Assembly (NCBI GenBank): GCA_947568835.1
Contig: OX387610.1
Location: 12,381,001-12,445,000, forward strand
Source of the DNA: Protonemura montana
Taxonomy: Eukaryota; Arthropoda; Insecta; Plecoptera; Nemouridae
Length of the DNA: 64,000 bases
Direction: 5' to 3'
Part shown: one piece after another, positions 1 through 64,000 of the stretch
Position numbering within the stretch: the stretch's first letter is position 1
Layout of the letters: each line of letters opens with the position of its first letter
The notes under the pieces: generated by a model
Seen by the model: only the letters and a program-made list of their open reading frames with translations
What the model was told of the DNA's origin: nothing
The model's database searches: none
Position numbers and translations under genes: made by a program

Positions 1-302
1 CGAAAGGTATCTCAAATAATGACTTGCATCCATGAAATTTGCTTTACTTTGGATGAATTTTCCGTAGATCCTTCAATTTAAAATAGAAACTGTGGTTTGC
101 CTTGTGATTTTATTTCAATCTGCTGATGGACAGATGACCAGACAGATGCAAGCAATCTGTCTGCTGTGTTAAGTATTGCTACCAGAGGACTGGTGAAGTA
201 CTCAATTTGTGATTATCTCGTTGTGCTATGCTACTATGTAAACCTGGAACACCGCCGATCATTACCTTGCCGTGCAACTCTAACCTCAATCTGCCTCAAC
301 AG
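1..302 (+). other. Intron upstream of the first visible BAG3 exon
   Basis: AT-rich sequence with no convincing coding potential. It ends in a pyrimidine-rich stretch and AG at 301-302, directly before the first BAG3-like exon, so it is read as the 3' part of an intron. The 5' part of the gene lies left of the window. Confidence 0.6.
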
Positions 303-1347
303 CCGACTGCCTCGTGTTCCGAGCCGGGACCTAAGCCTGCCGCCGTGAGACACATCCCAATCTTCGTCGAAGGACGCGACGAACCTGTCGTCCCTAGGGA
401 ACAGTCGATTCCCGCACAGGAGCCTGCACATAGGCAACCAGTTCCACACCAGGAACCTCACATCGGGAGGTCGTTCAACTCGAGTCCACAGCCGTTCCGT
501 CCCAATGCTAGCGGTAAGCGACTGGCTTGTCTGTAGATGGATTTTATTTTGTATTGGTCGTCACTTCTTAAAAAAGATTAAAATTTTTACACAGGTGTAA
601 CAGTGCTTGAACATTATAAATATAATTTAGTTAATGAAAAAGAATGGCCTCTTCGTTAACTGAAAAGAGCATGGTCATTGATGTCCCTTTAAACCTAATG
701 TTTCTGAGAGTGAAAGCCTAGCATTTCTATAACCCCCACTGACATTGCCTGGGTTCTTTAGCAGCTCCACCACCACAAGCACCGCCCCCGCAAGCTCCAC
801 CCCAGCAAGCTCCGCCCCCACAGGCTCCGCCCCCAGCAAGTGCGCCCAGCCCCGCACTCGACGGCGTAGCCCGCGTTGCCGTGGTTTCGGCCGCCGTGGC
901 CGAACTGCGGCAGCGAGTGGCCGACTATGGTGGCTCCGAATCTCGTTCCGACAAGGCGTACCTGTTGCTGGACGAGCTGCTGACTCGTCGTCTGCTGGAG
1001 CTCGACGACATCGAACCGGCGGGAAGGGAAGACGTGCGGAGCGCTCGGAAGCAGGCCATTCGAGACGTACAGGTAGGCACTCAATTATAATGCAAACATA
1101 GCCGATGGTCTGTCCTATGTTGAAAGTGCAAACACAGACCTAGCCACACAGATGGTCCGTCCTATGTTGAAAGTGCAAACACAGACCTAGCCACACAGAT
1201 GGTTTGACTATGTTGTCATATTTTCAGGAATGCATCTCACAGCTGGAGGCCAAGGTGCCACAGCCCCCCGCTGACTGCCTGCCGATTGCGGCCGACCAAT
1301 CAGAAGCTGCCGACCAGGTGCCCGTCAGCAACGCTCCTGGCAGCTAG
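303..1347 (+). CDS. BAG3: BAG3/starvin-like co-chaperone, C-terminal half (partial)
   Basis: Three exons are visible: 303-513, 762-1072 and 1228-1347 (stop TAG 1345-1347), with phases 1 and 0 and GT-AG borders. The first encodes RHIPIFVEGRDEP, an IPV/IPI-type motif that in BAG3 binds small heat-shock proteins. The second opens with a proline/alanine/glutamine tract (APPPQ repeats, PxxP) and runs into a BAG domain, with LLLDELLTRRLLELDDIEP and GREDVRSARKQAIRDVQ matching the BAG3 pattern in which the last two helices bind the Hsp70 ATPase domain. The last exon gives a short acidic tail. BAG proteins are nucleotide-exchange factors for Hsp70 and act in chaperone-assisted autophagy. Start and any WW domain lie off the left edge. 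The acceptor at 760-764 is an NAGNAG type, so one codon may vary. Assignment to the BAG3 class rests on IPV plus proline-rich plus BAG order. Confidence 0.86.
1104..1220 (+). repeat. 47-bp tandem repeat, about 2.3 copies, in BAG3 intron
   Basis: The words GATGG and TCCTATGTTGAAAGTGC recur at 47-bp spacing (GATGG at 1104, 1151, 1198). The repeat occupies most of the 155-bp intron between the last two BAG3 exons. Confidence 0.85.
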
Positions 1348-3640
1348 TGAATGCCCGTCGATGCCCGCTCGGAGAAAGAAAAGCCGCGTCGTTGCTTCAG
1401 TTTCAGTTGACGACGGCTGTCATTTGATTGCTGCCTTGCATTCGGTGCTGGTTTACAGAGTGTCCACAGCCTTCCAGATTAACTTTCTTGGCTCTTTGAT
1501 TTTGTTGAAAAGAAATCAGGAAGGCTGTGTGATGGCTGAGTTTTCTTTGATTTCTGATACTTGACAGCGATTGCATCTCAAAACTTATTGTGTTTGACTC
1601 GCAGCATTCTTCCAATAAAATCTACCACAGGGATTGTGTATACAGTATGTGCACTGGATGCTTGCCTTAGCTTGCAAGATGATTCAGTGGATGCAATGGA
1701 TCTTGGAATGTGTTCTTGGAATGTTGCTTGCAAGCCCAAAGCAGCTGCCAGTTGCCGGGCAGTAAAGGAGAGCTCTCGCTTGGCCTTTATACTTGGCCTT
1801 GTATCATGTGGAAAGCAGCGCCACTTGGCCTTTGCCTCCGAGTCACCCGGAATGGGTTCACGTTTTGTCTGTTGGGTTAAATCTTGCTGTGCGGACGGGA
1901 AACTGTTCAATCATTGTAAGGTTCAACTGTCGTGGGTCTGATTGTGGAGTTTGAATCGCCTTTGGCAGAGAATTGAGGCAGCTAAGTCGAAGTCTAGAAG
2001 CAAATGTTGCTAACTGACGGAATCTGACGTCGATTGCCTTGATTAAAGCTCTGTGGGGGCGAAAAAGGTGTGTCTACCTAAAGGTTAATGTTACAGAATG
2101 TGTAGATAAATTAGTACGCAAAGGATATTGATTTTAGTACATAACCGAGAGGAAATGGGGGAGAAGTTAGACATCTCTTTTTACCGTACTTTAATTTTTC
2201 ATGAAGATTTTGTTTGTTACTTTAGCTACCCAATTAAGTTGTGTAAGATTTCTTGACCTCCTGCTGACTTGAGGCTTATTTAATTTATCCGCCAAAAAAA
2301 ACAGTGCAAGCGGCTGTCGAATCAAGTTCCGACTTATGCACGCAGTATTCTTAAACCCCAGAGCTGAAAGAATAACTTAAGATGAAATGTCACCTCCTCT
2401 CATTCGTGGTTGGAATCTGACAGTGTATTTATTTTCACCATCAGCTGTTATTGACATGTGATGCCAAAAGGATTCTGTTGGCTTTACTGATTTGCACACT
2501 GTAGGCATCACATGTTATTTTCTCCTTTACCTATATAGTTGTGATTATTGCATAGATTTATATATATATAATATTAAAAACTCCATTCACCTGTTCATTT
2601 CTGCTAGACTGCTTTAGTGATAGGTAGGTACATATCGTCGTATTTATTGACTGTGTAAATCACACCAAAGCCGTAGGCCGGCCAAAATAGAACTGCCGAC
2701 GAAAGAAAAGCTGTTGCATTTTTTACACCTGTCCTCGAGTCCAGCTCTCCTGGCCATGTCCCATTTTCTTCTCCTAAAAATCCTGCTCAGCCAGAGACCC
2801 AGAATCATTGGCATATGGCAGGTGTCTGTTAAGTTTCAGCTAACAAAGCAACACTGCCTCTACGGTCTGTGAAAGTCACAAAGCTTTGCAAAAAATGTCT
2901 GCAAGTCAAGAGAACTTTGACTCTGGTATTAATAACATTTTAAGACTCATTAAAAATAATAATAATATAGATGGTGAAGTGGTTCGGAGCCGTGGGTGAA
3001 TGTTGTGGTGATGAGTAACAGACTTGCTCTGTTGAGATTGACTCGTGAGCCTAAAAAGGACCTAAAAACTAAAAATTCAACGTTTCACCTCCAGGTTCTG
3101 GACTGTCATCTTCAGGCTCTCTTGTTGGAAGTTGCAGGAAGTTGAGTTGTTGAAGGTCTCTCGGCAGTTGTAAGAAACGACAGCATCTAGGAATTTATTC
3201 TTAGAAGTGTTTGTTTAGTATTTCCTGCATTATGACTTTTGGAGAATTGCCCAAAAATACTTGAAAATGTCTTGCGTCCACTAAAGATACCAAAATACTA
3301 AAAAAATTTATCTCAGATACAAATCTCAAGATACTTTTTGTATCCTGAGATCCAAATCTCTGATGCTGCTCATCCCTGATTAGAATAGTTAGAGCTATTT
3401 TATTATTAGCATATCACTGATAGTACATATTATATAGTTAATCACGCATAGGCTGCCAATAACCGTTGATCATAAATAGGATTTATATGTCACAATAAAT
3501 ATTTTAGAAAATTATCATCGCCTTCCCATCAGTAAACAAACTTTTTCTTTTCGACTTACTAAAATCTTCAAACTTGCAATTCTACATCATAGCCTACCGC
3601 CTTTTATTTAAATGTTATCGTAGGTTTTATCGTAGGGCTT
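1348..3640 (+). other. BAG3 3'UTR and intergenic sequence
   Basis: An AATAAA poly(A) signal stands near 1613, 270 bp past the BAG3 stop, so the 3'UTR may end there. Beyond it I see only AT-rich sequence with microsatellite-like TA runs near 2560 and no supported gene. The stretch 2970-3040 shares a tRNA-A-box-like segment (GAAGTGGTTCGGAGC) with 37160-37225, suggesting a dispersed repeat. Confidence 0.5.
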
Positions 3641-3654
3641 TATCGCATCGTATA

Positions 3655-3895
3655 TTTATCGTAGGGCTTTTTAATATCGTTACGTGTAAATAATCGTTGA
3701 GGTAAACATTGATGGAGATTTTTTGAGCATGAAAAGTCTCAAAAGCGAGTTAACATACGAGAAATATCGAAATTAAAATTCATACAACAGTGGCTCCACT
3801 TAACGTGATGTTCCGGTACTCTGCATTTTTGTCAGTAAGGTACCTAGTCATTTTTCACGCAGAGACTGTAACATTGACGTTCGTTGTTTGATAAG
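3655..3895. repeat. Truncated copy of the fold-back MITE (one arm)
   Basis: Matches the centre and right arm of the complete elements at 32011-32429 and 41944-42343: TCGTTGAGGTAAACATTGAT, CGAGAAATATCGAAATTAAA, TGTTCCGGTACTCTGCATTT and the GCAGAGACTGTAACATTGAC segment. The outer terminus (ACACTCAACG) is missing. Confidence 0.85.
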
Positions 3896-3939
3896 GCGAA
3901 TGGCCACCTAAACGAGGCAGTTATTTTCTATAAATAATG

Positions 3940-4125
3940 GAATACGAGAGTATAACCAACTACCAATACTAATAAAAAGGGCTGAAAATGTTAAAGAATT
4001 TAGAGCAAAATTTATTAAAATGTGTAATGAAAATTATAGAGTATGAGACTTATATATTGACAATGTAAATAGCTGAACCAAGCTAATAAAGACATTAAAT
4101 AAAATAAATAAATAAATAAATAGCA
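3940..4125 (+). mobile_element. LINE 3'-end fragment with (AAAT)n tail
   Basis: One frame reads YNQLPILIKRAENVKEF followed by KFIKM, the decayed form of the WNSLP...F..LK ending typical of non-LTR retrotransposon reverse-transcriptase ORFs. It is followed by a short 3'UTR and AAAT tandem repeats, the usual tail. No reverse-transcriptase core remains. Confidence 0.55.
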
Positions 4126-4489
4126 AAATAACGGTCATTACGTACCCCATCTATTATCTAATCGCATACCTGTCCTTTGTGTAGTAAAAATTCGCTTGAA
4201 AAAATGTGACCCTCTGTGGAGAGAGGTATGCCAATATGTCAAAAGTGATTGAAAACGGTCAAAGTTATTTTAAGCTTAATTCGTCACTTGATCATCATCA
4301 GTGTACAGGATTTTAGCTCGTCGAAAGATAATATCACGATGTAATCCTCGTGATTACTCTCATTTCACAACCACCTCCATGCAATCATAGATTGCATCTT
4401 TGTTGAGCCTGTACACCGGCCAAATTCCTGAACACAATGGCTAGCTACCCTTAACTTCATTAGCATAGGAATCCACCCTTGCCCTTCTA

Positions 4490-4730
4490 GAGCACCATGT
4501 TTATAATGAAGACCAGAGTGCAACATGTGATCTCTTGTCTTAACTGCAATAGCATATAAATCACCACGGTCAACAGCCACCCTTGCCTTTCTAGAATACC
4601 ACCTTTATCATGAAGACCAGAGTGCAACATGTGATCTCTTGTTAACTTAAGAAGGTCCACTTTTATCGTGAAGACCAGAGTGCACTATGTGATCTCTTAT
4701 TAACTTAAGAAGAGTGGTTTTCCAGATATC
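4490..4730 (+). repeat. Three imperfect tandem copies of a 60-100 bp unit
   Basis: The core TGAAGACCAGAGTGCAACAT followed by GTGATCTCTTGT occurs three times (near 4515, 4610 and 4670), with CACCCTTGCC-TTCTAGA before the first two. It lies just upstream of the candidate Maf promoter. Confidence 0.8.
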
Positions 4731-4786
4731 CGCATTCCAACATATGTGTTCCCACCCTTGGTCGACTGCAGCCGAACACTTGCCAG

Positions 4787-4815
4787 TATATATAGTCCAG
4801 TTTTTGAAAGCAGTA
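4787..4815 (+). promoter_or_regulatory. Candidate TATA promoter for the small Maf gene
   Basis: TATATATAG at 4787-4795 is followed 25 bp on by an arthropod-type initiator-like CAGT (4811-4814), and more CAGT words follow at 4830-4845. The spacing is slightly short for a classical TATA box. Support comes from the canonical donor CTG|GTGAGT at 5032/5033, which would end a non-coding first exon. Confidence 0.4.
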
Positions 4816-5032
4816 AAAAAGAGAGTAGCCAGTACTAAGCCAGTAAGAACACCTCCACGTCAGTCGTCGTCAAAAAGTAACATCTTGTAAAATCACGTTT
4901 AGACTTGTAATTCTGATTGATAGAAATACACAGAAACTTATTCAATTTGCCAATTTCCCAACAAGTCTAGTTTTCAACTAAAGTCTGATTTTAAACTGAG
5001 CAAGTGTGACGCTGCAAGAATCCATTCCCCTG
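4812..5032 (+). other. Putative 5'UTR exon of the small Maf gene
   Basis: Lies between a TATA/initiator candidate and a strong GTGAGT donor, with no long reading frame. It would splice to the acceptor at 6911-6913 in front of the coding exon that begins at ATG 6965. This is inference from signals only; no transcript is available. Confidence 0.35.
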
Positions 5033-6913
5033 GTGAGTTACTTTATAATAATATATACTTGTAAAATCTCATGCATAAACTTAAACTCAGTGATTGTTCG
5101 TAACCACTTTTATACCTCTTTTCAATTCTTTACCACTGTATCATTTACTAAACTTATCATCTGTTCCAATTTTTCATCACCTATGTTTCGAAATAAAATC
5201 CATTTATAAATTCCACGTAACGTTTGTAATTCACTGTAAAAATCGGTACCGCCCGTCGAACCCTCGTATTGCTTTCCTCCGAACTTTCGGTTTTCATTGA
5301 AATATCAAAAGGGAAAACCCATGATAATAACACAAAGAAAGCCAAACGAAATGTGTAAACTGTGTTTAATTTCATGTGGCGGGGGTTGTCGGTAAGTGGC
5401 TGTCTCTTCTGCAGTATTCACTTTGAACTCGATATCCCAAATAGAGATTGCGAAAATTGGTTGAAAACAACTGAAATGGTTTTGATTTAAACATTATCTG
5501 TTAGTTTTATCCAACGTGACATTTATACGGCGATCTACTGAAGTTTCAAAAGAGAGTTTTTGCTAAAACTGTCTGTCAAGAAAAAATTTAGAAACATTCA
5601 AACAAGATCACACAAGTAAATACCAGCAAAATCGTACTTACTAGCATTTAAATGAAAAGGCACGTACACAAAAGTCAGACATATTTCAGACCGATCTTTC
5701 ACACTTGTCCTTGCCGTACCAATGCAGTTCGAATCCTAGGTATCAATTAAGCGTAGATGAAGGATTCAACTTGAGACGGACATGTTAATTTTTCAATTGT
5801 TTCTTCTGAAACTGCAGATATTCATATCTATCCAGATTATAGGATGGAGAGGCACGAGAGTGTCTAGCAATTCATCATCATGCGATTCTATTTAATAAGG
5901 CAAAAAGGTGATGTTTATACTGATTTATAATATTATCTATCAAATATAACTTCTGTTGCTGCTTTTGTGTAAACCTTACTACTAAGGATTCATTGATAAC
6001 TTGTAAAATTATTTCAGTAAATAAACATCTGCGATAGGTCGATGACTTTTCCTCTACACACGTAAAGGTAAATGCAAAACAGCTGTTCTGGCATAAGGGA
6101 TGGTAGAATCGTTGAGCAGAATTTAAAATGACAACGCCGTGTTGCAACGCAGTTATTTGTGCACGCATGTGGTGTGCGTTGCATTCAAGGGACAGCAGTG
6201 TATAAACCAAGAAATCGCATTTGTGTTGGGTATTGGATGCCGTTTAATCCCTTTAGAAAATCTGGCCCAAATGTTCCTTTCACCTGAAGGTAAAAGTTGT
6301 TCATGTCATTTTATAACATTTTTGAGTTGTGCCAGGTTTTTATTTGTTAGTTACAGCCGGTTTAGTAACTCATGTAGGTACTGAAGAAATCGTATTGGTG
6401 TTGGGTATTGGATGCCGTTTACCCCTTCAGAAAATCTTGGTCAAATTACCATTTTTTTCTGAGGGTGCCTCTGTTTGTTTTTATCATTTTGGCAGATTTT
6501 TGAGTTGGGCTAGGTTTTCGTTTGGTAGTTACTGCCGGTTTAGTAACTGATGGTAGCTAGATATCCTATCATGGAAGCTTTTCAACCCATAGAAAATTCG
6601 GGCACAAAATTTCCTTCTACCTCAAGGTACCTCTTTATGTTTTTATCATTTTACAAGATTTTTGAGTTTGACAGGATTTTATTCTGGTAGTTACAGTCGA
6701 TTTAATATGCCGTTTAGCATGTTCAACTGTTCAAATAAATAAATAAATAAATAAATAAAATTCTTGATTGTAGCCTCTTCAAGGGTATTATAATACCCGC
6801 CATGCTTGGTCGAACGGGAACCCAACATGTCAAGATGGCGGCCTCCGAACGATCTGTTGGATGCAACTGCTTTTTATCCAGAATGACTCAGCAAATATTT
6901 GTCACTATTTCAG
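5033..6913 (+). other. Putative intron 1 of small Maf
   Basis: Mostly AT-rich sequence. The only clear structure is the repeat at 6195-6765. No supported coding exon on either strand. Confidence 0.4.
6195..6765 (+). repeat. Three diverged tandem copies of a ~175-bp unit ending in (AAAT)n
   Basis: TGTTGGGTATTGGATGCCGT occurs in copies 1 and 2 (near 6224 and 6399). TTTTGAGTT with a following G/T-rich TTAGTTACAG-CGGTTTA block occurs in all three. The series ends in an AAAT microsatellite (about 6735-6760). Confidence 0.8.
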
Positions 6914-6964
6914 GCTGCAGTCTCATCCGTTCCCACTGTTTGTGAATTCGATTTTTGTTCCGTT

Positions 6965-9900
6965 ATGCCTTCAGACGGACGAAAAGGAGATCGAAAAGGC
7001 AGTTTAATCCATGTAAGCACCTGTCAGACGTCACTCTTTGAGGTTCTGTTTGCATGCAATTTCTCACTATGAAATTCGTCATTGACGTTCGACATGTACC
7101 ACAATTAATGGTAGCTATCCTAAATGACCCTCAAATTCAAGTTGCAACACTGTCGTGTTTTGACAGGAACCGTTGTCGCCAAGTCCCGTGATCGACATCA
7201 GCGACGATGAGTTGGTTTCAATCTCTGTGCGCGACCTGAATCGGCAGTTGAAACTACGAGGTCTTACCCGTGATGAAATTGTACGGATGAAACAACGTCG
7301 CCGAACTCTCAAGAATCGGGGCTATGCAGCCAGGTCAGTCTTGTTACTGGCAAAGACATGCTAGGTTTTTACAGCTGTTTTTTCTACAAACCTAGTTTGG
7401 ATATGAAGAAGATATGGATATGGATTTATTTCATCAAAGGATCTAATCGACTGAGTCAGTCTTTCTGGTTTATATCTCGTCAATTTTTTATCCCGGTCGA
7501 TGAGCTGCATACGAAACGATGTTGGTAGAAACCGCAAGGCTTCATTGATACTGTGGTGATTGTGAACTTGATCAAATCTTCCTAAGATGGTTTTAATGTC
7601 TGAAAATAAAATGGCAAAATCCAAGTGTGTGGAATCCAATTTATGGAAAAATTAATATTTATGAAAAAAGCTATTTACAACTGAGTTCTAAACTTCTAAC
7701 GGAGTTTTATGAATCCAAAAACTATATCAACATTTATATTTCTGGTTGCCTTGCAACTTAAATCAAGTTGTATTTAATTGTGAATTTTGATTTGCTTTCC
7801 TTGAAATCCGATTTTGAATATCAGGGAAAGCCATGTGCTAGCCAGTTGTTCCCAATAATGGAAAAGGGACATTTCAACTCACATACAATACAAGCAATTA
7901 GTATGATTGCTGATCCTAGTTTTTGGTCAGTGAAAATGTTCAATGACTTGCTCTAGTTCAATCAAGACACAAATAACGACCATAAGAACCTGACATATAA
8001 TTATTGGAATGGTAGCTAAGCTAGAAATTGAGCTCTTCCAACCATGGCTTCATCTCCAATTTGGAAACAGCTAAAAAACAAAAATCCCTGCAAGTATTTA
8101 TTAGTGGACGGCAAATGGACAGCAAACAAATACGGCATGAAAACTTGTGTCTTAAATTTGCATCACTTTTACAATCATTAGTAATTATAAAATTTTATTT
8201 GCTCCCCAAAACCCCTTACAAAATCATTGGAAGATGTCGTGAAATTATCGTCGTGAATTAAATTTTTGTCGTGAAATCGACAAAAATTTCTGTTTATGTA
8301 GAGCATTTCTCACTTATTCTTGTTGGTAATTTGGCTCGGACAATGCCGTCCTGCAAGTCTCCTATTGGGTTGTTTAAAGTTGTGACTTTTGTACACGGTT
8401 GATGGTTGTAACAAAATGGCATTCTTTTTGGTGCACTTTTTGGGGCTTGGACATTTTCTTGTAAAAGCATTTAGCCAGACAGTCTTGTAAAGCTAGCCTT
8501 GTAAAGGGGTCATTATCTATTAAAATTAAATTATCCTGTTGCTCCTAAATCATGAATTCAGACATCACTTAAAAATTCCTTCGTCGCTGCAATCCCCTGC
8601 AAAAGTGATCAAAGTTGACATTTTTGAGCTTCGGTGCTTAAAAAAACACATCCCACAAGAATAGCACGGATACATTTTAGACCCCTAGCTTTAGTACATT
8701 GGTCTGCTTGGAAAGAATATTAACTCTCAGTATCGAGTATGTAGATTGGGAAAGTAAAGGGAGAGTACGGAACTTACCAAGCGGGACTGGCAGGCCGCGA
8801 TAGTGGAAATTCTTTGTTTAACGTTTTGGCTGTTGGCTTTATCACTCCAGTGATAAGTTCCGTACTCTCGGTACAGTCATGTACTCTCCATTTACTTTCC
8901 CTATCAACATACTTGTCATCCCACCCCTTTGGCACATTAGTAGAGCCACGATTATATGGTGATGCGCGAAATCGCGAATAGTTCTTATCTCTTGTTATTC
9001 TTACAAATGAGTGCCATTCATTGAATTCCCAACTCAAATATGTAAGAAGCTCATCGCGACAAAACGCGAAATTCACGAAAAATCATCCATAACAACGAAA
9101 TCAACTATTTTCCGCGAAAACATCGCGAAATGAGCCTTTTCCCATCCAATTATCTTAAATTTCAGATAATCGTTTTTTTTTTCATTTTTAGCAAACCATA
9201 TTTCACGGAAAATAAATAAACAAATAAAATAACCCGTTTGTTTTTATGCTAAATTAAGAGATAATGAAGCTATTTCACTGAAATATGTGTATTTTGCGAA
9301 ATAGCCACTTATTTCCATGCAAAATATTTAAAATGTTTATTTTATCTCTCTAAACACACATTTCCATGAATTTGTCATATTCAGGTCTGTTTCTCATCAA
9401 ATGCTGTCAACATTCCTAAGCTTAGGGGGTAGAAGTAGTGGGGCAAAATGTTTGCAGTAGGAAACCATTGCCATTGGTTGGCTGAATCTTCCCCTCCTTG
9501 CCATGTGAGCACCAGCACCACATGCATTCAGTCTATATAGAGATTAGCTGGGATTTCAAATTTCAATCGGGTGTAATAAATCTTTGACTTTTGAGGATCA
9601 AACAAAGCAACTCTTTGTGAGTGATGGATATATTTTGATGTGTGGAATCTGGAACACCAGACTTGTCTGGGAGAAAAAAGACAATCTTGCAAAGTATGTT
9701 GTTAGTACCAGGCAGTGGGTCTAATTCAAATTCTAATGGATATAAAAATCTCAAACTTCTCATTTGCAGTTCTGACTTAGCAAACTATTTGGGCCCCAGT
9801 GAACAGTGTTGATGCAGAGAGGTTTTTTAGGGAAGCTACCATTGAAACTTGTTCAATGTTCAGTTTAACAAGTGGTAGGTGTCGCTCTTAGTGCCATACA

Positions 9901-11614
9901 ATGTATTTCATGGTGGCATTTATGTAAAATATTGATTTGTGCTATTCATTTTTTTCCAAGTCCCTAACAAATACCGATGTTGAGGACCTACACTAAATAT
10001 TTGCTTTATTGTAATTATTATTGATCACTTCTTTATTAAAGATCCCAGTGCTTACCCTAAATCTTCATTCCTTTCGAATGTAGATCGCAAAACCCCTTTT
10101 TTCTATTTAGCTATAAACACTAAAATTCAAATAATTAGCACTAAAGTTTCGATAAAACTAATGCTAAAAACACGTTTTTTCTTTTTTTCGTCACCTATGT
10201 CTGAAATCTGTTATAGACGTGAAATTCTGTACTTTTTCCATAACACCGCCATAACACCGAAATCCAAAAAGCTTACCACGAAATTATCGAAATCATAACA
10301 CCGTAAAATCTTGGCTCTACACATTAGAAATCAACTAATTCTCAATATAATATTCTTAAATCATCCAAAGGAATTAAAATAAAATTTTAATCCTAAGTTT
10401 TGTTTAGAAAGCACAGCACATAAACCAAAGCAAGGTGTCAGCTTTTAATTAAATTTCTATGCTATTTTTAAGTTGATAGAGATGCCATGCACTCCGGCTT
10501 TAATCTGAGATTATATCTCAGAAATTCCAGTACCTGCTGGGCTCACTTTACTTTCTGGGTTTGTACTTTCTATGTGTATCCAAGTTCACACCCAAAAATA
10601 GCTTTTTAAGAGGTTTTAGCTCCCGTATCATTTGGTACTAAGCTGGCTTCGCCGCGTTGTGTCTTATTTTTAACATTTATATTTTAATTTACATTAATAT
10701 TGTTAATATTGTTAACATTTAATATTGTTAACATTTAATATTGTTAACATTTAATATTGTTTGTTGGCCGGGCTTCCAGGCTGCAGGACAAGCATGCTAA
10801 TGATGTTGAAGCACTCAGGAGAGAGTTTAAGGCTAATAATTTAAAGCAACCTACAACCTTTATACTAAGATTTATACTGTGTATACTTACTATTACCACG
10901 CTATTACTATATTCTATTACATTAAATAATATTTATATATTTAGTACTTAATATTATTATTATTGCTCAACACTTGCAACAACACTGCTAAGTCACTATT
11001 TAGCCACCGGAGGCCTACAATATGTACTTGTATCTATTGTATTGTATTGTATTTTATTAGCTGTTCAGTACATTTTTCAGTGTGTATACATTCTTCTTGG
11101 AGGAGGAAAATATTCAGGTGTGTTTTGAATGCATCGCTGCTTTCAATGCATCTAAGTTGTAGTGGAAGGTTATTCATGATTTTCACTCCCAACATTGAGC
11201 AGGTCATCATGCATGATACTAAGCTTATGATGTCCCATCTGCAATTTTCCTTCTCCTCTTGTATCGTGTGAGTTAGTGTCACTTCTTTAAGAAATAAGTC
11301 AGCATTGTCTCTGGCAAACAATGTGACAGCCAGGATGTGCAAACTGGGTAACGTTAATCTGTTCCGAAGTAATAAATAAATAAAACTAAACCAGATTTTG
11401 TGTGCGTTTCAGTTGCCGCATCAAGCGGATAGAGCAGAAGGACGAGCTTGAAACGGAGAAGTCTCAGGAGTACCGCGACATGGAAGCGATGCAGGAGGAA
11501 AACAATCGCATGCGCGAAGAGATCGAAGGTCTGCACAGCAAGTACATAGCCGTCAAGAAGTTTGCAGCTCTCAAGAAGATACCGTTGCCGCACGAGCTCG
11601 AGACCCTCGGATGA
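6965..11614 (+). CDS. maf-S: Small Maf bZIP transcription factor (Maf-S/MafK type)
   Basis: Coding exons 6965-7012, 7167-7333 and 11413-11614 give 138 aa with phases 0 and 2. The start codon is the ATG after acceptor 6911-6913. Residues about 25-48 ([20 protein letters not shown]) form the extended homology region special to Maf proteins. [20 protein letters not shown] is the basic region, followed by a leucine zipper, and the protein ends [11 protein letters not shown], like insect Maf-S. There is no transactivation domain, as expected of small Mafs, which dimerise with CNC factors (Nrf/Cnc, Bach) on antioxidant-response/MARE sites in the nucleus. The exon border inside the basic region (NRGYAA|SCR) is a natural check on splicing. 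Intron 2 is 4.1 kb and transposon-filled. The gene is convergent with TRDMT1. Confidence 0.95.
8941..10319 (+). mobile_element. Non-autonomous hAT-family DNA transposon remnant
   Basis: Ends TAGAGCCACGATTATATGGTG and, inverted, TAGAGCCAAGATTTTACGGTG (18/21 identical). The flanks are an exact 8-bp direct repeat CACATTAG (8933-8940 and 10320-10327), the hAT signature. Near 9792 a decayed frame reads [14 protein letters not shown], matching the dimerisation region at the C-terminus of hAT transposases. The rest of the transposase is not readable, so the copy cannot move itself. It sits in Maf intron 2. Confidence 0.85.
10683..10762 (+). repeat. 17-bp tandem repeat TAATATTGTTAACATTT, about 4 copies
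   Basis: Exact or near-exact repetition of the 17-bp word through this stretch in Maf intron 2. Confidence 0.9.
11035..11345 (-). mobile_element. LINE 3'-end fragment (antisense in Maf intron 2)
   Basis: On the minus strand a frame reads [20 protein letters not shown] followed by [13 protein letters not shown], the characteristic end of a non-LTR retrotransposon ORF2 (WNNLP...FK..L.), then TA-rich 3'UTR. Only this end is present. Confidence 0.7.
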
Positions 11615-11739
11615 ACGCACCTCAAAAACAATCTGTAAGACTCGATTCGAGTCTACGTTTGGCGCCCACGTTTCACCTGGGTGGAAGCGGAATCGGGTGG
11701 TATCATGACTTATAGAATAATATAAGAAAAGCAATTGTT

Positions 11740-11850
11740 GTGAAATTTTATTTAAATTGCAAAGCTTGCAGTGGTCAAGAATATTTTGTTTATTAGGAAC
11801 ACCAATTTTTGAGAGGTTATTAGTGTTCCTAATAATAAAATAGTAATTGT
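11740..11850 (+). mobile_element. 3' part of the tRNA-derived SINE
   Basis: Contains CAATTTTTGAGAGGTTATTA and GTGTTCCTAATAAT, the 3' body shared with SINE copies at 20540-20660 and 23165-23285. TTAGGAACAC and GTGTTCCTAA form a 10-bp inverted pair here. It lies in the Maf 3' region, where AATAAA at about 11833 could act as a poly(A) signal. Confidence 0.6.
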
Positions 11851-12462
11851 TTTTCATTGAATGTGATTACATTGTCGGTGATATTACAATTATCAAATGA
11901 AATACAAACGCATCATTCATTCGTGCGACCCGTTACTGTAGGATGGAACAAGTATTTTGTACAAAAAATTCAGCGCAATAAAAAGGCTAGATATATTTTT
12001 TACACAACTCGTTCTCGTGATATGAACTCGAATTCCCATTGTAAAATTTCCAGATTTCCAATTTGTGGGACGAGACGGTTTTCAAAATCCAGTGGATTAT
12101 AGGCTCGTGTCTTCTCTATATCTTACGATAACACTGGCTCTTAAAAAAAACTGATGTCCTAACTGTATTTTGTCTGGCAAACGAAGTCAAACTGTTCCCA
12201 ACATTTCCTGAGGCACATTGACAACAAACAGCAGTAAAAGCATAAATTTAATTCAATTCAATTTTCTTTATTTTGTGAAATACATATACTCGGTAAGGGA
12301 ATTAATTTAATGTATATAGAGTACAAAAAAGGCGATATTCAATATTTTTTGGCAGGACTGGATCGCTGCCCTATTGATCTTCCATACTTGGTGAAAATTA
12401 TTTTACCACTTGACATAAAAACCTCACGAGGTAAATAGTTATATTTTCTTTCATCTGTCTTA
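11851..12462. other. Convergent intergenic interval between Maf and TRDMT1
   Basis: AT-rich. Near 12250-12285 the plus strand reads AATTCAATTCAATTTTCTTT, the reverse complement of a LINE-like tail, and includes AATAAA on the minus strand (12268-12273) that could serve TRDMT1. No supported gene. Confidence 0.4.
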
Positions 12463-15156
12463 TCACCCGCTTCCCTCGATTTCCGAACGTAGCTCGGTGC
12501 TCCTGACAACTTCACTTTGGCACAAGACTCGAACAAGTTCCGAAACGACCGCCACATTGACACTGTTGCCTAGCAACCGATGCCGCTGCCTGGTAGTGAT
12601 GGGCGCCGGGAAGTTGAATGCGCTGGGAAAACACATGAGCCTGGTGACCTCGCGCGGGGCGAACCAGCGCAACCCCAGCGCAACCAGCGCAGGCTCGGAG
12701 GCGGACGAGAAGGCGGAGCTAATGTCGTCGGCATGGCGATCGCACAACACGGAGCCGGTGCCTTCCACATAACGACCGTAGCCCTGCGGAAAGATAGAGT
12801 CTGTTTGAGTGGGTAGTTACTAGTCGCGAAACGACTAAACGCGAAAAAAGCCACCTTGAGACGAGAGTTTTCAATCGTAAGCTCCCGATAAGTTATTGGG
12901 AAAATGAAAATGTTAACTTTTTATAGCACAGTGAAATGTACAGATATATACGGCTTTACGAGCCCTTTTCAAGTTGCGTTGGAGATAAGCTTTTTTTCAA
13001 ATAGTTTCTTTTTTTTTGTCAGTAGTTTTGGTTCACCAAACATTTTGCCATGGAAACTTATTTGTAAATTTAAAACTAACAGAGTGTCTGGAAATCTTGG
13101 TACAAATTTTGATGAAAATTGATAACATTTTTGTAAATTGTGATTTAAAAAATAAAAATTAAGCGGAATGTTGTTAAAAACATATCAGATTTACGTCCAG
13201 AGATTAAGAATTTTCCTGCAAATTTCCTCCAAATCAGTCCAACCAACTGGCCAGTAGAAAGCAAACAAACTTAAAAATTTTTAAATCTGCATTATATTTC
13301 CGGGGTACTCAAATTGAGTCTTCGCTACTTCGGTCTAATACGCTTCTGGGACTAAAATGTTCGTATCTTATGGCAATGAGGGATCCTCTCAGGTTTTACT
13401 GGACAGATAGCTTAATACCGGATGCTGGTATTGTGTTACCTTGGTGAAACAGCATGACCGGCTTGAATCCAGAGAGACAATGTCCAGCAGCCGACCCCAG
13501 CGTAGCAACATCTTGCCCGGCAACAGAAGGTCCTGGTCCATCGGCACAGACTCGGAGTCCAGGAATTCCCTGAGAGTCGGGCACGGTTTGGCTTCAACGT
13601 CAGGAATCGAACGCATCTGCAGCCAATCAAAAGCAACCTTCAGTTGGAAGTAGCAATGAGGCAATGTTGATTATCGTTTAAATTATTGGTGCCTGTAATT
13701 GGCAAGGCATTTTATTGAAATTATGAATACTGCCACTCTCTCAAATATGTGTAGCCAATCGGGGACTGGAGCCCCGGTCTCCACTTTTGGCGGGTGTCGC
13801 TCTAACCGTACGTGCTAATTGACAAGGACATTAGCAAACATTTAAGTAGCACAAAAAAACTGCCAAATGATGTAAAATTACCAAAATGGACTCCAAAAAC
13901 GGTCCCAAAACTGCCTTGAGGGTGTCCAGACCTCGACTATGCACTTAAAAACGTAGTTAATTAACAATTAATTAATTAATAATTAAAAGTAAATCGTTAG
14001 AATTTCTCAAAGCTGTAAGAATGCATGCAGACTTTTAAGAAATGTGTGAAAGAATGTCAGAGAGAAGTAAAAAAAAAACTTAAGCAATGAGTCTAATAAG
14101 CAACTAAACACAAAGAAACAAACCATCATATTCATTTTCAATGGAATCAAGTAAGAAATCAACAAAGCAGTAAATCATCAGGGTTTTTAGACTAACACAA
14201 AATATAGCTTTGAATTAGAACCGACTGTAGTGTCCTGTCAGTTCTCTCAGCTTACAGAAACTAACTAGTATTGAGCATGGACATGAATATCAAACTATTT
14301 TTGTTATCAACAATTTTTGGCATTTACTCTACACCTAAACGATGGTGTTCCTAGAGGTACACACTCAATTCAGTGCCCACTCTGACTGTAGACTGTGTGT
14401 AAATCAAGCACAAATGAATCGGGTTTTAAAAGCCAACAAACCACTGCATCCTGTCGTTGAAACAGAAAGCCCAGCGGACGCCGCACTGCAATGAGGTAGT
14501 ATCTCGTGCGCACGTTTGGCACTCCCAGCTGAGTGGGACAGACGAGAAACTCCTGCCACTCGAACCCGGATCTGTCCAGCGCGGCAATCAGTTCCCCCCG
14601 AGTCTCTGAGGTTTCGAACCCCTTCACATTTTCCACGAGCAGGTATCGCAGCCGCTTGTTGAGCACGGGAAGCAACGAGACAAAGTGTGTGAAAGAGTCT
14701 GTCCTGCGGTCTGCCGTGTCTTTCTGCAGCCCAACGCGAGTGAATGGCTGGCACGGCGGGCTCATGAATGCAGCGTCGATGTGCATAGAGTCCAGCTCAG
14801 CGGCAGACAATGACTGGATGTTTCGCTGGAGCAAACGTGTGTTGGGAAAGTTGTGTCGGTACACGTCGTTAGCAACGGTGTTGATTTCCACGGCTGCCAC
14901 CACTTGGCTGGCAACTCCACTTTCTGGAAGGGTTCAAAAGAGCAGAGCGAACGCATTTTATTGCTTGTATTGTCAAAGTTTTGATCATAGAGTAATCATA
15001 CATTTATACTGATGATGACAAGTATGCATATTGCATATCTGAGGTTAAGGTTAGAATGAGAAACAAGTTGGTTTTGAAATTAATAAAACGCTTCAGCATA
15101 CCTTTTAATGCAAAATGCATGCCCCCGATCCCACTGTAAAGCTCAAGAACGTTCAT
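12463..15156 (-). CDS. TRDMT1: TRDMT1/Dnmt2, tRNA-Asp cytosine-38 methyltransferase
   Basis: Four minus-strand exons: 15102-15156 (ATG), 14445-14923, 13440-13616 and 12463-12783 (stop), total 343 aa, close to the insect enzyme's length. Motif I is MNVLELYSGIGGMHFALK, the SAM-binding loop. Residues 73-80 SPPCQPFT carry the catalytic Cys76, and VENVKGFETS is motif VI with the ENV triad (about 116-118). RSCCFTKGYG holds the CFT signature special to Dnmt2, and RQRHRLLGNSVNV is motif X. Dnmt2 proteins methylate C38 of tRNA-Asp and some other tRNAs. No N-terminal regulatory domain is present, so it is not a DNMT1 or DNMT3. The exon 2 donor (GCA|GTGGTT) is weak but is the one that keeps frame with exon 3. 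Its start lies 334 bp from the GDH stop, on the same strand. Confidence 0.95.
13745..13815 (-). mobile_element. tRNA-derived SINE head (minus)
   Basis: The reverse complement shows GGTTAGAGCGACACCCGC, then TGGAGACCGGGGCTCCAGTCCCC, resembling the A-box to B-box head of the tRNA-type SINE seen at 23165 and 63562. Truncated, in TRDMT1 intron 2. Confidence 0.6.
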
Positions 15157-15490
15157 TTCTCTTAAATAAGCGTTCAATACACGATTTTGAACGAAGTCAT
15201 TTCTTCCGCCGGAGAATACGCATGTGACATGTGTCAGCGCATGGTCAAACTTAACCTGAAACTAGATTAAAACGCGCCATGAGTGCAGTCCAGCTCAATC
15301 ATCGACAGTCATCTATGGAATTATTCTGTTTTAAAGTGTAAATTATCTTCTTTTAAGTGAATAGCACCATTTCTTATTTCACTGAGCACAGCAAAAACAT
15401 CCTAGGTTTTATTTTGCATTTTTATTAAATAAATAAGTAACAGTTTGGAAATAAAATCCCTTCAAATTGCTAGGCATTCTTGCATCAGCT

Positions 15491-18400
15491 CTAAATCTGC
15501 AGACCCCCGATCTCGTAGGTGAGGAATATCTTGGTGATTGACTGGCAGTAGGCCGCAGTACGTAGGTCCAGACAGAGGTTGTGTTCGCTCGCCGTCTCCA
15601 TAATGTCCTGCAAGCACGGGCAACGTTTGCAAGACCCTTACGCATTGTGACAATCTCTTAATCCGTCTGCACACAGAACTCACGATGGCTGCGTTCTCCA
15701 TGGCCTGGTTTAAGCCCGAATGCACAATGTCTTGCTCCGACGCCCCCGTGATTCGCTGCTGGAACGCCTTGGACGGACATACCTTGACACCAGGCACCTT
15801 GTCCTTCAGAGAACGCTCCACCGAGTCTTTAACAGGCAATCAACCACAGGTTATCAGTCACCACAGTATAGCATTGCATTTGCTTTGGATAAGTTATTTT
15901 CAGAGAATTAAACAAAGAGAGTACCAGGTTTGGAGAGTCCCTAGCAAAAATTTCAAATGTCGAACAATTCAAAAAGCAAATGTTTCTAAATGTTGGGAAA
16001 TGTCGGGTAAATGTTATGAATTGTTATTAAATGTCCAGCAATTGGTTTTAAATGTCCAGCAACTGTTTTCAATTGTCCACGAAATGTTGGCATTTAGCTT
16101 CAATGGTCTAACAATTTTCAAGGAAATGTTGGCATTTCGGTTCAAGTGTCCAACATTTTGCCCACGAGATGTTGGCATTTAGTTTTAATTGTCCACTAAA
16201 TGTTGGCATTTAGTTTCAATTGTCTTCCATGGCAAATGTCCGACTGACATTTAAACATCCAAATGGCAACATTTGCTCTGGAATGTTAGCATTTTATCAT
16301 AAATGACAGCTGACTGATCAACAGTTGTCAGCCGCGCCGGTATAGCGCTAGCGCAGCGAATCCGGATCCGCTTCGGCCCGCACCGCATGCTGCTGGACGC
16401 CATTTTTTCGTTGTTTAAGATTGCGGTCTAGATGGTTGTATTCAACAAGTAATTAATTTCCGAAATTTTAAAGTGCATCATAAAATATGTCAAACATTGA
16501 CGTTGCCTACGTCCGATACAAGGATGGTGTTAAGAAAATAGTCCTCACAGATGAGATCAAACACTTCAAACCAAACCACGAAAAGGATTTTGATGATGAC
16601 CGATTCTACAAAGTGTTCTGGACGAACACAGACTCTTTATCAGACGACGAAGGGACCTTCTACGACGCTCAGATATTGAAATTGGGATGTAAGTATGCAC
16701 TCAATATTATACAAGCTGAATTAAATTGAACGTGTCAGATTTGATTCAACATAACCGTGCTGGCATTGGTTAATAAGGGTCATGGTGTCGTTGCTAACTT
16801 TCGTTCCTAATCTTTTATCTCTGGTGTAACCGTGTAACCTACCTCAAATCTATTAGGTATATACCTACGGCTATTATACTAAATGCTTTTAATTCAAATG
16901 TGTCATTTTCTAGCAACTGCTGAAGCTCTGGAGGCAGAGCTTGCTAAAAAGAGAGTCCCACTTAAGAAATTTGTGAGAGATTCGGATGAAGGAAACGACG
17001 CAGACGAGCAGAAAAACCTGAGAAAAGATGAGCACGAAAAGACAAAAAAGGTACCATACCATATTGAAAATTGAAAAAAAAATTCAATGCAACATATTTT
17101 GCTGCTAGAGGAGGGTCATGGGGTTCACACAGAACCTTGTGAGTGGAAACTGTACGTTAGCAATGAGCCAGAGTCAGATTTAATTAATTATCTGTCGGTT
17201 CTACCTATATAGTGGGAATGTCGGAATTTAATTGCATAGGTAGGTAATTCTTATATTAGCGTCGGCCTTCTGCGTAATCTCCGCCCGCGTTGGTACCTAC
17301 CCACTGCACTGTTACCTAGGTAGTATGCTATTGTAATGTGTCATGATTTTACCTTTTTTTTTTTTTTGCAGAAAACTGCAATGCAAAAACAAGGTATGGC
17401 AAGCATTTTAAAGAGGAAGATCGAGCAAAGAGATATCCTTGAACAAGCTAGGACCAAGATAGCAAAGAAGCCAAAGGAAACTCATGTCATCTCGGACGAT
17501 GACTTGGAGGCTGCACCAACAACCGAGATGTTGGGTTTGAAGAAAGACAATCAGAGACTGCTAACAGAAGTGAAGCAGCTGACCTATGAACTGAAAATAT
17601 TTAAAAATAAAAAACACATGGCTAATAAGGTAGCAGCTGAAAATGTACAATTGATTGCGCTGAACAAAAGGTTGCAACGCCAACTTTTAAATAAACTTGA
17701 AGGTACATCCTATCAGTATATTATGAGACTCGAGCATCAGCCAGCTGTGGCTGGTAGCACAGTTTCTTGAGCAAATCAAAATATGTATCTGCCTTCCAGG
17801 TGCATTTCACAGTATGGTGCCAGAGGACTCATTTGCTAAGACGGTGGCCGCCAAGGAATCACCCACGCCTGCCACGCTGGTGACATCCAGTGCCACCAAA
17901 CAGTTCGCCCCAGCAACGCCAATTTCCTACCCAGTCACGCCAATGTCTGCCCCCAAGAGGATGGGACCGTCCACATGTTTGGAACGTGAAGACTCCGAGG
18001 AATTTGTGAGTTAAAAAGAATCTACCTGTACCTTATAGTTTGTAGGTTTTCACCTCGTGAAAAATAATTTGTTCACTGTCATATTACTGTATGGATACGA
18101 ATACATTGGCAATGTAAAAAAAAAACTTTCCATTGAATAGGCACTACGTTCCCCGGAGCCCACCAAAAATAGGTACTTTGACCTAGACAACGATGGCTTC
18201 AATCTCGTAGAAGATGATGTACCCCTTGAGATGGCTGCACCGAAGATCCCATCCACTCCAAGCACACCCATGGTATGTCTTGTAATTCTATTTCTGTCAA
18301 TATTTGTAGAGTGGGTCTTTCTCTTAAAGCTAGTAAACTGCACTTCACATGATACCCAATTTGTTTGTACTTCCAGCTTAATTTGGGCGCAGGTGTAAAA

Positions 18401-21400
18401 ATTCCAGCCTTTAATTGGACCGAAATCACAAACGGTGCGAACACCCCCTCCATTTTTACCAAAAAATTGGCGGTTGCCATCTGGGGCACAGATGTGCTTG
18501 CGAAACGGACTGCGGAAGGAAAGCCAGCAAACCGAAAAAATAAGGCAACGCGTCCTCCATTGACGCCGTGCAAGTTGGACCTTGTCAAAAGTAAGTTACT
18601 ACATTCAGGCCTATGCCATATAAATGTACCTACGGACCTACCTACTTTAAACTGTCTTATTTGCTTCATTTCGTATCAATATATTATTCTTGGATATTTA
18701 CAGATCTCTTACGCAAAAGATTGGAACCAAAAATTTCCGATCCCCAAATCTTAAATAAAGAAGTGGGGTCGGTGGTGAAATACATCAACGAAAAGATAAA
18801 TTCAATCCGCCGCAGTTCAGGCGCTCCCTGCAGGACTGACAGGTGCCTATGATTTTCGATACTTTTCTGACTGCGGTAGGCATCTATGTGTTTTGGTATA
18901 CATTTTTTTAAATAATGTTACTTTGTTTACAGCAGCACCCCACGAGACGACACAACAACGGTACGAGACGAGGCGCGGGAGGACGATATTGAAGACAACC
19001 AGTAGGAAGTGCCTAGATCCTATCAAAGTGATTTTATCAGCAGACTAGTCGGCCCATACTTGACTGACATTATTATTTGATATTTTATTAGTGATTTTAT
19101 TGATCTCATACTCATTTGCACGTAGCTTGTAGAGTTAAAGAAATGTGATAATGTCGTGTAGGATTTGTGGTAAGTGTGCCATGCCTGGCTCGAACATACC
19201 AGACATTTCTGTTTTTGTTTCATATTTTTCTACCTTTGTGTACTACCTCATATATGGGAATGACAAATACATCAAATTTGTTGATGACAAATACTCCATG
19301 CTATTAGAATATTCTTCAATTTATATAATTACCTATACAAAACTCTTAGTAGGATGGAATACGTGTAGCAGCTCTAATTAGTATCATCACGTACCAGGTG
19401 TTCTGTAATCCGCCCCAGATCAGGTTGATCTGGTTGCCAAATGTAAGTAACTGTTTAAATTTGATAAAAATGTGGCTAACAATGTTGGCAAATGTCAGCA
19501 ATTGCTTCCTCGCCAATTGCTTGACATTTGGTATTTGGAACAAAAATGAAATGTCGACCGGACATTTGGTTACGATTGCCTGGCAATTGCCCGCCAATTG
19601 CCGAACAATTGCCAAACCGAAATTTGATATTCGTTCCAAATAACAAATGTCAAGCAATTGGTTTTTTTGAATTGTTCAACATTTGAAATTTTTGCTAGGG
19701 TATAATAAGGAGGTACGGGAAACTTAAACATAAAATAATATTCCTTTAACAGCTTGGATACGAACACAAGAACCAACGATATAGAGTTTATTGACATCTT
19801 AGGGTACCCAACAAGCCCAGCAGTTCAAGAAAAAGGCAATAGATCTTTTTTTTTGAGGCTATGTTTATAGTTGACGGGGAATTTCTCTGCCCTAACTGAA
19901 TATCAAGGAGACTTTTGGCCCAGTGTTTGTCTGATTTATTTCGTTGCAATGACTCACCCAGTAGATGCAAGTTAGACTCCTTCTCGTACTTGAAGGTGAG
20001 TCGGCCAAATGACACATGGTTCAGGTTCTTGAGCCACTCAAAGTAAGAGACGGTAACTCCGCCGGCGTTGCAGAACAGGTCTGGTATGACAAGCACCTTC
20101 TTCTTGAGCAGGATCACATCGGCGGCTGGGGTCAGCGGGCCGTTGGCACCCTCGGCAATTATCTGCAAGTGGTGGAAGGTCTGGAATATGCCTTTGCCCT
20201 ACTAGAGGGAGCTTATTTGATTGACACCATATCTAAAATGAGCCACCACTCTTTACCTCTCCTAACTTTGAGCAGACTATCTAAAATTGTTGCTTAAAAA
20301 ACTTGGAAACAACTCCTTGTTGATAGTCACTTATATTTAGAGACTCTTGAATTATCTTACCATACCACCATAGCACTAATGTCAAACTGTCTTGCAAAAA
20401 TTGTTGCTAAATGACTACTTAACTGACAAAAAAGTTGGTTGCCTGCAGATAAATCCAGAGATATTTTGAGTGTAAAGATAAAAGATGATAAATAATGATA
20501 AATACACAAATACACAAATAAATATAATAAGACAATAGAAGATAACATGGGTTAGAGCAACACCCTCGATAGGTGGAAATCGGGATTCGAGTCCTTGTCT
20601 GGGCATCAATTTTTGAGATGGTAGTATCTTAGGTAGTAGTGTTCCTAATAATAAGATATGTAAATTCATTATTTCTTGCTGATTTCTCTCATTTGAGACT
20701 GGTTTATACTCAATTAATCTTTATTAATGCCAACCTCAACGATTGATATTTTGAGCTGTAATGATTAAATTGTAGATATTTGTTAAAATGGACAGCCACA
20801 AGCAGTATCAACTGCTTCCACGTGTTGCCAGGCCGCCAGCTGTAGAATATTTAACATTAGCCCTGAGATCGGACTAAACCTACAACCTCAATAACATAAC
20901 TCAAAAAGATTGCTCCATGCTTTTGCCTGATCTACCAAGACCGACAAAAAGAAGACCCTGGTTTTGTCATCTGCTCTCAATAACTGAATGTATAAAACCC
21001 TAGCATGCTGGGTTTCCAATAGGCTATGCTTCCTCTACCTTTGTCTGGAGCTTATCCGCGTTCTCGCTGGTGATGACTTTCTCAAGCGCCGCAGGCACTA
21101 GGATGTCGCACGGCTCGTAAAGCAAGTCTCCCGAGAACTCCTGGCTGCCTGAGAAACCCTTGACCGAGCCCGTCTCGAGGACGTGTTTTATCAACGCCTC
21201 AGGGTCTATGCCATCCTGCAACGACATCGCATGAGGTCAGTAGATAGGTGGCGGCCGGGAATGACATTGAAACGCCGATGACTTACCGCACTCTGGATCG
21301 AGACGTCTCTCTCAACGACTCCTATCAGCTTGGCACCAGCGCGCACCATGTACTTTGCTGCGTAGCGCCCGACATTGCCGAAGCCCTACGCAAACGTATA

Positions 21401-24400
21401 TCGTTAGGAAAATGGCAAATTTTTTCAATCCGAAATTAATTTCATGTTTGGCAAAAATGTTTCATTTCATCCTCCCAATGGACTTAAGATTTAAATGAAG
21501 TCTCCACAGCTTTGAAGACTCATTTAAGATATGGTTGTGAGGTTTGACATCTTAGAATAGATTTGAAAAGTCGGTCATATCATGCTTTCCCGAGATAAAG
21601 AGTAGGTCCATAACAGGGACTGAACCGTTTCAAGACATGTCCCTGGCTAGCGACAATATTATGCGTTACCTGAACGATGACGGTCTTGCCCTCCCACCCC
21701 ACTTCCAGCCCGATGGCCTTCATCCAGCTCTCCTCGGTGATGAAGTTGTCGACGGCGTAGAAAATGCCCTTGCCCGTGGCCGACACCCTGCCATGGATCC
21801 CTCCTTGGTTGATTGGCTTGCCAGTTACACAGGCATGTGAGTTCATGTCCTGTAATAGAAAACCAACTGGCAATGTATCTTTCCCTATTTTTATTTTTCC
21901 ATCCCTGGCTTCCCTATGCTATTTTTCTATCCCTGGCTTCCCAGGTTATTTCACTACCTCATTGTTCGGTTGCTATATTTGCATGAGGTTGCAAGACTTC
22001 AGCTCTAGCAAGTTGCGCTCCCTCTCTCTATCCTTCTTCACGACAACATTATCCAGGCTTTTGGCATCCTTGTGTAATGCACACCCTAGGTATAACTGAT
22101 TAACTCATCAACGGCATCTCAGTAAAAATACACGATTACAGTTCAAGATATTCTAGAAATTGTGCTTCTTACAGTTCCAAATAAGAAATAATGTAGGAAA
22201 TAATTTACACATATGTACCAATCCTACCGGCTTGCAAATGCCATTTACCACTCATGTCATTCTTTCTTGCAGACACTTGTGATATTGTGTGTGGGCGGTA
22301 AGTCCGTGCAGCGTAGTAAATATAATTTCGGCGTTGCATATCGCATAAGAGGACGCTTTGGCAAACCGTGACGTAAAATTTCTTGATATGATATTAATTT
22401 TTGTACCTGTTATATTATTCCTAAGTTGACACCAATGAATGAAAAATGAATGTTTGAATGAGAAAATCTTTACATAAAAACAAATATAAATTTAGCTTCA
22501 CTTCAATTTGATGCTAGTAAAAGCCAGAAGTGGTTAACCCAAATAGATGTATTGGCTTTACCAATGCCAGCTTATCATTACTTGATATCTGTGTGCCAAA
22601 CTAAGCCCAGATTACTGGATTGCCCATCTAGCACTTAGCTTTCTGAAAGCTGAATCAGAGCTGTTGTAAAAACCAACGCTAAATTAACGGCAAGAAAAAT
22701 ACAAGCAATTCGTCTGAAAATTTGGAACATATTTTTCTCCACGGCTTACAACCTTGCCCCATGGTTTCAAGTAACTATTTTAACCAGGAATGAAATATCT
22801 GTGTTAAATATATCCGAGGTTAAAAGAAATAAATAAGATCTATAAAATTTGCGGGCAGAAATTCAAACGCAGCCTTGCTAACTCTCCCTTCCCGTAGTTT
22901 GATGTGTTTTAATTTTCTTTCCGTAGTTTCATGAATTTAATGATATTTCCTTGGCGACTCTTTTATCTAGTGTTATGTTATCTTTAAAGTCATGCAGTAG
23001 CTTAGAATGCTACCTAATGCTTTTTGACAGTTTTTTTTGTCATATTTCTGTGGTAACAAGTAATTTGTTGCAAGGGCAGGCTGAGAAAATGTGAAATCTG
23101 TTATAAATTTCAAATTTATCATAAGCAACACTAAAAGTTTCTCAAAAATGTCCTTGCAAAAATGTCCATGTACCTCAATTGGTTAGAGTAACACCTGCGA
23201 TAGGTGGAGATCGAGGTCCGAGTGCCCATTTGGGCTTCAATATTTAAGAGGTTATTAGTGTTCTTCATAATGAATAAGAAAACATTGTTGATATTTAGGA
23301 ACTCTGTGGCTACTTGCAGACTTGCGGTGTTGGTACCTGGTATCCGAGTGTCTTCCCATACGTGTCTGCGATCCACGCCATCTCCCGAGGTCCAGTGTTC
23401 ACGTCTGGTGCGGGAACGTCCACTGCCGGACCGAGGAATCCTTTCTTGCAGAGTTCGAGCGCAAAGCGCCGCGTGATTCTTTGCAGTTCTGCGTTGGAGT
23501 AGCATGTGGGGTCGATGACCACGCCAGCCTTGCCCCCACCAAAAGGCACGTTAACGCAAGCGCACTTGAATGTCATGAGTGCCGCCAGCGCCTTCACCTC
23601 GTCGCGGTTTACGTCCATTGAATAACGCATGCCTGTCGGAAACGAGCGTTTGCGTTGTATTTTGTTTGCTGGTGTTTCTTAGATTTGTGTCCAGATCTCC
23701 AAGACACATCAAATACATAATTTTCTTTCAAAATGATCTTTTTCTAATTAGCACAGATGCTTAGAGCAACATCTGCCAGAGGTGGAGACCAGGGTTCCAG
23801 TCCCCAATAGCAATAAGGACACATCTTTTTCTTATAAGAACTTGCATCTGATAACATTGCAACTGGGGGTACGAATCAAAATCGAAAAACACCAATATTT
23901 TTTTGGGAAATTGTAATCGGAATTTTTATTAAACTCGAGTTTTATCAATTCCGTAAAACTCAATCCGTCAATAATAACTCAATAATAAACTCACTCCGTC
24001 AATTCTGTAAATACTCACAATTGACGATATAAAGGACTTGCATTCCGACTCAGGTTGTTATTTGCTTAACACAATTTTTGTCATTGGGTACAGAATATTA
24101 TAATAATTTATTACTTTGATGCAATAGTAAATTAATAATTTACAATTATGAACACAGTGTTTTTCTGTACATTACCATTAAAAAAAAAAAGGTTAATTTT
24201 CTTCATGTTGCCTGTTCATCAATAAATCAAACTTTTATTTCTAACTTTTTGCGATTGATTTTTGTGTTTTTTTTTTAACTTAAAATTAGAATCAAAACAT
24301 ACATCTTTATTTTTAATTTGTCTAGTAAAGAGTTGAATTGGAAAAGAATTAATTAAAATCATACAAAATTGGTATCGGAATTTTTACATGAAAAATATTA

Positions 24401-24933
24401 TAATCGGAATTAGAACCTTTTGCTAATCTAAATTGGAATTGGGATCAAAATTCATGAATATTCCGACCCTTGGAAGCAAGCAATTCATTGCAAAGTGTAC
24501 CTTGTAGTTGATAAAACTAACCTCCCTTGCAAGGCAGTCGATGCTGGCTGTGTTGAGCACGATATCCTTCTATCAGTTCGTACGACCCGTCATCGCGCTT
24601 AATAGGAAAATGCACTTCCAACACGTTTTCACAAACTTCCATCATTTCGATTATTCCAGTAACTCTCCTCTGCGCTTTCTCGTCTGTCATCTTCAGGTTG
24701 GTCTGCTTCAAGTCTTCAATCAGCTTGGGTTCAATTATTTTCACAGCCTTATGAAAAAAGTATTCTACCATGTTCCAAAAGTTGGGATCTTCCTCGGTGG
24801 GTATGCCTAGCAAGCGTTCAGGAATTTCGTGAGCAAATCTCCGTTGGATCGCCATCTTATTTCTGGCTGGCAAAAGCTTGGTGAAGTCTGATCTTCCTCG
24901 ACCCAACTTTACCAAGTGACTGAACAACTTCAT
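15491..24933 (-). CDS. Gdh: Glutamate dehydrogenase, mitochondrial
   Basis: Eight minus-strand exons: 24522-24933, 23337-23632, 21670-21849, 21287-21385, 21039-21215, 19958-20162, 15684-15826 and 15491-15607, giving 542 aa with consistent phases. The N-terminus is basic and hydroxylated, like a mitochondrial presequence. [17 protein letters not shown] and [12 protein letters not shown] carry the glutamate-binding and catalytic lysines. GFGNVG is the Rossmann dinucleotide loop, and [12 protein letters not shown] plus [12 protein letters not shown] are hexameric-GDH signatures. The following [14 protein letters not shown] region through the last exons is the animal antenna and C-terminal helix. 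It interconverts glutamate and 2-oxoglutarate with NAD(P). AATAAA on the minus strand at 15421-15426 is the likely poly(A) signal. Intron 6 (15827-19957) hosts the BEN-gene element. It is divergent from FOXK with a ~2-kb gap. Confidence 0.97.
15939..16300 (+). repeat. Left inverted end and subterminal repeats of the BEN element
   Basis: Terminal inverted repeat at 15939-15975, followed by degenerate copies of AAATGTCCAGCAA, AAATGTTGGCATTT and TTCAATTGTCCA to about 16290. The array is paired with similar words in inverse orientation at 19400-19700. Confidence 0.8.
16487..19005 (+). CDS. BEN-domain protein with coiled coil, nested antisense in GDH intron
   Basis: Eight exons: 16487-16688, 16914-17050, 17372-17702, 17800-18005, 18141-18272, 18377-18590, 18704-18842 and 18933-19005 (stop TAG), giving 477 aa. 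All introns are GT-AG and phases agree. Residues 1-67 ([20 protein letters not shown], then FYKVFWTN) look like a small Tudor/SH3-like fold. Residues about 114-224 are lysine/glutamate-rich and heptad-like (coiled coil). From about 337, [14 protein letters not shown] with [15 protein letters not shown] and [16 protein letters not shown] fits a BEN domain, a DNA-binding and chromatin-partner module. The tail is acidic. The GC-rich start region (16330-16430) with GCCATTTT just upstream looks like its own promoter. It lies inside inverted repeats, so it may be a transposon-borne or recently domesticated gene. BEN assignment is by remembered pattern. Confidence 0.8.
19400..19700 (-). repeat. Right inverted end and subterminal repeats of the BEN element
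   Basis: Contains TTGGCAAATGTCAGCAATTG, GCCAATTGCTTGACATTTGG and related words, and ends with the inverse of the left terminus (GAATTGTTCAACATTTGAAA then TTTTTGCTAGGG, stop at 19700). Confidence 0.8.
20540..20660 (+). mobile_element. tRNA-derived SINE copy
   Basis: GGTTAGAGCAACACC (A-box side) and GGGATTCGAGTCC (B-box) are spaced as in a tRNA, followed by CATCAATTTTTGAGATGGTA and GTGTTCCTAATAAT. In GDH intron 5. Confidence 0.75.
22100..23160 (-). other. GDH intron 2 interior
   Basis: AT-rich; no supported coding exon or clear repeat beyond the SINE that begins near 23165. Confidence 0.5.
23165..23285 (+). mobile_element. tRNA-derived SINE copy, most complete
   Basis: GTACCTCAATTGGTTAGAGT is a tRNA-like D-arm/A-box, and GAGGTCCGAGTGCCC is a decayed B-box 35 bp on. 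It is followed by the shared body TCAATATTTAAGAGGTTATT and AGTGTTCTTCATAATGAATA. Lies in GDH intron 2. Confidence 0.78.
23757..23860 (+). mobile_element. tRNA-derived SINE copy, diverged
   Basis: TTAGAGCAACATCTGCCAGA and CAGGGTTCCAGTCCCC give the A-box and B-box parts. The 3' body is diverged (TTTTTCTTATAAGAAC). In GDH intron 1. Confidence 0.65.
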
Positions 24934-36013
<11,080 letters not shown>

Positions 36014-36042
36014 ACGTCAGAAAACTTTGCGGGGCAAAAGCA

Positions 36043-36165
36043 GCGATCCTATTGGCTGGCCGGGAGCAGGCCGCAATCCTATTGGCTGGCCGGGAACAGG
36101 CCGCGGCTAGTTTGGTTGCCCTTTCTGTGATTGGTCCGTTGGTTTTACGGCACTGAGGCCAACCC
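36043..36165 (+). repeat. Tandem 30-bp repeat with inverted CCAAT boxes, in FOXK 3' region
   Basis: Two copies of CCTATTGGCTGGCCGGGA at 30-bp spacing, then TGATTGGTCCGTTGG. This gives four ATTGG/TTGG words within 110 bp, as in NF-Y-bound promoters. It begins 30 bp past the FOXK stop. Confidence 0.7.
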
Positions 36166-39100
36166 GCTTTTTATTTCGTCTGCAAACCGTTTATAAAAAA
36201 AAAAAACGTGCGGCTCGAAAAAGCCATGCGGTTAGACCGAATGTAAGTACTGTACATTGCAAGCGGGCAGCGTGCGAGAGACACTTTTTTTTTTATAGAA
36301 TTATCGATCGAAGGATAGCTGGTCTTTTTCCGAACGTTTTTAAATACTGTACATGAATTGCCATAATTTATTTTAGTGCGATGAAATCGCCAACTCGGTT
36401 TCGAGTGGTCGCTGGTAGACTAAGCTGGGATTGAACTGCTACCGGAGAATGCCGAACTTCATTTACGTCGTCGCTTTCTCGAAAGTCGGCCGGCGCCTGC
36501 GAACGGAATACTCGATTATTTCTCGCAAGCAACGCTGCAAAACTAGGCACCTGTAGAAACTCACTTTCAACTTTTAGTTCCACAATTCCAATCGTTAGAA
36601 CGACGCATACGTATTATTTATCGCTTGGACAGCTGCGATGGTTTTAATTAGTGGAAGTCACTGGTGTTTAGTTTCCGTGAAATTAGCTCGGCAGAGAGAG
36701 TTCCGGGCTGGGATTCTCGGCAGTAGCAAAACGTGCAGTGCGTAGTTTAGTGTCCCGCTCGCCGCAAGCTTAGCCGAGGGAATCGGACTCGTTGTACATA
36801 TCGACGCTAGCGACCAGAGTGCCATTTAGCGAAAGAAGGAGGTCAGCAACTTGTAGAGCGACTTCGACGTTCCTACTTTCACGCAGACGGTGGGTCTCGT
36901 GCGGAACTTGGCCCTCATACTCCCACGGAAGTCTTGGCTGGCACACCTGATAAGCGTAGCCAGTTTAAATTTCAATGCCTCTAAAAAAAATTCAACCGAC
37001 TTCAAACTCTGGGAGTTTTGATGCGGTCTACCGGACAAGCGGCTGCTCCGATTTAGATGAAATTTTCAGGATATCTTTTCGTATTCCGAATGAAGACCCC
37101 GTGCCCTTTTTAGCAAGATTGGTCAGAAACTATCCTGACCATTAAATATTTACAAAAACGGTCGGGCGAAGTGGTTCAGAGCTGTGGCTAGATGTTGACT
37201 GTGGTAACGGTTTTGCTCTGTATTGTTTTGATTTCAGTCATAAAAATCATTCACATTTCATCAATTTTGTCATCAGAGAATCCAAGCACATCGGTTGATA
37301 TTTGCAAAAGATTGTTCCCTTCAAAAAAAAAATCTACCATACAATGTTTTTGTGAACTAAAATTACTGAAAAAAATGTGCCTCTTCCCCCCTTTCCTAAG
37401 AAAACGATTAAAAATTAAGAAGTAAAGAAAATAGCTACGCTTATCAACAACACTACTCAAAGTCCGTTGACGAAGGTTCAGTTACGTTAGCGACACTTAA
37501 CGTATCTCATTTGTTTCATGCTGCCAGCAATTAAATCTAGTGTCCATCTCTCGATTGCTTGGTCTTGGTGCTAAATATTGGTGCCAGCAATGAAAGTGCA
37601 TTGGCAGCCCAGTACCAAGACCTGGGAGATATTGGGAATGGCTTTGCTTTTAGTCAAGGCTGACTCAAGCCAGCTGTAAGAGTGACTAAACTGAATTTAC
37701 GCTGTCGCCAACAATGCGATTCCTGCAGGTGGCAAGAAAGCGTTAGATTGAAGTGGAATGCAAGCGCGGCCATGGTCGTAAGTTACCTCTCATGGCACTG
37801 AGTTTATTTTAAGTGAAACGAGACCAATCGGTTTCGTGAGATCACGGTCGAGAGATTTGTTTTAAAATGTGCGACCAATTGTTTTTAGATTGCTTTTCCA
37901 ACGTTGTCTTGGTAAGGAGCTGGTTGGGTTAGTTAGCCTCGTGTTGCTAGGAACTTAGAATGTAAGACTCGAGACGTTTGCAGAGATCGACCCGCGTTTC
38001 CTCGCTAGAAACATTTTTCCTTTTTAATACCAAGACCAAACCTCTGCGCAGAACACAGCTCGACAGAACTTGTGCCGAACCGAGAATTATTTTATGTTGA
38101 TCTATATATATATATTTGCAGTCTGAACATGATATTTTATGCTACGGTATTTAACGAAATGAAATTGTGTACATAGCGTACTGATGCCTCAAAGAAATCT
38201 GTTCAAAACATTTACATATTTTATAAATTTGTTTTGGATCTAGAATTTATAAACTGATTTCAACATTGGTTCTGCGTTTCATTTGTGCGATTTTAGTACT
38301 ACCATTGATTTTATAGGTATAGCAAATGCGAGGGTAAATGTTAAACTTTCTGCTGAGCAAAGGATCCGGCAACACGTGGTAACGATGGGTGTCCACCCGA
38401 TAGGGCTCGAAGAAGAATGAAGTCCAAGTTAGTCGGTAGAATAGATTCAAGTGTACAACATCGAACCTGGCAAGAATTGCTGGATCTACTGCAAGGACTG
38501 CTGCATAGCGGTTAGCAATGAACACAGAAAAAGGATGCAAGATAGAAGGAACCTTTGTGTAGAATGGGCCAAGGGGACAGAGGGCATAGATAGATTGAAG
38601 GTGTGCCTAGAAGAGTGCTTATTCAATAGGGATTTGATCTGTGTGTCTTAAAATAAACTGTACTCCAATATTTAAATTACGCTTGTGCCTACTGCCTAAA
38701 GATCTTACGACTGGATACCTTCACTCTGCCAAACGAGTTAGTCCAGGCAATATCCCCGGATAATTCCAGTCGTGGAAATATTTTGAGGCATAGTTATTTA
38801 GTTGTAGAGGTTTAACGAAGGATAGCTGCAAATGGCATTGGGTGTCATCCTACGTTAGTACGTTTTGCCGGTCGTTTGCTCAGCGGAATGCATAACAAAA
38901 TCTCTGGCTCTCTAACCTATTGATGATACCTATACTTCCTTGGTGCATTGCATTTCATAATTTTCTTTTCCCATATTCATTTACCAGTTCCTTGAGACTC
39001 CTACCTTGTCTGTTTGTGTCTTCTACTATAAATAGGATATGTTTAGGAGCCACGAAGTTTGCTCCTCTGCTCTCCCAATGAACACTTCAGACTGCAAGCG

Positions 39101-39900
39101 TTGGTGTTCATGGAAGCGTTACGAATTATTTCATGCGTGACAATTGACTTCACTGATAAAAATGACAAAACCAACGCTTTGAAAGCTTTTTCTAGAAATG
39201 AGTTTGACCTAATCGACGGAAATTATTTATTGCCTGTGGATTTTAAACTAGTTCCAATAATACCTACTTTTATGCTATGAATAAGCAAATAATAGGTATT
39301 ATTTATTTGGTACAAAGTGTTTTACTGTGTTGCTCTGGTTTGAAGAATTCGTCAGCCCTGAAATGGGCCACGGTATTCGACGATTTATACGGATATCATC
39401 AAAGATTTCAAGAATCCAAGTTGGATCACTTTTTGGATTTCTCGTGTTTCAATTGGGAAGTGAACACGTTTTCATGATAGTATCATTACTTACAAGATTG
39501 TCACGAAAATTGACACCACTACGGTATGAGTGGAAGTGTGAAAATTATAGAAGAACAGAAGAAAACTGCAAGGTTAATAGCGGCTAGCAATGTATAGGTT
39601 CCTGTCAAGAGAAGATGCATGGGAAAATCTGGGAAAGTGCCTAAGCCAAGCAGCTTTCCATGAAAAAGGAAACCACAAATTTCAAATTGTTAAGTTAAGA
39701 TAAACATTGGCACATCCTGGTATGTGGCTCACCAATTACGGGTCCAGTACCGCCAAAGTCACTTCTCGGTAATAGGAAGTCGCCGGCTGTATAACTCCTT
39801 GCACTGCCGCTGCTGTCGTCGACATCGCTGCTTGGGGGCAAGGTAATCCTGTCGCGGCCGGCTTCCACGCCAAGCTCGGCTGTACCGAGAACTGTGGCGG
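36166..39900. other. Intergenic region FOXK-DPP, left part
   Basis: No gene supported. 38337-38395 repeats an 'AATGTTAAAC-TTCTGCTGAGCAAA' segment also seen at 46160-46205. The stretch 39105-39190 is shared with 48425-48515. An AATAAA near 38651 is the first clear poly(A) signal downstream of FOXK. Confidence 0.4.
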
Positions 39901-39912
39901 TGGCCTTTAAGT

Positions 39913-40290
39913 TTAATCGCGGTGCACCGATGCACCTGTGAGTGCTAGGTCGTTCATAGAAAGGAAGTTCTTACCCAAGAGATGTCGGCGAAACTTCGAG
40001 TGCATTTGCTCGATCGTTCTCCGTAACTTTTCTGCCTCCGGTACTGTCTCTCCAATTTTTCGATAATAACCTTCTATCGCCCAGACGAAGTGAGCCAAGG
40101 ATTTGTCGGGACGCTGAGCACGGCAAATGCACTGCCGCTGCCATATTTTCAAAGTTCTGTCAATATTTGTGGAAAGTCCGCGCATCCAGTGCCCTCCGCT
40201 TGTTATCTTAGCGCAAATTTGCGCGTAACGAAAAAAAAACTTCGCACTTTACTGGTGTCATATGCATAATCCTGGACTAGCCCCTAATTG
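39913..40290 (-). mobile_element. LTR-retrotransposon remnant: gag fragment and primer-binding site
   Basis: Minus strand reading LKIWQRQCICRAQRPDKSLA, then IEGYYRKIGETVPEAEKLR and HSKFRRHLLGKNF, resembles a retrotransposon Gag capsid region. Upstream in element orientation, a putative LTR end (CCGCACGTTACA, to 40289) is followed by ATTAGGGGCTAGTCCAGGAT, similar to a tRNA-Pro primer site. The frame stops early (TAA near 39913) and no pol is seen. LTR outer limits were not found. Confidence 0.6.
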
Positions 40291-40299
40291 TAACGTGCG

Positions 40300-41720
40300 G
40301 AAGTATTTCACTAAACAGAGACAAAACACGTACACCAATAACTTGTCTACACCTTTAATCCGTCTTAAGACTTGTCCGCCTTAGTTCCGCTTCCATACAC
40401 ACTTCTACCTCAACGGCCAGGGCTAAACAGCGGGCTACAAGTGTAGTATTGCATTTTAATTTGCCGCCAGGTGATCCTCGATCAGTTTCGAATAAGAATG
40501 AACCATTGAAGCATTGCAAAGATTAGTGCAAATTGGCTAAAATTGTCATAGAAACGTTCGATGTGCCAAAGTTTTCCACTGACCGACCGACCTACAGTAC
40601 CAAGGCTTCATTAACCAAATTAAGGCTCTTGCTAATGAAAAAAAAAGGTTAATTATGAAAATTTGCATGCCAACTAGCCAATTGTGAAATAAACTGATTA
40701 TGATAATTATTATTTATATTTTTGCTATTCTTATTACCTATTATTAGCTTTGGTCCTAAGCAAAGCAACCTTCTGTCTTGGTGCAACTGTCATAAAGGTC
40801 ACTTGATAAATCTGTCAGTTGCGAAGTGGAGCTTCAACGTATTCTGTCAGTTTATCAGTCATTAGCCTGCATTAGCCCGTTAAATGAAAGTGACATTCGC
40901 TAAAATTATGGCTCTTACTCAATACGGTTAGTAAACACTTGTTAAAGTATAATTAAGGTTCGCTAGCCATTCCTACAGTCTACTAAACCAACAGTAACTA
41001 TGCTCAACCAAGGCCTTCTAAGTTCTAACGAGATTATTGACTTCTTACTACCCTAGCTTGGGTCTTGCGGTCGCCTGTTGCTTTTGGCAAACACTGTCGG
41101 GCCGCGTAAAACCCAAAGCGTGACGTAGTCAGTCGCCGAATGACAGGGCTGAAAAGCATCCAGCTATCATTGCAACAATCAATCAACTTTGAAAACCAAA
41201 ATCAAACGGGCCGATTAATCGTGCTGCCAGTTGGATGTCTAGCAAAGCATCGCTCTAGGAGGCGGGTTTGCATATTCAAAAGAGTACCCACTGCTGCTAG
41301 ACTCCATTTCACTTTGAGAATGAGACGGGTTTGCATATCCAAATTCCACCTCGTTCTCATGGTAGAATGCAGTGTATGGCGTGAGGTTGCCCCTGTAACG
41401 TTTCCTGTGGTACCTGTTCGCGATGTGCCAGTGGGCAGCTCACGATTGCTTTGGGACTGAGGACCCATGACCAACTCGAGCCAAAGTATCGTACCGGCCG
41501 TGTAAGGCACCCCCCACCCCCCTTCTTTATTGGGTGGCAAGTCGGCCATATGAGTCGTGGGCGCAACAGAGACAGATGAATAGGGGGGAGATCCAGCATG
41601 GCAGGCCGAGTGGCGCATTGGTGGGACAAGGGCAGAGCAATGTGCTTGCCCATGCGTGCGACGGAGAGAGCGATACTGCGGAGACGAGCATTTGCCGCAG
41701 AATAGCTCCTGGCTCGCGGT
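40300..41720. other. Intergenic region FOXK-DPP, right part
   Basis: Probably begins with LTR sequence of the retroelement remnant. Two GGGTTTGCATAT words occur at 41263-41338, and a 23-bp segment at 41296-41318 recurs at 46816-46838. No exon supported. Confidence 0.35.
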
Positions 41721-41812
41721 CGCCATGGAAACGCATCGTCGGCGTCGGTCAGTCAGCGTCGGGACGCCCCGGAACTTGGTGCAGGGTGAGTAGCCAGTTG
41801 GCCGTGCCAACA

Positions 41813-41943
41813 GACCAGTGCCACAGGGATAGCGCTAACACAGTGTGTCAAAAGGACAAGGCTAAGCGGTGGCCGGTCCTTGGTGCTGTTGGACAGGAGC
41901 AGTCAAAGCAGTGTGTCAAAGGGACAAAGCCAAGCAGTAGCAG
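41813..41943 (+). repeat. Single copies of the 68-bp SINE-body unit, interrupted by a MITE
   Basis: GACAAGGCTAAGCGGTGGCC and TTGGTGCTGTTGGACAGGAG match the 68-bp minisatellite at 49785-50905. A related stretch lies at 42405-42490. The MITE at 41944-42343 is inserted here. Confidence 0.8.
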
Positions 41944-42343
41944 CGTTGAGTGTAGGATATAGGTAGAGTTTCAACGTTAATGTTAAAGTCTCTGCGTGAA
42001 AAATGACTACCTTACCGACAAAAATGCAGAGTACCGGAAGTTCACGTTAAGTGGAGCCACTGTCGTATGAATTTTAATTTCGATATTTCTCGTAGGTTAA
42101 CTCACTTTTGAAACTTTTCATGCTCAAAAAATCTTCATCAATGTTTACCTCAACGATTGATATACACGTAACAATATTAAGAAGCGAGTAAATACGATAA
42201 ATATCGAAATTAAATTTCATACGACAGTGGCTCCACTTAACGTGAACTTCCGGTACTCTGCATTTTTGTCGGTAAGGTAGTCATTTTTCACGCAGAGACT
42301 GTAACATTGACGTTGAAACTCTACCTATAACCTACACTCAACG
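41944..42343. mobile_element. Complete fold-back MITE, 400 bp, 7-bp TSD
   Basis: Ends CGTTGAGTGTAGG / CCTACACTCAACG with long inverted arms (CCGACAAAAATGCAGAGTAC and its inverse). Flanked by direct repeats GTAGCAG at 41937-41943 and 42344-42350. Second intact member of the family at 32011-32429. Confidence 0.92.
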
Positions 42344-42581
42344 GTAGCAGGCACCGGGTACACCCTCGGCTCTCTGCCAGGCCAAGCTAACTGTCATGCA
42401 AAGACAGCCAATATACCAGTGCCACATGGACAGCGCCAACACAGAGTGTCAAAAGGAAATGGGCTGAGCGGAGGCCGGCCCTTGGTGCATTTAGATAGAA
42501 GCACCGAGTTCACGCTGAACTCCCTTGCAGGGTATGATGGCTGCTCCTGACTTAGTGTAAACGCCTCCTGGTCTCTCCGAG

Positions 42582-42644
42582 ATGCACTCGATGAGCGGTG
42601 GCGGGGGCGGGGGAGGAAGCAAGCACGACAAGGACACCGAAGAG
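42582..42644 (+). CDS. Alternative first coding exon 1a of the DPP gene
   Basis: ATG at 42582 begins MHSMSGGGGGGGSKHDKDTE plus E and ends at donor GAG|GTTAGT in phase 0, the phase needed to join DPP exon 2 at 50919 (ELVSSDPNQRNWKG). An in-frame TAA at 42558-42560 precedes the ATG. DPP6/DPP10 genes are known for alternative N-termini from separate first exons. Confidence 0.55.
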
Positions 42645-42884
42645 GTTAGTATCGGGAATGTGAATTCCAGATTTTATACAAACTGACAAAAAAAAAACAA
42701 TTTTTTTATCTGCTTTGACTCCATTAGTTCCCTGGAAACCCTGGAAAATGGCTTCCCATCAGACTACCTGTTATAGAAAATCCACGCCACCCTCAACATA
42801 ACTGACTTGATTCAGTAGCGAGACACTCTTCTATTGGGTTCCGGGCCATATAGGCATTGTAGGGAATGAGGCTGCCGACTCATT

Positions 42885-43245
42885 AATTAATTTGTGGTTT
42901 GTAACGACGCACTGTTTTGACATCTGGCCGTGCGGCACTGGTCTAATGGCGTCGGTGAATGAGTGAACGAGGATGACGATGATGAACCCAACCTAGTTTA
43001 TTAGGGAGGAGGGGAAACCCAATGCCGGCACGTAGCCTACTCCTGTCGAATAGCACCAAGGGGACCACCGGCTTACCCTTCCGAAGGACGGTACAACGCG
43101 AACAGCAGGATTCCTCTACAAATTCATGCTTTCAAGAGGTTGATAAACAAGGCTATAAGGAAGTTCCTATACTAACTTTCATTCCTCCAACCTTTCTCCC
43201 GAACAGAACGGGTCATGTGTATGATGGTCACCCATAGAATACTCG
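42885..43245 (-). mobile_element. 5S-rRNA-derived SINE, minus copy
   Basis: Reads the SINE backwards: GACGCACTGTTTTGACATCTGG, CCACCGGCTTACCCTTCCGA, CTCCCGAACAGAACGGGTCA, GATGGTCACCCAT. It stops within the 5S-like head. Confidence 0.85.
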
Positions 43246-43384
43246 ATGTGTTTTCTCCTAAAATAGTCCAACATTTTCACAACATGAGACTGACACAAAT
43301 AGCCAAGGTGCTGACGCGCTGATTAACAAAACAGCTAACAAATGAAGATAAAAACAAACTCACTCCATCCACTTCACCCTTCAT

Positions 43385-43572
43385 TTTCTCTCCTCGCTAT
43401 CCGCACGCCATTATCTTTTTCTATTCGCACACCTTTCGTCTATGCTATCTACACGCCACTCGCTCTTTGCTATGTCCACGCCATTCCCTCTTCCTATTTG
43501 CACGCCAATTCTCTCTCACTTTCTAGGCGCCATTTTCTTCCTATCTGCACGATATTTTATCTTCCTTTTATC
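43385..43572 (+). repeat. 24-bp degenerate tandem repeat, about 7 copies
   Basis: CTAT-n3-CACGCCATT-n8 recurs at about 24-bp intervals (CTATCCGCACGCCATT, CTATGTCCACGCCATT, CTATTTGCACGCCAATT and others). Confidence 0.8.
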
Positions 43573-44019
43573 AAACCGTGTCTACAAGCTATCCACACGT
43601 CGATGTCCTTTTCACCCATGAGATTGCTTGTCTCTTTGACGCTCAAATGTGGGGTTGGTAAACGTGTTGCTAGCTTTGTCGCGTGTCTAGGAATGCTGAA
43701 TACTGGCATGGAATGCTTGTGCTTTGACCACCAAGACTGGCCAAGCGGCTGGACCGAGAAATAAGATTAAAATTTGAAAATATCACAAAAGCCAGGGCCC
43801 CTTCAAACAAAACCTAACCAAATAATCCAGATATGTTGATCGTATTGAGATGAATCGCGACCAACGTTTTTAGATTTGCAAGTCTACAAACTATTTCAGT
43901 ATTATCCGCATTTTTGTTATTTTTAATTATTTTTGTTTGTTATTCTTGGCCATTTTACACCGTATTCAACGGGGACCGAATCTGTATTAGATTGTTTTAC
44001 CACTTTTTTTTTACCAAAC

Positions 44020-44460
44020 GGTTTGGCGTATTGGTAACACCGGTTCTCGTTAGATCACCGAAGTTAAGCAGCACTGCGCCGAGTCAGGTATTTGATGGGT
44101 GACCATCATACACATGACCAGTTCTGTTCGGGAGACAGGTTGGAGAGATGAAGGTTAGTAAAGCAATTTCACTCGCCTTGCTTATCAACCTCTCGACAGC
44201 ATGGATTTGTGGAGGAATCCTGCTGTTAGAATTGTACCGTCCTTCGGAAGGGACGTTAAGCCGGTGGTCCCCTTGATGCTCTTCGACAGGAGTAGGCTAC
44301 GTGCCGGCACCAGGTTTCCCCTCCTCCTTTCTAGGCTAGGTTAGGTTCATAATCATCTACTCATTCACCGAAGCCATTAGACCAGTGCCGCATGGCCATA
44401 TGTCAAAACAGTGCGTCGTCAAACACCACAACTCAATAAATCAACTAACCACTTTTCAAA
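44020..44460 (+). mobile_element. 5S-rRNA-derived SINE (SINE3-like), full-length
   Basis: The 5' head AACACCGGTTCTCGTTAGAT, CACCGAAGTTAAGCAGCACT, then GGTATTTGATGGGTGACC follows the 5S rRNA gene, including its A-box (AGTTAAGC) and C-box (GATGGGTGACC) promoter parts. The body has GACGTTAAGCCGGTGGTCCC and CTTCGACAGGAGTAGGCTAC. The end has GACCAGTGCCGCATGGCC and AAAACAGTGCGTCGT with a CAAT-type tail. Confidence 0.9.
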
Positions 44461-44804
44461 GAAGCTATTTATTTTTTATTGTACACGTTCTTTAAAAACG
44501 GATAGCAAGTGTCTCTTAACGTTCCCTACTTGCATTACTAGCTGGTTGAGAAATGTTATCTGCCCTGCAAAGAGTCCAAGAAAACAAAAGGGATGGGGGA
44601 GGCACGTATCAGCTGTCCACTAGAGACGCGCTCATCATCCAACGAGTGTCAGGTGCTGCTCTCAGCGGCCTAATGACGTTACCAACACGAGGGCCTACGT
44701 GACCTCTTGGAATGGGAGGAATGGGAGGAATGGGAGGAATTGCGAGGTAACAACGAGCGTCTTCTAGAAACGTCTGCCTTGCAAGCGGGAAACCTGCCTT
44801 GTCA

Positions 44805-45140
44805 TAGTCAGTATTGACAGATACCTGTCACTTTCACAATATTTTTTATTGCAATTTGACAGACGTCACTTTGACAAATGCCACATTGACAGCTAGTAGA
44901 GTTAACTTGATATAGCTGTCACTAAAATTTTGACACATGTCACTTTCTCATTTTGACAGTTACCAATTTGACAAATGCCACTTAAGATGATGCCACATTG
45001 ACAGCGATCAGACTCAGAATTGACATCTAGCGGCCACTTTAACATTTTGACAAATTTCACTATGACTGATGTTACTTTGACAGGCATAACATTGACCGGA
45101 CAGTGTCACATTGACAGCACTTGTTGCCACGTGACAATTG
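44805..45140. repeat. TGACA/TGTCA-rich block
   Basis: About 17 TGACA or TGTCA pentamers in 335 bp, many as TTTGACAnATG or ATTGACAGC. Chance expectation is below one. It may be a degenerate tandem repeat or a cluster of TALE-homeodomain-type (TGACAG) sites. Confidence 0.75.
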
Positions 45141-45529
45141 GAAACAGGTGGTAATGATGCCGATGGGACTAACTAAGTGTACGCCATGGGCCAAGTCGTT
45201 GGAGCATGTCCGGGTAAGACGCTGGCCGGGGGCCAAGAAGTCGGCGCGAATTTTGTGCCCCGGGAGAATCGGCGTCTTGTTGCTCAGACGAGAGGTTTTT
45301 TGGGAAATGCGCCATGCGAATCCTGTGGTGTTGTCGACAGTGGCGTAGTGTGCGGTTTTTTTTCCAAAGGGCAGTGACACGTGTTCTCTTAAACTTGGTC
45401 CCTCCATTTACCCAGAAAAAGCCTGTTCTTGCTTGCCAAGTAGCACTTGGTCTGCCACTCGGACGTCTATTTGTCTATTTTTTGACATTTTTAGTTGCGC
45501 CTTGCAGCATAAAATAATTCGATTCGTCC

Positions 45530-45965
45530 CCACCGAACGGTTTGGCTTGTTGGAAACACCGGTCCTCGTGAGATCACCGAAGTTAAGCAACACTGCGCTG
45601 GGTCAGTTATTGGATGGGTGACCATCATACACATGACCAGTTCTGTTCGGGAGAGAGGTTGGAGGGATGAAAGTTAGCACAGCAACTTCATTCGCCTTGC
45701 TTATCAACCTCTCGACAGCATGAATTTGTGGAGGAATCCTGTTGTTCGCGTTGTACCGTCTCTCGGAAGGGACGTTAAGCCGGTGGTCCCCTTGGTGCTC
45801 TTCGACAGGAGTAGGCTACGTGGCGGCACCGGGTTTCCCCTCCCTTCTAGGCTAGGTTAGATTTATCATCATCCTCATCATCATCCACTCATTCACCGTT
45901 GCCAGTGCCACGAGGCCCGTTTTCAAAACAGTACGTCATTTAACACCACTAATCAATCAATCAAG
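45530..45965 (+). mobile_element. 5S-rRNA-derived SINE, full-length
   Basis: Head ACCGAACGGTTTGGCTTGTT, GGTCCTCGTGAGATCACCGA, AGTTAAGCAACACTGCGC; body and 3' end as in the 44-kb copy; CAATCAATCAATCAA tail. Confidence 0.92.
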
Positions 45966-46129
45966 CGACTCTCAGAGTAAATGTTATCAGCTCAGACATT
46001 AGAGTCACGGCTCTGCAGTGTTGCCGTGGTGGAGGCGCCATGTGAGTGAGAGAGTGCGAAAATAAGTTTGCTGGCATGTGTTGAAGAGAGAGAGAGAGCC
46101 ATGCAGAGCGAAACATTTGATCATTGAGT

Positions 46130-46450
46130 TTATATGTATAGTAAGAGAGCCAGCGTTAATGTTAAACGTTCTGCTGAGCAAACGAGGCCGGCAATACGTG
46201 GTAACTGAGACGGCCACTCGACCATCCGTTTTAACAAACCTCTACGCAGTTAAATCAAATAATCGCGATACATGTTTATCAATCGTTGAGGTTAGCATCA
46301 GTAAAGATTAATTGAGTGTAAACCAGTCTCAAATGCGAGTAATCTGCGAGAAATAACGAAATGTTTGTGGTTATTTTGTGGTCATTTGTCTGCCATTTTC
46401 CGCGAAGACAGTTTAATGGTTTAACATTAGTGTTATGTAGTAATATATCA
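46130..46450. repeat. Diverged relative of the fold-back MITE
   Basis: ATCGTTGAGGTTAGCATCAG, TCTCAAATGCGAGTAATCTG and GGTTTAACATTAGTGTTATG parallel the MITE centre and arm, with an added GTTCTGCTGAGCAAACGAG segment also at 38340. Confidence 0.6.
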
Positions 46451-47360
46451 CGATACGGTTCATAATGGTCGCCGAGCAAGGCGCGAGCCAAGTTTCAGCA
46501 GAACATAATTCAAACAAAGAAATTTGCAAAAGAAATAAAAAATAATCACTAAAAAAAAAATCCCTTTTACAATTTTTATGGTGTCACTGCTGTATTTTCT
46601 TCTCTGACGCTACGCTACTGCCGGTGTGGGAAGGGAGGGGGACGTAGTTCCCTCCTCCCCGTATGCGATGAATTGAAATCAACGCAAAGTAATAGAGTAG
46701 AGTTGCCGAGGGGGGTAGAGGGTGGGAGGGGAATGTTTTTTTTTGGCTGCTGTCACTGCATTATCACATTAAATTCACTGCAAGTCAGATTCTGAGGGTG
46801 AGAAATTCTTGTGTAGCTAGACTCTATTTCACCCTGAGTGTTAGAGTGGTGTGCTAGAAGGCCGTGCCTGGCCGTTACGCTAGGCAAGCTAGGCATTGCC
46901 TTGCCTTGCCTAGCCATTGTCTACTGGGCCGTGTACACTGGGCTGGTCCCGTGTTCTTCTAGAGAACCAACCCAACCAGGAACTAGGATATCAGTTTGTA
47001 AAGTCACCAATAAATTCCCGTCCAAATTCTGATCACGACAAAAACCGTTCAGCTAGAGCACGCCATTGACTCCTCGTTAAAAAGGAGCCTTAACCTTGGC
47101 GTGCACTGACCACGGGGTGGCTTTCTTTATGTCCACAATGGCTTGGACTGAAAAACGTCAGGAGGGTCATCGGATTCTGAGGCAAAGGTCGACAGTCATC
47201 AGCAAAGTCTGGCGAGGTTGGGTGCCCGGGACAAAATTCTCGATAATCTAGGATCCCTAGCTATGGGTTTCCCCGTCCCCCGTGCTGTCAGTTTGGTACT
47301 TCCGTCCAGATAGCGGTCGACTCCCGCTGTCGGGCAGTCGTCGTTCGACGGGACGTCGTC

Positions 47361-47369
47361 ATGGATCAA
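47361..47369 (+). CDS. Candidate alternative first exon 1c of the DPP gene (MDQ)
   Basis: ATGGATCAA followed directly by donor GTGAGT, phase 0, compatible with exon 2. Upstream TCAGTTT near 47288 with GGTCG downstream resembles an initiator/DPE pair. Very short; inference only. Confidence 0.3.
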
Positions 47370-47429
47370 GTGAGTATTAAGTCACTAGCTTACTAGGTCT
47401 GGTACAGAGTCCAGAGTGAACTCGGTGCC

Positions 47430-47965
47430 ACCGAACGGTTTGGCGTGTTGGAAACATCGGTTCTAGTGAGATCGCCGAAGTTAAGCAACACTGCGCTGAG
47501 TCAGGTATTGGATGGGTGACCGTCGTACACATGACCAGTTCTGTTCGGGAGAGAGGTTGGAGGGATGAAAGTTAAGCAACACTGCGCTGAGTCAGGTATT
47601 GGATGGTTGACCATCATACACATGACCAGTTCTGTTCGGGAGAGAGGTTGGAGGGATGAAAGTTAGTACAGCAACTTCATTCGCCTTGCTTATCAACCTT
47701 AAGACAGCATGGATTTGTGGAGGAATCCTGTTGTTCGCGTTTTACCGTCCTTCGGAAGGGACGTTAAGCCGTTGGTCCCCTTGGTGCTATTCGACAGGAG
47801 AAGCTACGTGCCTGCACCGGGTTTCCCCTCCTCCCTTCTAGGCTAGGTTAGGTTCATTATCATCCTCATCATCATCCATTCATTTGTTGACGCCTTTAGA
47901 CCAGTGTCGCATGGCCAGATGTAAAAAAAAAACACTGCGTCGTTAAACACCACAAATCACCCGGT
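47430..47965 (+). mobile_element. 5S-rRNA-derived SINE with an internal 91-bp duplication
   Basis: Full-length copy in which the segment GTTAAGCAACACTGCGCTGA through GGTTGGAGGGATGAAA occurs twice in tandem (from about 47477 and 47570). Body and tail follow. It shows the first step of the 91-bp tandem growth seen in introns. Confidence 0.88.
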
Positions 47966-48424
47966 GCCGCCACATATCTTGGCCTGGCAGGTAGGAGAGG
48001 GTCATACAAGGCGAAAAATCCATCGCGTTTATTAGGGTGTCTTTATATGTCTCGATGGCATCAAATCTGCATTGTCCTTGTGATACCCGCGTTGCTGTTT
48101 TGCCTGTCAAAATGTGTCATCTTGAGTCGATCGTTCCAGCTTCATTTTCAAGAAAAAAATGTCAAAGTTGGATACTTAATCTATTACATACTCGATTGTC
48201 ATCATTCTTACTCCGAAGAGCCAGAAAATATCTCCAAAGTTTGATCTCTTTGATGACTTTTCCTCTCATTTTTTGTTTTGTTTCTCCTGACCCCATGTAC
48301 AATCTTATTGATAAGAACTGAAGAGGAGTATCAAACCAACTTTAAAAAAAAATCGTTGCGACCTTATTTCAAGTAGGAATTTCGCTTTGAGTCTGTGACA
48401 ATATCGCGCTCTATTCGCCCATTA

Positions 48425-48515
48425 GACCTGCGTCTCAGAAAGCGCCACGAATGGTTTCTTGCATGACAATAGATTTTATCGATAAAAATGGCAAAATCAA
48501 TGTTTAGAAAGATAT
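48425..48515 (+). repeat. Dispersed repeat shared with 39105-39190
   Basis: GACAATAGATTTTATCGATA then AAAATGGCAAAATCAATGTT parallels GACAATTGACTTCACTGATA then AAAATGACAAAACCAACGCT at 39138. Family unknown. Confidence 0.65.
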
Positions 48516-49730
48516 TGATGAGCGTAGCGAGCGTAATATTCAATTTTACTTACCCCAGAAATAAATCACTTGTGTGCACACCTCTGTTTTTTTTTTTTTT
48601 TTGCATTTTGGTTTGGTCAAGTCAACCACACGGGCTGCGAGTGCTGCACGCGCCCACGCTTTTCCCACTTACGGATTACCCTTTTCATCGACTTTACATC
48701 AATTCCACTGAAAAGCAAGTTACATACTAGGAAACTACCATTGTCAGAAGTCGCAATCAAAGAAACTCCCACACGCTCGTCTCACAGAAGACGTCTTCTG
48801 ATAAGGAAACCGTTTTTTTCATTCCAGCCAAACCTTTGAGCTGTCAAAATCAAAACATTCCACATTCGACAAAACACCCTGCACGCTACCTATCCGCCAC
48901 ACTTACAACTAAATACTCCATTATCGACCTACCCCCGTTACCGACACTTGACCCAATTCGGAGCATGGAGCTAGGTCAATACGAAGCAGCCATTGCGCCT
49001 GCGTAGAACCCAGTGGGTCGTTGTGTGCTGCGGTCGGAGTGCATCCAGGGGCACGGGCAGGTAGCACTGCATTTGTTTCGCGTAAAATACCTCGAGCACC
49101 CATAATTGCGGTGATTACCTCGGGTAAACCGTGCGGGAACCGAACTCAAGACTGTGGCTGCAAGTGATTATCAGTGGGACAGGGAGTTCGAAACAAGTGC
49201 AGTGCGTGGACGGCCGACGCAAGGGGGCTGTGCTAAAATGGCCAGGCTCGATGAAAAATCGCGCTCGGGATACGGGCTCAACAAGCCACCGAATAAATAT
49301 GCAACTAAACAGACGAAATAATAACGAGGCGAAAAAAAAAAGCAACGCGTAAATAAAAGGCAGTGCGAGGAAGGGTACCGCCAGGTGCCACGTGATAAAA
49401 TAAAACGAATATCTAAAACAGATAAATATATCGATTAAAAGCCTTCGGTTATTCTTGTAAATTTTAGCAATATATAACGTATAGGCGTGTGAAACGTATT
49501 TAAAGTTATATTTCCCATAGGACTTAGGTCATAATTTGGTCCCATATGAAATCGATGCTATGTCACCTTTAGGCTACCCGTTGTCCCGTCCATGCCTTAC
49601 GAGCATGGGTACAAGGTGCTGAGGTAGCTGACGGAAAACCACAGGCCTATCGACCTAGCGTGGTCCTCGTTCGACGCTCGAGACAAGCACTAGCACGTGA
49701 CCCCCGAAGGCGTTTCACTAGCGTCAAGAC

Positions 49731-52700
49731 ATGTCTGAAGAAGACAACTTTGAGGACGAGGTGAGAGGCGTCACACTCTCGACAGGCAATAGACCAGTGC
49801 CACAGGGATGTTGCCAGCACAGTATGTTAAAAGGACAAGGCTAAGCGGTGGCCGGTCCTTGGTGCTGTTGGACAGGAGCAGCCAACAAAGTGTGTCAGAG
49901 GGACAAGGCTAAGCGGTGGCCGGCCCTTGGTGCTGCTGGACAGGAGCAGCCAACATAGTGTATCAAAGGGACAAGGCTAAGCGGTGGCCGGTCCTTGGTG
50001 CTGTTGAACAGGAGCAGCCGACACAGTGTGTTAAAGTGACAAGGCTAAGCGGTGGCCGGTCCTTGGTGCTGTTGGACAGGAGCAGCCAACACAGTGTGTC
50101 AAAGTGACAAGGCTAAGCGGTGGCCGGTCCTTGGTGCTGTTGGTCAGGAGCAGCCAACACAGTGTGTCAAAGGGACAAGGCTAAGCGGTGGCCGGTCCTT
50201 GGTGCTGTTGGACAGGAGCCGCCAACATAGTGTGTCAAAATGACAAGGCTAAGCGGTGGCCGGTCCTTGGTGCTGTTGGACAGGAGCAGCCAACACAGTG
50301 TGTCAAAGTGACAAGGCTAAGCGGTGGCTGGTCCTGGGTGCAGTTGGACAGGAGCAGCCAACACAGTGTGTCAAAGGGACAAGGCTAAGCGGTGGCCGGT
50401 CCTTGGTGCTGTTGGACAGGAGCAGCCAACACAGTGTGTCAAAGGGACAAGGCTAAGCGGAGGCCGGTCCGTGGTGCTGTTGGACAGGAGCAGCCAACAC
50501 AGTGTGTCAAAGTGACAAGCCTAAGCGGCGGCCGGTCCTTGGTGCTGTTGGACAGGAGCAGCCAACACAGTGTGTCAAAGCGACAAGGCTAAGCGGTGGC
50601 CGGTCCTTGGTGCTGTTGGACAGGAGCAGCCAACACAGTGTATCAAAGTGACAAGGCTAAGCGGTGGCCAGTCCTTAGTGCTGTTGGACAGGAGAAGCCA
50701 ACACAGTGTATCAAAGTGACAAGGCTAAGCGGTGGCTGGTCCTTGGTGCTGTTGGACAGGAGCAACCAACACAGTGTGTCAAAGTGACAAGGCTAAGCGG
50801 TGGCCGGTCCTTGGTGCTGTTGGACAGGAGCAGCCAACACAGTGTATCAAAGTGACAAGGCTAAGCGGTGGCCAGTCCATGGTGCTGTTGGTTCACAATG
50901 TGTTTCTTAATTTTTCAGGAGCTGGTTTCCAGCGATCCAAACCAACGCAACTGGAAAGGGATCTCTATCGCCGTGCTGGTCATCGGCGCGGTGCTTGCGT
51001 TGATTGTGACGTCAGTTGTGCTGCTGACGCCTCCAGACGACGGACCACGCGTGCGCGGCTCGCGATTCACTCTACATGACGTCATAGGGGGCGAACTGGC
51101 AACGCCGCGGTTTAATGGCACGTGGATCCCTGGTGCAAGATCCACGTGTGCATCAGCAATGTGCGGTGAGTTTTGCTGATGGATTGGCGGCAAGGGGACC
51201 TCCTGGTAGGGCAAACTATAGGTGCGAGATGTAACCAGAATAAGGGGAAGTGGTTACAATCTGTGGTTACATGGTAATTTTTGGATCTAACCTTTATTTA
51301 TGATGGTTTTTAGACTTAAGGTTCACTTGATTTATCCTCAGCACTAGTTTTAACAAAAACTATTTGAAATGGGTTTTAAATGCTAAGTGAAGAACAACTA
51401 AATTTCCCGACGTTTCGTAACATGTACTATAGTTACTTCTCCATTTGCCGTTTAGATGTTTCTGGAAAATTGTTTGGAAAAGAAAATTTATAAAAAAATA
51501 TTCGGTTAATTTTATTGTTGCAATCTGGGTCGGGTATTAGATGGGTAACTATCATACACATGGCCAGTTATGTTCAGGAATTATATTGTTCGAGTTGTAA
51601 CGTCCTTCGGAAGTGACGTTAAGCCGGTGGTCCCCTTGGTGCTCTTCGACAGTAGTAGGCTACTTTACCTAGTTGGGCTGATTATCATCATCATCATCCA
51701 CTCTTTCACCGACGCCATTAGACCAGTGCCGCAGGGCCAGATGTTAAAACAGTGCGTCGTTAAATCCCAATAATCAATCAATACAATCCAGGCAAGCATA
51801 ACTTACCCTGCCTTTACCCTTGACAGTACGCCCCCTGTTTGCATGGCGGTCACCCATCCAGTATCTCTGAATGTTGCTTAACCTTCTGCTTGGTTGCCAG
51901 GCGACGAGTTCGTGTACCGAGACGAATGGGGTGGCGTCAGCGTGTACCACGCCGGCAACATGACGTCATACAGCGTAATGACCAACCAGACCTACGTGAG
52001 TACACCCGGCTAGTCCACTTGAAAACACAGCAACAATTAGCAAGGATTTTAATTGTTGTGTCTTTCCTCGCGAATTAAAAGAAAATGTGTGACGCATTTC
52101 ACTTCAAAGCTTTTCTATTTTTGTCGTGCACGTTTGCTACAATGAATTCTGTTTCTTCGAGCTCGCAAATCGCTGTAAATCAATGATCCCAACGTGGCCC
52201 TGAAGGAAGGGGAGGGAGGCCAAAACCAAGTGATCTCGTCACTGCTGATTGGAACCATTCACAAGAGAAGGGATTCCCCGGGATGACAGCTAGAGTTAAT
52301 ACAGCTGGCCGTGTCTGGCTGCTTGTCATTCCGTTGTTTCGAATTGTACGAATTGTGCGTGCATGTGTACATGTTCTCTGAGTCACTGTGCGTGCGTAAA
52401 AGCAGTTGTCTTCTTTGAGTCATGTTAAACACAGAGCAGCTCTCGGCCATTCCATGCCTGAAAGGAAGATATTTCTTTCGTGTGACAGTCAAGGAAAATC
52501 CATATAACCTAGGCAACCACCACTGCAGGTTAGGTAACCAACCTGTCTGGTATTTCAATGTGTGTTAGTCGTCTGATTTTTATTCCTCCAAGCCGCAGGT
52601 GTTTATGGTACTAATGAGGTTATTCACAACTCAAGGATTCTGTAATGCATTTAGTCTTTTATCGCTTTGTCACACTCAAAATCCCCCGTTGACGGTGGCA

Positions 52701-55700
52701 TCAGATTGCTCTGAAAATTACATTCAATCCAGTCCAGCAGCCGGGTAACCTGACTAAAGTCTGGTTGTATTCCGATGAAGTTTTCTAGCGCTTGTCTCTT
52801 TGCTTACAGAAACGCTATGGCCCGGCCGGCTACCAACTCTCACCCGACAAGCACTACCTGTTGCTGGCCACGGACGTTCGCAAGGTGTTTCGGTATTCAC
52901 ATACCGCGCAGTACACGATCTACGATGTCACGACCATGTGAGTTGAACGAGCAGCCTTGGCCTGGTTATAATCTTGGTTAACTTGGCTATTTATTTTAAT
53001 TCCTTCCCAATATTTCTTGCCAATGAGATGCCCTACCGCCATGTCCCCAGGGACACGTTCCCGGTGAAAGCCACGCCCACTTCGGGACCACTCCAGCTTG
53101 CACGCTGGGCCACCAGGGGCGCCGGCCTTGCCATGGTCCACGACGGCGACATATACTACCAGCCGACACCACGATCGGAACGAGTCTATCGAGTGACGGA
53201 CACTGCAGTGCCAGGAATCGTGTCCAACGGAGTGCCGGACTGGCTCTATGAAGGTATTGCGATCACCCATCCAACATCTGACTTAGTGCAGTGTTGCTTA
53301 ACTTTCATCCCTCCAGCCTCTCTCCCAAACAGAACTGGTCATGTGTATGATGGTCACCCATCTAACACCTGACTCAGTGCAGTGTTGCTTAACTTCAATC
53401 CCTCCAACCTCTCTCCTGAACAGAACTGGTCATGTGTATGATGGTCACCCATCCAATACCTGACCCAGCGCAGTGTTGCTTAACTTTCATCCCTCCAACC
53501 TCTCTCCCCAACAGAACTGGTCATGTGTATGATGGTCACCCATCCAATACCTGACCCGGCGCAGTGTTGCTTAACTTCAATCCCTCCAACCTATCTCCTG
53601 AACAGAATTGGCCGTGTGCATGGCGGTCACCCACCCCTGTGCTAAATTGTTGCTCAACCTACCGCTTGTCCCCACAGAGGAGGTGCTGGAGAGCGAGGCT
53701 GGAATGTGGTTCTCAGACGACGGACACCTTCTGCTGTACGCCACGTTCAACGACACTGATGTGCAGGAGCAACGCTTCCCTGTGTTCGGAACACAAGACC
53801 AGCAACCCCTCTACCCGCAGATACAATCACTACGCTACCCAAAGGTTGGGACTATTCAGCTATTATTAAACCCTAGGACACAAGCCCTGACAGTCAGTGA
53901 ATGTGTGGGTAGTGATGAAACAAGTCATGAGAGGCGAAAGTGCCGGCACTTAGCCAACTCCTGTTCTAACTCCTTCCGAAGGACGGTACATCTCAAACAA
54001 CAGGATTCCTCCACAAATCCATGCTGTCAAGAGTTTGATAAGCAAGGCAAATGAAGTTGTACTAACTTCCATCCGTTCAACAGAACTGGTCATGTAAACG
54101 ATGGTCACCCATCCAATACCTGACCCAGCGCTGTGATACTTAACTTTAGTGATCTTAGAAAGGGCACTCATACTGGGTCTCATGAATGTCCACTCCTACA
54201 AAAATCAGCCACATTTTCCGAGTAAAAAAAATGGTCCCAATGACTTCTACAGCTTGAGTAAAACCATAATCTTTACTATGGAATGGGACAGGTTTTACTT
54301 GCCAGTTCCTATGCTATTCTTACCTTGATCTAGATCCTGACTGATACCTAGGAAACATCGTATAAAATTCTGTGATTGCTAGACACACATCAATGCAGTT
54401 TACCTCAAGTGTCACTCGCCATATTTGGGGATTAAACTAAATAATTTGATAAATACTCAGGTTAAACAATGTGATTGTATTTGTATAAATTGTATTTATT
54501 TTTCTCTTACAAATGTGTATTTGCTGCTCTGTGGTAAGGTACATACTACATAGAACCACAGATTGACATACACAGATATATCACCTTACCCAGCTTTGGC
54601 TACGGCACGCTACGGCAAAAAATACTTGTTAAGCGAGCACTGAGGGGCGCTGGCATCGCGATGTATAGTAGCATCAGTTGAATATTGGGCCACCAGAGTG
54701 CAGGGTAATCGGTTTGACCGAGTGGTGGGGCGAGAGTACAGCTTGCTGAACTAAAAAATGGGTACTGGAGTTGGCGAAGTACTTGTCATTGGAAAAGGGA
54801 TCGTGTTAGTGTTAAAAATTGAAGAAAATGGAGGATTTAGGTGCAAACGTCGGTACACTGCAGCTGAATAAAAAGAAAGGCGAGTCCATTATCATATTGC
54901 AACTATATTTTAATCGCAAGCAGGGACATATGTGTGTTTCCTTCTGAAGGCACTGCAAGCTGACAGTACCTATTTTGTTTCTATTACAAATGCTTAATGG
55001 GTGGGGAAATAAAAATACATTAACAACAATATATTGTTATATTTCAGGTTTCAATTTGAAGAAACTAGAACAAAAAGTCAGTCTCATCTAAAGAGATCAA
55101 ATGAAAATACAAAGCAAGTCCCAATACCAGGGGCGCCGACTACGTGTGTGCCCGAGAGCTCGAGCAACCCTCGAAAACTCTTTGGATATTCTCAAATCTT
55201 TCGATACGAGATTTTTTTCCGTAACTCATCAATAGCTGTCAACATTCCAGGGCTAAAAAGTAAAAGCCATCCGTATGGCATGAGTTGCCGTACAGTAAGA
55301 TGGTTCAAAGAATCTTACAAAATCATTCTGAAAAATATATGACAACAGCTATATACTCGCTCATAATAATATTGACTACGCGATCGCGAAACTATAAGCT
55401 TGGCCAAGGTCAGCGCACCGCATACCCTTTGTAAGGCAGCGCCGACAAAGCAATGCGAATACCCCTATTTTTGTAGTTTCCACTCTCAGTACATGACCGA
55501 TCCTTTCGTAACAAGAACGACCAGCAATGATGTCATTAAAGGGGCACAAATCACGTTTTGGTCAGTTTGCAGTTTCAGATTTACTAATGTATTAAGGATT
55601 TGTAACAGCTGTGAATTGTTTGTTGATTTCCTTTAATAGGGCAGTGTTAAACGCATCCGGGGAAGTGATACGGGACGCGGTGTGCATTTTCCCGTTCCAC

Positions 55701-58700
55701 ACATTTTCTACCGTGGCACAAGGGGAGTGTATCACGTGGGTGTCTAGCTATGCGTCTAGATTTGATTTGGAACAAAACACTACTGAATATCTAAGCCGAT
55801 TTGCGATAAAAATGTTCCGAGAATCGCTAATACCAGAGCCATTTAACTCACAAAACCATCTTATGCTAATAATTTAATTTTGAAATTTTTTAAAGCACCA
55901 TTACATTCGGCTTCGAAACCTGATTTCAAATCAGTTTAAATTTTTGTTCTAATGTTGAAACTACCCTCTCTAGCATCAATTTACCGTGATCAACCAGCAA
56001 GGTTACTGGGCCACCTGCTCAGTCTCGCCAAACCATCGTAATCGCCTGGCGATATTATTATAAAACCCAGCAATGCGGGAATTCCAAGAAAATCAACATT
56101 GAGATAAGCACCCGCCAAGTCAAAGTACCTATCATTTAATAGATTTTCGAAATTTGAAACAATCCACATTACTTTCCGAAATGTTCTATGCGGAAATCTT
56201 TTTTGATCGACATCCTAGCCCCAGATTTAGCGATTTGACATAAGTTCTCACCCAACAATTTCAATATGACTTGGTCATGATCGTGAATTTATGCAACGAG
56301 AGGCTCACAGCGACTTCCAAGCGTGTTTATATAAGCAATATCCACCGAGTCTAACGGTCTGCAATATGGTATCACAATTTAGTTCAGTAGCAAGCATTTT
56401 ACTTGCCGAAATAAGCAGCCGACTAGATTTGACCTATCTCGTGTACGATTTATAGCTAAGAAAACTCGTTCATGACATCGCTCTGAGGTGCATTGTGACA
56501 ATATTCTTTCTGTACCGAACTGAACTTCTCGGTGCAATAAATTGAACTAATTAACGGTGTAACTAATAATGATAATATACAACAAATCAGGGAACAAGAA
56601 ATCACCCTTTATGTACTTAATCCTATTTCTTATTGATTTCTTATTGAACCACGCAGATATTTGATATTTGATATTTTTATTCAACTTGATATTTTATTGA
56701 AACGAATTTGAATTTGATCTAAAAAAAACGATCGCGAACTTCGATCTTCGATCGCGATTGTTTTTTGACGACGATCTTGATCTTTTTAAAAGATCGCTTT
56801 CAAAACGATCTTCCCCAAATATGGCACCCGAGCATCATTATAATTATTTTCTGGGGTGTTTACATTTTTCTTCAATGTTGGACTTGCTCGAACTCCGCTG
56901 CAGTTATCGCCTGGATACAGTAGGATAGCGGCAGCGCTGAGAGCGAATGTGAGCGAAAGGACTTTAGACCGATGACCGAGCAAGCTTGGAACAGATAGTA
57001 TACTTGAGAGGGAGCGAATGTGAGCGAAAGGACTTTAGACCGATGACCGAGCAAGCTTGGAACAGATAGTATACTTTAGAGGGAGCGAACGTAGCGCGAT
57101 CCCGTGTCCAGAGGGCAAACTATTTTAGCTTGTTGGTGAGGGGATTGGGGCGAATCTTGCGGGGCGAAAGCTTTCGCGTAGCTCCCAATAGCATAGGAGT
57201 GGACAATCTGTGTATGTCTATCTGTGATAGAACCTTAGGTACTCTATCCATATCTGCTCTATCCATAGTGATTAAATAATGGATAAACAAAAATATGTAA
57301 AATGTACGATTTTGATGGCTATTTATATGTAATGGCTCAGATATGTGATGGCTATTTAGCTTAGTAAAACTGATTATTATTATTATTATTATCATCTATG
57401 TCCCGATTTTGCAGCCTGGCACTCCCAACCCCACAGTGGCACTCTTCGTGGCAGACTTGGCAGACCCTAGCAACCTCCGTACCAGGGACTTGAAGCCCCC
57501 GCCTGTCGTCAAGGCATTCCCGTAAGTACGAAACAACCTACGTTGCTCAGAGTAGCAACATGTCCAACGCATGGGCTACCCATTTTAGCCACTGGTCTGA
57601 AATAACCTAGATATCGGTTGTGATTGTGATTTGTGAGACTTTGGAATCAAACAACAAGGCCGCCATCTTGAGAGTCCCTTTCTTGGAATATACATATAAG
57701 AGCCCGTGCCTTAGCCGGTGCTGTTGCTTCCTATAATGGATTGCCGAATTTCAATTTTGATCAGCTGGCTGGATCCTATTCTCTATCCAGGTTATTTGAG
57801 ATCAGCTGGCTGGATCCTATGCTCTATCCAGGTTTTTTTAAATCAGCTGGCTGGATCCTATTCTCTATCCAGGTTATTTGAGATCAGCTGGTTGGATCCT
57901 ATGCTCTAACCAGGTTATTTGAGATCAGCTGGCTGGATCCTATGCTGTATCCAGGTTATTTAAGATCATCTGGCTGGAACCTATGCTCTATCCAGGTTAT
58001 TTGAGATCAGCTGGCTGGATCCTATGCTCTATCCAGGTTATTTGAGATCAGCTGGCTGGATCCTATGTTCTATCCAGGTTATTTGAGATCAGCTGGCTGG
58101 ATCCTATGCTCTATCCAGGTTATTTGAGATCAGCTGGCTGGATTCTATGCTCTATCCAGGTTTTTTTAAATCAGCTGGCTGGATCCTATTCTCTATCCAG
58201 GTTATTTGAGATCACGGCATGTACCTTGGAGGCTGCAATACCAACTTGGTGTTAATAAAGATAACCTTTATCTATAACCAACATCGTTGGGTAACGAATG
58301 TCAGAGTTTTGAGTGCCGACGTTGTACCATGTTACAGTGAGTACTACTTCACGGCGGTCAGGTGGGTCAGCGTCACCGAAGTCGCCGTCATCTGGATGAA
58401 CCGCGCTCAGAACATGTCGGTGACCACAGTCTGCAAGAGTCCGGTGTGGTACTGCCAAGAGGTAGGCCATCCAACACCTCATCCGTTGTAGTAGTGCTTA
58501 ACTTTCATCCCTCCAACCTCTCTCCCAAACAGAACTGGTCATGTGTATGATAGTCCCCCATCCAATACCTGACCCAGAGCAGTGTTGCTTAACTTTCATC
58601 CCTCCAACCTCTCTCCCAAACAGAACTGGTCATGTGTATGATGGTCACCCATCCAATACCTGACCCAGAGCAGTGTTGCTTAACTTTCATCCCTCCAACC

Positions 58701-61700
58701 TCTCTCCCGAACAGAACTGGTCATGTGTATGATAGTCACCCATCCAATACCTGACCCAGAGCAGTGTTGCTTAACTTTCATCCCTCCAACCTCTCTCCTG
58801 AACATAACTGGTCATGTGTATAATGGTCACCCACCCGACACCTGACCCAGCGCAGTGTTGCTTAACTTTCATCCCTCCAACCTCCCTCCTGAACAGAACT
58901 GGTCATGTGTATGATAGTCACCCATCCAATACCTGACCCAGAGCAGTGTTGCTTAACTTTCATCCCTCCAAAGTCTCTCCCGAACAGAACTGGTCATGTG
59001 TATAATGGTCACCCATCCAATACCTGACCCAGAGCAGTGTTGCTTAACTTTCATCCCTCCAAAGTCCCTCCCGAACAGAACTGGTCATGTGTATAATGGT
59101 CACCCACCCGACACCTGACCCAGCGCAGTGTTGCTGAACCCTGACCTTTGTTTCAGACTGGTCGAGTCAGTGGGAAAGGCAAGGGCTGGGTTGACATTCA
59201 GGAGGCACCATTCTTCAGTCCTGACAGCAAAAACTACATCACCATGGAGCCGGTGCGCGTGGGCGTGGCGGGAGAATTTCGACATGTCGTGTTGGTCAAT
59301 CTGCAAAACAATCGGTCCGTGCCATTGACCTTGGGCGCTTTCGAGGTCACACGTATCCTGGCGTGGGATCACGAGCAAGCAATAGTGTGAGTGGGACGAG
59401 GCAGACTTGCACTCAAACTTTAGGCAACTTCGTAACAACGGGGCATGGGAAAAGTGCGTTTCAGGTTTTTCACAAAATTTTGGAGCAAATTTCAAATTTT
59501 ATTCTGTTCAATTAGCACAGCGACAAGCCCGTTAGATCTCTCTGCTATCAATGCAAACTGATGGAATTGAACCTCAACGATTGATCTTCGCATATCAATA
59601 TTCAAAGTCATGATTGTTTAATTGCAGAGGATTGTTATAAGCCATCGGGTAGTCACCACCGTTTCTTTGAGTTCCTGAATTATTTGCTCAGCAGAAAGCT
59701 TAACATTAGCGCTGTGTCTCTGTCTAAACCTATAGACTCAATGGTGTCATCTTTCTTTACCCTCGGTAACATAAGATAGCAGAATTGAGAAACTCTGTCA
59801 GGCGATCTCAGCATCTCCATGACTACCAAACGTTGAATCTACCATTGAATCTCCTATGCTAGGCCATGATATGCCCGTGGTAACATAAGATAGCAGAATT
59901 GAGAAGCTCTGTCAGTCGATCTCAGCATCTCCATGGCTACCAAACGTTGAATCTACCATTGAACCTCCTATGCTAGACCATGATATACCCGTGGTAACAT
60001 AAGATAGCAGAATAGCTGAATAGCAGAATAGAGAAGCTCTGCCAAGGGATTTCATTATCTCCGTGGCTTCCAAATGTTGAATCTACAATTTAATCTCATA
60101 TGCTTGAAAGTGTTTTTACTTTCAAAATTGGCATAAAAATGTTCCTTTTTAGAATAATTTTAGGATAATTACCCATGAAAACCATGGCCCATGTCCCAAG
60201 CGCTTCTGACTCAAGATGTTCATCGACAGTTACTACCTTGGAGTCCCAGAGGGCCAGCCTTCGGAGCAGCATCTCTACAGCGTTAGTTCGAAGCCCCCAC
60301 CACCAGGGGTTCCCCTTCCAGACCCCGAGTGCATCACGTGCCAAGCCCCGCCCAGCACTGACCACGCCCATCCGTACGCGGGCACGACGGGGGCACGAGA
60401 CGCCGACCAATATCGTGAAGCCTACGAGGGGGAGACCCCGCCCACGACCACGCCCTCGCCGCCACCGCAGCACAAGCACAAGAAGAAGGGTGAGTCGACT
60501 AGAATAGAGGGAGTTTTTTTAGGTTTTGTCTCACCATTGACAAATTTATCACAAATTTATGATGGTTCTTAGACTCATGTCTACTTGATTTATCCTTAGC
60601 TGTAGTTTTAAGAAAAATGGATGCACTGAGTTGGCTGTTTGAGGTTTATTTCTTTATTTGTTTATTAATAGCTTTGGTATTACAATAATTTTACCTGAGG
60701 CTAATAGAATTACAATAGAGTGTTTATAAAATTTACAATATAATTACAAAGAATAATGTAATGACTGACTGTCGTTGCCAACAGGTGGCGCCACACGTGG
60801 AGATCCGATGCTTGCGCTGGTTTGCCCGTGTCGCTTCCACGCGGCCACGTTCAGTCCGAGCATGGGACACTTTGTGCTCGAGTGTCTGGGACCGGGCGTT
60901 CCCACGGCAACGCTTTATGCCACGCGGCCAACGTTGCACCTGCGAGCACACCTGCAAAACAATACGCGGCTCGTTGAACGCCTGGCGCGCATGGCACTGC
61001 CGCAGGTGGGTCTTCCAATGAGACTATTGATTAATTTTTGGGGTTAAACAACATACTGTTTTGACAACGGGTCATGTGGTACTGGTCTAATGGCGTCGGT
61101 GATTGAGTGGATGATGATGAGGATGATGATGAACTTAACCTAGCTTAAAGAGCGAGGGGAAACCCGATGCCGGCACGTAGCCTGTCAAATTGCACCAAGG
61201 GGACCACCGGCTTAACATCCCTTCCGAAGGTCGGTACTTCTCGAAAACGATTCCTCCACAAATCCGTGCTGTCGAGAGGTTGATAAGCAAGGCGAGTGAA
61301 GTTGCTGCACTAACTTTCATCCCTCCAACCTGTCCGAACAGAACTGGCTATGTGTATGATGGCCACCTATCCAATATCTGAGCCAGCATTGTGTTGCTTA
61401 ATTTCGGTGATCTCACGAGAACCGGTGTTTCCAACACGCCAAACCATTCGGTGTGTTTCTTTTCTTATCTTATCGTTTGTTCTATTATAATTTCTTGAAC
61501 GTTTTGTTAATATTCGGTGTTTCCCTCCTGAGCTTATAAATCATTTATCCTTCTCGTTCCATACTCATGTCCTAGGACACATTTCTCTGGTGATGAATAA
61601 AGTGTGCTTCCTTGAGATGTTACCAGTGTTGCTTCACTTTGTTTTCAGATCAAGACGTTTGCCGTGCAGATCAGCGGAGGTTACCACGCACAAGTTCGGC

Positions 61701-63474
61701 TTCACCTTCCGCCGGGTCTTCGTGAGGATGAGATCACCCGATACCCGCTCGTGGTGCAAGTGTGAGTGCCAAAATTGAAGCGAAAAATGATATTTTTACT
61801 GAACTATTAAATCCAAGGTTAGGTCTCTTTTGAATATCGTTATGTGTATATCCATTGTTAACGTAAATATTAATGGAGATCTTTTGAGCATGAAAAATCT
61901 CCCTCAAAAGCGAGTTAACCTACGAGAAAGATCGAAATTAAATTTCATACGACAGTGGCTCTACCAAACGGAGTGTTCCGGTACTCTGCATTTTTGTCGG
62001 TAAAGTAGTTATTCGGCGGCCATCTTTCATGCAGAAAGTTTAACATTAAGGTTCTGCCTCTACCTATAACCTGCACATTCAACGGTTTAACATTAACGTT
62101 CTGCCTCTACCTAGAACCTGCACACTCAACGGTTCAACATTAACGTTCTGTCTCTACCTAGAACCTGCACACTCAACGATTTCCCTGATCAAAGTAAAAA
62201 CGAAGCCAAGAGTTAGGACGAAAACAATGATTTATTTAAATGTATTTCCTGCGATCGGGTGATATCTTAGGAGAACCGAAGTCAACTGACTCTCCTCTGG
62301 GTCGCAGCCCTTCAGGATCGTGTACCTACCTACCTGCCCCGGTGGAGGGACAGGTCACTTACCACACAAAGTGGCGGGAACTTTACAAGATCAGAGCTGG
62401 GACTCTGACTGAACTTACGACCCTTTACTTCCGCAGTTACGCCGGGCCTGGCAGCCAGCTGGCGACGCAACGTTGGCGTCTCGATTGGAACACGTTCCTG
62501 TCCTCCGGACGAGACTTCATCGTCGCGCAGATTGATGGGCGTGGCTCCGGTGGACAGGGCTACCAACTTCTGCACGAGGTCTACATGCGTCTGGGGACAG
62601 TCGAAGTTGCTGACCAGCTGGAGGTTACAGAGTAGGTGGCCACGCTGACTGAGATGGGGCGATCGAAGGAACTTGCCAGGAGTTACTAGATTTTGGCGTG
62701 TGTCGGTGGATGGAGTTGCGGGTAGGGGAGAATTTAAAAAATGTTGCATTTCGATCGATTTAATTTCACACTCTATAAACTTATTGTGATTGCTGGTATC
62801 GTTTGGAAACCCTTTATTTACTTTCCCAGTCTTAATCGCGGTTGCTTTATGAATTGATTGCCGATTTCACCAACATCTGGCTAAACTTGATTTAAACTTG
62901 GTTTAGGTTCAAGATTTGATATTTTCTAAATTAATGACATTTTTCTAAAACAGTACCTACAATAAATACCCTGTTTCAATCATTCAAATCCAATCAATTC
63001 TGTATTATTATTATTATTTTTTTTGTTAAACCCTTCAAAATATAAGAAAATATAAAAAAAATTATTGACACTTTAATTTTAGGTCAATATTGATGAAATC
63101 GGTAATGAGGAAGTCAGTTGATTGTATTATAAAATTGAATCAGCAACATTTGTAAACCAATACCACGAAAAGTATAGTAATAGAGCTATAATTATAAAGT
63201 TTAATACAAATTCTACTCCACAAACTTCACAATAAAAAGCCAGAAAACACAGGCGAATTTAGTTTTTTTTTTAAGCAAAAGATTTTATATAAAAGTGTGT
63301 TTCTCATCCCGTGCAGATACCTTCGAGACTCGCTTCACTTTGTTGACAAGCGTCGGGTCGCGTTGTGGGGGTGGAGCTACGGAGGTTTCGTCACGGCAAC
63401 GGCGCTCGCGCGGGACCAAGATGTCTTCCAGTGCGGCATCGCGGTCGCCCCGGTTACCACGTGGAAACTGTATG
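49731..63474 (+). CDS. Dpp10-like: Dipeptidyl peptidase 6/10-like type-II membrane protein (S9B), 3' end off window
   Basis: Exons: 49731-49760, 50919-51132 (or 51165), 51901-51995, 52810-52937, 53051-53253, 53678-53844, 57415-57521, 58338-58461, 59157-59384, 60216-60489, 60785-61005, 61649-61761, 62437-62631 and 63317-63474. They total 752 aa and the frame stays open. A short cytoplasmic tail with QRNWKG precedes one membrane segment (about 25-46), a DPP6/DPP10 hallmark tied to Kv4 channel binding. Next come propeller blades (LSPDKHYLLLATDV, FRYSHTAQYTIYD, DWLYEEEVLE, EYYFTAVRW, NRAQNMSV). DGRGSGGQGY and GWSYGG start the hydrolase domain. Unlike mammalian DPP6/10, the nucleophile serine (about 720) and the EE motif (about 223-225) are both present, so it may be enzymatically active. 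Exon 10 adds a Pro/His/Lys-rich insert of about 60 aa. TAG is in frame upstream of the ATG. Catalytic Asp/His lie off the window. Confidence 0.93.
49785..50905 (+). repeat. 68-bp minisatellite, about 16 copies, in DPP intron 1
   Basis: Unit GACAAGGCTAAGCGGTGGCC-GGTCCTTGGTGCTGTTGGAC-AGGAGCAGCCAACACAGTGT-GTCAAAGT repeats from just after exon 1b to 14 bp before the exon 2 acceptor. 68 is not divisible by 3, so the overlapping short open frames here are repeat artefacts. The middle matches the 5S-SINE body (AAGCCGGTGGTCCCCTTGGT, GACAGGAGTAG). Confidence 0.95.
51119..51148 (+). promoter_or_regulatory. Perfect 10-bp hairpin with the exon 2 splice donor in its loop
   Basis: CACGTGGATC (51119-51128) pairs exactly with GATCCACGTG (51139-51148). 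The 10-nt loop contains the donor G|GTGCAA (51132/51133) that gives the family-length protein. A stronger donor GTGAGT at 51166 is in the same phase and would add 11 residues. Confidence 0.6.
51525..51785 (+). mobile_element. 5S-rRNA-derived SINE, 5'-truncated and internally deleted
   Basis: GGTATTAGATGGGTAACTAT, then TGACGTTAAGCCGGTGGTCC, CTTCGACAGTAGTAGGC and GACCAGTGCCGCAGGGCC with AATCAATCAAT tail. Confidence 0.85.
51825..51900 (-). repeat. Antisense 5S-SINE unit forming the 3' end of DPP intron 2
   Basis: GCATGGCGGTCACCCATCCA, then GAATGTTGCTTAACC and a pyrimidine-rich tract to GGTTGCCAG, the acceptor itself. Same position in the unit as the acceptors of introns 5 and 8. Confidence 0.7.
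53254..53677 (-). repeat. DPP intron 5: 91-bp antisense SINE units from donor to acceptor
   Basis: ACAGAACTGGTCATGTGTAT-type words start near 53331, 53421, 53512 and 53603 (91-bp spacing). The donor GTATTGCGATCACCCATCC aligns with GTATGATGGTCACCCATCC of the unit. The acceptor TTGTCCCCACAG aligns with CTCTCCCGAACAG. Confidence 0.9.
53920..54150 (-). mobile_element. 5S-rRNA-derived SINE fragment, minus
   Basis: TTCCGAAGGACGGTACATCT, TCCACAAATCCATGCTGTCA, CAGAACTGGTCATGTAAACG and CCCAGCGCTGTGATACTTAA follow the reversed SINE. In DPP intron 6. Confidence 0.85.
54151..56930 (+). other. DPP intron 6 interior
   Basis: No supported exon. AT-rich with scattered moderate open frames that lack family features. 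56715-56815 is dense in GATC and CGATC words, with short palindromes such as TTCGATCTTCGATCGCGA. Confidence 0.5.
56937..57090 (+). repeat. Tandem duplication of ~73 bp
   Basis: GAGCGAATGTGAGCGAAAGG then GACTTTAGACCGATGACCGA occurs twice at about 73-bp spacing, followed by a third partial start (GAGGGAGCGAACG). Confidence 0.9.
57757..58215 (+). repeat. 41-bp minisatellite, about 11 copies, in DPP intron 7
   Basis: GATCAGCTGGCTGGATCCTA then TGCTCTATCCAGGTTATTTGA repeats with few differences. It covers more than half of the 816-bp intron. Confidence 0.95.
58462..59156 (-). repeat. DPP intron 8: 91-bp antisense SINE units from donor to acceptor
   Basis: AACAGAACTGGTCATGTGTA-type words occur near 58528, 58619, 58710, 58801, 58893, 58983 and 59073. 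The intron begins GTAGGCCATCCAACACCTCA and ends TTGCTGAACCCTGACCTTTG-TTTCAG, both alignable to the unit. The following exon starts ACTGGTCGAG, like the unit's ACTGGTCATG. Confidence 0.92.
59570..59745. repeat. Diverged MITE fragment
   Basis: ACCTCAACGATTGATCTTCG and CTCAGCAGAAAGCTTAACAT parallel MITE centre and arm words. In DPP intron 9. Confidence 0.55.
59764..60100 (+). repeat. 114-bp tandem repeat, about 2.9 copies, in DPP intron 9
   Basis: TAACATAAGATAGCAGAATT starts at about 59769, 59883 and 59997, followed by ATCTCAGCATCTCCATG and ACCAAACGTTGAATCTACCA in each. The third copy has a small insertion. Confidence 0.92.
61020..61455 (-). mobile_element. 5S-rRNA-derived SINE, full-length, minus
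   Basis: Reads from ATTGATTAATTTTTGGGGTT (tail), GTCTAATGGCGTCGG, CCGGCTTAACATCCCTTCCG to TTCGGTGATCTCACGAGAAC and ACGCCAAACCATTCGGTG (5S-like head). In DPP intron 11. Confidence 0.9.
61835..62181. repeat. Half MITE with its outer 47 bp triplicated
   Basis: Right-arm sequence (GAGTTAACCTACGAGAAAGA, GTGTTCCGGTACTCTGCATT) followed by three tandem copies of the 47-bp terminus AACATTAACGTTCTGCCTCT-ACCTAGAACCTGCACACTCA-ACGG (62039-62181). In DPP intron 12. Confidence 0.88.
62632..63316 (+). other. DPP intron 13
   Basis: AT-rich, no repeat family or exon recognised. Confidence 0.5.
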
Positions 63475-64000
63475 GTAAGCCAAGCAAACATTTGCATCTT
63501 ACATCGCCCAAAACAATGTAACTTGAAATCTGATTTAAATTGCAAATGCAGACAAAGTGCAAAGGAATTTTTCATCATGAACACTAAAAACTTAACAATA
63601 ATTGAAGTCCAAATGGGGATTTAAACCCTGATCTCCATCTGTTGTGGGTGTTGCTCTAACCAATTGAGCTACTGAGAATGACGGATCTTCAAGGAGTAGA
63701 ACCAAGAGGCTGTGAATACTCACAGTCACTCTGATTCTAGTGACGCTATATCACGTCACAATCTGTCAAACTCGAGTAGCTTCAATTTGACTTTGGATGC
63801 ATTTTAATTATGTGAAATCTGATTAGTGTTTATTTGTTCTCTACCGGCCAACAGTTTGAGTGATTTCTAGATACAATTTTCACCGCACCTTTGAAATCTC
63901 TTCACTGGGACCCAGTTCAAATAGTTTTTGTCAAAACAAAATGCCACTCCCATTGGACCCCTGTTATAGAAAATTTCCCTTCAACGTAGCTAATCTCTTT
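63475..64000 (+). other. DPP intron after last visible exon
   Basis: Begins with donor GTAAGC. It contains the minus-strand tRNA-type SINE at 63560-63690; otherwise nothing supported to the window end. Confidence 0.6.
63560..63690 (-). mobile_element. tRNA-derived SINE copy, minus
   Basis: The reverse complement reads GTAGCTCAATTGGTTAGAGC (D-arm and A-box) and AGGGTTTAAATCCCC (B-box), then the shared 3' body. It is not a tRNA gene, as the rest of the cloverleaf is absent. Confidence 0.8.

Follow-up and report, generated by a model that had tools for sequence, protein, structure and literature searches.

The window analyzed here, 64,000 nucleotides of the Protonemura montana genome (contig OX387610.1, forward strand), contains a predicted DPP gene, a predicted FOXK gene, and several copies of a 5S-derived SINE. 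Intron 8 of the DPP gene (58462..59156, + strand) is 695 bp long, i.e., 58 + 7 x 91 bp, with donor GTAGGC and acceptor CCTTTGTTTCAG. Splicing at these sites is predicted from the reading frame, from the exons joined over the intron, which match Pfam DPPIV_N across the junction (2e-16), and from tblastn with human DPP4. In the initial annotation this intron was a run of some seven 91-bp units, each the reverse complement of the 5S-derived SINE head, and results from TRF, unit alignment, and Rfam agreed. The array spans 58467-59139 and makes up 673 of the 695 bp (unit aligned to intron bases 6-678); TRF reported period 91 at 58495-59139, with 7.1 copies and 94% matches. The units also hold the signals that had been ascribed to them, namely the branch-point-like TTGCTTAAC, a pyrimidine tract, CGAACAG, and GTGTATG. 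However, the acceptor does not fall at the CGAACAG of a unit as had been proposed, since unit homology stops after TTGCTGAAC and the intron closes with 17 nt (CCTGACCTTTGTTTCAG) lying outside the unit. The donor GTAGGC does adjoin the unit's GTGTATGATGG position, but a unit origin of the donor letters is unsupported. Similarly, exon 9 starts with the unit-like ACTGGTC, but this is probably a coding coincidence, since it encodes TGRV, where human DPP4 has TGWV, and since ACTGGTC does not begin the 3' exon of any other array intron whose 3' exon was read.

Three further introns of the DPP gene, all on the + strand, carry related sequence. A second array intron (53254..53677) interrupts the coding sequence between DWLYE and EE, measures 424 bp (60 + 4 x 91), and has donor GTATTGC and acceptor CCCCACAG; the exons joined over it match DPPIV_N at 1.1e-21. 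The intron between WIP and GDEF (51133..51900) holds a sense SINE piece, with part of the head at 51525 and the body running to about 51792, and one terminal antisense 5S core (51848-51882), after which the exon follows 18 nt further on. Intron 1 (49761..50918; 1158 bp, between MSEEDNFEDE and ELVSS) is occupied by a 68-bp tandem array (49813-50891) without a terminal 5S core. Since this 68-bp repeat is in sense orientation and resembles a part of the SINE other than the source of the antisense-5S unit, an antisense branch point would not always be what is selected.

SINEs derived from 5S rRNA constitute the SINE3 class. Dispersed copies of the head in the window were recognized by Rfam RF00001 at 44013..44133 (+, 52.1 bits) and 45532..45652 (+, 62.2 bits), and, as in other 5S-derived SINEs, the 5S-like head of dispersed copies is joined to a common body. 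A copy at 47430..47665 (+; Rfam 5S rRNA, TRF) has a head with two 91-bp units, i.e., an array within the SINE. An antisense copy in a large DPP intron (61311..61452, - strand; Rfam 5S rRNA at 61332) has its core flanked on either side by ordinary SINE sequence. Unlike in known 5S-derived SINEs, the 91-bp part of the head is here tandemly repeated not only within SINE copies but also as long dispersed arrays and inside introns of unrelated genes. SINE copies are frequent in the region, introns included.

Array introns were also found in other genes. The FOXK intron (31919..32577, +) has diverged antisense-5S units at both ends and an inverted-repeat, MITE-like insertion in the middle, and a Forkhead domain was matched across the predicted exon join. 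A 430-bp array intron of an SLC32A1-like gene lies just beyond the end of the window, at what we take to be the same place as the intron of human SLC32A1. Elsewhere in the genome are a 715-bp array intron in a SET/PRDM-like gene and a 79-bp intron in a protease homolog that is nearly all antisense 5S; the unit covers 46 of those 79 bp, the antisense 5S extending beyond the core and over the branch-point motif in the direction of the AG. In a kinesin intron, of which the donor end alone was read, the first core starts at intron base 8, as it does in locus L004, where the array edges lie at GTAAGTT and CAACACAG; L004 is counted only as probable, since its frame reaches a stop shortly after the join.

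The six introns read at both ends (two in DPP and those of FOXK, the SLC32A1-like gene, the protease homolog, and the SET/PRDM-like gene) share one plan, in which a donor of 5-11 nt is followed by a 42-bp antisense-5S core and then by n x 91 bp, each 91-bp repeat consisting of the core plus a 49-bp linker. The five that lack an inserted element measure 79, 424, 430, 695, and 715 bp, or 58-79 + n x 91 with n = 0, 4, 4, 7, and 7. The unit alone accounts for >80% of four of them (both DPP introns, SET/PRDM, and SLC32A1-like), covering bases 1-405 of 424 in DPP 53254, 10-699 of 715 in SET/PRDM, and 12-369 of 430 in SLC32A1-like; FOXK is broken by the other element. A branch-point-like CTNAAC stands 17-32 nt before the AG in five of the six. 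The intron base at which the first core begins is 7 in FOXK, 8 in DPP 53254, 10 in SET/PRDM, and 6 in the protease; it is 12 in SLC32A1-like and 6 in DPP intron 8, where four and six core bases, respectively, are missing. Of the eight left edges, three (protease, kinesin, and SET/PRDM) came from a pattern that required GT at that distance. Four that were located independently of any edge-based pattern lie within 6 nt of one another on the circular 91-bp unit (simulated P = 0.0015, with the left-edge phases entered by hand). Within the window, three of five cores without a left linker match follow donors, and three of six without a good right linker or 5S-half match precede acceptors. Dispersed arrays, too, exit the unit at TTAAC, so this right-hand edge is no peculiarity of introns. 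Identity of the terminal core to consensus was 40-42/42 in the protease, SET/PRDM, and kinesin introns and 27-38/42 in FOXK and both DPP introns, suggesting takeovers of different age. The donor letters differ (GTGAG, GTGAGAA, and GTACGTTCC) among introns whose first cores are 40-41/42 identical to consensus, so that a donor carried along within a mobile unit seems unlikely. The last 17-32 nt likewise differ between array introns.

Genome-wide, the enrichment of the unit at intron ends that the initial annotation had called for is modest, exact patterns giving tens of places of which few were read. The pattern AGGTN{6,11}ACCCATCCAA occurred at 105 places vs. 3 in the control. Forty-six of these were read (30 cut out as loci, 14 hand-picked, and the previously known introns of DPP and SLC32A1), and a coding frame precedes five (L079, L087, L095, DPP 53254, and SLC32A1-like), the remainder being, by eye, mostly SINE, array, or subtelomeric copies and a few unrelated sequences. 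GTAAGN{1,8}CACCCATCCA gave 102 places vs. 1, with the linker variant GTAAGATGG making up most of the 100 matches listed. A sense-orientation control, GTGAGN{0,6}GTTAAGCAACAC, gave 28 vs. 0, but this result carries no information, GTGAGATCACCGAAGTTAAGC being a part of the SINE. A mobile-intron family defined by a common 3' end was considered, DPP 51900 and locus L096 both having CTTGGTTG after the core, and rejected; TGTTGCTNAACCNNNNCTTGGTTG with <=2 mismatches was found at 13 places vs. 1 in the control, and no coherent set emerged. On contig C14, a donor-pattern match at 2949607 and the end of an acceptor-pattern match at 2949941 lie 335 bp apart on the same strand (62 + 3 x 91), a weak candidate for a further such intron.

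The initial annotation likened DPP intron 8 to introner-like elements or to the intron-filling minisatellites of amphioxus. Comparison with paralogues of the same genome argued against the creation of new introns, since all four testable introns (FOXK, both DPP introns, and the protease) lie at positions where paralogues have introns. FoxO and FoxP have introns at the codon and phase of the FOXK intron, but with unrelated ends (the Fox names being our reading of the sequences). The break at DPP 53254 is common to three other DPP genes (profile 95-99); the position of DPP 58462 coincides with an exon start in one DPP paralogue, while the other of the two compared has no break. At least four protease paralogues break at the position of the 79-bp intron, and several others, including the best match, are uninterrupted. 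No paralogue was found for a comparison of the SLC32A1-like position. Where this could be checked, then, the array introns look old and their contents alone new, pointing to repeats taking over introns rather than creating them.

On the sequence evidence, we consider it probable that tandem arrays from the 5S-headed SINE took over the bodies of pre-existing introns. The old intron would persist at its two margins, as a donor of ~5-11 nt and a 3' end of 17-32 nt with pyrimidine tract and AG (less clearly in SLC32A1-like); between these remnants, in the antisense-5S cases, would lie the 42-bp core, single or repeated with its 49-bp linker. Since the CTNAAC of the array sits where a branch point is expected, the best reading is that it often supplies one. 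We infer that a SINE fragment was first inserted into a short old intron and was retained for the branch point it provides, the splice sites being left intact, and that unequal exchange with other arrays of this repeat in the genome later raised the number of 91-bp units, by which the outer edges would stay at the core boundary. An intermediate, i.e., a complete old intron with a new SINE fragment, was not caught among the introns read. The stronger proposition, that 5S-SINE arrays repeatedly swap the stretch from 5' splice site to branch point of ancient introns by a process recognizing those points, strikes us as quite unlikely; if it were true, old introns would be renewed in sequence while being neither lost nor gained.

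An alternative account, which we regard as unlikely, is that SINEs entered the introns in the ordinary way and were later reshaped by deletion and slippage, so that the neat edges reflect only what splicing tolerates. The abundance of SINE copies in the region and its introns, the frequency of the right-hand edge outside introns, and the fact that the donor and the stretch from branch point to AG are all that must stay are in keeping with it. However, left edges cluster near one unit phase although any should be tolerated, and the near-consensus protease and SET/PRDM introns are probably too young for two precise deletions to have occurred separately in each. A splicing-linked swap, in which RNA or cDNA of a 5S-SINE array replaces the stretch from 5' splice site to branch point by a mechanism using those points, would explain why in most cases replacement begins at ~donor +6 and stops at the branch-point-like motif, a span nearly that of a lariat loop; yet no intermediate was seen, the 5S piece of the protease intron passes the branch point towards the AG, and DPP intron 1 has no 5S core at its end, and we hold this very improbable.

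Equally improbable, in our view, is that antisense 5S-SINE units bearing both splice sites enter exons and make introns, in the manner of the introners reported in animals including copepods (PMC9860276). As in introners, several genes here have introns that consist of related sequence as far as the splice signals; the introns are bounded near one unit phase, and the protease intron is almost only antisense 5S. Against this stand the four paralogue-shared positions and donors that differ despite near-consensus cores. The tandem arrays and the 5S-SINE source also set these introns apart from introners; splice sites within the element or its target duplication were not found, the duplication having been looked for by eye in the protease intron only. 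In the mirage minisatellites of amphioxus (Adh3 and globin genes), the unit is the local exon-intron boundary and cluster ends are more diverged than the interior (PMC3087553). Tandem duplication of such a boundary within the gene would accord with the order of signals in our unit (branch point, pyrimidine tract, CAG, 10 nt, GTGTATG), with minisatellites reaching the intron ends, and with both DPP array introns, whose units are more diverged at the cluster ends than inside, unlike those of the near-consensus SET/PRDM intron. Nevertheless, the repeated sequence is one genome-wide SINE piece, present in several unrelated genes and in SINE copies, not a duplicated exon edge of its own gene, and no units were seen that had letters derived from an exon and occurred in a single gene, making a mirage origin most improbable.

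Takeover of old introns by 5S-SINE arrays remains our preferred reading. In Alu exonization, antisense SINEs supply splice sites. Here, too, splice-like signals are brought by an antisense SINE, although the element appears to act as intron body and branch point rather than as a new exon. No description of SINE-refilled old introns was recognized in the open-access literature searched. Introns that look like introners can be old introns with new contents, and intron-sequence similarity alone would therefore overcount intron gain; the age of an intron's sequence can differ widely from that of its position. Should the edge rule prove valid across the genome, it would show how little of an intron must persist for function and how a reversed 5S-type element can act as branch point and body.

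The initial annotation described DPP intron 8 (58462-59156, 695 bp) as about seven 91-bp units antisense to the head of a 5S-derived SINE, and this was confirmed: TRF found 7.1 copies, 94% alike, at 58495-59139, and Rfam identified the head of the dispersed element, of which the unit is the antisense, as 5S rRNA at four positions within the window. By alignment, the unit covers bases 6-678 of the 695. The intron is predicted to run from 58462 GTAGGC to 59156 TTTCAG, and its flanking exons, when joined, match Pfam DPPIV_N (2e-16); exons next to these are picked up by tblastn with human DPP4 as query. Eleven copies of a 41-bp repeat (57759-58214) lie just upstream of the exon preceding the intron, ~100 nt from its acceptor. 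In each unit, a 42-bp 5S-derived core (GGTCACCC...GTTGCTTAAC) is joined to a linker of 49 bp, which also adjoins the core in SINE copies; downstream of the head, ~270 bases of SINE body align between two copies. Searching the assembly (258 Mb) with the 645-bp array gave at least 113 matches, including the window's own, from 40 scored of 1924 first-look candidates, and the unit is therefore a genome-wide repeat. Ten of 22 array stretches (array-search loci outside the unit-by-unit listing, the window's own counted) start at phase 4-5, preceded there by SINE-body letters.

A core scan found 23 cores in the window at score 15, while the reversed-sequence control gave 2 places at threshold 14 and 0 at 16. 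Five of the 23 had no left-hand linker match: three follow donors (31925, 53263, 58467), one (32435) abuts an inverted-repeat element within the FOXK intron, and one (51848) stands by itself at the 3' end of a DPP intron. A good right-hand linker or 5S-half match was lacking in six, namely those before acceptors (32515, 51848, 59098), 32435, internal to FOXK, 54103, in a SINE copy one half of which is diverged, and 51525, a truncated minus-strand copy. Divergence kept the terminal half-core of DPP 53254 off this list. Tandem 5S heads without linker occur at L003 3450, L075 and L094 (loci cut from the assembly), where the 5S half passes directly into the next core at the junction of CGTTCGGT and GGTCACCC, with a left boundary identical to that in the array introns.

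Both ends of array introns were also read in FOXK (31919-32577), elsewhere in DPP (53254-53677), in an SLC32A1-like gene (L031 6811-7240; Pfam Aa_trans, 5.2e-16 over the join), in a trypsin-like protease homolog (L079, 79 bp; Pfam Trypsin, 1.5e-37 over the joins) and in a gene (L095, 715 bp) which we take to be SET/PRDM-like and for which Pfam gave no match. The donor end was read in a kinesin heavy chain gene (L087; named from PDB chains, 1e-11), and the acceptor end at an L096 exon with weak Ldh_1_N likeness (0.044, below cut-off). The first core begins at intron base 7 in FOXK, 8 in DPP 53254, 10 in SET/PRDM, 6 in the protease, 8 in kinesin and 8 in the probable case L004, as well as at base 12 in SLC32A1-like (4 core bases missing) and base 6 in DPP 8 (6 missing). 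The distance between the last CTNAAC and the AG is 24 nt in FOXK, 19 in DPP 53254, 17 in DPP 8, 27 in SET/PRDM and 32 in the protease; the final 61 bases of the SLC32A1-like intron do not align to the unit. The five uninterrupted introns measure 79, 424, 430, 695 and 715 bp, i.e., 58-79 bp plus 0, 4, 4, 7 and 7 x 91. The FOXK array is interrupted at about 32011-32430 by the inverted-repeat, MITE-like element, whose terminal sequence ATAACCTACACTCAACG resembles, by eye, a 47-bp tandem unit at 62038-62182. At L004 (C1:31946525-31950167), a thirteen-core array starts directly 3' of GTAAGTT and stops 19 nt short of the end of CAACACAG, with a length of 1160 = 68 + 12 x 91; its surrounding coding frame is doubtful, and the case is counted only as probable.

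Four of the left edges came to light by means other than an edge-based pattern, and these span no more than 6 nt of the 91-bp circle (simulated P = 0.0015); the same simulation gave ~1e-7 for eight edges, a figure that takes in the merely probable L004 and three edges found by a pattern requiring GT at that distance. The right edge is not special, since a stop near TTAAC also occurs in dispersed arrays. Genome-wide, the donor pattern GTGAGN{0,6}GGTCACCCATCC matched 26 places vs. 0 in the control (7 or 8 of the 26 being, by eye, unlike linker variants), and the acceptor pattern CAGTGTTGCTNAACCN{5,15}CAG matched 22 vs. 1. By such pattern counts, with few of the places read, the unit is modestly enriched at intron ends across the genome, and we estimate that near-consensus array introns form a family of some dozens, with diverged ones besides, the named cases being those read. 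On C14, a donor match at 2949607 and an acceptor match ending at 2949941 on one strand are 335 bp (62 + 3 x 91) apart, a candidate pair for which the 58-79 length class has a chance of ~1 in 4. A head-to-head 5S core junction, GCGCAGGGTCAGGTCATGGTCACCC, occurs in a repeated block near many chromosome ends (L062-L067, L084, L085 and further listed places), at most ~100 kb from an end of C1, C2, C11, C12, C13, C14, C15 and C16; it is also on C4, possibly likewise near an end.

The initial annotation placed the splice sites of DPP intron 8 inside the unit and likened the intron to introner-like elements or to the intron-filling minisatellites of amphioxus; the age of the intron positions bears on the introner reading. 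In FOXK, the post-intron exon begins at the N of NSIRHNLSL in phase 0, and in FoxO and FoxP of the same genome (names from our own reading of the sequences) an exon starts at that codon, preceded by unrelated intron ends (cf. PMC9539403); the upstream FoxP exon ends in ATWK, followed by GTACAG. For DPP 53254, three further DPP genes on C1 show a break in their DPPIV_N matches at profile 95-99, the match gaps measuring 211, 283 and 1293 bp. For DPP 58462, the exon of one paralogue starts at profile 222, after an AG (expected position, 223), and another paralogue is unbroken over profile 178-295. In at least four paralogues of the protease, exon matches stop at residue 80-82 and restart at 86-88, separated by hundreds of bases or more; the position is uninterrupted in others, among them the C11 paralogue that matches best (2-141). 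No paralogue of the SLC32A1-like gene was found when sought. Given these breaks, the four testable introns are at positions shared with paralogues, FOXK exactly and the other three to within a few residues, and introner-type intron gain is therefore not supported by the introns tested.

The intron contents differ in age. Of the 42 positions of a terminal core, 40-42 agree with the consensus in the introns of the protease, SET/PRDM and kinesin genes; agreement is at 27-38 positions for the two introns of DPP, 29 and 34 for FOXK, and 32 at the one end of the SLC32A1-like intron that could be read. These differences suggest takeover of old introns at different times. In both DPP array introns the outer cores are less alike than the inner ones, as in amphioxus mirages, whose inner repeats are described as the more alike in passages of PMC3087553. 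Array-filled introns are locally clustered around DPP: within ~40 kb there are three in this gene and one each in two nearby genes, and 2 of 5 confirmed donors (from 46 places read in an AGGT-type donor pattern search) fall in this region. In DPP intron 1 (49761-50918), about sixteen sense-strand copies of a 68-bp tandem repeat fill the stretch that starts at base 53 and stops 27 bases short of the exon. In sense, this unit scored 21.5 against the SINE body (maximum of 2000 Markov shuffles, 17.5) and the intron's first 110 bases scored 18.5 (maximum, 18.0); neither had an antisense match to the body, and under laxer scoring the unit did not exceed its 500 shuffles. The 68-bp repeat thus appears to resemble a part of the 5S-SINE other than that in the 91-bp unit, in sense orientation. 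It also occurs at about 41761-42421 and near the L096 exon. The DPP intron at 51133-51900 combines a sense SINE piece with a core in antisense at the intron's 3' end.

Alongside the anatomy of the array introns and the paralogue positions, both directly observed, we propose that the bodies of old introns were replaced by SINE-derived sequence, which would then have been amplified, possibly with unequal exchange as the motor. Splicing presumably takes place at the predicted sites, and the branch point may be supplied by the SINE-derived sequence.
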